From NCBI GenBank assembly GCA_021813585.1, contig JAKAJV010000037.1, positions 1 to 49,328 of the forward strand: 49,328 nt of DNA. The letters are read 5' to 3'. The translations under genes were made by a program, and so were the position numbers. This stretch comes from Bacteroidota bacterium (GTDB taxonomy: Bacteria; Bacteroidota; Ignavibacteria; Ignavibacteriales; Ignavibacteriaceae). A model generated the notes under the pieces. The model saw nothing but the letters and a program-made list of their open reading frames with translations. It made no database searches and had not been told where the DNA came from. Numbering within the stretch: position 1 is the stretch's first letter; every line of letters begins with the position of its first letter. Shown here in pieces: positions 1 through 49,328 of the stretch.

Positions 1-1512
1 GCTTTGAATCTGGTCTATGTTGATCGAAACCAGAAAATAACTGTTTTTATCTTCAGCTTTCCAGTCATAATTTAGATTAATTATTCCGGTACCTTTAAAA
101 ATCCATTCATCGAAAAACTTTTCCAAGCTCGTGTGGGAGACCTTTTCGCACACTTCCTCAAAATCTTTTGTAGAGGCGCTCATATATTTATAATCGTTAA
201 AATAAGTTCTTAATATATTAAAGAAGATAGAATCACCAACCTGTTTCCTAAGCATGTGGAGAACCCACGCGCCTTTATCGTAAACCGTACCTCCGAACAT
301 GCTAACCGGATTATAGACCGTCCCGCCAAAATTATCGCGGAACTTGCTCATCATGCTGGACCTTAGAGCGCCGGGACCGCCCTTGTGTTCGGCATACAGC
401 GCTTCGCAGTAAGTTGCAAATCCTTCGTTCAGCCATATGTCTTTCCAGGTCTCCGGGCCGATTGCATCACCGAACCACTGGTGAGCAAGCTCATGGGCAT
501 AAACATCGTTAAAGAATTGCTTGCCCCCCACGAAATTAAATCCCACTCCGGTTATGGTTTGAGTTTCCATTGCGCCTAGCTGCCAAAGGAACTCCGCAAC
601 TCCATACTTCTCTTTTATAAACGGATATTCTCCGAATTTACCGGCAAAAAATTTAATCATTTCGGGATGCTCTTTAAAATCGATCTTTGCTTCATCTACC
701 TGATTAGGAAACGCATAGTAGTCGATTGACATCGTATCCTTTTTATCCCGTGAGATGTACTTATTGGAAAAGTTAACGTAGTCCGAAGAATATAGGCAGA
801 TCAAATAAGTGGAAAGAGGATATACGGTTTTCCAATAGTAAGTTCTGCGTAAGCCGTTAGTGGTAACGCTAATTAACTTACCGTTTGATACGGAAACCTC
901 CGAGGAATCGTTTGTAATTTTCATATCTAGAAGTGCTTTGTCCGAAGGCATATCGTTGCACGGGAACCAGGTAGAGGCGTAGCTCGGCTCGTTAAGATTA
1001 TAAACGCAGGACTGTCCGTTAATTTCACCGAAGACGAACGAGGAGAATCCTTCGCGCTTTGGAGTGCCGCTGTACTTGATATTCAAATTAAAAGTATCTT
1101 TCCGAACGCTTGAAAGCGGAATGAATAAATGATATTGATCGGTTTTAAAATCCGCACGCTCGCCGTTTAACTTAAGCGAGGAGATTTTCATATTATCATA
1201 AAAATTGAGATCGATCTGATTTAAGTTTTTATCCAGGATTACTCCGCAAATAGTTGCGTCTCCCTTTAGTAATTTCTTTCCGGTATGTAAATCTACACTT
1301 AAATAATAGTGAAGTATATTTATCTTGTGCTGGTCTTCCAGAATATAATTTTTGGGAGTCTCATCATCACCCAAAGCTGAATTTTGATCTTTAAAAATTT
1401 GATGTAATTTTATGGTTGATTTTCCGTAATTAGTATTTGCACCGTATTTCCAGTTAAAAGAAATTAACGGTAAAATTAATAAGGGCAAAATCAGCCTGGA
1501 AGACACGCTCAT
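1..1512 (-). CDS. M1 family aminopeptidase, 3' end cut by window edge
   Basis: This is a zinc metallopeptidase of family M1 (aminopeptidase N-like), which removes N-terminal residues from peptides. The 504 visible codons read on the minus strand from an ATG at 1512 with no stop. A hydrophobic N-terminus (about residues 5-20) suggests export. The N-terminal beta domain is followed by the exopeptidase motif GAMET (313-317; the usual form is GxMEN), the zinc motif HELAH (340-344) and the third ligand in LNEGF (Glu363), giving the family spacing HEXXH-18-E. The C-terminal helical part lies outside the window. It is divergent from glgC across a 191-bp gap. Family assignment is firm; substrate specificity cannot be told. 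Confidence 0.93.
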   Translation of the reverse strand, partial: MSVSSRLILPLLILPLISFNWKYGANTNYGKSTIKLHQIFKDQNSALGDDETPKNYILEDQHKINILHYYLSVDLHTGKKLLKGDATICGVILDKNLNQIDLNFYDNMKISSLKLNGERADFKTDQYHLFIPLSSVRKDTFNLNIKYSGTPKREGFSSFVFGEINGQSCVYNLNEPSYASTWFPCNDMPSDKALLDMKITNDSSEVSVSNGKLISVTTNGLRRTYYWKTVYPLSTYLICLYSSDYVNFSNKYISRDKKDTMSIDYYAFPNQVDEAKIDFKEHPEMIKFFAGKFGEYPFIKEKYGVAEFLWQLGAMETQTITGVGFNFVGGKQFFNDVYAHELAHQWFGDAIGPETWKDIWLNEGFATYCEALYAEHKGGPGALRSSMMSKFRDNFGGTVYNPVSMFGGTVYDKGAWVLHMLRKQVGDSIFFNILRTYFNDYKYMSASTKDFEEVCEKVSHTSLEKFFDEWIFKGTGIINLNYDWKAEDKNSYFLVSINIDQIQS

Positions 1513-1703
1513 TGTTTTATTTAATCGTTTATAAATACGCAGGTAACGGTTTATTAAGAATTCGGTTTTAACTTTGTGCAAATATAATTTTCTGCAAATA
1601 CTAATTTAAAAATCGGCTTATAACTATAACATAAAATTAACAATTTCTCCGGTTGCCAAACAAATCATATTTCAATATATTTATGTAAATTTTAGGAGGG
1701 TTT

Positions 1704-2144
1704 ATGACTTTTCCGGGATCTTCAATTTTAAGAGAGACAATTACCATGCTGCTGGCCGGCGGCCAGGGTGAGCGGTTGTACCCCCTTACGGCTTTAAGAA
1801 GCAAGCCTGCCGTACCTTTCGGCGGGAAATACAGGATTATTGACTTTGCACTTTCAAATTGCCTCAATTCAGGTCTTCGAAGAATCTTTGTTTTAACCCA
1901 GTATAAATCCGATTCGCTTAACCAGCACCTGCTAGAAGCCTGGAGTATTTTTAATCCGGAGCTGGGCGAATTTATTTATAATATTCCCCCGCAGAGAAAA
2001 TTCAACAACGACTGGTACCTAGGCACGGCAAATGCAATTTACCAAAACTCAAATTTGTTTTCCTCAGAAAAAAACGTTAATTGGGTGCTGGTCTTAAGCG
2101 GCGACCATATTTATAAAATGGACTACCTGAAGATGCTTCAATAG
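1704..2144 (+). pseudogene. glgC: glgC, 5' part, ended by in-frame amber codon
   Basis: N-terminal third of glucose-1-phosphate adenylyltransferase (ADP-glucose pyrophosphorylase), which makes ADP-glucose for glycogen synthesis. The nucleotide-binding loop LAGGQGERLYPLT and the following KPAVPFGGKYRIIDF are intact, as is the conserved SGDHIYKMDY. An AGGAGG ribosome site (1694-1699) fixes the ATG at 1704. Codon 147 (2142-2144) is TAG, and the same frame continues with GlgC sequence to 2948. The full-length product would be 414 residues, normal for the family. This is either a point nonsense mutation, a sequencing or assembly error, or a gene that is read through. TAG ends other genes here (the HhH protein, the SUMT gene and glgC itself), so general recoding is unlikely. 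Confidence 0.85.
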
Positions 2145-2153
2145 CATGTTGAT

Positions 2154-2948
2154 ATGAAAGCCGATCTTTCGATTTCTTGCAACGATATTTCGAAGGATGA
2201 GGCCAGCCGCTTTGGTATTGTAGGCATTAACGAAAAATACCAGGTTACATCCTTTATTGAAAAGCCGGCCAACCCGCCGGAAATACCAGGCCGCCCGGGC
2301 AAATGCTTTGTGAATATGGGAATTTACGTTTTCAATGCCTCGGTACTTTACGATGTTTTCAGGGAGATGGAGGAACAAAAAATTAAGGCGCACGATTTCG
2401 GCAACGACATTATTCCTTACCTCATAAAATCCAAGCGAAATGTTTGCGCCTACCATTTTTTTGACGAGAACAAAAAGCAAAAGCCGTACTGGAAGGATAT
2501 CGGAACAATAGACAGCTATTACGAAGCCAGCATGGATTTAATTTCCGTTACGCCGGAATTTAATTTTTACGATTCCAGCTGGCCTATGCGCACTTACCAG
2601 TTCCAGGCGCCGCCGGCAAAAACCGTTTCGCATGAGGGCGAAAGAGTAGGACGTACATTAAATTCATTGATTTGCGACGGCTCTATAGTTTCCGGAGGAC
2701 TTGTGGAAAGATCGCTTCTGGGCCCCAACGTAAGAGTAAACAGCTTTTCTTACGTTACAGATTCTATAATAATGAACAACTGCAACATAGGCAGGCATGC
2801 CAGAATAAGGAGAGCAATAATAGATAAGAATGTAAAGGTTCCCGAAGGATATGAGATAGGATTCGACCTGGATGGCGACAAGAAAAAATTTACAGTTACC
2901 GAAAGCGGTATTGTTGTTATCGGTAAAAACCATGTACTGCCTGTTTAG
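2154..2948 (+). pseudogene. glgC: glgC, 3' part, downstream of amber codon
   Basis: Remaining two thirds of ADP-glucose pyrophosphorylase, in the same frame as the 5' part and separated from it only by TAG-CAT-GTT-GAT. It carries the EKP sugar-phosphate motif (FIEKPANPP), VNMGIYVF, DFGNDIIPYL and YWKDIGTIDSYYEA, then the left-handed beta-helix C-terminus with hexapeptide-like repeats. The first ATG after the amber codon is 2154, but no Shine-Dalgarno sequence precedes it, so efficient independent translation is doubtful; reinitiation is possible. The cut falls inside the catalytic domain, so neither half alone should work. uvrC starts 38 bp downstream on the same strand. Confidence 0.85.
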
Positions 2949-2986
2949 GGAAAAATATTTTAGAAGAAAAGAATGAGCGTACCAGG

Positions 2987-4810
2987 ATGAATCCCAGTGT
3001 TGAATCGAAGCTGAAAAATCTGCCGGATAAACCGGGTATTTATCAATTTAAAAACGATAAAGGAAAAGTAATATATGTAGGCAAGGCGGTTAATCTAAAG
3101 AACCGCGTAAGAAGCTACTTCCACAACGGTGTTACTTCTCCTAAAACGCTGGCACTTGTAGGTAAAATAGCCGACCTGGAGCTAATAGTAACGGACAACG
3201 AAATTGAAGCGCTTGTACTGGAAAATAATCTTATTAAAGATCTGAAGCCCAGGTACAACGTAAACCTTAAAGACGATAAATCATATCCTTTCATCAAAGT
3301 TACAAAAGAGCCCTATCCGAGAATCTACCCGACGAGAAGAATAATAAAGGACGGCTCAAAATATTTCGGACCTTACACCGATGTAAAGAATATGAAGTCA
3401 TCGCTCAGAATGATAAACCAGATTTTTAAAATAAGAAGCTGCAAGTTAAATATTGATCAGCCCGGGATAGATGCCGGGAAATTTAAAGTCTGCCTCGACT
3501 ATCATATAAAAAAATGCGACGGGCCATGCGAAGGATTAATCTCCGAGATAGCTTACAACGAAATGGTGAACGAAGTTATTAGAGTATTAAAAGGCAAGAC
3601 GGACGATTTAATTAAGGACTTGAACCGGAAGATGCAGTTTGCCGTAGAAAGCCTCGAGTTCGAAAAGGCTGCTGAATTAAGGGATAGAATAAACCAGCTG
3701 CAGGTTATTTCTTCCAGACAAAAAGTTGTAAGCGAAGACTTAGATGACCGGGACATTTTTTCAATTGCCTACGAAGGCAAAGACTCGGCATGCTCGGTCT
3801 TTAATATTAGGAGCGGGAAGCTTGTTGCAAAGAAACAGCTAAGGCTGGGCATAGAAGACGGCGAGGTAGCGGAGGATATCTATTCTGCGGCTATAAAATT
3901 TTATTACGGCGAGTTTGTAGAAATTCCGAATGAGATTGTAATGGAGGTTGAGCCGTCGGATGCTGAAACATTAAGCCAGTGGCTTTCTCAGAGGGAGAAT
4001 AAAAAGATAAAATTTATTATCCCGAAGCGCGGAAGCCTAAGCTCGTTGGTAAAGATGTGCAAGGAGAACGCAATACTGCAGCTTAAAGAAATTCAGTTAC
4101 AGAAAATGAAGAAAGAAGGGCACGTACCGTATGCTCTTGCCGCACTGCAGAGAGACTTACGTCTAAGTGTTCTGCCCAGGAAAATAGAGTGCTTCGATAT
4201 ATCAAACCTTCAAGGCACCGACAGCGTTGCCAGCATGGTTGTATTTGAAGACGGCAAGCCGAAAAAAAGTCTTTACAGGAAATTCATTATTAAAGAAGTA
4301 CAGGGCCCCGATGATTTCTCCAGCATGAGGGAAGTTATTAAACGCCGCTATTCGAAGCTGCTGGAAGAAAGCGGGATTTTTCCGGACCTGATTATGGTTG
4401 ACGGCGGCAAAGGCCAGCTTTCCAGCGCAGTAGAAATTTTAAATGAGCTTGGAATCCAGAAGTACACTATAATAGGACTGGCAAAAAGGCTTGAGGAAGT
4501 ATTTTTTCCAAACCATTCGGAGCCCGAATCAATTTCCAAAACCTCTTCCGGATTAAAGCTTTTACAGCAAGTAAGAGACGAAGCGCACCGGTTCGCAATA
4601 ACATTCCATAGAAACCGGCGAAGCAAAAGAACAATCAAAACGGAATTGACGGATATAAAAGGCATAGGGAACAGCACTGCGCAAAAACTTTTAAAGGAGA
4701 TAGGGAGCCTATCGGAGATAAAGAGTGCGGATATGAACAAGCTGTCTCAAATAGTCGGTAAGCAAAAGGCAGAAATTCTAACTAAATATTTTTTGGAAAA
4801 TAAAAATTAA
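2987..4810 (+). CDS. uvrC: Excinuclease ABC subunit C
   Basis: UvrC makes the dual incisions in nucleotide excision repair after UvrAB loads on damaged DNA. At 607 residues it has normal length and full domain order: GIY-YIG nuclease at the N-terminus (PGIYQF...VIYVGKAVNLKNR), a cysteine-rich stretch (CLDYHIKKCDGPCEG), the UVR motif that contacts UvrB (about residues 205-240, LEFEKAAELRDRI), the RNase H-like endonuclease domain with FDISNLQG, VDGGKGQL and the histidine in RDEAHRFA, and a C-terminal helix-hairpin-helix pair (IKGIGNSTAQKLL). It follows glgC and precedes the L,D-transpeptidase by 5 bp, suggesting cotranscription without a shared pathway. An upstream ATG at 2973 is out of frame, supporting the 2987 start. 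Confidence 0.97.
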   Translation: MNPSVESKLKNLPDKPGIYQFKNDKGKVIYVGKAVNLKNRVRSYFHNGVTSPKTLALVGKIADLELIVTDNEIEALVLENNLIKDLKPRYNVNLKDDKSYPFIKVTKEPYPRIYPTRRIIKDGSKYFGPYTDVKNMKSSLRMINQIFKIRSCKLNIDQPGIDAGKFKVCLDYHIKKCDGPCEGLISEIAYNEMVNEVIRVLKGKTDDLIKDLNRKMQFAVESLEFEKAAELRDRINQLQVISSRQKVVSEDLDDRDIFSIAYEGKDSACSVFNIRSGKLVAKKQLRLGIEDGEVAEDIYSAAIKFYYGEFVEIPNEIVMEVEPSDAETLSQWLSQRENKKIKFIIPKRGSLSSLVKMCKENAILQLKEIQLQKMKKEGHVPYALAALQRDLRLSVLPRKIECFDISNLQGTDSVASMVVFEDGKPKKSLYRKFIIKEVQGPDDFSSMREVIKRRYSKLLEESGIFPDLIMVDGGKGQLSSAVEILNELGIQKYTIIGLAKRLEEVFFPNHSEPESISKTSSGLKLLQQVRDEAHRFAITFHRNRRSKRTIKTELTDIKGIGNSTAQKLLKEIGSLSEIKSADMNKLSQIVGKQKAEILTKYFLENKN

Positions 4811-4815
4811 TCCCG

Positions 4816-5655
4816 ATGAAACTACTTTTTATATACCTTTTACTCATCCTCTTTACCGCCGAAGGCGTTGAAGCACAGAATAAAAAAAATTACATGCAGA
4901 CAATATCGGATACTTCCGCTGCAATGGATTTTTCTTATCTGCGCGACACGGTCTTTACTGTAAAACCGTATTTCATAGAAATAGACCTTGCCAAGCAGGA
5001 AGGTTATCTCCATTCCAGGAACGGCGAAGTAAAAGTATTCGGGATTTCATCCGGCACAAACAAATTAAAGGACGGAGTTAATACGAACGAGGGATTGTAC
5101 GTAATTCAGGCAAAGCTTCCGAGATGGTACAGCCGGCAGTTCGACAGCACTCTGATGCTTAACTGGTTGGGATTTAATTTCGGCATCGGCTTTCACGCCC
5201 TTGCAACAAGCGGCTACTATAATTATCTGGGAAAAAAGAAAAGCTCTCACGGCTGCGTCCGCATCTCCAGGCCTATCGCCAAACTGTTGTATTCAATCAT
5301 CGATACAGGTACCCCGGTACTAGTGCACAGCGGCAGCAGCGCGGTTAGCGTGGGCTTCGCAGACTCATCTATCAATTACAAGCAGTACAGCTACCATGAA
5401 GTAATCAGACTGATGAAAACCATGTACCGGCAGCTTTATTCAGGCCGGCATTTTTTAAATAAAGCGCCGGTAATTATTATTGATAAATTTAATGTTGAGC
5501 ACCCCGGGCTGCCTATAGGCGATTCCAGGAAAATTCTTAAGCGGCAAATTATAAAATCGGCTTACCTTTTTGTAAGCTCGGTTATTCCTAATTATAAATA
5601 TGCAGAGGCAGTTAAGAACCCTGCACAATTAACTTCGCTTAACCCGGGCAAGTGA
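4816..5655 (+). CDS. Secreted L,D-transpeptidase (YkuD domain)
   Basis: Predicted envelope enzyme of the YkuD/ErfK family, which forms 3-3 peptidoglycan crosslinks or attaches proteins to peptidoglycan through a catalytic cysteine. The 279-residue product starts with a signal peptide (about residues 1-20, ending near VEAQ). The catalytic block is complete: His127 in GIGFHALA and the SHGCVR motif at 144-149 with nucleophile Cys147. The roughly 100 residues after the catalytic domain have no obvious LysM or SH3 binding domain. The gene lies 5 bp after uvrC, so it is probably translated from the same mRNA. Whether it acts in crosslinking or in lipoprotein tethering cannot be decided. Confidence 0.9.
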   Translation: MKLLFIYLLLILFTAEGVEAQNKKNYMQTISDTSAAMDFSYLRDTVFTVKPYFIEIDLAKQEGYLHSRNGEVKVFGISSGTNKLKDGVNTNEGLYVIQAKLPRWYSRQFDSTLMLNWLGFNFGIGFHALATSGYYNYLGKKKSSHGCVRISRPIAKLLYSIIDTGTPVLVHSGSSAVSVGFADSSINYKQYSYHEVIRLMKTMYRQLYSGRHFLNKAPVIIIDKFNVEHPGLPIGDSRKILKRQIIKSAYLFVSSVIPNYKYAEAVKNPAQLTSLNPGK

Positions 5656-5729
5656 ATAATTTTTACCGCTTGATGTAAAAAATCGGAAATAATTAGTTAT
5701 TTTTATTTAGCCTTATGTTAAAATTAATT

Positions 5730-6914
5730 ATGAAACGACTCTTCATTATATCGCTTGCTCTGATGATATTTTCCGGCTGCAGTATTTTGAATAAAGGCAG
5801 GAAAAGCGAGCCGGAATATAACTCCTTCTCCCTTAGAGCGATAGTTGAAAAGGCTATTAATGGCGACACAGCAGCAAATAAGAAGCTAAGTTATCTGGCG
5901 GATTTAAATCTGCCGGTAAAAGCAAGCTATAATTCCTTCACTATCGACAGTCTAAAAATCAAATCCGGGAAAAAATATTATTTGGTACTGTTAAACTATC
6001 CGAACCCCGTCTACAACCGCTTCGCCGTGTATGATTCAACTTTAAGATTATATCTTCTTGATAAATCTTTAAACGGAAATATTTACGAATCGGTTATTGA
6101 CTTGAACGGACAAACCATAGTTAAGATACTGGAAGATTTTATTTCCAAAGACGTATTAACCGTAAACAGATTGTCTTTATACAGGATCGATGCGGGCTCG
6201 GCACAAATGATATTCAGAACCTTTACCAAGCTGGCAGAGCCTAAAATAGAATTTGATCAGAAGATTACGGAAATATCTACCGACAGAATAAAGACTGAAA
6301 TAACAAGCACAAAAAGTTCGGAGATAAACGATAAGGGCGATGTTTTCGCTTATGATTATTCAACCGGGAAATACAATAGTCTCAACAACCTGTTCACAGG
6401 TTTTGTAATAGACAGAATAAAAAATTTCAACCAAAAAGTAGAGAAGCCGGAGATAACCGATAAAAAGAGTATGTATGCTTCCGTGGGAATAGACCTGAAC
6501 CTTGATACGCTTAAGACTACCGGCAACACTAAAGATACCCGTGGATACACTCTTACTCTAACCGATAATTGGAAGACGCTTAAGAACATAGCAATAACCG
6601 ATTACTTGAATAAGGAATTAAAAGGTACCAGGTATATAAACGAAGTTCTGGGCGCAAGCATATCGATAATAATGATTCCGGCTCAGGATTCGGCTGAGAT
6701 GTACATTAATTACGACCTAAACAAAACTACCGAAGGCAAATATAGAGTCCGCTACTCCGATAAGATAACCACCAGAAAAGAGTTCGTGCAATTCTTTGAG
6801 TTCTCATGCGGGATAAAAAAGTATATTCTGATCTTAAGAGCTTCAAAATTCACTTACGAAAAATATAAGAACGACTACCAAACAATTATCAATTCATTTA
6901 CAATTGACTGCTGA
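5730..6914 (+). CDS. Lipoprotein of unknown function
   Basis: No family recognised with confidence. I chose the ATG at 5730 rather than the in-frame ATG at 5715, because it gives a compact lipoprotein signal (MKRLFIISLALMIFSGC) with the lipidated cysteine at residue 17. The mature part is mixed alpha/beta, rich in Lys, Asn and Ile. The last 120 residues or so (from GYTLTLTDNWKTL to the end) look like a small PsbP/Mog1-like fold with alternating strands; that is only an impression from the pattern. It has no membrane segment after the signal. It sits 74 bp after the L,D-transpeptidase gene and 79 bp before sixA on the same strand. An envelope location is likely; no role can be given. Confidence 0.75.
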   Translation: MKRLFIISLALMIFSGCSILNKGRKSEPEYNSFSLRAIVEKAINGDTAANKKLSYLADLNLPVKASYNSFTIDSLKIKSGKKYYLVLLNYPNPVYNRFAVYDSTLRLYLLDKSLNGNIYESVIDLNGQTIVKILEDFISKDVLTVNRLSLYRIDAGSAQMIFRTFTKLAEPKIEFDQKITEISTDRIKTEITSTKSSEINDKGDVFAYDYSTGKYNSLNNLFTGFVIDRIKNFNQKVEKPEITDKKSMYASVGIDLNLDTLKTTGNTKDTRGYTLTLTDNWKTLKNIAITDYLNKELKGTRYINEVLGASISIIMIPAQDSAEMYINYDLNKTTEGKYRVRYSDKITTRKEFVQFFEFSCGIKKYILILRASKFTYEKYKNDYQTIINSFTIDC

Positions 6915-6993
6915 TGTATAAACTGTTATTATTTTTAAACAAGACAAACGATAAACATTTGTTAACTACGGTAATTAACCCGGGAAAAGAAAT

Positions 6994-7473
6994 ATGAATA
7001 TTTATTTAGTGCGTCACGGCGACGCCGAGAAAACAGCCATCGGTAAAAAAGACTTCGACAGGGATTTGACGCCGGAAGGTAAAACTAAAATTAAATCGAC
7101 TGTAATAAACTGGAAGAATTTTCTTCCGGAAATAAGCGCCATTATTTCCTCCCCTTATGTGCGCGCATTAAACACTGCAAAGATTATAGCCGAGGTATAC
7201 GAATTCAAAAACGAGATTATAGTCGATAAGAAAATTTCGCCCGGCAGCAAAACCGACAACATTATCGAGATAGCCAATTCTATTGAAGGCGAAGAAATAA
7301 TAATAGTCGGCCATCAGCCGGACTTATCTTTGCATGCATCAAATCTTGTTTCCAACGGAAGCGCCGGCATCGAATTTAAAAAGGGAGCTGTTGCAAAAAT
7401 TTCTTTCAGGAACAAGGCACATCTAGCAAAAGGCACCCTGGAGTATCTAATACCCGCAGGATCATTCAAATAA
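6994..7473 (+). CDS. sixA: SixA-type histidine phosphatase
   Basis: Small cytoplasmic phosphatase of the histidine phosphatase (RHG) superfamily. SixA removes phosphate from phosphohistidine on HPt domains or PTS proteins. The 159 residues are the usual SixA size. The catalytic RHG triad is at 7-9 (LVRHGDAE, nucleophile His8), the second arginine is Arg57 in SSPYVRAL, and the second histidine is His107 in IVGHQPDL. It has the typical LTPEGK segment near residue 26. The gene ends 3 bp before the SRP RNA on the opposite strand. A link to the EIIA-bearing regulator near 18 kb is conceivable, since SixA acts on NPr in E. coli, but nothing here shows it. Confidence 0.88.
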   Translation: MNIYLVRHGDAEKTAIGKKDFDRDLTPEGKTKIKSTVINWKNFLPEISAIISSPYVRALNTAKIIAEVYEFKNEIIVDKKISPGSKTDNIIEIANSIEGEEIIIVGHQPDLSLHASNLVSNGSAGIEFKKGAVAKISFRNKAHLAKGTLEYLIPAGSFK

Positions 7474-7476
7474 AAA

Positions 7477-7562
7477 GGGCACTAGGTTACACAAGAATCG
7501 TACTTACCGCTGCTTCCTTCCGGACCTGACGGGGTTGGGTACTATCATGTTAACCAGTGCCC
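7477..7562 (-). ncRNA. ffs: SRP RNA, small bacterial (4.5S-like)
   Basis: Read on the minus strand, this stretch begins GGGCACTGGTTA and ends TAACCTAGTGCCC, which pair to close a hairpin of about 86 nt. Its apex carries the conserved SRP domain IV: GTCAGGTCCGGAAGGAAGCA, containing the GGAA tetraloop and the asymmetric internal loop that binds Ffh. A run of five T (minus strand, 7476-7472) follows the closing stem and would serve as an intrinsic terminator. The RNA scaffolds Ffh/FtsY in cotranslational membrane targeting. Ends were placed from the pairing and may be off by a few bases. No Alu domain is present, as usual for the short form. Confidence 0.95.
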
Positions 7563-7667
7563 AATATCTTTTAGAAAGCGGATGCAAAGATTCTAATTTT
7601 TTCCGTCTTTTACAAGAAACGGAACCATTTCCTCTTTAAAAAAATTAGAGCGCTCATTGCTGCAAAA

Positions 7668-10268
7668 TTATTTAACATCCATGTCAATCTTTTGCAAATC
7701 CTTATCCGCGGATGACGAGCCGACCAGTAGATGATAAGTATCCGGCTCAACAACGAATCCCTTTCCGCTTATCCAGCGCTTTAGATATGCGGGCGTAATT
7801 TCGAACTTAACCTTTCTTGTTTCTCCCGGATTCAATGAAACCCTTTCGAATCCTTTCAAAGTCTTTATTGCAATTGTATCCTTTTCAGCCTTAATATAAA
7901 GCTGCACAACTTCATCACCTCTCATTTTTCCCGTGTTGGAAACATCGACGGTAAGGACAGTCGAATCGCCGGCAGCCACGGTATTTTTTGCGACAGCCAG
8001 GTTACTGAATTTAAAAGTAGTATAGCTTAGTCCGTACCCAAACGGGTAAAGCGCCTCGCCTTTGAAATAACGGTAAGTCCTGTTCTGCATATTGTAATCG
8101 TCGAACGGAGGCAGTTGATTTACAGATTTGTAAAAAGTAACAGGCAGCTTACCGCCGGGATTGTAATTGCCGAAAATAACATCGGCAATAGCATCCCCCG
8201 CTGCTTCTCCGCCATACCACGATTCAATAATTCCAGGGATGCTTACATTCTCCCAATCTATAGACACGGCGCTGCCGTTCAGCAGGACTAATATAACTGG
8301 CTTACCGAGCGCAGAAATTTTCTTAATCAAGTCTTCCTGTACGCCGGGAAGATTCAAAGTCATCCTGTCCCCTCCTTTGAATCCCGGAATATTTACTTTC
8401 ATCTCTTCGCCTTCAAGCCTTGGAGATAAACCCATGCACATAATTACCGCATCCGATTTTTTCGCAGCGTCAACTGCTTTCTCTAGAAGATCGTTCTGCG
8501 GGATAGACCATATAAGGTGCATCACTGCAAAGCGCAATACCTCGGAAAATTCTACTTTAATTTTATATGCCTTTCCGGCTGCAAGAAATATTTTTTTATA
8601 ATTATCGTGCGGCTCGTGCTCGTTAAAATAGTCTAGGGAGAGAGAATCATTCACAAATATTTTATAACCATTAAATCCGAATCCGCCTAGGTAATACTCT
8701 CCGGTTTTAGGCGGAACGAGGTATCCGGTCCATCTTACTCCGAAATCGTTATTAGGGAAATCTTTTCGAGGTTTCCCGTTCCACCAATCAAAGTTAATTT
8801 CCTTATCTACTCTTGAAAAGACCGGCCGCCCTTTTAGCTGGTGGTTGTTAAAGTATTCGCCGGTTAATCCGTTTTCATTTTTATCCTTGCTTGTAAAAAG
8901 ATATTCAGATGCAACAAGCTTTAGAGACGGCATGTTATCGGCTACGTTGCAGCCGCGGGCATAATATATTTTAATATTCCTGCCTGCTTTCTTTTTAATG
9001 CCGTCCAGCGGAGTAACCGGATGGGAAGTAAAGCCGTGGTAATTGGCTAACAGTATTTCCGGGTCATCGGCGTTTGGCCCAATTACCGCAATGCTTTTAA
9101 TATCCCTCTTCAACGGTAAGATTGTCTTGTCATTTCTTAGCAGCACAATAGATTCCTCGGCAGCTTTAAGGGCCAGTTCCTGGTGCAGCTTGGAGTCTAC
9201 AACGCTCATATTTATTTTTGAGTAAGGCACCATAGAAGGCGGATCGAACATTCCGAGTTTAATCCTCGCGGTAAATAATCTCTTCACCGAAGTGTCTATT
9301 GCCGCTTCCGAAACCAAGCCTTTTTTGATTGCATCCGTTAAATGATCGTATGTATCACCGCAATTCAAATCCGTTCCGGCCAGCAATGCCTTTGCAGCGG
9401 CATCGCTGGCATTTTTAGCCTGCTTGTGGTACTCATAAATATCCTGTATTGCACCGCAGTCGGATACAACATAACCCTTGAATCCCCACCTGTCTCTTAA
9501 AATTTCATTCAGCAGGGGATCGTTGCTGCAGCATGCGTTCCCTCTAAAGCTGTTATATGCACACATAATCGAAAAAACTCCGGCGTTAACAACGCTTGCT
9601 TTAAATGCCGGAAGGTAAGTCTCATGCAAATCGTAGTCGCTTACATTTATGTCTATCGTGTGTCTCGTCGGTTCTGGTCCGCTATGCACGGCATAATGTT
9701 TGGCAGTAGCTATGGTTTTAAAATAGCGCGCATTATTCCCCTGCATGCCTTTAATAAACTGAACGGCCATTTGCCCGGTTAAATACGGATCTTCACCATA
9801 CGTCTCCATACCTCTTCCCCAGCGCGGGTCCCGGAAGATATTAATATTCGGCGACCAGAATGTAAGTCCCTGATAAATTCCTCTCTGCCCTTTTTCAATT
9901 GCGTCGTTATATTTGGCGCGCGCTTCATCCGAAATAGCGGATGCTACCTTGTACATTAAAGCCCTATCCCAGGCGGCCGCAAGCCCAATAGACTGCGGGA
10001 AGACAGTAGCAATACCGTTACGCGCAACACCGTGAAGGCCTTCATCCCACCAATTATAAGCAGGTATTCCCAGCCTCTTGATTGCAGGCGCATCATAAAC
10101 CATCTGGGATACTTTTTCTTTTAGCGTCAATCTGGATACAATATCTTCGGCTCTTTTCTCGACTGGTAATTTCGGATTAAGGTAGGGCAACTCCTTCTGC
10201 GCATTTACAAAGGCCGGAAAGAAAAGAAGGATTAGAATAATCCGGAGCGGCAACTTTTTTATATTCAT
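7668..10268 (-). CDS. Secreted GH3 beta-glycosidase with PA14 domain
   Basis: Glycoside hydrolase family 3, probably beta-xylosidase or beta-glucosidase, acting on oligosaccharides from plant or microbial polysaccharides. I place the start at 10268, 16 codons inside the longest frame (10316), because this gives a clean signal peptide (MNIKKLPLRIILILLFF... ending FVNAQ). The N-terminal barrel has YNWWDEGLHGVARNG, typical of the xylosidase branch, and the nucleophile aspartate in GYVVSDCGA (residue 270 from this start). The second domain (SIVLLRND...) is split by a PA14 module (NGLTGEYFNN... to about 120 residues later), a carbohydrate-contacting insert known in GH3. A fibronectin III-like domain ends the protein. 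No transporter or SusCD pair is adjacent. Confidence 0.92.
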   Translation of the reverse strand: MNIKKLPLRIILILLFFPAFVNAQKELPYLNPKLPVEKRAEDIVSRLTLKEKVSQMVYDAPAIKRLGIPAYNWWDEGLHGVARNGIATVFPQSIGLAAAWDRALMYKVASAISDEARAKYNDAIEKGQRGIYQGLTFWSPNINIFRDPRWGRGMETYGEDPYLTGQMAVQFIKGMQGNNARYFKTIATAKHYAVHSGPEPTRHTIDINVSDYDLHETYLPAFKASVVNAGVFSIMCAYNSFRGNACCSNDPLLNEILRDRWGFKGYVVSDCGAIQDIYEYHKQAKNASDAAAKALLAGTDLNCGDTYDHLTDAIKKGLVSEAAIDTSVKRLFTARIKLGMFDPPSMVPYSKINMSVVDSKLHQELALKAAEESIVLLRNDKTILPLKRDIKSIAVIGPNADDPEILLANYHGFTSHPVTPLDGIKKKAGRNIKIYYARGCNVADNMPSLKLVASEYLFTSKDKNENGLTGEYFNNHQLKGRPVFSRVDKEINFDWWNGKPRKDFPNNDFGVRWTGYLVPPKTGEYYLGGFGFNGYKIFVNDSLSLDYFNEHEPHDNYKKIFLAAGKAYKIKVEFSEVLRFAVMHLIWSIPQNDLLEKAVDAAKKSDAVIMCMGLSPRLEGEEMKVNIPGFKGGDRMTLNLPGVQEDLIKKISALGKPVILVLLNGSAVSIDWENVSIPGIIESWYGGEAAGDAIADVIFGNYNPGGKLPVTFYKSVNQLPPFDDYNMQNRTYRYFKGEALYPFGYGLSYTTFKFSNLAVAKNTVAAGDSTVLTVDVSNTGKMRGDEVVQLYIKAEKDTIAIKTLKGFERVSLNPGETRKVKFEITPAYLKRWISGKGFVVEPDTYHLLVGSSSADKDLQKIDMDVK

Positions 10269-10548
10269 AAATTCATTTTTAGCGATGAACACCCGGCTGA
10301 CGAATGAAGTATTCATAAGAGGCCTAAAGTAATATTTGTTGGAAATTATTTGGAGTTCACTTTACGCAAAAATTCAGAACTCATCCCCCTCACCCCCTTC
10401 TCTTGGCAAGAGAAGGGGGACTGGGAGGTTGAGTTTATATTCAAACAGATAAATTCTGAGTAAGGTAACTTATTTATTAAAATTTAATTTCAAAATAGAG
10501 GAGATAGGAATAAAAGGCAAAGAATTTTATTACGTTAAGGCTGGCCGG
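10269..10548. other. Gap between GH3 gene and hydrogenase-like operon
   Basis: This 280-bp gap lies between two minus-strand genes and has no coding potential that I can support. Its one structured element is the C-rich/G-rich hairpin at 10378-10435, listed separately. The rest is A+T-rich and should hold the end of the hydrogenase-like operon transcript and the GH3 promoter, neither of which I can pinpoint. Confidence 0.6.
10378..10435. repeat. REP/MITE-like hairpin element
   Basis: A nearly palindromic block. The inner arms CCCCCTTCTCTTG (10393-10405) and CAAGAGAAGGGGG (10407-10419) are exact complements, flanked by weaker outer arms AACTCA (10378-10383) and TGAGTT (10430-10435). It is far more G/C-polarised than its surroundings. 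The CCCCTC-CCCCTTCTC style is common in dispersed intergenic repeats of many bacteria. Transcribed, it would form a very stable hairpin and could end or protect the upstream operon mRNA, but there is no adjacent T-run on either strand. Only one copy is visible in this window. Confidence 0.6.
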
Positions 10549-11307
10549 TTATTTTTTTATGAACTTAAGAACCGCGTTAATAAAGGTAAGAGGATGGGGC
10601 GGACAGCCCGGGATGAACAAATCAACTTTAACTTCGTCCAGAAACTCGCGGTTAAGCTCAAGCGACCCTGCAAAGATTCCACCGCTGATCGAACAGGCAC
10701 CGAAAGCAATTACAAGCTTCGGAGTGCCGATGCTTCTGTACGCATCTTTTAAAGCCGGCGCCATATTTTTAGAAATGGGACCTGTTATTACTATCCCGTC
10801 GGCATGCCGGGGCGATGCTACAAAATCAATTCCGAATCTTCCCATATCAAAATTTACATTGCTGCAAGCGCCCAGCTCCATCTCGCAGCCGTTGCAGCCG
10901 CCGGCTGAGACCTGTCTTAACTTTAGAGAATGCCCGAACATCTTCTTAATTTCTTTTGCAGAATCAATTGCAGCCTGCTCATACTCCTTAAAACTTTTTC
11001 CGGATGTTATATTCAACAATTGTCTTTTAGAGCTGGCTGTCTTATGCTCGCTCGTAAATTTTATTGCGCCGGTTGTACAGGCTTTTTCGCACTCTCCGCA
11101 AAATATGCATCTGCCAAGATCAACTGAAAGAGGATTTATTTCAATTGCCCCGGTAGGACAAATGTCTTTACAATTTACGTAGCCCCCTTCGCATTTAGAT
11201 TCGTCAATTACCGGAAACCCTCTGTGAGTTGATAATAGTTCCGTGCCTCTAACATCGGGGATTGCCTGGTAACCGTGCTGTTTTCTTAGTTTAATTAAAT
11301 CCAACAT
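10549..11307 (-). CDS. Hydrogenase-like small subunit fused to 2x[4Fe-4S] ferredoxin domain
   Basis: Electron-transfer subunit of the hydrogenase-4-like complex, equivalent to HyfH plus HyfI (NuoI plus NuoB) in one 252-residue chain. The N-terminal half is a ferredoxin domain. The second motif is complete (Cys67, 70, 73, 77 in CIFCGECEKACTTGAI), while the first has only three cysteines (Cys39, 46, 50; ESKCEGGYVNCKDICP). The C-terminal half is NuoB-like with the ligands of the proximal cluster present: Cys138 and Cys141 (AGGCNGCEMEL), Cys205 (FGACSISGG) and Cys235 (PGCPPHP). CxxC rather than the CC pair of complex I marks it as hydrogenase-type. It is the last gene of the operon, 18 bp after the large subunit gene. 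Confidence 0.88.
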   Translation of the reverse strand: MLDLIKLRKQHGYQAIPDVRGTELLSTHRGFPVIDESKCEGGYVNCKDICPTGAIEINPLSVDLGRCIFCGECEKACTTGAIKFTSEHKTASSKRQLLNITSGKSFKEYEQAAIDSAKEIKKMFGHSLKLRQVSAGGCNGCEMELGACSNVNFDMGRFGIDFVASPRHADGIVITGPISKNMAPALKDAYRSIGTPKLVIAFGACSISGGIFAGSLELNREFLDEVKVDLFIPGCPPHPLTFINAVLKFIKK

Positions 11308-11325
11308 TTGATGCCTGCATAAAAT

Positions 11326-12813
11326 TTATAAATCAAAACCGCTGTAGGATAGGTTGAAGCTTTTATTACAAAGCGGGAAATCCGAGATACCTTCATTCCT
11401 AACCGCTAGGGAAAGAGCAAACCAATTATGGAATGAAGGGTCTTTTATTTTTACCCGGCTTAGCTTGCCGTCTTTGCCGGTAATTAAGACATAAGCTATT
11501 TCGCCGCGCCAGCCTTCGCAGAGCGAAACGGCAAATTTTTCTGCGTCGAGCTGTTTAACATCTTTTTTAATTTCCCCGGCAGTAAAATTTTCGAGCTGTT
11601 CTTTAATAATTTTTATCGACTGCTGAACTTCTATAAAGCGTATATAGGCGCGGGCAAACACATCGCCGGAGTTTAAGGTTAATTTATGGACGGGGAAAAA
11701 CTCATATCCTCCGGACGGATGGTCCGATCTTACATCAACTGCAAGCCCGCTTGCCCGTGCAGCCGGTCCAACCATGCCGATTTCCCTTGCGGTTTCTTTA
11801 CTAACAATACCGGTCTTTTCAAATCTTTCCAGAACCGATGCAGAAGAGAATAAGACTTCTGCGGCAAGAGTTGTTTCGTCATTTAAGCGGTCCATAGTCG
11901 AAATAATTTTACCTGCAAGCGCGGTAGAAATATCGAAATTAATTCCGCCAGCCGTAATCAATCCTCTTCCGAACCTGTTGCCGCAGAGCGCCATGGTAGT
12001 GTTTATTATTTTTGTCCGCAGCGCTCCGAATACAGAGCTGCCTGTTAAATATCCTACATCGGTCGAAAGCGCCGAAAGGTCGCCGAGGTGGACTGCGATC
12101 CTCTCAAGCTCAAGTGCAGATGTTCTTATCTGCTTTGCTCTTCTTGTTATATCCAGATTTGAAAGAGACTCGACCGCAGAGGCGAATGCACCGCTATGCC
12201 CAATTACAGAATCGCCCGCTACAGACTCAGCAAGTTTTAAAAGATAAGTCTGCCGTGCGTTATTTCTAACGAACAGTTCTTCTATTCCGCGGTGCTGGAA
12301 TCCCAGTTTGATTTCCAGCTGATAGATTTTTTCGCCGTGGCAGGAGAATCTAAAATGACCGGGTTCGATTACGCCCGCATGGATGGGACCGACACCGACT
12401 TCGTGCACGTCTTGGCCGCTCATGCCGAAGAACTCGTATTTTTCCTCCCGGCTGTTGATACCGGGAATTCCCTTTCTTACAGGCTTAAGCCATGGATGGC
12501 CTTCAGGCTTTATTCCAAACTGCTCGTATAATTCTCTTTCAAAAAGATGAGCGGAGGAAACTAGCGGAGTAATAGAACGGTAAGATTTATTGCCGTCGAA
12601 ATTTGAAGATGACACAAAGAGCTTCGATGAATTGTCATCTGCTAAAATTACATAGAGGGTAACTATATCCTTTTCCTCGTTCCCGAAAAATTGAACCAGC
12701 CGTTTACCGCTTCTTAACCCGCCGGCAATCTCCCCGGTTAAATCGTCAACATGCACGCGCGGAATATCTTTAAGAGATACGGATTGAAGGTTTTTTATTT
12801 CAAGCCAGTTCAT
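11326..12813 (-). CDS. Hydrogenase-4-like large subunit lacking the NiFe ligands (Ehr type)
   Basis: Homologue of HyfG/HycE, with a NuoC-like N-terminal part (about residues 1-125, ending FERELYEQFGI) fused to a NuoD/NiFe-type part (GPIHAGVIEPGHFRF at 142-156). In hydrogenases two CxxC motifs bind nickel-iron. Here the first is ESVAGDSVIGHS, with Ala199 and Ser202 where the ERVCGICGFxHS pattern has cysteines. The C-terminal motif is NLSYSGFDL, with Ser489 and Gly492 in place of the cysteines of DPCYSCTDR. All four ligands are therefore gone and H2 chemistry is very unlikely. Such subunits are known in the Ehr (energy-converting hydrogenase related) complexes, whose substrate is unsettled. Length is 495 residues, somewhat shorter than HycE. 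Confidence 0.9.
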   Translation of the reverse strand: MNWLEIKNLQSVSLKDIPRVHVDDLTGEIAGGLRSGKRLVQFFGNEEKDIVTLYVILADDNSSKLFVSSSNFDGNKSYRSITPLVSSAHLFERELYEQFGIKPEGHPWLKPVRKGIPGINSREEKYEFFGMSGQDVHEVGVGPIHAGVIEPGHFRFSCHGEKIYQLEIKLGFQHRGIEELFVRNNARQTYLLKLAESVAGDSVIGHSGAFASAVESLSNLDITRRAKQIRTSALELERIAVHLGDLSALSTDVGYLTGSSVFGALRTKIINTTMALCGNRFGRGLITAGGINFDISTALAGKIISTMDRLNDETTLAAEVLFSSASVLERFEKTGIVSKETAREIGMVGPAARASGLAVDVRSDHPSGGYEFFPVHKLTLNSGDVFARAYIRFIEVQQSIKIIKEQLENFTAGEIKKDVKQLDAEKFAVSLCEGWRGEIAYVLITGKDGKLSRVKIKDPSFHNWFALSLAVRNEGISDFPLCNKSFNLSYSGFDL

Positions 12814-12826
12814 ATTATAGACCTCA

Positions 12827-14263
12827 TTACCGGAGAAAATTAGCTGCGCTGTTAAGGAATGAATATATTTGCGGCGAAATATTTATTCCCACAATAAATA
12901 GGATAAAAAGCAAAACCATCTGCGGCGCATAAGCTGCAAATCCATTTTTATTTATTAAGTTTTTATCTGCCGGAGCTTCACCGAAAGCCATTTTAAATAC
13001 GGCGTTGGCCATACCAAATGCCACAATTACCAGAAACAGAAAGAATGGTACAGCAAGCCAGCTAAGGCCTTCCATCCAAAGCGCCTTTACTATAAGAAAT
13101 TTACTTAAGAATATAGGGAACGGCGGCATTCCTATTATTGCAAGCATAGAAACAATCCAGAGCCAGCCGGTACGGGAATCGCTCATTAATAAACCGGAGA
13201 CAGGCTCAATTTTTTTACTCTTGTGCAGATAAAGAATATTTCCCGATGTAAGAAACAGCGAAGTCTTTGATAGAGAGTGTGCCAGCACGTGAAGCATTAA
13301 TGCAAATACACCATACTTACCAAGGGCAATACCTATAAATAATATTCCCATGTTTTCGATTGAAGAATATGCCAGCATCCGTTTGTAATTCTTTATCCGA
13401 AGCATATACACGGCGCTTATCATTAACGATAAAAATCCTGTTAACAGGAAGAGGAAATCGGAAAAGCCTTCCAGGTGTGCGCTGATAAAAATTTTCTGTA
13501 CGCGCAATAATCCCAGCAAAGCGGAGTTTAAAAGCGTACCGGACAAAAGTGCCGATACCGGCGAAGGCGCCTCGGAATGCGCATCCGGAAGCCATGCATG
13601 TATTGGCGCTATGCCTATCTTCGTACCTAATCCTACAAAGATAAAAGCAAAGGAAACTTTTAACCAAAAAGGATTTATCTGCGAGGCCTTATTGTATAGG
13701 TCGGTAAAGAACAGCGAATCAATACTCCGGCTGCCTATTGTAAGAAGAATGATTCCGACAAAGGCCAGCGCAATACCCACCGAACATATGTAAATATATT
13801 TCCACGATGCCTCAAGCGAGGATTTTTTCTTTTCAAAATAGATAAGCAGGGCACTGGTTAAAGTTGTTGCCTCTACAAAAACCCACATTAAAGCCAGATG
13901 CGCCGCTAATATTACTCCTGCCATTGCAACAACAAAAAACTGAATCTCGGCTATGTATATCGATTCTTGTTTCAGAGTAAAGCTATGCGACTTAAAATAA
14001 AACAAGCTGTACACAGATACCGATGCAAAAACAAGCGTCATTACGGTAAAGAAGAACAGCCCGACTGAGTCAAACTGAAAGTACGGCATTAACCAATCGG
14101 GAAGTATGTACCATTCTATTTTCAAGTATTCGGCGAAAGCCGCCATGATGTAAATTAACGGCGGGGCTAATAATGCAATGCGACTGATTATCCTTTTAGG
14201 AAGAGCTAAAGCAATTACGGCTAATATTACGGGCGCAAAAAAAATCAGACTAATCATCCTCAA
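12827..14263 (-). CDS. HyfF-like antiporter membrane subunit
   Basis: Proton/sodium-translocating membrane subunit of the hydrogenase-like complex, related to HyfF, MrpD and NuoN/M. The 478 residues form about 14 membrane segments. The family signature LPDAHSEAPSPVSALLSG is present, with conserved charged residues in TM5-TM8 including VFVEATTL and the lysine/histidine regions (FVGLGTKIGIAPIHAWLP; LHVLAHSLSKTSLFLTSGN). Its stop codon is 13 bp before the large subunit gene, and its start overlaps the HyfE-like gene by 4 bp (ATGA), indicating translational coupling. A coupled ion pump role is inferred from the family. Confidence 0.9.
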   Translation of the reverse strand: MRMISLIFFAPVILAVIALALPKRIISRIALLAPPLIYIMAAFAEYLKIEWYILPDWLMPYFQFDSVGLFFFTVMTLVFASVSVYSLFYFKSHSFTLKQESIYIAEIQFFVVAMAGVILAAHLALMWVFVEATTLTSALLIYFEKKKSSLEASWKYIYICSVGIALAFVGIILLTIGSRSIDSLFFTDLYNKASQINPFWLKVSFAFIFVGLGTKIGIAPIHAWLPDAHSEAPSPVSALLSGTLLNSALLGLLRVQKIFISAHLEGFSDFLFLLTGFLSLMISAVYMLRIKNYKRMLAYSSIENMGILFIGIALGKYGVFALMLHVLAHSLSKTSLFLTSGNILYLHKSKKIEPVSGLLMSDSRTGWLWIVSMLAIIGMPPFPIFLSKFLIVKALWMEGLSWLAVPFFLFLVIVAFGMANAVFKMAFGEAPADKNLINKNGFAAYAPQMVLLFILFIVGINISPQIYSFLNSAANFLR

Positions 14264-14895
14264 TCCCTCAGTTCGGTTAATATATCTACATGGCTGCCGT
14301 CGTACATTTCCTGTATCTTGTTAAAGAAGATAACGAACAAATAAATTCCCACGAATAGATCCAGCAGCACGCCGATATTAACCAGCATCGGCATTTCATT
14401 AGCAACCGAAAGCGACAGCAGGAAGATCCCGTTCTCCAGTATCATGTAGCAAAGGATATGTGTGATTATTCTTTTTCGATTGACTATTAGGAACAAGCTT
14501 GCAACAATTAATACGAGCGACATTCCGAAGTACAAAGGCTTAATGCCGGCATTTGTTCTGGCAGCCCAAAATGCCGCAACGAATCCGAACATGAAAATTC
14601 CGCTTGCTATAAGAATGGAATAGAACTGGGAAATATACGGCTCAACCTCTCTTCCAATTTCGTTTTTCCTTATCACCCTTAGTAAGAAAACCGGTATGAA
14701 AACCGCCTTTATCAATAAAGTCTCAAACATCAGGAATCCTAGATTCAACCAATTTATTTTATGTATATCGGTTATTACCAGAAGGAAAAGAAAAACACCC
14801 TGCAAGGCCAGTGTTTTAACGTAAGATTCGATTCTGCTTACGGCAAAAACATACAGCACGCTTGTGCCCAAAAGAATAATCAGAATATTTGTCAT
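14260..14895 (-). CDS. HyfE-like small membrane subunit
   Basis: A 211-residue hydrophobic protein with about six membrane segments. It resembles HyfE and the NuoK-like part of group 4 hydrogenases, with the motif ITHILCYMILENGIFLLSLS followed by MPMLVNIGVLLDLFVG. HyfE-like subunits line the ion path between the membrane arm and the peripheral arm. The gene overlaps both neighbours by 4 bp (ATGA at each end), so the membrane subunits are probably made in fixed ratio. No HyfD homologue is present in this operon. Confidence 0.85.
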   Translation of the reverse strand: MTNILIILLGTSVLYVFAVSRIESYVKTLALQGVFLFLLVITDIHKINWLNLGFLMFETLLIKAVFIPVFLLRVIRKNEIGREVEPYISQFYSILIASGIFMFGFVAAFWAARTNAGIKPLYFGMSLVLIVASLFLIVNRKRIITHILCYMILENGIFLLSLSVANEMPMLVNIGVLLDLFVGIYLFVIFFNKIQEMYDGSHVDILTELRD

Positions 14896-15806
14896 TTAAC
14901 TCCTCTCAAAAAGAAAGCAATTACAGCAAAGGCCGTCAGCGAGAGCGCCGTCATTACGAAAATGAACTGAGGCACGTGGGACATCCTTGAACGTGCTATG
15001 AACGATTCAATCAAACCTATCGCTGTAAAAATCATTAATAAGATTAAGAAGAAGGATGCCATGACTAAAAGTAAATTAGGAAAAGCCGGCACAACCAAAT
15101 CGGATATCAGTATAGAAAGTACGGTCATCTTTAAGCCTGAAGAATAAAGAATAAAAGCCAGGTCCGGTCCTGAATAATCCAGTATCATAACTTCGTGGAT
15201 CATGGTCAATTCGAGATGGGTATTCGGGTCGTCAACCGGTATCCTGCTGCCTTCAACCAGAAGCATAATGAAAAGAGAAATAACCAACAGGATTTTTACC
15301 AGCACACTGTAGCCCGCGCTTACGCTTAATGAAGAAAAGATAACACTGAACGATGTTTGGCTTGTTAATAAGGCCAGAGAGCCGACTACAATAAAAAAGG
15401 CAGTCTCTACAATAGTGGAATATGTAGCTTCTCTGCTGGCGCCCATTCCTTCGAAGCTGCTTCCGGTATCCAGCGCCGCCAGCACCATAATAAATTTCGA
15501 GAATCCAAAAGCATATGCGAAGAGTACAAAATCCCCTGGGAAGCTGATTACGGAACCGTAAAATGGGAACGGGATTAACAATAAAGCAAAAACCGCCGAT
15601 GCAATGCTTATGGACGGGAATGCCTGAAATATAAATGAGGTTGTCCTGCTTATAACTTCGCCTTTGCGGATTAATTTCATAAAATCGTAATATGGCTGCA
15701 AAATAGGCGAGCCTTTTCTTCCCGCCCAGACGGCCTTTACTTTGTTTATAATGCCGAGAAAGAAAAACGGCGAGACTAAAATTACTATAACCAACAGCAG
15801 CTTCAT
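14892..15806 (-). CDS. HyfC/HycD-like (NuoH-like) membrane subunit
   Basis: The 304-residue NuoH-type subunit that anchors the peripheral electron-transfer arm to the membrane. It has about eight membrane helices and the conserved cytoplasmic loops of the family: VWAGRKGSPILQPYYDFMKL near the N-terminus and EGSRIPVDDPNTHLELTMIH (close to E. coli HycD), followed by EVMILDYSGPDLA. The acidic residues of these loops form the entry to the proton channel in complex I relatives. It lies 3 bp after the HyfB-like gene and overlaps the HyfE-like gene by 4 bp. Confidence 0.9.
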   Translation of the reverse strand: MKLLLVIVILVSPFFFLGIINKVKAVWAGRKGSPILQPYYDFMKLIRKGEVISRTTSFIFQAFPSISIASAVFALLLIPFPFYGSVISFPGDFVLFAYAFGFSKFIMVLAALDTGSSFEGMGASREATYSTIVETAFFIVVGSLALLTSQTSFSVIFSSLSVSAGYSVLVKILLVISLFIMLLVEGSRIPVDDPNTHLELTMIHEVMILDYSGPDLAFILYSSGLKMTVLSILISDLVVPAFPNLLLVMASFFLILLMIFTAIGLIESFIARSRMSHVPQFIFVMTALSLTAFAVIAFFLRGVK

Positions 15807-15809
15807 TTT

Positions 15810-17792
15810 TTAATTCACCCCCAATATCCATATAAGAAGGAAGACTAAAAATATCAGTCCGTAAATAATATACTGCTGAAGCCTGCCGCTTTGAATCCAC
15901 GAGAACAATTCAAAGAACCTATTAACAAATTTTATTACAGGCTGAATTAAAAATCTTTCCGAAAAATCCTGCGCATGGCTTTCCAAAGAAGCTTCCTTCG
16001 GGAAAAGAACAGGCTCTTTTAACAGGTTTATTTTCTGCGGAACCAATTCCGCAACCAGGTGCATAAACGGCTGGGCGTACGAGCTTCCGGTATATTGAAG
16101 CCTGCTGCTGGCTTCCTGGTACCCGCAGTCCCACGTTTTAAATACTGTTACTTCCTTCTTCCTTAAAAGAAGAGACCTGATGAGATAAAAGAAAAGTATT
16201 AACGAGCCGAAAATTATAATTGAGCCGGATAAAATCTGGAGATTCATTTTTACCTGATCAAACATAAATGAAGCATTGGAAGGCAGGAATTGTTTAACGG
16301 CATTCTCAAGAAGATAAACAGTTGCATACGGGAATAAACCTATCAGTATTATAATAATGGATAGAAACACCATCGGCAGCAGGAGGAATGAATCTTTATC
16401 TTCGCGGGTAATATGCAGTTCGGTTCTTGGCTGGCCTAGAAAAGCAATACCGAACAGCTTGGTAAAGCTTAAAAGAGCCATGGCACCGGTAAACGCCAAT
16501 CCGGAAATTCCTAAGACGGCAAAAATATTTAGAGAGAGGCTTTCAACTGAAAAGCCGTTTACTATTCCCAGATAAATTAAAAACTCGCTTACAAAGCCAC
16601 TGAATAACGGCAGGCCGCTTATTGCAACGGCGGCAATTAAAAATAAAAACGAAGTGCCCGGCAGAAATTTAATCAATCCCCCCAGCTTGTCAATATCCCT
16701 TGTATGAGTTTTTGAATAAACCACGCCCGTACCGTAGAACAAAACACTCTTGAATGTAAAATGGTTTACCACATGCAGCAGCGCGCCTAAAAAGCCAAGC
16801 AGTGCAATCATTGCATTGCCATACGCCAGGCCGATCATTCCAAGGCCGATGCCCATACCGATAATGCCGATGTTCTCGATACTGGAATATGCCAACAGCT
16901 TCTTCATATCTTTTTGAGAGACTGCATTGGCAATTCCGATAATGCCGGTTGCCAATGATACTGTAAAAATAATATATGCTAATTTTGGGTTCACCGGTCC
17001 GCTTAACAATATTATACGCAGAATACCGTAAATACCGGTTTTAATCATTACGCCGGACATAAGTGCAGAAACCCCCGTAGGAGCCGCAGGGTGTGCTTTA
17101 GGCAGCCAGGTATGCATTGGTACAAAGCCCGCCTTTGTGCCGAAACCGATAAAGAATAAAAGAAAGAGAACAGCAGATATATTTGTTGAACTGTTTAGCA
17201 CACTTCCGAAAGAAGAAAAATCCAATGAACCGGAAGCCGATGAGGTCCAGGCAAATGCGGCAATTAAAAACGCCGCGCCTACCTGCATAGCTGTAAAATA
17301 ATAGATGGCAGCCTTTTTAACTTCCTTTTTTTCATTCTCGAAACTTACGAGAAAAAAAGATGCAGCCGACATTACTTCCCACAGTACCATAAAAAGAATT
17401 GCATTCTGAGCTATAACTATTAGCAGCATTGCGGCAGTGAGAAGTCCGAGGAAAAAATAATACCCGGATAGCTCCGATTTTTTCCCGGAATATATCCTCA
17501 TGTAGCCGATTGAGTAGACGGCAGCTAGCAGAGTGCCTGCAGAACTAATTAAAATAAATACCGAAGCCAAAGGATCCATTCGGAGGAATGAAACTCCTAC
17601 GGGCTCGGACAGGCTGAGTCTGCATTCCAATTGTCCGCCGTTTAATAGAACTTTGAACGCTTCAGGAATAATTAAAAATTGAGCGACTGAGGAAAAAATT
17701 AAAAATATAGCGCCTTTTGTTTTTTCATTAAAGAAGACTGCGGCAATTCCTCCAGTAAAGAACAAAAGCGTCCCGGTTAAAATGTAATTCAT
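15810..17792 (-). CDS. HyfB-like antiporter membrane subunit
   Basis: Large (660-residue) NuoL/HyfB-type membrane subunit with about 15 or 16 helices. The signature LPKAHPAAPTGVSALMSG is present, with the flanking GFGTKAGFVPMHTW and the ALLHVVNHFTFKSVLF segment that holds channel histidine and lysine residues. The C-terminal extension (about residues 540-660) has a soluble stretch (WDCGYQEASSRLQYT) and a final helix, as in HyfB and HycC. Its ATG overlaps the stop codon of the upstream regulator by one base (TGATG). With the HyfF-like protein this gives the complex two antiporter-type modules, hence probable ion pumping. Confidence 0.9.
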   Translation of the reverse strand: MNYILTGTLLFFTGGIAAVFFNEKTKGAIFLIFSSVAQFLIIPEAFKVLLNGGQLECRLSLSEPVGVSFLRMDPLASVFILISSAGTLLAAVYSIGYMRIYSGKKSELSGYYFFLGLLTAAMLLIVIAQNAILFMVLWEVMSAASFFLVSFENEKKEVKKAAIYYFTAMQVGAAFLIAAFAWTSSASGSLDFSSFGSVLNSSTNISAVLFLLFFIGFGTKAGFVPMHTWLPKAHPAAPTGVSALMSGVMIKTGIYGILRIILLSGPVNPKLAYIIFTVSLATGIIGIANAVSQKDMKKLLAYSSIENIGIIGMGIGLGMIGLAYGNAMIALLGFLGALLHVVNHFTFKSVLFYGTGVVYSKTHTRDIDKLGGLIKFLPGTSFLFLIAAVAISGLPLFSGFVSEFLIYLGIVNGFSVESLSLNIFAVLGISGLAFTGAMALLSFTKLFGIAFLGQPRTELHITREDKDSFLLLPMVFLSIIIILIGLFPYATVYLLENAVKQFLPSNASFMFDQVKMNLQILSGSIIIFGSLILFFYLIRSLLLRKKEVTVFKTWDCGYQEASSRLQYTGSSYAQPFMHLVAELVPQKINLLKEPVLFPKEASLESHAQDFSERFLIQPVIKFVNRFFELFSWIQSGRLQQYIIYGLIFLVFLLIWILGVN

Positions 17793-18478
17793 CAGTTCGC
17801 TCTTCTCACATTCTGCCAGACAGCTTCTATGGCAACTACATAATTCAAAATCTCTTCTTTTGCCGAATGCTTTTTCAACATCTCTAAGAATTTTTTATCG
17901 CGGCTTAAATAGGAAATTTTGGAGAGAACATCCAGGTGCATACGCGGACTGGCAGTTAAAAGAATAAACAGCGTATGGACAGGCTGTTTATCCAGCGCAC
18001 CAAAATTAGCCGGGCTGGACAAATAGCATACGGAAACATTGGCTTTGTTAACATCAATTACTATAGGATTGCGCGGGTGAGGGATTGCTATACCGTTCCC
18101 GATTGCCGTCGGCATCAGCTCCTCGCGCCTTATAAGCGCAGTTAAAATTTCTTCCTTGGTTAAGCTTCCGGGAGTATTAATTTTATCAACCGCATCTCTT
18201 AATAAATCTTTTATGTTATCGGTTCCTTCAAGCATTACTGTGCCGCCTCTTTCCAGCAGCCTGGAAAAGCTTTCCGAGTTTTGCATTACGGCCAAATTTA
18301 TAAGAGACGATGAAAGCTCAATCTTGTTGCTTATTATCCATTCATTTATTTCTGCCCGGTTAAAACGGTACTGGTGGTTTATCTTATAGCATGGAATTTT
18401 CTTGTCCCTTATCCACCGGTAGACTGTCTTTTCCGAAACTTGAAGCAGATCGACTATATCTTTAATCTTTAATTCCAT
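17792..18478 (-). CDS. HTH-PTS EIIA fusion regulator heading the operon
   Basis: Predicted DNA-binding regulator. The ATG at 18478 (MELKIKDIVDLLQVS) is preferred over the in-frame ATG at 18529 because the excisionase/MerR-type helix-turn-helix (VSEKTVYRWIRDKKIPCYKI) begins right after it. A linker leads to a PTS EIIA type 2 (PtsN/fructose-like) domain with the phosphorylatable histidine in GNGIAIPHPRNP (residue 134 from this start). No PTS permease or EI/HPr is in the window, so phosphorylation would come from a nitrogen-type PTS or Hpr kinase elsewhere. It is one base upstream of the HyfB-like gene in the same transcript, so it probably controls the complex in response to carbon or energy state. 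Domain calls are firm; the role is inferred. Confidence 0.85.
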   Translation of the reverse strand: MELKIKDIVDLLQVSEKTVYRWIRDKKIPCYKINHQYRFNRAEINEWIISNKIELSSSLINLAVMQNSESFSRLLERGGTVMLEGTDNIKDLLRDAVDKINTPGSLTKEEILTALIRREELMPTAIGNGIAIPHPRNPIVIDVNKANVSVCYLSSPANFGALDKQPVHTLFILLTASPRMHLDVLSKISYLSRDKKFLEMLKKHSAKEEILNYVVAIEAVWQNVRRAN

Positions 18479-18629
18479 TACTTTTAATTTTTTAGACGTC
18501 AAACATATAATTTTTTCAGAAAAGTCCAAATATTTTATCTAATTATCTAAAATGTCCTAATATGTCCAGCTCTTGCTTTCATTTTATTTTTTGTATAATT
18601 TTTATAAAAGAACTTATGCGGGGATTAGC

Positions 18630-19910
18630 ATGCGAAGATTAGCTTTTCTCTTATTGTTGTTATCGGTTTTAACCTTAAAGGTTAATAGTCAAACACCCAA
18701 GGTAATTATTATTACCCTAGACGGAGCGATAAATCCCGCCGCTTCAGATTATATACAATACGGAATTAAACAAGCAGTAAAAGATAACGCGGAGTGTCTG
18801 GTCTTGATGCTCAATACTCCGGGCGGACTTCTGGAATCTACAAGGACAATAGTCTCAGACATCCTCAGGTCGCCGGTGCCAGTTATAGTTTATGTGGCTC
18901 CTCCCGGTGCTAGGGCTGCATCGGCAGGAGTTTTTGTTACTCTTGCTGCTAACATAGCAGCAATGGCTCCGGGCACCAACATTGGCGCCGCTCATCCGGT
19001 TACATTACAGGGCCAGATGGATTCCACTATGGCCGAAAAGGTTACGAACGATGCTGCTGCCTTTATAAGAACCATAAGTGAAAAGAGAGACAGGAATGTG
19101 AAATGGGCGGAAGAGGCGGTAAGAAAAAGCGTCTCGATTACTGAAACCGAAGCGCTCAACCTGAATGTAATTGACCTGATAGCTACTAATCTACACGACC
19201 TGCTTGAAAAAATAGACGGCAGGATAATAAAAACGGAAAGCGGTATTTCTACTCTACATACAAAGAATGCCCAATTAGTTTATCTGGATATGAGCTTTCA
19301 GCAGAAATTGCTAAGCATACTTAGCGACCCTAATATAGCTTACATTTTGATGATGCTTGGTTTCTACGGCTTGCTTTTCGAGCTTTATAATCCGGGCTCT
19401 ATTTTTCCCGGCGTTGTGGGAGTAATTAGTTTGGTTCTAGCTTTTTATTCCTTCCACACACTGCCGGTAAATTATGCCGGTATAATTTTAATAGTTTTCA
19501 GTCTTATACTTTTTATCCTGGAGATAAAAATCGTGAGTCACGGCTTGTTAACAATCGGCGGGGTTATTTGTTTAATCCTCGGTTCACTTATGCTGCTTAA
19601 TCCTGTCTCTTCCTTTGATGTTCTTCAGATATCGTGGGAAGTGATTGCTTTGGTAGTAATTCTTACGGTTCTTTTTTTCTCATTCGCAATCGGCTTCGGT
19701 ATAAAGGCTCAAAGAAGAAAGCCGACTACCGGACTTGAAGGATTAATAAACGAAACCGGAGTGACAATAACCGAACTGCGTCCTGAAGGAAGCGTTAAAG
19801 TACACGGCGAGATATGGAAAGCCGAAAGCTCCGAAGGGACTATACCGGCAGGAAATAAAATAATAGTTACAGGAATTTCTAACCTAAAATTAAAAGTAAA
19901 AAGAACCTGA
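18630..19910 (+). CDS. NfeD family membrane serine protease
   Basis: Membrane-bound ClpP-class protease of the NfeD/1510 family, usually partnered with a stomatin-like protein. The start at 18630 (19 codons inside the longest frame) gives a signal sequence (MRRLAFLLLLLSVLTLKV). The protease domain has LNTPGGLLEST, the nucleophile in GARAASAGVF (Ser98) and a likely general base Lys137 (MAEKVTNDAA). Four or five membrane helices follow (about 230-370), then a C-terminal OB-fold NfeD domain (TGLEGLINETGVTIT...). It is 26 bp upstream of the slipin gene, the classical NfeD-slipin pair. The pair is implicated in membrane quality control in other organisms; the substrate here is unknown. Confidence 0.9.
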   Translation: MRRLAFLLLLLSVLTLKVNSQTPKVIIITLDGAINPAASDYIQYGIKQAVKDNAECLVLMLNTPGGLLESTRTIVSDILRSPVPVIVYVAPPGARAASAGVFVTLAANIAAMAPGTNIGAAHPVTLQGQMDSTMAEKVTNDAAAFIRTISEKRDRNVKWAEEAVRKSVSITETEALNLNVIDLIATNLHDLLEKIDGRIIKTESGISTLHTKNAQLVYLDMSFQQKLLSILSDPNIAYILMMLGFYGLLFELYNPGSIFPGVVGVISLVLAFYSFHTLPVNYAGIILIVFSLILFILEIKIVSHGLLTIGGVICLILGSLMLLNPVSSFDVLQISWEVIALVVILTVLFFSFAIGFGIKAQRRKPTTGLEGLINETGVTITELRPEGSVKVHGEIWKAESSEGTIPAGNKIIVTGISNLKLKVKRT

Positions 19911-19936
19911 AGCCATTTCGGGTTTAAGGAGGAAAT

Positions 19937-20698
19937 ATGCAGGAACTTTCTATCTATTTGATCATTCTAATTCTCTTCGTAATATTTATCCTGTCCAATT
20001 CGATTAAGATTCTCCGCGAATACGAACGCGGAGTTATTTTTAGGCTTGGAAGACTAATAAATTCCAAGGGACCGGGAATCATCTTTTTAATCCCGATAGT
20101 TGACCGGATGGTGAAGATAAGCCTCCGGACTGTTGTAATGGATGTGCCTCCGCAGGATATAATTACAAAAGATAATGTTTCGCTAAAAGTAAATGCGGTT
20201 GTTTACTTTAGAGTAGTGCAGGCCGAGAAAGCCGTGGTTGAGGTTGCAGATTATCTTTTTGCTACTTCTCAGATCTCTCAAACCACGCTGCGCAGTATTT
20301 TGGGGCAATCGCAGCTGGATGAAATACTGGCTGAGCGAGATAAGATAAACCGGGAGCTGCAGCAAATTATAGATGAACAGACCGAGCCGTGGGGAGTTAA
20401 AGTAACTGCTGTTGAGGTTAAGCAGGTTGATCTGCCGATTGAGATGCAGCGCGCAATTGCAATACAAGCCCAGGCCGAAAGAGAGAGACGCGCAAAAATT
20501 ATTCATGCGGAAGGCGAGTTCCAGGCCAGCCAGAAGCTCTCCGAAGCCGCGGAGGTAATCCAGAAGTTCCCCGTTGCAATTCAGTTAAGGTTTTTGCAGA
20601 CCCTTACGGAAATTTCATCGGATAAAAATTCGACCATCATCTTTCCTGTACCTATAGACATGCTAGCGCCTTTTATAGAGAAGCTTAAAAAAGATTAA
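19937..20698 (+). CDS. Slipin / stomatin-like SPFH protein
   Basis: Membrane-anchored SPFH (band 7) scaffold protein of the slipin group. The 253 residues comprise one N-terminal hydrophobic segment (about 5-25), the SPFH domain ([42 protein letters not shown]-type core), and a charged helical region ([20 protein letters not shown]) that oligomerises. A strong ribosome site (AAGGAGG) precedes the ATG at 19937. It follows the NfeD protease by 26 bp and is probably a binding partner or substrate of it. A hairpin terminator follows the stop. Confidence 0.93.
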
Positions 20699-20704
20699 TA
20701 TTAT

Positions 20705-20722
20705 GGGCGAAGAAATTCGCCC
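20705..20722. terminator. Hairpin between convergent slipin and YCII genes
   Basis: GGGCGAA (20705-20711), loop GAAA, TTCGCCC (20716-20722): a perfect 7-bp stem directly after the slipin stop. The T-rich tail on the plus side is short (TTAAATT), so termination there may be partial. It lies between converging genes and could serve both. Confidence 0.6.
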
Positions 20723-20727
20723 TTAAA

Positions 20728-21066
20728 TTACTCCGGCAAGCTGTCGCCCGGAAAGCTCCGGCATGGATGAATTTCATACACAAAAATCCCTTCCTTTACA
20801 CCGGGATCTCCATCCATAATCTTCTTTACTTCTTCCTCGCCTGCATTAAAAATTCCTATTCCCGCAATATCGCTTTTATCAGTAACGGGGCATACAATAG
20901 ACAGCAGGCCGTCTGCACGGAGGGAGAAGTTTCTTCTGCCGTGTTCCCAGGTAATTTTATCCGCACCCGGAATATCCCGTTTAGGCCCGGCTTTAAGGAT
21001 GACGATTGAATAGACCTTGGCCTTTCTAAGCATCTGCTTCATAAATTCGTCCGATATTTCTGCCAT
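20728..21066 (-). CDS. YCII-like domain protein
   Basis: Small cytoplasmic protein (112 residues) with the look of the YCII/YciI dimeric ferredoxin-like fold: an N-terminal strand after a helix (VYSIVILKAGPKRD), a central segment FSLRADGLLSIVCPVTDKS, and a helix-strand end (EEEVKKIMDGDPGVKEGIF then VYEIHPC). Members of this family are mostly uncharacterised; some are lyases or dehalogenase-like domains. It stands alone between convergent and divergent neighbours, so there is no context for its job. Confidence 0.72.
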   Translation of the reverse strand: MAEISDEFMKQMLRKAKVYSIVILKAGPKRDIPGADKITWEHGRRNFSLRADGLLSIVCPVTDKSDIAGIGIFNAGEEEVKKIMDGDPGVKEGIFVYEIHPCRSFPGDSLPE

Positions 21067-21301
21067 AAAAATCTCCGAAATGGATTAAACTAAAATTAAG
21101 ATTTGTAAACGCTATAATAATGTTAATCGTCTAGATTCCATTTGAGAAAGATCAATTATAGAATTTGAAATTATTATTTATCCGACGACATGAAGATAAA
21201 GTTTTAATATTTTATTTAAGCTGCCCTATCGTACACAAAATGGTGTATTGATTGATTTAGGAACTTATGATATTTTGAATCGTACAAAAAAAGAGTTTTT
21301 A

Positions 21302-21709
21302 ATGAAGAAATTTATCGGCGCATTATTTTTTATAAGCATAAGTTTATCGCTGCTCAATTTGGGGTGCAAAGATTCAGTTACAGCCGACCAAATTGACAGC
21401 GTTGTAATACCTTCTTCAAATGTAAGCTATTCACAATATATTCAGCCGGTGCTTAATTTGAAATGCATCAGCTGCCACGGCGCCGGGCAGGTGGACGGGG
21501 GTATAAACCTAACTACATGGGCAGGCACCACTGCCGATCCAAACGTAGTCTTTCCAGGCTATCCTAACAACAGCAGCCTTGTTTGGGCTATACAGGGCAA
21601 GCCGAATGTTTCTGCTATGCCACCCCTCGATTCGCCTTATAAACCGTTAACTACCAACCAGGTGAACGGTGTAATAACATGGATTAAAGAGGGCGCAAAG
21701 AATAACTAA
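21302..21709 (+). CDS. Small c-type cytochrome lipoprotein
   Basis: A 135-residue exported haem protein. The ATG at 21302 gives a lipoprotein-like signal (MKKFIGALFFISISLSLLNL then GC, Cys22). The longer frame from 21248 would bury the signal. One CxxCH haem c site is present (KCISCHG, Cys55-Cys58-His59), with a plausible methionine axial ligand in SAMPPLDSP (Met106). The SYSQYIQPVLNLKCISCH and final VNGVITWIKEGAK segments are typical of short cytochrome-type domains found in Bacteroidetes and Planctomycetes proteins. It is isolated from other respiratory genes here, so its redox partner is unknown. Confidence 0.85.
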   Translation: MKKFIGALFFISISLSLLNLGCKDSVTADQIDSVVIPSSNVSYSQYIQPVLNLKCISCHGAGQVDGGINLTTWAGTTADPNVVFPGYPNNSSLVWAIQGKPNVSAMPPLDSPYKPLTTNQVNGVITWIKEGAKNN

Positions 21710-21814
21710 CCCGCGCATAATTAATATTAACACCTAATAATCCAGTACGTTTTCACGAATGTTGGGTTGATAATAATTCTGAAACGAACCGGCAATAACG
21801 TTTGCGCTTTAATT

Positions 21815-22807
21815 TCAAATCCATTTCATTTGCTTATACCAATCGCACGTGCGCTTTATTCCTTCCTCAATCGAAATGTTTTGTCTATATTCCAGTTCCC
21901 TTACGGCTTTGCCGGTATCGCAAGTCCATTCGGTTTGAGTTATGTCCCGCGCCTTTTCGATATTTAAAGTTGCGGGCTTGCTGCTGAACATAGCGAAGAA
22001 CTGCGCAACAGCGGCCAAAGAATAAACAACGCTGTGAGGTACTTTTATTTTAATTGGCTTTTTGCCAAGCATTCTAGAAGTGATGTCCCCAATTTCTTCC
22101 CACGAATAATATCTTTCGGAACTAATAAAATAAGTCTGCCCGGCTGAGTTCTTTGAGACGGCAGCCAAAAAAAATCCGTTGGCTAGATCTGCAACATGTA
22201 TTAAGCTGAGCAGCTTGCGGTTAAACCCGATTGTCGTCATTAGTCCGCTGTTAAATGTTTTGAAGAAGATAAATATCTCAGTGTCTCTTTCTCCGAATAC
22301 GGCCGGCGCCCTGCAGATTGTTACCGGCAGTTTGTCCATATACGATCTTGCGAGCTCTTCTTCCGCCAGCTTGCTTCTGCCGTATGTTGTAATCGGCCTG
22401 CACTCGGAAGTCTCGTCTACAGGCTTACCGTTTAACGAGGGGCCTGTTGCGGTCTGGCTGCTTACGATAACAATCTTTTTTATAGTATCCTTAGACGCCA
22501 GAGATGCGTCAAGAATATTTCTTGTGGTTTCAACATTGCCGGTAAAATATCCTTCGGGCGTTTTGGATTTAACAACGCCCGCCACATGAAATACATAATC
22601 GGCCCCGGTAATAGCCTTGCTTAAGCCGGACTTGTCGAACAATCCGCAGTTATGTATTTCGACATTTTTATCCTTCAGCCACCTTAGGTCGCTAGACTTT
22701 CTAACAACGCACCTAACGTTAAAATTCTTACTTAAAAGATAATCTGCCAGATGGCTTCCTACGAAGCCGTTTGCGCCGGTAACAACGGCTGTTTGTTTGA
22801 TTTCCAT
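21815..22807 (-). CDS. NAD-dependent epimerase/dehydratase family; candidate ceramide reductase CerR
   Basis: Extended short-chain dehydrogenase, 330 residues. The Rossmann glycine motif is TGANGFVGSHL (Gly11, Gly14, Gly17), and the catalytic YxxxK is Tyr142-Gly-Arg-Ser-Lys146 preceded by VIVSSQTATG. Taken alone it would be called a dihydroflavonol-4-reductase-like or sugar-epimerase-like protein. Context changes the likely meaning: it is divergent from an alpha-oxoamine synthase that is followed by a GNAT-like gene, the combination described for bacterial ceramide synthesis (SPT, bCerS and the epimerase-like reductase CerR, as in Caulobacter). In that pathway the reductase converts the 3-oxo intermediate. 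The family is certain; the CerR role is inferred from neighbours. Confidence 0.85.
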   Translation of the reverse strand: MEIKQTAVVTGANGFVGSHLADYLLSKNFNVRCVVRKSSDLRWLKDKNVEIHNCGLFDKSGLSKAITGADYVFHVAGVVKSKTPEGYFTGNVETTRNILDASLASKDTIKKIVIVSSQTATGPSLNGKPVDETSECRPITTYGRSKLAEEELARSYMDKLPVTICRAPAVFGERDTEIFIFFKTFNSGLMTTIGFNRKLLSLIHVADLANGFFLAAVSKNSAGQTYFISSERYYSWEEIGDITSRMLGKKPIKIKVPHSVVYSLAAVAQFFAMFSSKPATLNIEKARDITQTEWTCDTGKAVRELEYRQNISIEEGIKRTCDWYKQMKWI

Positions 22808-22988
22808 ACAACGGTTTTATTTGATTTTAAGACGATTTAATTATACATTTTACGGCGAAATTTAAGAAATTTCTATTACATTTTTAAAAGATTAATTCAT
22901 GAGCCGGTCTATCTGAGAGCCTTCCTAATGGCAGGAACGGCAGGCGGGTGTTTATAAATTACTGCCGGATTTATGGCTAATTATTTCT

Positions 22989-23003
22989 ATTCAATTATTG
23001 AAT
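22989..23003. promoter_or_regulatory. Small palindrome in the divergent reductase/oxoamine-synthase promoter region
   Basis: ATTCAA-TTA-TTGAAT is a perfect 6-bp inverted repeat with a 3-bp spacer, about 65 bp upstream of the oxoamine synthase start in the 259-bp divergent region. The size suits a dimeric regulator, but such A+T-rich palindromes also arise by chance. Confidence 0.3.
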
Positions 23004-23066
23004 GTTTTAATAATGATGAATTTTAGATAAGGCTCATTCATTTCCCATCAACTTAATTAAGGAGGT

Positions 23067-24260
23067 ATGTTGGATTTATTCAGAAAATGCTATGATTTTA
23101 CAAGAGCAGACGAAGTTAAAGCCTTGGGTCTCTACCCTTATTTTAGACCAATAGAAGAGAACGAAGGCCCGGTTGTACAAATTGAGGGGAGAAAAGTTAT
23201 AATGGCGGGATCAAATAATTATTTAGGCCTCACGGCTCATCCCCTTGTTAAAGAAGCGGCAATTAAGGCAGTTGAAAAATACGGCACCGGCTGTTCTGGC
23301 TCCAGGTATCTTACCGGTACACTCGATCTTCATATCGAACTGGAAGAAAGACTAGCCAAATTCTTTAACAAAGAATCCGTACTGCTGTTTTCTACCGGTT
23401 ATCAAACTGCCCAAGGAATAATTCCTACACTTGTACAAAGGGGCGAATATGTAATTTCCGATAAAGATAACCATGCTTGTATAATTGCAGGCAACCTGAT
23501 GGCGAAGGGCGCTACCGCTGAATTCGTCCGCTATAAACACAACGATACCGAAGACCTGGAAAGAGTAATTCAAAAGCTGCCTGCCGATGCAGGGAAATTA
23601 ATAGTAAGCGACGGAGTATTCAGCACCGGCGGGGAAATTGTTGAACTGGATAAATTAAATAAAATTGCCAAAGCTTATAATGCAAGGATTCTGATAGACG
23701 ATGCACATGCCGTAGGCGTAATAGGAAAAGGAGGAAGAGGCACGGCAAGCGAATTCGGTCTTGAGGACGAGATAGACCTTACAATGGGAACCTTCAGCAA
23801 AACATTTGCTTCGTTAGGCGGCTTTGTAGCTGCGGAAGCAAAGATTATTAACTATCTTAAGCATCACTCTCCAGCGCTTATATTTAGCGCCTCTCCTACT
23901 CCGGCTTCGGTTGCTGCGGCACTGGCTGCATTAACTATTTTGGAAGCTGAACCTGAAAGAGTAACCATGCTTATAAATAATGCAAACAAAGTAAGACAGG
24001 GGTTAAAGAAAGCGGGCTTTACGGTTCTGGACGGAAGAACGGGAATCGTTCCAGTAATAGTAGGTAATGATGATTTAGCCTTTAAGATGTGGCGTATGCT
24101 TTACGATGCCGGAGTTTTTGTCAACGTATTCATTTCTCCAGGTGTTCCGCCCGGGCGTCAAATGATGAGGACCAGTTACATGGCTACTCATAAAGAAGAA
24201 CACTTAAATGCAATCATAGACATCTTTACTGAAACGGGGAAAAAATTAGGACTAATTTAA
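23067..24260 (+). CDS. Alpha-oxoamine synthase, probable serine palmitoyltransferase
   Basis: PLP-dependent enzyme condensing an amino acid with an acyl thioester, 397 residues. The PLP lysine is Lys245 in [13 protein letters not shown]; His136 (DKDNHACII) should stack on the cofactor and DDAHAVG (211-217) contacts it. The opening SNNYLGL and [13 protein letters not shown] are shared by AONS, KBL and SPT. The N-terminus ([10 protein letters not shown]..., about 30 residues before SNNYLGL) resembles Bacteroides-type SPT, and neighbours fit ceramide synthesis, so SPT is favoured over KBL or BioF. The AAGGAGG (23059-23065) lies only one base before the ATG at 23067. The in-frame TTG at 23070 is better spaced and may be the true start. 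Confidence 0.85.
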
Positions 24261-24315
24261 TTGTATCACAAATTTATTAACCAGTAAGACGTATCGTTGC
24301 ATAAATGATATGCCC

Positions 24316-24341
24316 GCCTGCCGGTTGGCAGGCTTTTATTT
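24316..24341 (+). terminator. Hairpin with T-rich tail between oxoamine synthase and GNAT genes
   Basis: GCCTGCC (24316-24322), loop GGTT, GGCAGGC (24327-24333), then TTTTATTT: a perfect 7-bp G/C-rich stem with a T tail. It is placed between two genes thought to share a pathway, so it may attenuate rather than end the transcript. The CCCGCCTGCC...GGCAGGC text also resembles dispersed intergenic repeat hairpins. Confidence 0.6.
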
Positions 24342-24354
24342 GCAGAGGTGGTAA

Positions 24355-25476
24355 ATGAGTTCTATAAAAATTTCAACCGTTCAATCTCCAAAGGATTTAA
24401 TGCGCTTCATTAAATTCCAGTGGAAAATTTATCAAGGCGATAAATACTGGGTTCCGCCGTTAATAATGGACAGGAAGAAAATACTAAGCAAGACGAAGAA
24501 TCCCTTCTTTAAGCATGCCGAAACCGAATATTTTCTTGCCGAAAAGAACAGCGAGCTTGTAGGCAGAATTGCGGCAATTAAAAATGATCTTCACAATAAA
24601 TATCATAACGACAAAGTAGGCTTCTTCGGCTTCTTTGAATGCATTAACGACCAGGAAGTTGCAAACGCTCTTTTCGATGCAGCTGCTACCTGGCTTAAGA
24701 GCAAGGGCCTCGATGCTATGCGGGGTCCGGCCAATCCATCAAGCAACGACGAGTATGCAATGCTTCTGGAAGGCTTTGATGATGAGCCGAGAATACTTAT
24801 GACTTATAATCCCAGGTATTATCTTGATCTTTGCGACCACTACGGATTTAAGAAGGCAAAGGATCTATACGCATACAAGCTCGAAAACAATAAAGTAGTC
24901 GGCACAGATAAAATTAGACGCGTAGCCGAGCTGGCACAAAAGCGTTCCGGTCTTAAGATTACGCAGCTAGATATGAAAAACTTTACTGCCGATGTGGAAA
25001 AAGTAAAATACGTGTACAACAAAGCCTGGGCGCCCAACTGGGGCTTTGTACCGATGACCGACGAAGAGCTTGATGCAATGGCCAAAGACCTTAAGCCGCT
25101 TGCCGAACCGTCGCTAGTTCTGTTCGGAGAAATTGAAGGCAAGCTTGCAGGCTTTGCACTTGTACTGCTGGATTATAACTACATCTTTAAGCAGATTAAC
25201 GGCAAGCTTTTCCCGTTCGGGATAATTAAGCTTTTTACCGAAAAGAAAAAAATTAAATGGTGCCGTATTATTACCCTAGGCCTTATTCCGGAATACCAGA
25301 AGCGCGGACTTGATGCAGTATTTTATTGGGAGATAGTTAACCGCGCACATAAGCTGGGAATAGACTTGGGAGAAGCCAGCTGGATACTTGAAGACAATGC
25401 GATGATGACACGCGGAGCTGAAGCAATGAAGGGAACTCTTTATAAGAAATACAGAATCTACCAGAAGAACATTTAA
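24355..25476 (+). CDS. GNAT-fold acyltransferase; candidate bacterial ceramide synthase
   Basis: A 373-residue cytoplasmic protein with an N-terminal segment (VQSPKDLMRFIKFQWKIY, DKYWVPPLI, HAETEYFLAEKN) and a GNAT-like core in which ELVGRIAAIKN and LGLIPEYQKRGLDAVFYWEI are the acyl-CoA-binding strand and loop region. Conserved MRGPANPSSNDEYAMLLEGF marks a family usually left as hypothetical or GNAT. Bacterial ceramide synthase (bCerS) of Caulobacter is an acyltransferase of this superfamily encoded near SPT and CerR, which is exactly the setting here. It would attach the second acyl chain to the long-chain base. A ribosome site AGAGGTGG precedes the ATG. The function is inferred. Confidence 0.8.
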   Translation: MSSIKISTVQSPKDLMRFIKFQWKIYQGDKYWVPPLIMDRKKILSKTKNPFFKHAETEYFLAEKNSELVGRIAAIKNDLHNKYHNDKVGFFGFFECINDQEVANALFDAAATWLKSKGLDAMRGPANPSSNDEYAMLLEGFDDEPRILMTYNPRYYLDLCDHYGFKKAKDLYAYKLENNKVVGTDKIRRVAELAQKRSGLKITQLDMKNFTADVEKVKYVYNKAWAPNWGFVPMTDEELDAMAKDLKPLAEPSLVLFGEIEGKLAGFALVLLDYNYIFKQINGKLFPFGIIKLFTEKKKIKWCRIITLGLIPEYQKRGLDAVFYWEIVNRAHKLGIDLGEASWILEDNAMMTRGAEAMKGTLYKKYRIYQKNI

Positions 25477-25488
25477 TACTTTTATTAA

Positions 25489-25522
25489 ATATAAAGCCCC
25501 TAACCGGGCTTTATATTTTTTT
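25489..25522 (+). terminator. Strong intrinsic terminator after GNAT gene
   Basis: ATATAAAGCCC (25489-25499), loop CTAACC, GGGCTTTATAT (25506-25516): a perfect 11-bp stem followed by a run of T. It sits 12 bp after the acyltransferase stop codon and closes the putative ceramide unit. Confidence 0.9.
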
Positions 25523-25561
25523 GCCCTATCCCCCTTTTTAAAATAAAATGCGGTGAATTTT

Positions 25562-27577
25562 ATGAAATTACTTTCTACCCTAATTTTGTTTTTGTTCTTA
25601 TCATCCGGTCTTTCCTTTCCTCAATATTCGAATAAAGATTTGAGCCTTGTACGCACTACCTACACAAAAGAATTTAATAAGGGAATTATAGACAGCTACC
25701 TTTTCTCAGGCAACAGCCAAATGGTTAATGCTGCTCTGCTTTCTATTGCGCAAAGCGAAGACACTTTATGGATAAGCGATATAAAAAAAATTGATTTCAT
25801 TAAACACGGAAAGTACATTTGCTTCGCTCTGGGAGAATTAGGCAGCTGCCGCCAATCTGAAGAATATTTGTTATCCTTGATGAAGAGAAATGATAATCCC
25901 AAGGAATTAATTCCATATGAATACGAGGCATTGGGAAAAACAGGAAGCCTGCATTCTTATAAATTTCTGATTAGTTCTTACTTTAACAGCCGGGAAAAAT
26001 CCAACGGCATTTCACTTGCCTTATATAATTACTTTATAAGAAATATCGGGTGGAAAGATTCGAGCCTACACATTTTAAATAATGAAATTGAAAAATCTCC
26101 GTTCCCGGGAGAAAGAAATTTCTACGCCACTTTCGCTTTGTACCGCATCGGGCCGGACAAAAATTCAAACAGGCTGATGGTGGAAGAACTAATTGATTAT
26201 TTTAAGAATGAAGCAAATAAAGAATCAGGGAATAAATATTTACGGATGACCATCCCCTATATACTCGGTTGTTTAAGAAGAAATAAATACTTCCCTGATA
26301 ATGAGAAGCTCTTAAGCTCACTGCTTAATTCAAAAGACTTCGGAGTTAAGGTAGAAGCCGCACAGACGCTTTGTTATTTCCCTTTCAAGAATGAAGATGA
26401 TTTAAAATTATATCTCGGCCTTTTGGATAATAATAATGCCAACATTGCCAGGGCGGCAGCGTCTTCTATTAAAAATTTAAAGCTGGTTCCTCCGCTCAGC
26501 GCATTTCTAAAGCAGTATCTGCAAAATGAAATTGCCAAGAACAAATATTCATCGAATACTGCCGGGGAATTATTTCTGAGCTATATAAAATTATTCCCGG
26601 TTGACTTTAGCAAAGCTGCCGGAGATTACAAGGCTTTAATCCCGAAGGAATATTTCTACCAAGCATGCGGCGAGCTTACCTCATCTGCAAAGGCCTTGGA
26701 TTATCTATTCAATAAATTCAACAACGAAAGTGAAAAAAATAAAAACATCATACTTCAATCAATTCTTAATTTCCAAAGTCAATTTTCAAATAACGAAAAC
26801 ATAAGCCGGACAATCTTAAATTCAATCAATTCAAATTCGCCGGCTTTAATTTCAATTGCTGCAGACGGGGTAGACTCGGCTTACGTTTCATTGTTGAAGA
26901 CCAAGTTAACCGGAATTATTTCCTCACAGATAAAAAAATACAAGAGCGATCCAAATTTTTTGGAAAGCGTTATGTCTCTGGTAGGTCTCTCCCAAAAAAT
27001 GGATAAAAAATTCTCAGAGGAATTGCTGAATAACTTAAAGGACTCCGGTTCATATTCAATTAAAAAATTTGCACTTGCGCAATTAGGTTTGCCCGCTTTA
27101 AGAATTAAAAAAGATGAAGGTCATTTTCCGGACTTTTGGAAATACGCATTTAAATACAAGTATGCGGTAGTGGAAACACCCAAAGGGAAATTTAAAATAG
27201 AATTTCTTCCGCAATATGCGCCTGTTTCGGTTGGAAATTTTTGCAGCCTGGCCGGGCAGAAATTTTTTAAAAACAATATATTTCACAGAGTGGTGCCCGG
27301 CTTTGTAATACAGGGCGGCGACCCGCAGCAAACAGGCTGGGGCGGGCCTGGCTACGATATCGTATCCGAATTTTCTCCGGTAAATTATTTTGCCGGAATG
27401 GTAGGTATGGCAAGCGCAGGCAAGGATACCGAAGGCTCTCAATGGTTCGTTACGCAAGGCGCCTTCCCGCATTTGAACGGAAGATATACCATTTTTGCGA
27501 AAACGGTATCCGGTTTAAGTACAGTTGACCGGATCGATCAGGGAGACAGAATATTAGGAATTAATTTTGTCCCATAG
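25562..27577 (+). CDS. Exported HEAT-repeat protein with C-terminal cyclophilin domain
   Basis: A predicted periplasmic peptidyl-prolyl cis-trans isomerase. The start is taken at ATG 25562, which begins a signal peptide (MKLLSTLILFLFLSSGLSF) three codons inside a GTG-started frame. Residues of about 40-520 are helical and show HEAT-like repeats (for example FGVKVEAAQTLCYFP and ANIARAAASSIKNL). The last 140 residues are a cyclophilin domain: APVSVGNFCSLAG, FHRVVPGFVIQGGDPQQTG (catalytic Arg in FHR), GMVGMASAGKDTEGSQWFVT and LNGRYTIFAKT. The HEAT part may hold unfolded outer-membrane or secreted clients while the cyclophilin isomerises prolines. Its 3' end overlaps the convergent porD gene by 17 bp. 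Confidence 0.88.
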   Translation: MKLLSTLILFLFLSSGLSFPQYSNKDLSLVRTTYTKEFNKGIIDSYLFSGNSQMVNAALLSIAQSEDTLWISDIKKIDFIKHGKYICFALGELGSCRQSEEYLLSLMKRNDNPKELIPYEYEALGKTGSLHSYKFLISSYFNSREKSNGISLALYNYFIRNIGWKDSSLHILNNEIEKSPFPGERNFYATFALYRIGPDKNSNRLMVEELIDYFKNEANKESGNKYLRMTIPYILGCLRRNKYFPDNEKLLSSLLNSKDFGVKVEAAQTLCYFPFKNEDDLKLYLGLLDNNNANIARAAASSIKNLKLVPPLSAFLKQYLQNEIAKNKYSSNTAGELFLSYIKLFPVDFSKAAGDYKALIPKEYFYQACGELTSSAKALDYLFNKFNNESEKNKNIILQSILNFQSQFSNNENISRTILNSINSNSPALISIAADGVDSAYVSLLKTKLTGIISSQIKKYKSDPNFLESVMSLVGLSQKMDKKFSEELLNNLKDSGSYSIKKFALAQLGLPALRIKKDEGHFPDFWKYAFKYKYAVVETPKGKFKIEFLPQYAPVSVGNFCSLAGQKFFKNNIFHRVVPGFVIQGGDPQQTGWGGPGYDIVSEFSPVNYFAGMVGMASAGKDTEGSQWFVTQGAFPHLNGRYTIFAKTVSGLSTVDRIDQGDRILGINFVP

Positions 27578-28442
27578 CAGCGTTATATTTTGCAATATGG
27601 GAAGGGTCTATTTGAACAAGAGAATAGAATATTGATTTATCCGAGTAGTTTTTCAAGTATTCGATTATCTCGCCGCTGTGTGCATCGAAAAAAGTTTTAA
27701 GAAGCACGCTTGCAAAATCTATTTTGTCTTTTAGAGAAGCTATAGTCTTAATTGTCTGGGCTATTTTTTCCTCTCCCTTTTGTTGGTTCACTTCATAATA
27801 ATCTATACCGTAGTAATACTGGTAAAAGGCTTCTCTGAACGGACGGTACTTATCGTTCAATAAATCTTCTACCAAAGCTTCCTTGCTGTACTGGCCGGGG
27901 TTTCTCGCCCAGTTTTTTGAGTAGCTGCTGGTAATAGCCATATTGCATACTGAAATGGCTTTGTTAAAATACGGCGTTCCGCCGAATTCATTCCACGAGT
28001 CCTCGTTGAACCCGATGATAATGTAGGCGTAATAATCCAGGAAGCCGGTTAAGGGATCGAATGTAGATTGATCGGGGAATAGGCCCTGACCGTTCTGATA
28101 GCCGAAGGACCATTGAACATCGTTAATGCTAAGCATTAAAGAATTTTTATTAGTCTGATAGACAGGCCTCTGGCTTGTTATAACAACCTGTGCAGAAAAC
28201 TTCCCGTCGTTTGTAGCGGTAAGTATAAAAATATTCAGTCCGCAGTTTATCTTATCGTTCTGCCAGTCGCTATTTGAAAATCTGGTTTTATTCATATAGT
28301 TGGAAACTGACTGTTTGAAATCGTCCAGCAGGTGCTTGGTTGAATTCGGTATGTTGTCCATATTAACGTTAACGGTGCAATTCAATTCCTGCGGCAATGC
28401 AACCGACGTAAAAACCAAAAGCGCTACAATTAAGGATTTCAT
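27561..28442 (-). CDS. porD: DUF4835 / PorD-like type IX secretion-associated protein
   Basis: Exported protein of the DUF4835 family, annotated in Bacteroidetes as type IX secretion protein PorD. The start at 28442 (MKSLIVALLVFTSVALPQEL) gives a signal peptide; the longer frame from 28508 does not. After the signal comes ELNCTVNVNMDNIPN, then the family's characteristic FGYQNGQGLFPDQ, FDPLTGFLDYYAYIIIGFNEDSW and a tyrosine-rich tail (FYQYYYGIDYY). It is 293 residues from this start, usual for the family. It lies divergent from a PorV/PorQ-like barrel gene. No PorK/L/M/N genes are in the window, so an active secretion system cannot be shown. Confidence 0.75.
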   Translation of the reverse strand: MKSLIVALLVFTSVALPQELNCTVNVNMDNIPNSTKHLLDDFKQSVSNYMNKTRFSNSDWQNDKINCGLNIFILTATNDGKFSAQVVITSQRPVYQTNKNSLMLSINDVQWSFGYQNGQGLFPDQSTFDPLTGFLDYYAYIIIGFNEDSWNEFGGTPYFNKAISVCNMAITSSYSKNWARNPGQYSKEALVEDLLNDKYRPFREAFYQYYYGIDYYEVNQQKGEEKIAQTIKTIASLKDKIDFASVLLKTFFDAHSGEIIEYLKNYSDKSIFYSLVQIDPSHIAKYNAAMGQN

Positions 28443-28527
28443 ATATTTCCTAAAAAAATCATTTAACAGTTGATTTAATATATGAATTTCGATATAATCT
28501 AACAACAAACTAAAAAATATCTAGGAT

Positions 28528-29376
28528 ATGCGTTACCTAATATTTATAGTTTTGACGATTATATTTTTCAGGACAAATTTTCCTCAGATAAATCCCGGGG
28601 CAAAGCAAATTTCTCTGTCTCATTCAGATGTCGCTTTAAGCAACGATGTCTTTTCAATTTTTAATAACCCGGCCGGGCTGGCCCAGATAAACTGGCGCGA
28701 GGCGGGAGTTTATTATTCACCGGCTCCGTTCGGGCTTACCGAGCTGGCTAACGGATACCTTGCATACAACGAGCCGCTGTCAATCGGCTCAGTATCCTTA
28801 GGCGCCATGACTTACGGCTTTAACCTTTATAAAGAATCAAGATTAATTGCCGGGTTCTCTTATAACTATTTAAACAAATTCTTTGCAGGAATTGCTTTCA
28901 ACTTCCACATGGTTTCAATTAAGAATTACGGTAATGCAAATGCATTTTATATAAACCTCGGAGGATTAGCATATATTACTAAAGAATTGCGCTGGGGATT
29001 TTCAATTTATAATTTGAACCGGGCAACTCTCGGCAATGACAAAGACCAGATACCGTTAATATTTAATTCGGGATTCAGCTACAATCTTACAGATAACTTG
29101 TCCTTAAATGCCGCAATAGAAAAAGAACTGCTTTTCAATGCTTCAATCCGCTTCGGGATTGATTACGAGATAGTTAAATACATTTCAGTCAGGTCAGGCT
29201 TTCAGAATGAGCCGTCAATGTTTACTGCGGGATTAGGAATAAATTATTCCATCTTCAGTTTAGACTATGCAGTCTTCTCGCATCCGGATCTCGGTTTAAC
29301 TCATCAGGCAGGCATTATCATCAGCTTTGGTACCGCAGGCAGCAGGTACGATAAAATAAGAAAGCATTTAGAATAA
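28528..29376 (+). CDS. PorV/PorQ-like outer-membrane beta-barrel protein
   Basis: A 282-residue exported protein with a short signal sequence (MRYLIFIVLTIIFFRTNFP) and many amphipathic strands ending in aromatic residues. The N-terminal segment ALSNDVFSIFNNPAGLAQI is the hatch-like motif of the PorV/PorQ and FadL-related barrels of Bacteroidetes. The end (GLTHQAGIIISFG) suits a barrel C-terminus apart from the following 13 charged residues. PorV and PorQ act as shuttle or anchor parts of type IX secretion. It starts 85 bp from the divergent porD-like gene and is followed 19 bp later by an outer-membrane HhH protein. The family is likely; the precise subtype is open. Confidence 0.75.
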   Translation: MRYLIFIVLTIIFFRTNFPQINPGAKQISLSHSDVALSNDVFSIFNNPAGLAQINWREAGVYYSPAPFGLTELANGYLAYNEPLSIGSVSLGAMTYGFNLYKESRLIAGFSYNYLNKFFAGIAFNFHMVSIKNYGNANAFYINLGGLAYITKELRWGFSIYNLNRATLGNDKDQIPLIFNSGFSYNLTDNLSLNAAIEKELLFNASIRFGIDYEIVKYISVRSGFQNEPSMFTAGLGINYSIFSLDYAVFSHPDLGLTHQAGIIISFGTAGSRYDKIRKHLE

Positions 29377-29395
29377 TCAGATTGATAAATCGAGT

Positions 29396-31402
29396 ATGAA
29401 ATATTTCTTAAAAGAGCTTATCCTTTACGCTTTATTTTCATCGGCGGCGGTCTTCGCTCAATTCGATTCGACTGAGACTGCAACCGAAGAGGTTATAGAC
29501 GATTTGCTCGAAGAGCCTTCCGAGGAGATCGATAACTCAGATTTGTATGAAGTATTTGAGGACCTTCACAGAAATCCGGTTGATATTAATTCTGCGGGGG
29601 TTTCAGACTTTCAAAGAATTCCGCTTTTAAATTTCTCGGACATTAACAAAATTATTAGTCACAGAGAAAAGTACGGAAGATTCTTTTCAACAAGCGAACT
29701 ATATTCCGTTCAAGGTATTCAAGCCGGAACAATCAGAAAGATTTTGCCTTTTGTCAAAATTATTCCGCAAAATAAGAGCGGGATTTCCGGTCCGGCAAAA
29801 AATGTTTTAGGCGCTTTTTATTTCAATCCCGGCTTAGAGGTGAGAAGCAGGACGGCAAAAGACCTGCAGCCGAAGGACGGGTTTGTTAATAACAAATTTG
29901 AAGGCTCGGCATATAAGGTTTATAACAGACTGCTCGGAAAAGTTAATGAAAACCTGCGGTTCGGTTTATTAACCGAAAAGGACGCTGGTGAAAAGCCGCT
30001 AAACGAATTTACATCGTTGTACCTGGAAGCAAAAAATATGGGCGCGGTAAAAAAATTAATTATAGGCGACTACTCGCTCGAATTCGGACAGGGGCTGGCC
30101 CTGTGGAGTCCTTTCAGCTTTTCAAAAGGAACGGATGCAGTATTCCCGGTTAAAAAAAACGGGCGCGGCATCTCGCCTTTTAAGAGCACTGATGAAAACA
30201 GGTTTTTTAGAGGAGCGGCTTCCCAAATAAATTTGAATTTCATGAATGCTTCGGTTTTCTATTCAAGAAATTATTTTGATGCCGGCTTAGATTCAGCCTC
30301 ACGGTCAATCTTGTCTATGCCTATAGACGGGCTGCACCGGACTGATAGCGAACTTGAAAAAAGAAAATCTGCCGTCGAATCATTTTATGGATTAAACATC
30401 GATAAGGAATGGAACGAATCGATAAAAACCGGGTTACTGTTTTACTATTCTATATTCAGCAATCCGTTTCTCCCATCTTCGGCATTCGAATTAAGCGGCA
30501 AAGACTTCAGGTATTACTCGGTTTATTTCGATTTGATTTTTCCGAGCATAAACCTTTTCGGCGAGGCAGCCTATAACGGTACATCCGTCGCTTCAACTGC
30601 CGGAATAATATTTTCACCGGAAAAGAATTTTTCTTTCGCCGTCTCGCTTAGAAATTATCCGGCAAATTATTTTAACCTCCATGGCTTCGGATTCGGGGAA
30701 AGCCCGGCTACTCAAAATGAATTCGGGTTCTATACCGGTATTAAATGGAACACTTCTATCGGTACAATAAATTTCTATTACGATCAATTTAAATTTCCCT
30801 ACGCCACATATTATAATCCGCTGCCTACTCAGGGCGAGGAATTGCTCCTCGGAATTTCATCCACGCCGTTTTCATCTCTAGATACACGCATAAGGTACAA
30901 ATATGAGAAGAAAAATATAAGCGAAGCTATAAATAATTTAACATCCGTAATCGACAGACTGAGACAAAGTATTAGAGCCGAAATGTCTTACCGGATTAAA
31001 AAATATATTACGTTAAAAGGAAGATTTGAGTATAACAAGTTCAATATAAGAGATGCGGGACAAAGCGAAGAAGGTATTCTTGTCTACCAGGAAATAAAGT
31101 TCAATGCGGCAAGATGGCTTAGCCTTACAGGCAGGATGATATTATTTAAAACCGATTCATTCAACTCGGCAGTTTATGAATATGAAAGCGGGTTAAACGG
31201 AATTCTTTATAACCCGGCGTTATACGGCGAGGGGCTGCGTTGGTACGCGGTAGTAAAAGTAAAGCCTGTTCACATTTTAATTATTTCATTTAAATATGCA
31301 GAAACGTACAAGCCGGAAGAAAAAACTTTAGGCAGCGGTTATTCAACAATAAACGGCAATTTGGATAACAATTTTATATTGCAGGTTGATCTGTCTCTTT
31401 AG
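29396..31402 (+). CDS. Exported helix-hairpin-helix protein with beta-barrel-like body
   Basis: A 668-residue exported protein (signal MKYFLKELILYALFSSAAVF... ending AQFD). Residues of about 55-125 carry two ComEA-like helix-hairpin-helix units (PVDINSAGVSDFQRIPLLN and TSELYSVQGIQAGTIRKIL). The remaining 530 residues are strand-rich with repeated aromatic ends (for example FGLLTEKDAGEKPL, IIGDYSLEFGQGLALWSPF) and look like a large outer-membrane barrel. ComEA HhH domains bind DNA, so a role in DNA uptake or binding at the outer membrane is a possibility, but this architecture is common in Bacteroidetes and uncharacterised. Its last 29 bp overlap the convergent cyclase gene. Confidence 0.8.
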   Translation: MKYFLKELILYALFSSAAVFAQFDSTETATEEVIDDLLEEPSEEIDNSDLYEVFEDLHRNPVDINSAGVSDFQRIPLLNFSDINKIISHREKYGRFFSTSELYSVQGIQAGTIRKILPFVKIIPQNKSGISGPAKNVLGAFYFNPGLEVRSRTAKDLQPKDGFVNNKFEGSAYKVYNRLLGKVNENLRFGLLTEKDAGEKPLNEFTSLYLEAKNMGAVKKLIIGDYSLEFGQGLALWSPFSFSKGTDAVFPVKKNGRGISPFKSTDENRFFRGAASQINLNFMNASVFYSRNYFDAGLDSASRSILSMPIDGLHRTDSELEKRKSAVESFYGLNIDKEWNESIKTGLLFYYSIFSNPFLPSSAFELSGKDFRYYSVYFDLIFPSINLFGEAAYNGTSVASTAGIIFSPEKNFSFAVSLRNYPANYFNLHGFGFGESPATQNEFGFYTGIKWNTSIGTINFYYDQFKFPYATYYNPLPTQGEELLLGISSTPFSSLDTRIRYKYEKKNISEAINNLTSVIDRLRQSIRAEMSYRIKKYITLKGRFEYNKFNIRDAGQSEEGILVYQEIKFNAARWLSLTGRMILFKTDSFNSAVYEYESGLNGILYNPALYGEGLRWYAVVKVKPVHILIISFKYAETYKPEEKTLGSGYSTINGNLDNNFILQVDLSL

Positions 31403-32498
31403 TTGTCTTTTGCGATCTTATTTCGTTTACAAAACCGACGGCTGCCGGTTTCATTTCTTTTATAAAGTACATATCCTCTTGCCCTTTGCCTTTCACATTC
31501 AGCTTGCCTCTGTATTCACATTCAAAATAGTCGCGGATTAATTTATACGTTGTACCGGAAATATTTATTTTATTCGGCACAGAGCTGTTCTCCATCCTGC
31601 TGGCTATGTTCACGGAGTCTCCCCAAATATCGTAAGTGAATTTGTTTGTACCTACCACGCCGGCAACCACCGATCCGGTATTTACCCCGGCTCTCATCAT
31701 CCATTTAATCTTAGACGACTTATTCCTGTTCTCCAGATATTCCAGCATCTCTATTGCTGCGCAAATAACTCTAAGTGCATGGTCGTTCGACTCTTTGGGC
31801 AGCCCTCCACCGATCATATAGGTATCACCCAATGTCTTTAGTTTTTCAAGTCCGTAATTATCTATAATTGAATCGAAGCAGCTAAATATCTCATTCAGTT
31901 CTTTTATAAGTTCACCCGGAGGAAGCGAATTTGTGATATCTCTAAAGCCTTCGAAATCAGTAAACAGAATTGTTACCGTTTCGTAGTGACGCGGCTTAAT
32001 AAAGCCGATATGCTTATACTCGTTTACAATATCCTCGGGCAGAATGTGGTGAAGCAGCTCATCGGTCTTTTCTTTTTCTTCTTCAAGCTCTTTTGTCTTT
32101 AACCTTAACTGAGTTTCCATTTGTGACTTATACAGTGCAATCTCGATTGCGCTGTGCAGCGCCCTTTCGTCGAAAGGTTTTAACAAATAAGCGCCGGGCT
32201 CAGTTACCTTCGCTTTCTGAAGTGTCTCTTCGTCGGTAAGAGCAGTTAAATAAACAATCGGAATATTCAGCCGGCTCTTAATTATCTCCGCAGCTTCTAT
32301 GCCGCTAATAGAACCGCTCAGCATTATATCCATTAATATTAAATCAGGCTTTTCAATATCCGCTTTCGATATAACATCGACTCCCTTACTAACGTAGGAT
32401 GTAACTTCATAGCCTAGCTTTTCAAGTATCTTCTTAATATCCATCGCAATGATGAATTCATCTTCGGCAATAAGTATTTTTATTTTATTTGATCCCAT
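31374..32498 (-). CDS. Response regulator-class III adenylyl cyclase (REC-CYC), copy A
   Basis: Cytoplasmic two-component output protein that should make cAMP when its receiver is phosphorylated. REC domain (1-125): acidic pair in AEDEF, phosphoacceptor Asp57 (LILMDIMLSG), Lys107 (LLKPFDE). A coiled coil (about 128-152) leads to the class III cyclase domain, whose catalytic set is complete: metal aspartates Asp181 (LFTDFEGF) and Asp225 (KTLGDTYM), adenine-selecting Lys221 and Asp290 (KFTYDIWGD), transition-state Asn297 and Arg301 (SVNIASRME). The Lys/Asp pair predicts ATP rather than GTP as substrate. A paralogue lies just upstream, 48 bp away. No histidine kinase is adjacent. Confidence 0.92.
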   Translation of the reverse strand: MGSNKIKILIAEDEFIIAMDIKKILEKLGYEVTSYVSKGVDVISKADIEKPDLILMDIMLSGSISGIEAAEIIKSRLNIPIVYLTALTDEETLQKAKVTEPGAYLLKPFDERALHSAIEIALYKSQMETQLRLKTKELEEEKEKTDELLHHILPEDIVNEYKHIGFIKPRHYETVTILFTDFEGFRDITNSLPPGELIKELNEIFSCFDSIIDNYGLEKLKTLGDTYMIGGGLPKESNDHALRVICAAIEMLEYLENRNKSSKIKWMMRAGVNTGSVVAGVVGTNKFTYDIWGDSVNIASRMENSSVPNKINISGTTYKLIRDYFECEYRGKLNVKGKGQEDMYFIKEMKPAAVGFVNEIRSQKTTKETDQPAI

Positions 32499-32546
32499 TT
32501 AATCCTATTATTTTTATTTCATCTTTAATCTGAAGCCCGGATGAGT

Positions 32547-33608
32547 TTACGGCTGTTTATTAAATTTTCTGCGGACAAAATACATATTTAAATTTCCGTT
32601 GCCAACCACAGTTAAATTACCGTAAGGCTCGCATTCAAAATGTTCTTTAATAAGTTCATGGGTTACCGACGAAATATTTACCATACCGGGTCTGCCGGTT
32701 TTTTCCAAAGTACTGGCAATATTCACTGTATTTCCCCAAACGTCGTAAGTAAATTTATTTTTACCTACAACGCCTGCAACCACATGGCCAGAATGTACAC
32801 CGGACCTCATCTGCCATTTATTCGGAGAAGAGATGTTCCTTTCATCAAGGAACTTGTGCATTTCCAGAGCAGCGGAAACAACTTTAACCGCATGGTCTCC
32901 GGTTTCCTTAGGAAGCCCGCCTGCAACAATGTAAGAGTCGCCCATCGTCTTAAGTTTTTCAAGCCCGTGGCTGTCTATTATCGAATCGAACCTCTTAAAG
33001 ATATCGTTTAATTCATTCACCAATTCATTAGGATGAAGCCGCGATGAAATCTCGGTAAAGCCCTGGAAGTCGGTAAACATTATTGTTATCATCGAATATT
33101 CGCGCGGCTTGATAAAACCGGTATCCCGTAATTCTCTAACAATTGCCGCCGGCAGAATGTTGTGGATTAGCTGGTTCGACTTAATTTTTTCTTCTTCCAG
33201 CTCCCTGGTTCTTTCCTTTAATTTCTTGTTCATCTGGTGCTTGTACAAACCCATCTCAATAGACGAGTGAAGCATCCTCTCATCAAACGGCTTTAGCACA
33301 TAACCGAAAGGCTCCGTAATTTTTGCTTTCTGTAGAGTACCGTTATCTGCCAGCGCGGTAAGATATATTACCGGGATATCAAACGAGCTCATTATCTTTT
33401 CCGCCGCTTCGATGCCTGACATCTCCCCCTCAAGCATTATATCCATCAATACTAGGTTAGGTTGTAGTCTTTCCGCTTCAGCAATAATATCTTCGCCTGT
33501 CCTTACCGAGCCAAGCACATCGTAACCTAGTCTCTCCAGAGTCTTGGAAATATCCTTCGCAATTATATTTTCGTCTTCGGCAATTAATATGCTAGCATTG
33601 TTTAACAT
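32547..33608 (-). CDS. Response regulator-class III cyclase (REC-CYC), copy B, lacks catalytic Arg
   Basis: Paralogue of copy A with the same layout (353 residues). REC: Asp56 (LVLMDIMLEG) and Lys106 (VLKPFDE). The cyclase domain keeps the metal aspartates Asp180 (MFTDFQGF) and Asp224 (KTMGDSYI), the adenine-selecting Lys220 and Asp289 (KFTYDVWGN), and Asn296. The transition-state arginine is replaced by threonine (Thr300 in TVNIASTLEK; codon ACT). Class III cyclases work as dimers with each partner giving residues to two shared sites, so copy B may be weak alone or may form heterodimers with copy A. It is upstream of copy A, probably in one operon. Confidence 0.92.
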   Translation of the reverse strand: MLNNASILIAEDENIIAKDISKTLERLGYDVLGSVRTGEDIIAEAERLQPNLVLMDIMLEGEMSGIEAAEKIMSSFDIPVIYLTALADNGTLQKAKITEPFGYVLKPFDERMLHSSIEMGLYKHQMNKKLKERTRELEEEKIKSNQLIHNILPAAIVRELRDTGFIKPREYSMITIMFTDFQGFTEISSRLHPNELVNELNDIFKRFDSIIDSHGLEKLKTMGDSYIVAGGLPKETGDHAVKVVSAALEMHKFLDERNISSPNKWQMRSGVHSGHVVAGVVGKNKFTYDVWGNTVNIASTLEKTGRPGMVNISSVTHELIKEHFECEPYGNLTVVGNGNLNMYFVRRKFNKQP

Positions 33609-33739
33609 TCATAACCCATTTATAAAATGCATCCGCTGTTATTAAAAAAGTATTGCTTAATTCTAATTTAATAAATTAACCATAAACTAAAAAAAAGGTA
33701 GTGTAAATAATTTTATCTTGAATAATACGCCGATATAAT

Positions 33740-36061
33740 TCAGTTCATATCGTCAAAAAAACTCAGCTGTGTGGAATTGACAATTGCATCGAACGACTCG
33801 CCCAACAGTGTTAAGGCCGAATCCGCGATGGGTTTAAGCTGCTTTTCGATATAATGCTTGTAGTCTATATCGTTATGTTCAAGCTCAACCGGGATGGGCC
33901 CCCGTTTGGTAATTACATAGTATACCGTATTCGCACTGCTGTCAATCATCCTTGCTGCTTTAACCTGCGGAGGAACATTCTTCGTATACTGTTCAATGTT
34001 CTTTCTCAGCCTTTTCCTGTAAACAAGCTTATCATCAAACTCGCCTTTATTAATCTTAGAAACAATCGCCCTTATCCAGTCGTTTATCTCCTTATTATGA
34101 AAAATCCTTTCATACAGTTCAACTTGAAATTCTTTTGCCAGCCTCGTCCAGTCGGAACGGACGAACTCCATACCTACGAATTCCAGTTTTTCAACATTAT
34201 TTTTTACAAGCAGCCCTGCATACCTTTTTTTGGCTCCGCTTTCGCTGCCTCTTGCAGGAGTGATAATAAATTTTGAATAATACTTTTCGTACTCAAGTTC
34301 CAGGAACGATTTTATTGAGAAATCCTTTAACAGTTTTTCACGCCAGAAATCATTCAAACTCCCGGCAAGGCTTTCACCCACGTTCACTGCTTCATTGCCC
34401 TGGCCCGGCTTTAATTTTACGAATAAGGAATCAGTATCCCCGTAAACAACTTCATAGCCTTGATTGACAAGGTAATCCCTGCTGTTCAGCAGCAGCCACT
34501 GCCCTGTTCCGGTAATTGCGGAGGGAAGGTCCGGGTGATAAAACCTGCAGCCGTATGCGCCCATTACTCCGTAAAAGCTGTTCATCAAAATCTTAACTGC
34601 CTGGGAAAGCTGTTTATCATTTTTCTTTTTTGCGTCTGATCTTTGCTGCATCAGCACGCTGATAAACTCCGGCAAGAAATTTTGAGTATAAGAGAATTTA
34701 TATCCGCCGGGAGTTTTTATAGTGTCTATATCGCACTTTAGCCTTGATATAGGATCGATTTTAAAAGTCTGAATAATAGATGGATACAGACTCTTAAAAT
34801 CCAGAACGATAATGTCTTTGAAAATCCCGGGAGTAGGATCAATTACGTAACCGCCGGCGGAGTGTTCCATAGAGGAAATATCCTTTACGTCTGGCGCAAC
34901 GTATCCAAAGCGGTGAATTTTGGGAAGATAAAAATGATCGAACGCTGCGGTCATCATTCCGAGTTGGTCCATCATCAATCCGGATATTTGAGCCCTCTTA
35001 ACCGACAGCTCAATAAGCCCGGTCTTCTTAAATATGCTGCTGACCAGAACGGCGTCATTCAGGTTATACTCTGCTAATTTTATTTTATCTTCCCTGAATA
35101 ATCTCTCAATCTCCTTAACCTTGTCTTGTTCCGGCGTAATTGTTTTCCCCGTTCCAAGCACCTCGCGCGCCACGGTTTCCAGCTTATAATCTTCAAATGA
35201 ATAAAAGCCCGCACGAAGAGAAGGCGGGCCGTCTATTACTATCCTGCCTGGCATAAAGGCATAATAGTTCCCCGACTTTCTGTTCTTTAAAGTAACCCTG
35301 CCGTTCCCCCTGCCGATATTGAAACTAATATTTAAGTCGCTGCACCGTTTTTCGATGAACATTAAATCGAAGCCGATAACATGCCAGCCTATTATAATAT
35401 CTGGATCGGCAGACTTAAACCAATCTATAAATCCGCTTAGCAGCAATTCCTCAGTAGGGAAAAAGCTTATATAAGACGGATGCTTTTTCCTTACCGGTTC
35501 GCCAAGCATGAATACTTTACTCTCCTCCGCAGCAGTGCCCGTAAGATGAACAGCGATAGAATATACCATGCCGTTCTTCATGCCGGTCTCAATATCAATT
35601 GATGCAATCTTAAAATCGGGAGCTGCATCAGCCGGGGCTACTTTGGGATTAAGAAAAGTAACCAGACTATCCTTTCTTAACGAGTTGCCCTCAATGTTCA
35701 TCTGGACGTTTATAAATCTTTCCATTAAGAACCGCCTTACAGGATCGATGTCGGACTCATAGGTAACGATGTTTTTTGATCGCAATTGTTCGGAGGCTGT
35801 AAGCAGATCTTTCTGCGAATTAAAGTATAACACGTCTACAGGCTTATCGTCGAAGGATTTCAGCTTGCTTTCTTTGCGAAGGTACGGAATATTTAGTTCA
35901 AGGCCCTCCGAATCGTGATTAATAAAAAATACCGGCTTTATCTTATCAAAAATTATTTCAACGGGGCCGTACTCTAGCGATGTGCCGTAAAAGAAAAGCA
36001 CGTTCCTCCCTTTAATATCATGCCACTCGCCGGTTAAAAGAAAGACCCTGACTGAATCCAA
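33740..36061 (-). CDS. polB: Family B DNA polymerase (Pol II-like)
   Basis: DNA polymerase II-type enzyme with 3'-5' proofreading, 773 residues (E. coli Pol II is of similar size). Exonuclease motifs: Exo I IASIDIETG (Asp156, Glu158), Exo II GWHVIGFD (Asp232; the usual Asn of NxxxFD is His227), Exo III YNLND (Tyr332, Asp336). Polymerase motifs: A DFKSLYPSII (from Asp421), B KILMNSFYGVMGAYG, C YGDTDSLFV (Asp542, Asp544). Pol II acts in replication restart and damage tolerance and is usually under SOS control; I see no clear LexA box upstream. It may be expressed with the transaminase gene upstream, 68 bp away. Confidence 0.95.
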   Translation of the reverse strand: MDSVRVFLLTGEWHDIKGRNVLFFYGTSLEYGPVEIIFDKIKPVFFINHDSEGLELNIPYLRKESKLKSFDDKPVDVLYFNSQKDLLTASEQLRSKNIVTYESDIDPVRRFLMERFINVQMNIEGNSLRKDSLVTFLNPKVAPADAAPDFKIASIDIETGMKNGMVYSIAVHLTGTAAEESKVFMLGEPVRKKHPSYISFFPTEELLLSGFIDWFKSADPDIIIGWHVIGFDLMFIEKRCSDLNISFNIGRGNGRVTLKNRKSGNYYAFMPGRIVIDGPPSLRAGFYSFEDYKLETVAREVLGTGKTITPEQDKVKEIERLFREDKIKLAEYNLNDAVLVSSIFKKTGLIELSVKRAQISGLMMDQLGMMTAAFDHFYLPKIHRFGYVAPDVKDISSMEHSAGGYVIDPTPGIFKDIIVLDFKSLYPSIIQTFKIDPISRLKCDIDTIKTPGGYKFSYTQNFLPEFISVLMQQRSDAKKKNDKQLSQAVKILMNSFYGVMGAYGCRFYHPDLPSAITGTGQWLLLNSRDYLVNQGYEVVYGDTDSLFVKLKPGQGNEAVNVGESLAGSLNDFWREKLLKDFSIKSFLELEYEKYYSKFIITPARGSESGAKKRYAGLLVKNNVEKLEFVGMEFVRSDWTRLAKEFQVELYERIFHNKEINDWIRAIVSKINKGEFDDKLVYRKRLRKNIEQYTKNVPPQVKAARMIDSSANTVYYVITKRGPIPVELEHNDIDYKHYIEKQLKPIADSALTLLGESFDAIVNSTQLSFFDDMN

Positions 36062-36129
36062 TTTTTTCCCTCGGTATAACAGAATAGTTTATTCTTTTTA
36101 GAGGTGAAAATAAATGAATTGGGAACAAA

Positions 36130-36981
36130 CTACAAAGAATGAGAATAGGCAATTTTAATAAAAGCTTCATAAAGCTTGCCGGTTAATACGCCGGGCCTGC
36201 CGCTGCTAATTATTAAATTATTTATTTGCACAACAGGCTTAACCTCGGTTGTCGTCCCGGTAATAAAAAACTCATCAAAGCTTTCAAGTTCGTTTTCCTT
36301 GATTGCGCTTTCCTTTACCTGGATGCCAAGCGAATCGCAGATTTCCAGTATAACTTTGCGGGTAACGCCGGATAAAATAAGATTCGATAGAGGGGCAGTG
36401 TAAAGCACCCCTTCTCTTACTCCGAAGAAGTTTGTGTGCGAGCCTTCGGTTAGGCTTCCGTCGTTCACCCAGACGGCCTCACCTGCCGACTGTTCTAATG
36501 CGTGCTGGTTTGCCAGTATGCTCGGCAGCAAAGAGATGGATTTGATATCGCACCTCTTCCATCTTATATCTTGTTCAAGTATAACTTTAATTCCTTCATC
36601 AATTGAAAAAGTATTTTGGGGTAAGGCTGAGGTAGAAACAAAGACCGTAGGCGGAACACCTTCAGGGGGGAACGAATGCTTCCGAGGGAAAGCAGCGCCT
36701 CTTGTAACCTGTATGTACGCAGTTATTTCTTCATTATTTTGATTGTTTGCATCTACAAGCCTGGCAAGTATTACGGTAAGATCATTTAATTTATCAAATT
36801 TTATTTTAATCTCGTTAAGGCTGTAGGCAAGCCGCTGCATATGATCTTCGTACCTGAAAAACTTACCCTTGTAGGTCCTCATCACTTCGTAAACACCGTC
36901 GGCATATTGAAAGCCGCGGTCGAAAGGCGAAACTTTAACATCGTTCAGTTCTAAATATTTTCCGTTGAAATAAACTATCAT
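36130..36981 (-). CDS. Class IV aminotransferase, D-amino-acid transaminase type
   Basis: PLP enzyme of fold type IV. The start at 36981 (MIVYFNGKYLELNDVKVSPFDRG) matches the family N-terminus; the longer frame from 37017 adds 12 unlikely residues. The PLP lysine is Lys147 in RCDIKSISLLPSILA, which is the D-alanine transaminase form, and Glu179 (DGSLTEGSHTNFF) contacts the pyridine nitrogen. DRGFQYADGVYEVMRTY is also typical. D-amino-acid transaminase would supply D-glutamate or D-alanine for peptidoglycan; a branched-chain or 4-amino-4-deoxychorismate-lyase role is less likely given KSISLLP. It is 117 bp from the divergent NagX-like gene. Confidence 0.88.
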   Translation of the reverse strand: MIVYFNGKYLELNDVKVSPFDRGFQYADGVYEVMRTYKGKFFRYEDHMQRLAYSLNEIKIKFDKLNDLTVILARLVDANNQNNEEITAYIQVTRGAAFPRKHSFPPEGVPPTVFVSTSALPQNTFSIDEGIKVILEQDIRWKRCDIKSISLLPSILANQHALEQSAGEAVWVNDGSLTEGSHTNFFGVREGVLYTAPLSNLILSGVTRKVILEICDSLGIQVKESAIKENELESFDEFFITGTTTEVKPVVQINNLIISSGRPGVLTGKLYEAFIKIAYSHSL

Positions 36982-37134
36982 AAATAAATCCGTGCTTTTA
37001 ATTTCAAAAATAAACAATTAAAAAAAAGATAATATGCCAAATTTAATAGGAAAAATCTTAAATACTTTTTTGCATAACAAAAATTTTTTATTTAATCTTG
37101 CTTAAAATTTTTAAACAATTCCGGGGAATTCCCA

Positions 37135-38247
37135 ATGACGGTAAAAATATCCGACAGGCTGGTTTCACTTGACGTATTTCGCGGCCTTACAATTATTGCA
37201 ATGATACTTGTTAATAACGCAGGCAACTGGAATTATGTTTACCCTCCCCTGCTTCACTCGGAATGGAACGGCTGGACTCCCACCGATCTGATTTTTCCAT
37301 TCTTCTTGTTTATCGTCGGCATAGCTATGACTTTTTCATTTTCCAAATTGAAAGCGAGCATACCTAAAAAGAGTTTAATCTATAAGAAGGTTATTGAAAG
37401 AAGCATTATAATTTTTCTGCTCGGCGTATTTTTGAATGTCTTTCCTTTTTTCCAGGTTAATCCGTTTGGTTTTGTTGATCCTTCAACTTTCAGAATACTT
37501 GGAGTGCTTCAAAGGATTGCTGCGGCGTATCTGTTTGCATCAATAATAATTTTGGAATTTAATAAAACCGGCCAGCTGATTTTTACATTTGGGCTGCTAG
37601 TTTTTTATTGGCTTCTAATGATGTTAGTCCTCGTTCCCGGTTACGGCGCCGGCAATCTTACAGTTGACGGGAATTTAGTCGGCTACATCGACAGGCTGAT
37701 ACTTGGCAGGCATTTATACACTCCGTCGTTTGATCCGGAAGGACTGCTGAGCAACATCCCTGCCGTATCATCCGTCTTGTTCGGTGTAATAACCGGACAT
37801 CATTTGCAGTCTCAAAAGTCAAAGGAAGAAAAGACAAATTATATGTTCGTTTACGGCAGTGTCGGCCTAGCTGCAGGAGTTATACTTAATTACTGGTTTC
37901 CTATAAACAAACAGCTGTGGAGCCCATCTTATGTTATATTCACTACCGGCTTTGCACTAATTGTTTTTGCCATATGCTACTGGCTTACGGATGTAAAAAA
38001 TTCAAGATGGTGGACCAAGCCTTTCATCGTATACGGTATGAACGCGATAGCTGTCTACGTCTTATCATCAGCTCTTGCCAAGTTGTTATATATCATCGGA
38101 ACAAAATCCTTTATTGAAAATAAAATATTGGCAGGCATCTTTTCCGATCCGTACATTGCATCTGTATCGTACCCCGTACTGCATATCTTGTTCTGGCTAT
38201 GGGTGATGAATATTTTTTATAAGAAGAAGATATTCATAAAAGTCTGA
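37135..38247 (+). CDS. NagX/DUF5009-like membrane acetyltransferase homologue
   Basis: A 370-residue integral membrane protein with about ten helices, related to the DUF5009/NagX proteins and to human heparan-alpha-glucosaminide N-acetyltransferase. Typical signatures are RLVSLDVFRGLTIIAMILVN at the N-terminus, the His/Trp-rich LLHSEWNGWTPTDLIFPFFL, and GVLQRIAAAYLFAS. The family is thought to move acetyl groups across the membrane onto amino sugars; in bacteria it often accompanies N-acetylglucosamine use. No sugar catabolic genes are near. The reading frame ends 17 bp before a convergent membrane protein gene. Confidence 0.88.
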   Translation: MTVKISDRLVSLDVFRGLTIIAMILVNNAGNWNYVYPPLLHSEWNGWTPTDLIFPFFLFIVGIAMTFSFSKLKASIPKKSLIYKKVIERSIIIFLLGVFLNVFPFFQVNPFGFVDPSTFRILGVLQRIAAAYLFASIIILEFNKTGQLIFTFGLLVFYWLLMMLVLVPGYGAGNLTVDGNLVGYIDRLILGRHLYTPSFDPEGLLSNIPAVSSVLFGVITGHHLQSQKSKEEKTNYMFVYGSVGLAAGVILNYWFPINKQLWSPSYVIFTTGFALIVFAICYWLTDVKNSRWWTKPFIVYGMNAIAVYVLSSALAKLLYIIGTKSFIENKILAGIFSDPYIASVSYPVLHILFWLWVMNIFYKKKIFIKV

Positions 38248-38264
38248 CAGAGCCTTACGAGTAC

Positions 38265-39128
38265 TTAAATGATCCTGATATAATCGCTCAATGTTTTCTT
38301 TGAGATTAAGCCTGCGGCTAAATGGTAAATAGCATAAAGCTCGAATGAGAAAGGGATGTAGCCGATGAATCCGGGAAGCGGCATTTGGAAAACATGAAGG
38401 GAGTTTAGAAACGGGAGATGATAAATCCATTTGGGGTAAGAGTAATAATTCCACATCTCCCAAAAAAATCCGCAAACTAAAGTGCCGGTAGAAAGCGCTG
38501 CTAAAGGCCGCCAGTCACCCTGCCTTGTAAATTCAATTAAGGTTTTATTTTTAAGAGATAAATTAACAGGCTCTATGATTAGATAAAGAGCAATCCATAT
38601 TAGATAATAAAAATATTCGGGAAAAATTATTACAAGGGAAAGCATAGCCATTCCCGCAGCAAGCATCTTAAGCGCAGCCGATTTGTTTTGGCCGGCTGCT
38701 TTCCGTTTCTTTAAATTCAATATTAGCTTAAAAGTACCGACTAACTCAGCAGTGCCGAAAACGGCAGGCATAACGGTAGAAAAGCTTAACGAAGCCAGCA
38801 GGAAGTACTGAAGGCCGGTAAAATATTGTCTGCCGTCGTAATACCAGTTTTTTGTAAAGCCGTTTAAAAATTCGAATAGCCACCATGCAGGCGCCGAAAT
38901 AATAAAAAGCAAAATAAAATTTTTAATACTCCTTTTTATTAAAGACGTGCCTTTCCTTTTATAAACAAGCCCGTCAACGGCAAGGCAATAACACAGCCAC
39001 ATCGGAAAAAATCCCCATTGAGTCCTTAAGCCGTTAAGAAACCAGTTAAGATACCAGAACACCGCGATGAATGCTAATCCGAGCCAGCCGTATACCGGGA
39101 ACTTAATTCTTACAGTTTCATTTTTCAT
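38265..39128 (-). CDS. Integral membrane protein of unknown function
   Basis: Not recognised. Read from ATG 39128 (MKNETVRIKFPVYGWLGLAF) it has 287 residues and about eight hydrophobic segments. Short charged loops include the tryptophan- and tyrosine-rich FEFLNGFTKNWYYDGRQYF and GFFWEMWNYYSYPKWIYHLPF; the repeated FWEMWN/FEFLNG pattern suggests an internal duplication. The longer frame from 39191 adds a leader without a ribosome site. Similar WEMWNYY-containing membrane proteins are annotated only as hypothetical, as far as I know. There is no operon partner on this strand. Confidence 0.7.
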   Translation of the reverse strand: MKNETVRIKFPVYGWLGLAFIAVFWYLNWFLNGLRTQWGFFPMWLCYCLAVDGLVYKRKGTSLIKRSIKNFILLFIISAPAWWLFEFLNGFTKNWYYDGRQYFTGLQYFLLASLSFSTVMPAVFGTAELVGTFKLILNLKKRKAAGQNKSAALKMLAAGMAMLSLVIIFPEYFYYLIWIALYLIIEPVNLSLKNKTLIEFTRQGDWRPLAALSTGTLVCGFFWEMWNYYSYPKWIYHLPFLNSLHVFQMPLPGFIGYIPFSFELYAIYHLAAGLISKKTLSDYIRII

Positions 39129-39204
39129 TTTAAAAGTTAAAAATAAATCCGGCGGGATTAAAGACAAAAGCCTTATCACATAGCGCGGCAAGCTCGCCTA
39201 CGGC

Positions 39205-39222
39205 ACCTGTCTACCGACAGGT
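39205..39222. repeat. Hairpin repeat ACCTGTC-TACC-GACAGGT
   Basis: A perfect 7-bp inverted repeat with a 4-base loop, set in GCC/GGC-rich flanks (GCCTACGGC before, GAGGCAGGCC after). This form (CTACCTGTCGGTAGACAGG on the other strand) is typical of short palindromic repeats scattered between genes. It is close in style to the hairpin at 24312-24333. Confidence 0.55.
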
Positions 39223-39245
39223 AGAGGCAGGCCGCAATGGAAAAT

Positions 39246-39273
39246 GGGAAACGAGAGACGGGAAACGGAAGAC
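39246..39273. repeat. Two degenerate 14-bp tandem repeats
   Basis: GGGAAACGAGAGAC (39246-39259) is followed directly by GGGAAACGGAAGAC (39260-39273), differing at two positions. Purine-rich GGGAAAC tracts like this are common at intergenic repeat remnants. No function is suggested. Confidence 0.5.
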
Positions 39274-39418
39274 AGATTAAAATATCTTGACACAAAAAAT
39301 CCCGAAGGGATCACAATGTGACAAAAATTTAACTGGCAATACTATATGGCGGGAAGAATCAGCAGCATCAACTAAACATGCAAAATATTTATTAGCTTTA
39401 GCTGACTATTGAATAAGC

Positions 39419-39457
39419 AAAAAAATAACCGGCTCTAAAATTTTTTAGAACCAGTTA
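39419..39457 (-). terminator. Intrinsic terminator of the M3 peptidase gene
   Basis: On the minus strand ACTGGTTCTAAAA pairs with TTTTAGAGCCGGT (two G-U pairs), extended by two A-T pairs at the base, followed at once by a run of seven T (39425-39419). On the plus strand the same arms would carry two mismatches, so it is oriented for the minus-strand gene, about 50 bp after its stop. Confidence 0.85.
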
Positions 39458-39506
39458 ATTTCATCCGAAGCATTATATACAACGTTCGTCGGTTTTTATT
39501 AATCTT

Positions 39507-41651
39507 CTATTTAAGGCCGCGGTATTTCAACATAGATTCCAACTGAGGATCGTGGCCGCTAAAGTCCCTGAACATTTTTCCGTAATCCTCCGTAGCGCCG
39601 CGGGAAAGTATCATTTCCCTAAACCGGTCTCCGTTCTTTCGTGTTAATCCGCCGTTAGTCATAAACCAGTCGTATGCATCATCGTCCAGCATCTCCGACC
39701 AAAGGTACGCGTAATAACCCGCAGCATAACCGTTAGCCCATATGTGCAGAAAATAACTAGAGCGGTAACGCGGCGGCACCTGCGGTATATATAAATGATC
39801 TTTCTTCAGGCTTGCAGTTTCAAACTGATCCGAGTTCTGTTCCGGCGCGCTTGCAGACAAAGTGTGCCAAGCCATATCCAGATCGGCCGCTTCCAGCAGC
39901 TCTGTAAAATCATACCCTTCATTAAACAGCGTCGACTTCTCAATTTTGTCAGCCAGTTCTTTCGGCATCGGCTTGCCTGTTTTATAATTAAGTGCGTAAT
40001 GCTCAAGCACCTTTGGATAAAGCGCCCAGTGCTCATTAAACTGGGAAGGGAATTCCACAAAATCGCGCGGCACATTTGTACCTGAAAGACTTGGATATTT
40101 TTCATCTGCAAACATACCGTGCAATGCGTGGCCGAACTCATGGAACATGGTTGTAACATCGTCAAAGCTTAATAAAGCAGGCTGCCCGGGTGCAGGCTTG
40201 GTAAAGTTGGTTACATTGTAAACAACCGGTTTAGTGCCGAGCAGTTTTGACTGCAGCACAAGGTTATCCATCCATGCGCCGCCGGATTTATTATCGCGCT
40301 TAAAATAATCTGCATAAAAAAGAGCCAGCGGCGAGCCGTTTTTGTCGTAAACCTCAAAGACACGTACATCCTTCTGATAGACAGGTATGTTATGAAGCTC
40401 CTTAAAGGTTAAGCCGTACAACTCGTGGGCTTCGTAAAAAATCCCTTTCTTTAACACATTATCCAGAACGAAGTACGGCTTAATCTGGGAGTCGTCCAGA
40501 TTGAAACGTTCCTTGCTAAGCTTTTGGGCGTAATAACTCCAATCCCACGGCTCAAGCTTAAAATCTTTACCTGATTTATTTATAAAAGCCTGTATATCTG
40601 CAGCTTCCTTTTCCTCGTTCGCATGTGTAGCAGGCGCAAGACCGTCAAGAAATTTATCTACAGCCTCCGGCGTTTTAGCCATTTGATTCTGCAGCCTCCA
40701 TGCGGCATAGTTAGGAAAGCCCAGCAGTTTAGCCTTCTCGGCACGGATTTTTGCAAGCCGCTCAATAACTGGCCGCGTATCGTTTGCATCTCCGCGCTCG
40801 TTTCTATTCCATGAATTTTCGAAAAGCTTTTTCCTAACATCTCTATTCTCCAAAGATTGAAGAGCCGGCTGCTGAGTTGTATTTTGCAGCGGGAGGACCC
40901 ATTTGCCGGTAAGTCCCCGTGCTGCAGCAGCCTGTGCAGCGGCGTCAATCTCCGCCGGAGAAAGCCCCGCCAAATCGGATTTGTCGCTCACTACCAAGGC
41001 GCCCTCTTTAGTACCTGCCAGCAGTTTATTTGTAAATTTGGCTTCAAGAGTTGCTTCTTCTTCATTTAACTTTTTTAATTTGATCTTGTCATCTTGGTTT
41101 AAATTGGCGCCGGCGCGGACGAACTTGTTGTAATAGTACGAAACAAGCTTAAGCGATTCATGATCGAGCTTCAAGCGGCTGCGGCTTTCATAAATTGATT
41201 TTACCCTTTCGTATAACTTTGTATTCAGGAAGATCGCATCGTTGTGTGCAGCAAGCTTTGGAGCCTCCTCTTCCTGAACTTTTTGCAGTACTGAATCCGT
41301 GTTGGCTCCGGTAACAGCATTAAAAATCAGTGATACTCTAGTTAATGTCTGCCCGCTTTTTTCCAGGGCTACAAGAGTATTTTCAAATGTGGGACGAGCC
41401 GGGTTATTCGCTATCTTTTCAATTTCCACAAGCTGCCGCTTCATCCCTTCCTCGAAGGCCAGCTTATAGTCGCCGTCCTTAATTTTATCGAATGGCGGCG
41501 CCTGGAACAGAAGTTTGCTGGGTGTTAATAAAGGATTTTTTCGAGCAGTACCGGAAGAGTTTTTAATAGGGCTTTCAGCTGAGGTTGTTATAAAAAATAA
41601 TAAGCAAGCCGACAGCAGATAAAAAAAAGTTTTATTAAAATCTTTAATCAT
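39507..41651 (-). CDS. dcp: M3 family oligopeptidase / peptidyl-dipeptidase
   Basis: Zinc metallopeptidase of family M3 (Dcp/oligopeptidase A type), 714 residues. The zinc motif is HEFGH (504-508) in MFHEFGHALHGMF and the third ligand is Glu533 in DFVEFPSQFNEHW, the family spacing. An N-terminal hydrophobic segment (FFYLLSACLLFFITTSAES) suggests export to the periplasm, as is common in Bacteroidetes relatives; E. coli Dcp lacks this. The upstream helical region (about 60-350) forms the lid over the active-site channel. The enzyme would trim short peptides. It is monocistronic, with its own terminator. The Dcp symbol is a best fit within M3. Confidence 0.92.
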   Translation of the reverse strand: MIKDFNKTFFYLLSACLLFFITTSAESPIKNSSGTARKNPLLTPSKLLFQAPPFDKIKDGDYKLAFEEGMKRQLVEIEKIANNPARPTFENTLVALEKSGQTLTRVSLIFNAVTGANTDSVLQKVQEEEAPKLAAHNDAIFLNTKLYERVKSIYESRSRLKLDHESLKLVSYYYNKFVRAGANLNQDDKIKLKKLNEEEATLEAKFTNKLLAGTKEGALVVSDKSDLAGLSPAEIDAAAQAAAARGLTGKWVLPLQNTTQQPALQSLENRDVRKKLFENSWNRNERGDANDTRPVIERLAKIRAEKAKLLGFPNYAAWRLQNQMAKTPEAVDKFLDGLAPATHANEEKEAADIQAFINKSGKDFKLEPWDWSYYAQKLSKERFNLDDSQIKPYFVLDNVLKKGIFYEAHELYGLTFKELHNIPVYQKDVRVFEVYDKNGSPLALFYADYFKRDNKSGGAWMDNLVLQSKLLGTKPVVYNVTNFTKPAPGQPALLSFDDVTTMFHEFGHALHGMFADEKYPSLSGTNVPRDFVEFPSQFNEHWALYPKVLEHYALNYKTGKPMPKELADKIEKSTLFNEGYDFTELLEAADLDMAWHTLSASAPEQNSDQFETASLKKDHLYIPQVPPRYRSSYFLHIWANGYAAGYYAYLWSEMLDDDAYDWFMTNGGLTRKNGDRFREMILSRGATEDYGKMFRDFSGHDPQLESMLKYRGLK

Positions 41652-42024
41652 AATGGTTATTCCTAATGATGGTTTAACTTAACGGCCTGTATGAGTAAAT
41701 ACCGGAATTGAAATAGACCGGAGATCTATCTCCGGTATTAAAGGGATATGAACTTTTAATTCCGTAAATAAGCGGCGTCACTACCCGAACTGCATCAAGC
41801 TTTTTAATAATGGCGAGAAATATAATAATTTTTTATAAAGCAGAAACATGAATCGACTGCATTAAAAATATTTTTATACCATCTATACAATGCATCACAA
41901 AATTTATTGCAATAAATGAGTTAGTAATTCATATTTTGATGCAACACAAGGATTACAGAATTACTTACTCCTTTGGTTTTTGTCTATCAATTAATAAAAT
42001 TACTTCAGCAGTTTAAGTATTTAT
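41652..42024. other. 373-bp divergent control region with inverted repeats
   Basis: No gene seen. It separates the M3 peptidase (minus) from the siroheme locus (plus) and must hold both promoters. A perfect palindrome ACCGGAGA-TCTA-TCTCCGGT lies at 41717-41736. TGCATCA occurs at 41791-41797 and 41891-41897, a variant TGCATTA at 41858-41864, and the inverse TGATGCA at 41937-41943; the last pairs with the 41891 copy over about 11 bases (TGCATCA-C-AAAAT against ATTTTGATGCA). These could be operator boxes for the siroheme genes. Confidence 0.55.
41717..41736. promoter_or_regulatory. 8-bp stem palindrome upstream of M3 peptidase gene
   Basis: ACCGGAGA (41717-41724), TCTA, TCTCCGGT (41729-41736), perfect arms. 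It lies 66 bp upstream of the peptidase start on the minus strand. It could be an operator or an mRNA leader hairpin; no T-run follows on either strand. Confidence 0.4.
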
Positions 42025-42714
42025 ATGAAAAAAAACAGACGTCTAGTTTTTTTCCCGATACTAATTAATCTAAAAAAATTTCCATGCCTGGTTGTAGGCG
42101 GCGGAAAAGTTGCCTATAGAAAAGTTCTGGCTCTTCTGGAATTTAATACTAAAATAACTATTGTCTCTCCCAGATTATGCAGGCCGCTTATTGAATTAGC
42201 CGCGAAAAATAAAATTATAATTATCAAAAAATCATATTCAAAAGAGTACTTAAAGAATATTAAAATTGTTTTTTGCACAACCGATAACGAGAAGATTAAT
42301 AAAGCCGTGAATAACGACTGCACAGCTAGCGGTATTCTGATAAATGTTGCCGATAAGCCGTCTTTGTGCGATTTTATTCTGCCTGCAAATTTAAAACGGG
42401 GCGACTTAACAATATCTGTTTCTTCGCAAGGCAAAGCTCCGTTTTATGCAAAAGAGATAAAGAATAAACTGGATGATCTTATTCCACCGGTCTATGCGGA
42501 TATTATCCGGCTGGCGGGGCAATTTAGGAGTCATCTTCTAACAAATTTAAATAATAGGGGAGATGCGGGACTAAAAAAAAGATCGGCTAAGGTAAAGGCA
42601 AAAATGTTCAATAGATTTTCTAAAACAAATTGGGAAGAGGTTATTGCCGGAAACGACGGAAGGCCTTCAAGCTATTATATTCGGAAAATCTTAAAAGGGA
42701 ATTATAAATCTTAA
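42025..42714 (+). CDS. Precorrin-2 dehydrogenase / sirohydrochlorin ferrochelatase domain protein
   Basis: The CysG N-terminal (Met8p/SirC-like) enzyme of siroheme synthesis. It oxidises precorrin-2 with NAD and in some members inserts iron. The NAD-binding motif is LVVGGGKVAYRK near residues 25-36, after FFPILINLKKFP. Typical later segments are TIVSPRL, FCTTDN, LINVADKPSLCDFILPA and GDLTISVSSQGKAPFYAKEI. The 229 residues match the standalone form, and the SUMT activity is encoded separately at 43349. It is the first gene of the plus-strand siroheme/sulfur locus, 19 bp before the sensor gene. The product siroheme is the cofactor of sulfite and nitrite reductases. Confidence 0.9.
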   Translation: MKKNRRLVFFPILINLKKFPCLVVGGGKVAYRKVLALLEFNTKITIVSPRLCRPLIELAAKNKIIIIKKSYSKEYLKNIKIVFCTTDNEKINKAVNNDCTASGILINVADKPSLCDFILPANLKRGDLTISVSSQGKAPFYAKEIKNKLDDLIPPVYADIIRLAGQFRSHLLTNLNNRGDAGLKKRSAKVKAKMFNRFSKTNWEEVIAGNDGRPSSYYIRKILKGNYKS

Positions 42715-42733
42715 ATAATTACCGGGTAAAATT

Positions 42734-43318
42734 ATGAGCGATCCAATCATATTAAAAAGAAAGATTATTATCACCTTCATAATCTTATTGCTTTTAATAC
42801 TTTCTAGCGGGGCATTGGGCTGGATATTTACCCAGCGGATAGAAAGAAGTAATAAAGTAATAGACGTAGTTCACTTGTTTAAAGAATCGGAACTGCAGTT
42901 GAGACGGGAGGAAAAAAATCTTTTAATTAGGGGTTACTCAACGCAGAGGTATCTAAGATGGCAGAAAGCTAAAGAAGATTTTCATCAAAGGTTCGGCGAA
43001 CTGATAGGGATGAAAGCTTTAAGCGATTCGGATATTGCACGAATAAAATTCAACTATACAGAAATGTCGGACACATACAATAAATTTTTTGACGATATAA
43101 AGACCAATGCTCTAAGCCAGAACGAGGTAGTAAAATACGACGACAAGTTTAAGAAAATAGGCAGAGAGACGCTTGAGATTATAAACAGCATTTTAGCCCG
43201 CGAGCAGCGTATAGCATCAAGGTCGGATTCGCAGGCTGATATTTTAATCGGAGTTTTTTCAACAATCTTTGTAGCGGCGGCATTCTTTCTTATAATAAAT
43301 GTAATTAAGCATTTATAG
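42734..43318 (+). CDS. Orphan membrane sensor-like protein (helical-bundle domain, no output)
   Basis: A 194-residue protein with two membrane helices (about 12-32 and 172-191) bracketing a roughly 140-residue helical extracytoplasmic domain. The stretch ELQLRREEKNLLIRGYSTQRYLRW resembles the ligand-binding helical-bundle (4HB/HBM) domains of chemoreceptors and histidine kinases. It stops a few residues after the second helix: no HAMP, kinase, methyl-accepting or cyclic-nucleotide domain follows. It sits between the two siroheme genes, 19 and 30 bp from them, which implies cotranscription. It could bind a small anion and signal through a partner, but the role is unknown. Confidence 0.75.
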   Translation: MSDPIILKRKIIITFIILLLLILSSGALGWIFTQRIERSNKVIDVVHLFKESELQLRREEKNLLIRGYSTQRYLRWQKAKEDFHQRFGELIGMKALSDSDIARIKFNYTEMSDTYNKFFDDIKTNALSQNEVVKYDDKFKKIGRETLEIINSILAREQRIASRSDSQADILIGVFSTIFVAAAFFLIINVIKHL

Positions 43319-43348
43319 CCGCAGTAATTATATTAACGGAGACTTATT

Positions 43349-44188
43349 TTGAAGTGCGGTAAAGTTTATATAGTAGGCGCAGGGCCGGGCGACCCGGAAC
43401 TGATAACACTTAAAGCAATGAAGAAATTGAAGCAGGCTGATGTAGTTGTATACGACAGGCTGATAAGCTTCGAATTATTGACTTATTGTAGAGCCGGCTG
43501 CGAAAAAATTTTCGTCGGCAAAGAATCCGGTTACCATCCCATAGAGCAGGAACGCATAATTGAAATTCTAATTAGGAAATCGAAAAGCGGCTTAGCGGTT
43601 GTAAGGCTAAAAGGCGGCAATCCGTTTGTGTTCGGCAGAGGCTCTGAAGAAGCAGAGGCACTAAAGAAAGCCGGCATTGAATTCGAAATCATACCGGGAA
43701 TTACATCCGGGCTTTCCGCCCCTATTTATGCAGGTATACCGATTACCCACAGAGGCCTTATCACTCAATGCGTTCTTATAACTGCTCATGAATCGCCTGG
43801 CAAGCCGGAAACTCAAGTGGAATGGGCTAAGCTGGCAAAGCTGAAAAATGCAAATCTTATAATCTATATGGGAGCTTCCAGGATAGACAAGATTTGCAAT
43901 GAATTAATAAAGCACGGAATGGACCCGGCTATGCCGGCCGCGGTAATTGAGAACGGAACTTTGCCGGAACAGCGAACCATTACGGCAAGGCTTGATGAAA
44001 TTTCTGGAGAATTCAAAAAATATAATTTCCATTCTCCTGTAATTATAATGATAAGCCCGACAGTTTCAATGAGAAAAGAAATTTCCCCGCTAGGTAAAGA
44101 TTCATCGGCCGGCGGCGGTATTAACGGGCCCGCAATGCTGCTGCCGGAAAATCTTGATGAATTATTTAAGATAGTTCAGATGCAGTAG
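43349..44188 (+). CDS. cobA: Uroporphyrinogen-III C-methyltransferase (SUMT)
   Basis: SAM-dependent enzyme that methylates uroporphyrinogen III twice to precorrin-2, the branch point to siroheme and cobalamin. The 279 residues hold all family motifs: YIVGAGPGDPELITLKAMK, VVYDRLIS, RLKGGNPFVFGRGSEEAEAL, IIPGITSGLSAPIYAGIPIT, YMGASR and VIENGTLPEQRT. The start is a TTG at 43349 after an ACGGAG ribosome site. There is no fused CysG N-terminal or HemD domain; the dehydrogenase is the separate gene at 42025. With that gene it forms a complete route from uroporphyrinogen III to sirohydrochlorin/siroheme. Confidence 0.95.
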   Translation: MKCGKVYIVGAGPGDPELITLKAMKKLKQADVVVYDRLISFELLTYCRAGCEKIFVGKESGYHPIEQERIIEILIRKSKSGLAVVRLKGGNPFVFGRGSEEAEALKKAGIEFEIIPGITSGLSAPIYAGIPITHRGLITQCVLITAHESPGKPETQVEWAKLAKLKNANLIIYMGASRIDKICNELIKHGMDPAMPAAVIENGTLPEQRTITARLDEISGEFKKYNFHSPVIIMISPTVSMRKEISPLGKDSSAGGGINGPAMLLPENLDELFKIVQMQ

Positions 44189-44262
44189 ACCGGTTCATTA
44201 AAGGAACGGCGGACTAAAGGGAATTACAATTCACTAAATAGTTATTTATATCAAAAAAGTAA

Positions 44263-45345
44263 ATGAACATATTTAATATTTATCTGCCCATTGCCGGAAT
44301 ACATTTCAGCATAGTACTGCTGCTTACAATAGGTTTCTGTGTCGGCGTCCTCAGCGGGTTCTTCGGAGTCGGCGGGGGATGGATGGTAACCCCTGCACTC
44401 AACATATTCGGCTTTCACATGGCGTTTGCTATAGGAACGCCGCTGGCAAATATCTTCGGCCAGTCTATAGGCGCGGTTAGAAAACATCATAAGATGGGAA
44501 ACATCGACTGGAAGCTGGGGCTCATTTCTATCATTACTTCGGTTATAGGATTGGAGATAGGCTCCCGTGTTATACTTGCCCTGGAAAAAGCCGGCGACGT
44601 GGGAATAATTGTAAGATGGTGCTATGTATTTCTCCTTACCGCACTCGGCGCTTATATGCTCTATGATTATTTCGTACTTCAATTAAGGCAGCAGAAATTA
44701 GCGGAAGGAAGCCCGAAAGACCAGCAGACCGGCAATTTAAATGATAGGCCGAAGATAGCCGAAAGGCTGCACAATATAAATCTGCCCCCAATCATTTCTT
44801 TTCCGGCATCGGGTATAGAGGGCGTTTCACTCTGGATAATTCTATTCGTGTTTCTGATTACGGGATTCCTTTCCGGATTTATGGGCGTAGGCGGCGGATT
44901 TATTATAATGCCGGTGCTTGTTTATCTCATTGGTCTTCCTACTACTATTGCTGTCGGAACAAGTTTAGTCTCAGTCCTTTTTACCTCTGCTTACGGGTGC
45001 TTTACTTATGCGGTTAAAGGCCGGGTAGAGCTTATTGCAGCTTTTATCTTGCTGCTGGGCGCTTCCGTGGGGGCGCAGGTTGGCGCTACTGCGGTAAAGT
45101 ATATTAAAGGGTACGGAATAAGATTGTTATTCGGAATAATGCTCGTGTTCGCGGCATTCTCGGTAATTACGGAACAGTTCTATAGGATAATCAGCAGGCC
45201 GTTCTTTCAAATTATTGCTGAAATTATTTTGATGGGTACAGCCCTTATTATGACGACAATAATCATCGGCAAGCTTACGGTTGAATCTAGAAAGGAAAGA
45301 CAAAATGATGAGCCTGGCACAGAAAAGTCTGTTTACAAAAAGTAA
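44263..45345 (+). CDS. TauE/SafE family transporter, tandem copy 1
   Basis: Membrane transporter of the TauE/SafE (DUF81, sulfite exporter) family, 360 residues with about nine or ten helices. It has the family's inverted internal repeat: GFFGVGGGWMVTPALNIFGF in the first half and GFMGVGGGFIIMPVLVYLIG in the second. In the first half the helix motif is IGTPLANIFGQ (Pro where copies 2-4 have Asp), and in the second AVGTSLVSVLF. The C-terminus (about 340-360) is a charged tail unlike the others. It starts 74 bp after SUMT without a clear ribosome site. Relatives export sulfite or take up sulfoacetate or other sulfonates; the direction and substrate here are unknown. Confidence 0.9.
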   Translation: MNIFNIYLPIAGIHFSIVLLLTIGFCVGVLSGFFGVGGGWMVTPALNIFGFHMAFAIGTPLANIFGQSIGAVRKHHKMGNIDWKLGLISIITSVIGLEIGSRVILALEKAGDVGIIVRWCYVFLLTALGAYMLYDYFVLQLRQQKLAEGSPKDQQTGNLNDRPKIAERLHNINLPPIISFPASGIEGVSLWIILFVFLITGFLSGFMGVGGGFIIMPVLVYLIGLPTTIAVGTSLVSVLFTSAYGCFTYAVKGRVELIAAFILLLGASVGAQVGATAVKYIKGYGIRLLFGIMLVFAAFSVITEQFYRIISRPFFQIIAEIILMGTALIMTTIIIGKLTVESRKERQNDEPGTEKSVYKK

Positions 45346-45454
45346 AGCACGCTGTTAATTTATGCTTAAGCCGAAATTAGCGGCATACACTTTTTGCGGT
45401 TTGCTAAAAAATATTTTAACAGAATAATCTTAAACTGAAATAGAAAAGGGAGAA

Positions 45455-46501
45455 ATGGATATCTTTAATATATATCTGCCTGTAGCCGGCATAGAATTTA
45501 ATGCATTGCTGTTGATAGCTATCGGTTTTTGCGTAGGAGTTCTAGGCGGCTTTTTCGGTGTAGGCGGCGGATGGATAGTTACACCGGGGTTAAACATTTT
45601 CGGCTTCCATATGGCCTTTGCTATCGGCACCGATCTTTCCAACATATTCGGACAGACAATTGGCGCGGTTAAAAAGCACCAGAAGATGGGAAACATAGAT
45701 TGGAAGCTAGGACTCATTTCAATTGCTTCTTCAATTGTCGGTTTGGAAATAGGCAGTGATTTAATAATTGCTCTGGAAAAAGCCGGCGATGTAGGAATGA
45801 TAGTAAGATGGTGCTATATGCTGCTGCTCTGGGGCCTCGGCATTTTTATGCTTTTCGATTATTTCTCAATGGTCAGGAAACAGATGAGCGAAGAGCATCA
45901 GAAGCAGGGCGGCGGCTCTGAAAAAAAGCCTGTAAACGGCAAGAGCAAACTTTCTGAAAGGCTCGGCAAAATAAATATTCCGCCCATGATCTCATTCCCC
46001 GCATCGGGAATTGAAAGGGTTTCGATCTGGATTATACTCATCGTCTTCTTATTTACCGGATTCCTTTCCGGGTTTCTGGGAGTTGGCGGCGGCTTTATTA
46101 TTATGCCTGCACTGGTTTACTTAATAGGCTTACCCACTGCAATAGCAGTAGGTACTAGCCTGGTAACGGTACTTTTTAGCGGGGCCTACGGCTGCTTTAC
46201 CTACGCTATGAAAGGCCGCGTGGAAATTATCGCAGCGTTTATTATGCTTATCGGCGCTTCGATTGGTGCACAAGTAGGCTCAACCGCTGTAAAGTACATT
46301 AAAGGCTACGGCATCAGATTATTATTCGCCATCATGATAATCTTTGCGGGCTTTTCAGTTGCTACCGAACAGTTCTATAAAATTACTCGGCATGAATTCT
46401 TTCAATCTTTAGCGGGCGTAGTGCTTATGGGAACCGCGCTGGCTATGTCGATTGTAATTATTTATAAACTAGTTGTAATGTCCCGTAAAGAAAAGGTATA
46501 A
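45455..46501 (+). CDS. TauE/SafE family transporter, tandem copy 2
   Basis: Second of four tandem paralogues (348 residues), starting MDIFNIYLPVAGIEFNALLL. The duplicated motifs are GFFGVGGGWIVTPGLNIFGF and GFLGVGGGFIIMPALVYLIG. The first-half helix has IGTDLSNIFGQ, the second AVGTSLVTVLF, so it shares with copy 1 the uncharged form of the second half. The central cytoplasmic loop (MSEEHQKQGGGSEKKPVNG) is charged and differs in every copy. It has a good ribosome site (GGGAG) just before the ATG. It is separated from copy 1 by 109 bp, the largest gap in the array, where a second promoter could lie. Confidence 0.9.
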   Translation: MDIFNIYLPVAGIEFNALLLIAIGFCVGVLGGFFGVGGGWIVTPGLNIFGFHMAFAIGTDLSNIFGQTIGAVKKHQKMGNIDWKLGLISIASSIVGLEIGSDLIIALEKAGDVGMIVRWCYMLLLWGLGIFMLFDYFSMVRKQMSEEHQKQGGGSEKKPVNGKSKLSERLGKINIPPMISFPASGIERVSIWIILIVFLFTGFLSGFLGVGGGFIIMPALVYLIGLPTAIAVGTSLVTVLFSGAYGCFTYAMKGRVEIIAAFIMLIGASIGAQVGSTAVKYIKGYGIRLLFAIMIIFAGFSVATEQFYKITRHEFFQSLAGVVLMGTALAMSIVIIYKLVVMSRKEKV

Positions 46502-46539
46502 AGTGTTACTTCAGTTTTAACAAATAATTCAGGTTGGCT

Positions 46540-47604
46540 ATGGATATCTTTAACATTTATTTACCGGTTGCAGGAATCGAGTTTAATGCTTTACTATTAA
46601 TCTTAATCGGTTTTTGTGTAGGAGTGCTAGGCGGTTTCTTTGGTGTGGGTGGCGGATGGATAGTTACGCCTGCTTTAAATATTTTCGGCTTCCATATGGC
46701 CTATGCAATAGGCACGGATCTTTCCAATATCTTCGGCCAGTCGATTGGTGCAACCATTAAGCACAACAAGATGGGCAATATCGATTGGAAGCTTGGTGCA
46801 ATTTCAATCCTGGTTTCCATTATCGGGCTGGAAGCCGGTTCGCAGGTTGTTTTAATATTAGAAAAAGCCGGCGATATCGGCTCAATCGTAAGATGGTGCT
46901 ATCTTTTCCTAATGTTTGGTTTAAGTTCAATTATGTTTTACGATTACTTTGAGGTTTATTTTAAAAGTAAAAACCAATCTGCAAAAGGCAAAAAGAATAT
47001 TTCCGGTTCAATTGTAAAAGCAGACAAGATAAAATTAGCGGAGAGGCTTCATAAAATAAATCTTCCGCCTATGATTTCCTTCCCGGCTTCCGGCATACAA
47101 TCGGTATCTCTTTGGATTGTTATACTGATTTTTTTATTCACGGGCTTCTTGTCCGGCTTCCTTGGAGTTGGAGGCGGATTTATTAGAATGCCTGCATTGG
47201 TTTATTTAATAGGTGTCCCCACCGTTATAGCCGTCGGTACAGATTTAATGAGCATCTTGTTCGCTGGTGCCTATGGCTGCTTTACATATGCAGTTAAAGG
47301 ACGCGTCGAGTTTATAGCGGCATTCATTATGCTTATAGGAGCTTCAATCGGCGCGCAGCTGGGCGCTACCGCAATAAAGTATATTAAAGGCTACGGAATA
47401 AGGCTGCTGTTCGCAATTATGATTGTGCTGGCGGGATTTTCAATCGCACTCGAACAGGTTTATAAGGTTACAAAAGTCCCGGTCTATCAGTCGTTCGCCG
47501 GCATCGTTCTGATGGGCACTGCAGTACTTATGACTATTATGATTATTACGAGACTTATTATTGAAGCCAGGAAAGAAAGGAAAGCAGCTAAAAGTAATAG
47601 CTAA
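46540..47604 (+). CDS. TauE/SafE family transporter, tandem copy 3
   Basis: Third paralogue (354 residues). The ATG at 46540 is preferred over the in-frame TTG at 46534, because it gives the same MDIFNIYLPVAG start as its neighbours with AGG six bases upstream. First-half motifs equal those of copy 2 (IGTDLSNIFGQ). The second half differs: GVGGGFIRMPALVYLIG and AVGTDLMSILF, that is Arg for Ile and Asp for Ser within otherwise identical membrane segments. This pair also occurs in copy 4. The gap from copy 2 is 38 bp. Members may differ in substrate or work as a heteromer. Confidence 0.9.
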   Translation: MDIFNIYLPVAGIEFNALLLILIGFCVGVLGGFFGVGGGWIVTPALNIFGFHMAYAIGTDLSNIFGQSIGATIKHNKMGNIDWKLGAISILVSIIGLEAGSQVVLILEKAGDIGSIVRWCYLFLMFGLSSIMFYDYFEVYFKSKNQSAKGKKNISGSIVKADKIKLAERLHKINLPPMISFPASGIQSVSLWIVILIFLFTGFLSGFLGVGGGFIRMPALVYLIGVPTVIAVGTDLMSILFAGAYGCFTYAVKGRVEFIAAFIMLIGASIGAQLGATAIKYIKGYGIRLLFAIMIVLAGFSIALEQVYKVTKVPVYQSFAGIVLMGTAVLMTIMIITRLIIEARKERKAAKSNS

Positions 47605-47633
47605 CAAATATTTTCACTTAAGCGAGAAAGAAA

Positions 47634-48674
47634 ATGGATATATTTAACATTACACTACCGGTCGCAGGCATAGAGTTCAATGTTATATTATTAATAATCA
47701 TCGGTTTTTGTGTAGGAGTGCTGGGCGGTTTCTTTGGTGTGGGGGGCGCGTGGATTGTTACCCCCGCACTGAATATTTTCGGCTTCCACATGTCCTATGC
47801 AATCGGAACAGACCTCGCACATATTTTCGGCAAGTCTATTGTTGCAACTAGAAAGCACAGTAAGATGGGAAACGTTGACTGGAAGCTGGGCATGATCTCG
47901 ATAGTGGCTTCTATAGCTGGTGTAGAAGGCGGATCGCAGGTTATAATGGTTCTAGAAAAAGTAGGGAATGTCGGTTCGATTGTAAGATGGAGCTATATAA
48001 TATTATTGTTGGGCCTGTCATCATTTATGCTGTACGATTACTTTTTTGTACGCCCTTCCAATAAACAAGCACTTAAAAAAGAAACGGCTTCTTCAACCAG
48101 AAGCAAAGCCAATTTATCGCAGCGCCTGCATAGAATTAAGATTCCACCTATGGTCTCCTTCCCTACCTCCGGTATTGAATCCGTCTCTCTCTGGATAGTG
48201 TTGTTTGTTTTTTTTATTACGGGCTTTTTATCCGGCTTTATGGGAGTAGGAGGCGGCTTTATAAGAATGCCGGCGCTGGTTTATTTAATCGGCTGCCCTA
48301 CCGCAATAGCAGTAGGCACAGATCTTATGAGCGTACTATTCAGCGGTGCTTACGGCTGCTTTACATATGCATTAAAAGGCAGGGTGGAAATAATCGCGGC
48401 ATTCTACATGCTTATCGGCGCTTCAATAGGCGCGCAGCTTGGAGTAACCGCAGTTAAATACATACGCGGCTACGGCATCCGGCTCTTATTTGCAATAATG
48501 ATCGCTTTCGCAGGCTTCTCTGTTGTAATTGAGCAGATTTATAAGATGACGAATATACCAGTCTATTCCGTTATAGCAGGCGTGCTTGTAATCGGTTCTT
48601 CAATTTTAATGACGGTAGTTATTTGTTCCAAGTTATTTAAAGCCGTAAGGAACGAAAAGCGTTTAACCAGGTAA
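47634..48674 (+). CDS. TauE/SafE family transporter, tandem copy 4
   Basis: Fourth paralogue (346 residues), starting MDIFNITLPVAGIEFNVILL. It shares the Arg/Asp second-half form with copy 3 (GGFIRMPALVYLIG, AVGTDLMSVLF). Its first half is the most divergent of the set: GVGGAWIVTPALNIFGF (Ala for the third Gly), IGTDLAHIFGKSIVATRKH (His and Lys for Asn and Gln). If these helices line the transport path, this copy should differ most in selectivity. It follows copy 3 by 29 bp and is followed after 74 bp by a small membrane protein gene. Confidence 0.9.
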   Translation: MDIFNITLPVAGIEFNVILLIIIGFCVGVLGGFFGVGGAWIVTPALNIFGFHMSYAIGTDLAHIFGKSIVATRKHSKMGNVDWKLGMISIVASIAGVEGGSQVIMVLEKVGNVGSIVRWSYIILLLGLSSFMLYDYFFVRPSNKQALKKETASSTRSKANLSQRLHRIKIPPMVSFPTSGIESVSLWIVLFVFFITGFLSGFMGVGGGFIRMPALVYLIGCPTAIAVGTDLMSVLFSGAYGCFTYALKGRVEIIAAFYMLIGASIGAQLGVTAVKYIRGYGIRLLFAIMIAFAGFSVVIEQIYKMTNIPVYSVIAGVLVIGSSILMTVVICSKLFKAVRNEKRLTR

Positions 48675-48748
48675 CATGTTTGTGTTATTTGAAAATGAAA
48701 TTTTTACAAAATTAATAAACAATAGTCTAACAGATAAGGAATGAAATA

Positions 48749-49054
48749 ATGAACGTGAAAAAAATAGCAGCTTTGATTGTTTTTTGTTTCATCTTTGCCT
48801 ACGCATACGGCAATTCATATGCGGGAGGCGAAATGGGCGGCAAGCAGGAAGCCACGTTAAACAAAAAGATCGATACAAAAAATCTGTCGGGTGTAAATTT
48901 GTGGATAGTTGATTTGTATAATAACGACAGGCTGTTGTATGCAGTAATAGTTACATTGGTAATGGCCGTTTTAGGCTCTACTATGGCCTTCGGAACCGAT
49001 CTCGTGTTAAAGTATTTCGGTATGACCGTCTCCAAAATCTCGCACTCCGAATGA
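48749..49054 (+). CDS. Small membrane protein following the TauE array
   Basis: A 101-residue protein with an N-terminal signal-like segment (VKKIAALIVFCFIFAYAYG, residues of about 3-21), a short polar middle (GGEMGGKQEATLNKKIDTKN) and one long hydrophobic helix (LLYAVIVTLVMAVLGSTMAF) with a charged C-terminal tail. The AAGGAATG upstream of the ATG is a plausible ribosome site. No named family recognised. Its position directly after four TauE/SafE genes on the same strand suggests an accessory subunit of the transporter(s), by analogy with small partners of other permeases. That is inference only. Confidence 0.7.
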   Translation: MNVKKIAALIVFCFIFAYAYGNSYAGGEMGGKQEATLNKKIDTKNLSGVNLWIVDLYNNDRLLYAVIVTLVMAVLGSTMAFGTDLVLKYFGMTVSKISHSE

Positions 49055-49213
49055 TAATATGAGATAACCAGTTAATTTTTATTTTAACGCATTCCGGAAA
49101 TATTTATCTTCTTCTATTAGAAAATGTTTTTATGAGCGGTATATTTGAGAGGATAAATTTTATTCGTTACTTACGTACTATGCCGGCAACAGGATTAAAA
49201 CTTCGGTGGTAGA

Positions 49214-49328
49214 TTGAATTTATTCGAGAAGATAAAATACATCAGCATTTCAACCCGCATCTCCATTCTGATTGGAATAATTATTATAATCTCTATGGGT
49301 GCCTTTTCAGCTTTCAGCTTGATCGGAA
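49214..49328 (+). CDS. N-terminus of a membrane protein (possible sensor), cut by window edge
   Basis: From a TTG at 49214, with GGTGG just upstream, an open frame runs off the right edge for 38 codons: a basic start (NLFEKIKYISISTRISI) then a hydrophobic helix (LIGIIIIISMGAFSAFSLI). This pattern, a short cytoplasmic leader ending STRI then a first membrane helix, is typical of histidine kinases and methyl-accepting sensors, but the rest is missing. It lies 159 bp after the small membrane protein gene, on the same strand. Confidence 0.5.
   Translation, partial: MNLFEKIKYISISTRISILIGIIIIISMGAFSAFSLIG

Follow-up and report, generated by a model that had tools for sequence, protein, structure and literature searches.

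An Ehr complex without a hydrogenase nickel site, preceded by a PTS EIIA-type regulator gene, in an Ignavibacteriaceae genome

What can a membrane-bound hydrogenase relative do once its catalytic subunit has no residues left to bind nickel? The question is raised by a 49,328-nucleotide stretch of DNA from a Bacteroidota bacterium of the Ignavibacteriaceae (GCA_021813585.1, contig JAKAJV010000037.1; hereafter the window), in which six minus-strand genes encode HyfB-, HyfC-, HyfE-, HyfF- and HyfG-like subunits and a fused HyfH/I-like subunit, as an earlier note on this DNA had described. A seventh gene lies within the stretch covered by that note, yet is missing from its text. The features are as follows.

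17792–18478, minus strand: first gene, HTH_17 + PTS_EIIA_2 regulator, 228 aa, ATG at 18478 (the mechanical open reading frame extends to 18529)
15810–17792, minus strand: HyfB-like antiporter subunit, 660 aa, residues E139, K220, K251, K348 and E403
14892–15806, minus strand: HyfC/NuoH-like membrane anchor, 304 aa, conserved acidic residues E134, E185, D192, D193, E199, E205 and D210
14260–14895, minus strand: HyfE-like membrane subunit, 211 aa
12827–14263, minus strand: HyfF-like antiporter subunit, 478 aa, residues E131, K215, K333 and K388
11326–12813, minus strand: EhrL-like large subunit, NuoC/NuoD fusion, 495 aa, C-terminus ...SYSGFDL at the HycE R537 position
10549–11307, minus strand: ferredoxin–NuoB fusion small subunit, 252 aa, proximal cluster C138, C141, C205 and C235
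18553–18567, minus strand: putative operator, GGACA-N5-GGACA direct repeat with a 10-bp period, 75–89 bp 5' of the regulator start
12208–12219, minus strand: codons A199–S202, former first CxxC by alignment to HycE
11338–11349, minus strand: codons S489–G492, former second CxxC by alignment to HycE
12364–12366, minus strand: codon E150, kept beta1-beta2 loop Glu (HycE E193; role from the available text of PMC9474812)

The regulator gene and hyfB overlap by one base (TGATG). The operon holds just two Proton_antipo_M proteins, the HyfB- and HyfF-like subunits, and therefore no HyfD; both have the antiporter E/K residues, the membrane arm keeps two antiporter modules, and on both points the earlier description was accurate. 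The HTH-EIIA regulator, the putative operator, the apparent retention of a hydrogenase proton relay and a C-terminus at the maturation cut site go beyond it.

Alignment of the large subunit with chain 7z0s_E of the solved FHL structure and with E. coli HycE shows that all four nickel ligands are gone, as had been claimed (HycE C241 to A199, C244 to S202, C531 to S489 and C534 to G492), and that the residues flanking the former CxxC motifs align with those of HycE. We compared 110 large subunits, comprising that of the window, 29 from its order and 80 from genome contigs, a set in which at least three contigs are duplicated (L053/L007, L075/L024 and L084/L025); two sequences (L018 and L115) are truncated, and C-terminal columns were scored on 108. 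The alignment gives no CxxC pair in any of the 110, and a sequencing error can therefore be rejected as the source of the missing cysteines. Position 202 is T, S or A throughout (110/110), positions 489 and 492 are S and G in 108/108, and a cysteine occurs at position 199 in 14/110 without its partner ever being present. The pocket instead has a conserved signature without nickel ligands, E-S/T-x-A-G-D-S/T ... N-K-S-F-x-L-S-Y-x-G-x-D-L-end. The large-subunit model (pLDDT 91.5, with low confidence at residues 146–149 and in the final stretch) has HycE, 7z0s_E, as its top solved-structure match (TM 0.89 by query length). A Hyf-like complex without a nickel site, as proposed earlier, is what these data describe.

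Five HycE residues, E193, H284, E437, R478 and D529, have proton-relay roles according to the available text of PMC9474812. Counterparts of the first four, Glu150 (110/110), His242 (109/110), Glu395 (109/109 having a letter there) and Arg436 (108/108), are kept, and by alignment the Ehr large subunit appears to retain this part of the hydrogenase relay; D529 corresponds to N487, which is N in 83, D in 24 and S in one. The chain end is equally constant: a stop codon directly follows the L495 equivalent in 108/108 untruncated genes. L495 of the window aligns with R537 of HycE, beyond which HycE has a 32-residue tail, and with the final NuoCD residue. The gene ends exactly at the position of hydrogenase maturation trimming, with no tail to trim. 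Five group-4 NiFe enzymes from the same order retain CGIC/DPCYCC and tails of 32–35 residues. A search of the window's own genome, for which the earlier note had called, gave no match to NiFe hydrogenase (PF00374), the maturation protease HycI or the HypF zinc finger, and found an orphan HypC–HypD pair; both a NiFe enzyme above the cut-off and HycI are missing from 30 of the 37 genomes with Ehr.

The earlier assignment to the Ehr (energy-converting, or Ech, hydrogenase-related) complexes, relatives of group 4 NiFe hydrogenases and complex I without Ni–Fe ligands and with Mrp-antiporter-like membrane subunits, stands. In the tree, the 34 sampled Ehr rows form one clade with support of 96/95, or of 99/97 if a single odd long row is counted on its branch; support reaches 100/100 when odd rows are removed. 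Sister grouping of Ehr with HycE/HyfG is insecure (94/91 and 87/93), and a topology that joins all Cys-bearing rows is also compatible with the data (p-AU 0.425). Two loci from Geomonas, a Geobacter relative, fall inside the single Ehr clade (L088 and L089); G. sulfurreducens is outside the sampled set. Matches to all six subunits are present in loci of many phyla. As the earlier note had stated, Ehr function is not established in print, as far as the available portions of PMC6349859, PMC10284858 and PMC12342949 go.

In the small subunit, the proximal cluster cysteines C138, C141, C205 and C235 are present, in agreement with the earlier reading. Following the usual 2[4Fe-4S] pattern, which we take to apply here, C50, C67, C70 and C73 belong to the second ferredoxin cluster, and the first is incomplete with three cysteines (C39, C46 and C77), Tyr43 sitting where close relatives have an additional cysteine. 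The window holds cysteines for an iron–sulfur path from ferredoxin cluster II through the proximal cluster to the pocket, and judged by these residues the wire looks usable. Across the family, all four proximal cysteines are kept in 102/111 small subunits and the four of cluster II in 102/105. Two to four proximal cysteines are lost in the other nine: all four in L145, L146, L198 and L116 and three in L150 and L132 (Ignavibacteriales/Bacteroidota), four in a planctomycete (L100), and three (L113) and two (L095) in Opitutae. These losses fall at three places of the tree, the starred branches of the quick tree forcing 3 changes. In the eight such loci with a large subunit, the 23 checked pocket columns keep the family residues, except for R353K in two, and no antiporter E/K column is altered where the subunit can be aligned. 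For the L145/L146 pair, dN/dS is 0.111/1.87 in the small and 0.124/1.60 in the large subunit, which indicates purifying selection on both; dS >1.3 is near saturation. In three relatives (G034, G054 and G073) the single Ehr small subunit is of the cysteine-loss form, and these three genomes lack the regulator. Since pocket and antiporter residues survive the loss of the proximal cysteines, electron delivery to the pocket may be dispensable in some Ehr complexes.

The product of the first gene carries His134 in the motif GNGIAIPHPR, presumably the phospho-acceptor as in the EIIA family, and this histidine is invariant in 66/66 regulators. Its model has an EIIA fold (pLDDT 79.5, pTM 0.64) with PtsN as best match. 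In roughly a dozen phyla the regulator gene stands ahead of an Ehr operon. Among 84 loci with 6 kb upstream, a match of at least 100 bits lies upstream on the same strand in 53 (L080 being scored by its stronger match), eight have a weaker match, mostly behind hyfB and not before it, and 23 have none; these 23 include the full set of nine Melainabacteria loci with 6 kb upstream. It lies downstream in one of 108 loci (L099) and on the other strand in none, and 50 of 55 full-length regulators with a hyfB match end within 200 bases of hyfB. Among 116 relatives, 32 have a full-length regulator, namely 31 of the 37 Ehr carriers and G002, whose contig ends inside hyfB; in this set the regulator was found solely together with Ehr. 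Enzyme I is carried by 109/116 genomes, that of the window included, and its co-occurrence is therefore uninformative. No Ehr literature linking these complexes to a PTS EIIA regulator or to proximal-cluster loss was found in the text available.

The direct repeat GGACA-N5-GGACA at 18553–18567 is the only site in the window with at least 9/10 matches. Sites with up to one mismatch are expected by chance in window-sized DNA at a mean of 1.06, and the case for a putative operator comes from the place and recurrence of the repeat, not from the window count. The repeat also occurs upstream in other phyla; it is missing from 2/15 close loci, and 29/43 other loci score <9/10. Exact copies number 19 in 16 genomes, six of them before the regulator, vs 32 for a reversed control pattern in the same search, which puts the other 13 at chance level; a wider GGACA regulon was rejected.

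Beyond the six subunits, the regulator is the sole neighbour cluster common to more than 10 loci (99 loci compared). The next cluster, in 10 loci, is, in its example, encoded opposite to the operon and is probably a reading-frame shadow. The neighbourhoods of the 99 loci have no redox partner gene in common, and the formate dehydrogenase proposed for Ehr of other phyla (PMC6349859, in the text available) was rejected as an adjoining partner.

These findings bear unequally on what the complex could be. A cryptic NiFe hydrogenase with other ligands, to which the orphan HypC–HypD pair might point, is hardly credible and was rejected on the absent ligand pair, tail, HycI and HypF zinc finger. That Ehr is a dead hydrogenase relic would fit the lost metal site, the iron–sulfur cysteines also lost in some members, and the available text of a 2026 Geobacter paper (PMC13194489), which calls the complex already nonfunctional and describes missense mutations in two ehr genes over a long period of growth on an electrode. 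It is countered by six subunits matched across many phyla, an invariant pocket, low dN/dS and, in the accessible part of PMC7894505, Geobacter Ehr subunits more abundant on formate than in hydrogen-containing conditions; this reading is already hard to hold, and we consider it very improbable. Reduction of quinone in the manner of complex I draws on the shared superfamily, on a chain end coinciding with that of NuoCD and on the equivalent pocket, where quinone binds in complex I (PMC9474812, in part). However, the quinone ligands H38 and Y87 of Nqo4 (PMC7684303, in the portion available) are replaced by Ile149 and Gly200, each in 110/110, and the hydrogenase-type Glu150 is kept instead; a complex I-type quinone site was rejected, and quinone reduction of this kind seems improbable.

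A stronger rival makes Ehr an ion antiporter, either non-redox or redox-gated, its cap a regulatory and proton-entry module and its iron–sulfur wire at most a discardable sensor. The repeated proximal-cysteine losses with pocket and antiporter columns kept, the purifying selection in L145/L146 and the three relatives having only the cysteine-loss small subunit all speak for it. In Mrp antiporters the same module offers an example of transport without redox chemistry. Retention of the proximal four in 102/111 and of the cluster II four in 102/105 is nevertheless unexpected of a wholly useless wire; the cysteine-loss forms may have specialised secondarily, given that the regulator is absent from the three relatives with just that form, the near-saturated dS tempers the selection estimate, and a cluster with non-cysteine ligands is conceivable, most of all in forms that retain one or two cysteines. 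We regard an antiporter of this kind as possible, though not what we would expect.

For the window itself we lean, by a little, towards an Ehr complex that is blind to H2, translocates ions, is under PTS control and has a usable electron wire. Cluster II would be fed by a low-potential carrier, probably ferredoxin; the electron would then reach the proximal cluster and, beyond it, a small acceptor in the pocket, or would change pocket protonation in a redox-dependent way; and protons transferred via Glu150 and the chain of acidic residues in HyfC would drive HyfB and HyfF, so that the complex would translocate ions across the membrane. The phosphorylation state of EIIA, i.e. the PEP-dependent phosphotransferase chain, would set expression through the GGACA repeat at the promoter. 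Counting against this explanation are the proximal-cysteine loss in 9/111, the lack of a recurrent redox neighbour, the 23/84 loci without a regulator and the loci in which the repeat is missing or scores <9/10. Of the redox ion pump proposed in the earlier note, what stands is its plausibility for the window, because all four proximal cysteines are kept; it is not established for the family, in which nine have lost two to four. A bolder view, which we hold only tentatively, is that Ehr is a complex I superfamily branch whose departure from redox catalysis is complete or under way. Nickel would have been lost once at the family base and the proximal cluster about three more times, with strong selection persisting on the pocket and the ion-moving membrane arm; the pocket would serve as proton gate or ligand switch, the wire as a sensor that can be dispensed with, and the complex as an ion antiporter under PTS control.

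Ehr complexes occur widely, and what they do is not established; the EIIA regulator suggests a tie between the complex and the PEP/carbon state of the cell. Relatives naturally without proximal cysteines offer a handle on whether a complex-I-like membrane arm works without electrons to the pocket, which would bear on electron–ion coupling in complex I.

Compared with E. coli hydrogenase-3 and -4 (Hyc/Hyf), the window has homologues of HyfB, C, E, F, G, H and I and keeps the proton-relay residues, but H and I are fused, and HyfA, HyfD, the nickel ligands and the C-terminal tail are absent; the two CxxC pairs and protease-removable tail of group 4 NiFe hydrogenases are not there. It resembles complex I (NuoB/C/D/H/L/M/N) in fold, in its chain end at the NuoCD terminus and in the antiporter E/K residues, but spaces the CxxC of its proximal cluster as hydrogenases do, has Glu in place of the quinone His, and has an operon without the NADH module. 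The Pyrococcus sulfane sulfur reductase MBS likewise derives from a hydrogenase and is short of nickel cysteines; as described in the available text of PMC7684303, it keeps two of the four, lacks the Glu of Ehr and coordinates its proximal cluster by three cysteines. The window has neither the two nickel-site cysteines nor the three-cysteine cluster, with zero and four cysteines, respectively. Published Ehr accounts, in the text available, make no mention of the HTH-EIIA head gene, the GGACA repeat or the proximal-cysteine loss of some members. With the Ehr complexes of Geobacter and Nitrospira the window shares a group-4-like large subunit without CxxC pairs and antiporter-like subunits, and nothing sets it apart from Ehr, a known family.

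The Hyf-like complex of the window is encoded by seven closely packed genes, all running in one direction on the minus strand from 18478 to 10549. Beyond the operon start lie a putative operator and two divergent reading frames, the second of them probably stomatin-like:

18478-10549, minus strand: 5'->3', HTH_17 + PTS_EIIA_2 regulator, HyfB-, HyfC-, HyfE-, HyfF-, NuoC/D- and ferredoxin-NuoB-like genes
18553-18567: GGACA-N5-GGACA, putative operator, 75-89 bp upstream of the regulator start
18573-20698, divergent: NfeD-type protease gene and a second reading frame, starts adjoining the putative operator

Alignment bore out the loss of all four nickel ligands described in the earlier note: HycE C241, C244, C531, and C534 correspond to A199, S202, S489, and G492 of the large subunit. 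The substitute pocket at the former metal site is itself conserved among 110 large subunits (the window, 29 of its order, and 80 from genome_contigs; three or more contigs are entered twice), with G200 and D201 in 110/110, T, S, or A at position 202, and N483, K484, S489, Y490, G492, D494, and L495 in all 108 having letters there. A single nickel-site-like cysteine was seen at position 199 in 12/12 of the loci L057-L062, L066, L067, L076, L077, L093, and L111, which are Gastranaerophilales/Melainabacteria-type (two are titled just "bacterium").

The Ehr family and its absence of nickel ligands are already described in PMC6349859, PMC10284858, PMC12342949, and PMC7304191. The window complex is an Ehr complex, as earlier proposed. 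Two trees were calculated with the four ligand columns taken out and 34 Ehr rows, the second tree also omitting odd rows. Ehr forms a single clade (support 96/95 in tree 1 and 100/100 in tree 2), adjoined by HycE/HyfG (94/91 and 87/93); in tree 1, the branch of Ehr plus one very long odd row is supported at 99/97. A constraint uniting all Cys-bearing rows was not rejected (p-AU 0.425). For the large subunit, AlphaFold gave a model with mean pLDDT 91.5, whose best solved match is HycE. Another nickel-less hydrogenase-like large subunit (L144:6533-7819, G008:C146; ESVCGNFSFSH, end SFFADAAR) adjoins HyfC- and HyfF-like genes and forms a very long branch beside Ehr; matches in G008:C129 and G001:C3 are possibly similar. 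Elsewhere, a NuoD-like protein has one cysteine left per motif (CRICVPEPD, GVCPPEIER; L143:6428-7531, G107:C25); the genes after it encode a Pyr_redox_2 flavoprotein that carries Fer4 domains, and a DHO_dh protein.

The earlier note had suggested looking for maturation genes. A search of the window's own genome (4.54 Mb in 142 contigs) for PF00374, HycI, and the HypF zinc finger found none; an orphan hypC-hypD pair is present (L142:8652-9740; G000:C122:25423-26721), followed by a PAS histidine kinase. Ehr occurs in 37 of 116 genomes, own included; 7 of the 37 also carry a NiFe enzyme above the cut-off together with HycI, and 30 carry neither.

With homologues of at least 100 bits counted as full-length and L080 counted by the stronger of its two matches, 53 of the 84 loci having 6 kb of upstream sequence carry a full-length HTH-EIIA gene there in the same orientation; 8 have a weaker match and 23 none. 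A downstream gene was seen at 1/108 loci (L099; 70 of the 108 have 6 kb downstream), an opposite-strand gene at 0/108, and an upstream gene at none of the twelve Melainabacteria-type loci. Most full-length genes with a hyfB match (50/55) end within 200 bases of hyfB; the majority of weaker matches lie behind it. By record, full matches come from Bacteroidota, Ignavibacteriota, Planctomycetota, Verrucomicrobiota, Lentisphaerota, Spirochaetota, Myxococcota, Thermodesulfobacteriota, Fibrobacterota, Omnitrophota, Zixibacteria, and, via L080, Acidobacteriota. The EIIA phospho-acceptor histidine is present in 66/66 sequences (window, weaker matches, and L099 counted). Among the 116 relatives, 32 carry the full-length protein at 266 bits or more, the next match (96 bits) being the EIIA part alone. 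All but one of these carriers belong to the 37 Ehr genomes, of which they make up 31; the exception is G002, whose contig stops within hyfB. Of the other six Ehr genomes, G007, G010, and G011 have operons cut by contig ends, and G034 (contig end 505 bases upstream of hyfB), G054, and G073 have small subunits without proximal cysteines.

The GGACA repeat, to which the regulator may bind, was spotted by eye and by k-mer counting in 12 close upstream regions, which are therefore no independent test. Together with three more, 13 of 15 close loci agree with the repeat in 9 or 10 of the 10 letters, the observed score being reached in at most 1.3% of 300 shuffles of each of the 13; L047 and L056 lack the repeat. 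By match count alone, 14 of 43 further loci reach 9 or more, 7 of these being exact, and 29 fall below. The single site in the window equals chance expectation, and 16 genomes hold 19 exact sites, 6 of them before the regulator, against 32 for a reversed control pattern.

The window small subunit retains its proximal C138, C141, C205, and C235 and cluster II C50, C67, C70, and C73. All four cluster II cysteines occur in 102/105 small subunits, the remaining three (L099, L107, L114) being short or fused reading frames; among the 102, 69 have the first ferredoxin cluster complete and 13 lack it altogether. Proximal cysteines are lost in 9 of 111 rows from two collections, possibly with some duplicates between them; truncated or fused L059, L099, L107, and L114 are omitted, the last three keeping the proximal four. 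Six affected rows are Ignavibacteriales/Bacteroidota (four cysteines lost in L145, L146, L198, and L116, three in L150 and L132), one is a planctomycete (four), and two are Opitutae (three and two). A quick tree separates the losses into three places; this is forced by its starred branches, which are less trustworthy than those of a careful tree. G012 has both forms (G012:C22 and G012:C23). Of 395 genomes drawn from the window's phylum, 15 have an Ehr small subunit and only G073 the lost form, which is thus a minority.

The "redox ion pump" of the earlier note stands in part: the family has members without proximal cysteines, but the window's wire could in principle carry an electron to the pocket. 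We therefore take a redox-linked ion pump as our first choice for the window complex, with slightly better than even confidence; its electron donor might, as a guess, be ferredoxin. That the family consists instead of non-redox or redox-gated antiporters is a possible, somewhat improbable reading, which predicts what the affected loci display: pocket and membrane arm kept without the usual wire. In the eight with a large subunit, 23 checked pocket columns keep family residues, save R353K in two, and antiporter columns are intact wherever aligned (L116 lacks B and C and has a truncated F; L113 has gaps in B). Selection on the L145/L146 pair is clearly purifying (dN/dS 0.111/1.87 for the small and 0.124/1.60 for the large subunit, rough ratios because dS is near saturation; a redox-type pair gives 0.030/0.52 and 0.029/0.34). 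The Geobacter Ehr complex is called non-functional in PMC13194489, at odds with the conservation in the sequences compared here. Full-text searches of an open-access library, which lacks most subscription papers, turned up no report of the HTH-EIIA head gene, of the repeat, or of lost proximal cysteines.

In alignment, both antiporter-type subunits retain the E/K residues matching NuoL/M/N and HyfB/F, presumably their key residues. HycE E193, H284, E437, and R478, whose roles, with that of D529, are described for E. coli FHL in PMC9474812, are retained as E150, H242, E395, and R436; D529 is replaced by N487. PMC7684303 names the quinone-ligand His and Tyr of complex I; their positions align with I149 and G200. 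L495 aligns with HycE R537, beyond which HycE runs 32 residues further, and a stop codon directly follows L495 in 108/108 untruncated genes. The HycE maturation cut falls after R537, so the encoded Ehr chain ends at the hydrogenase trimming point. The chain of NuoCD ends at the same place. Five group-4 NiFe enzymes of the same order retain both motifs and a C-terminal tail.
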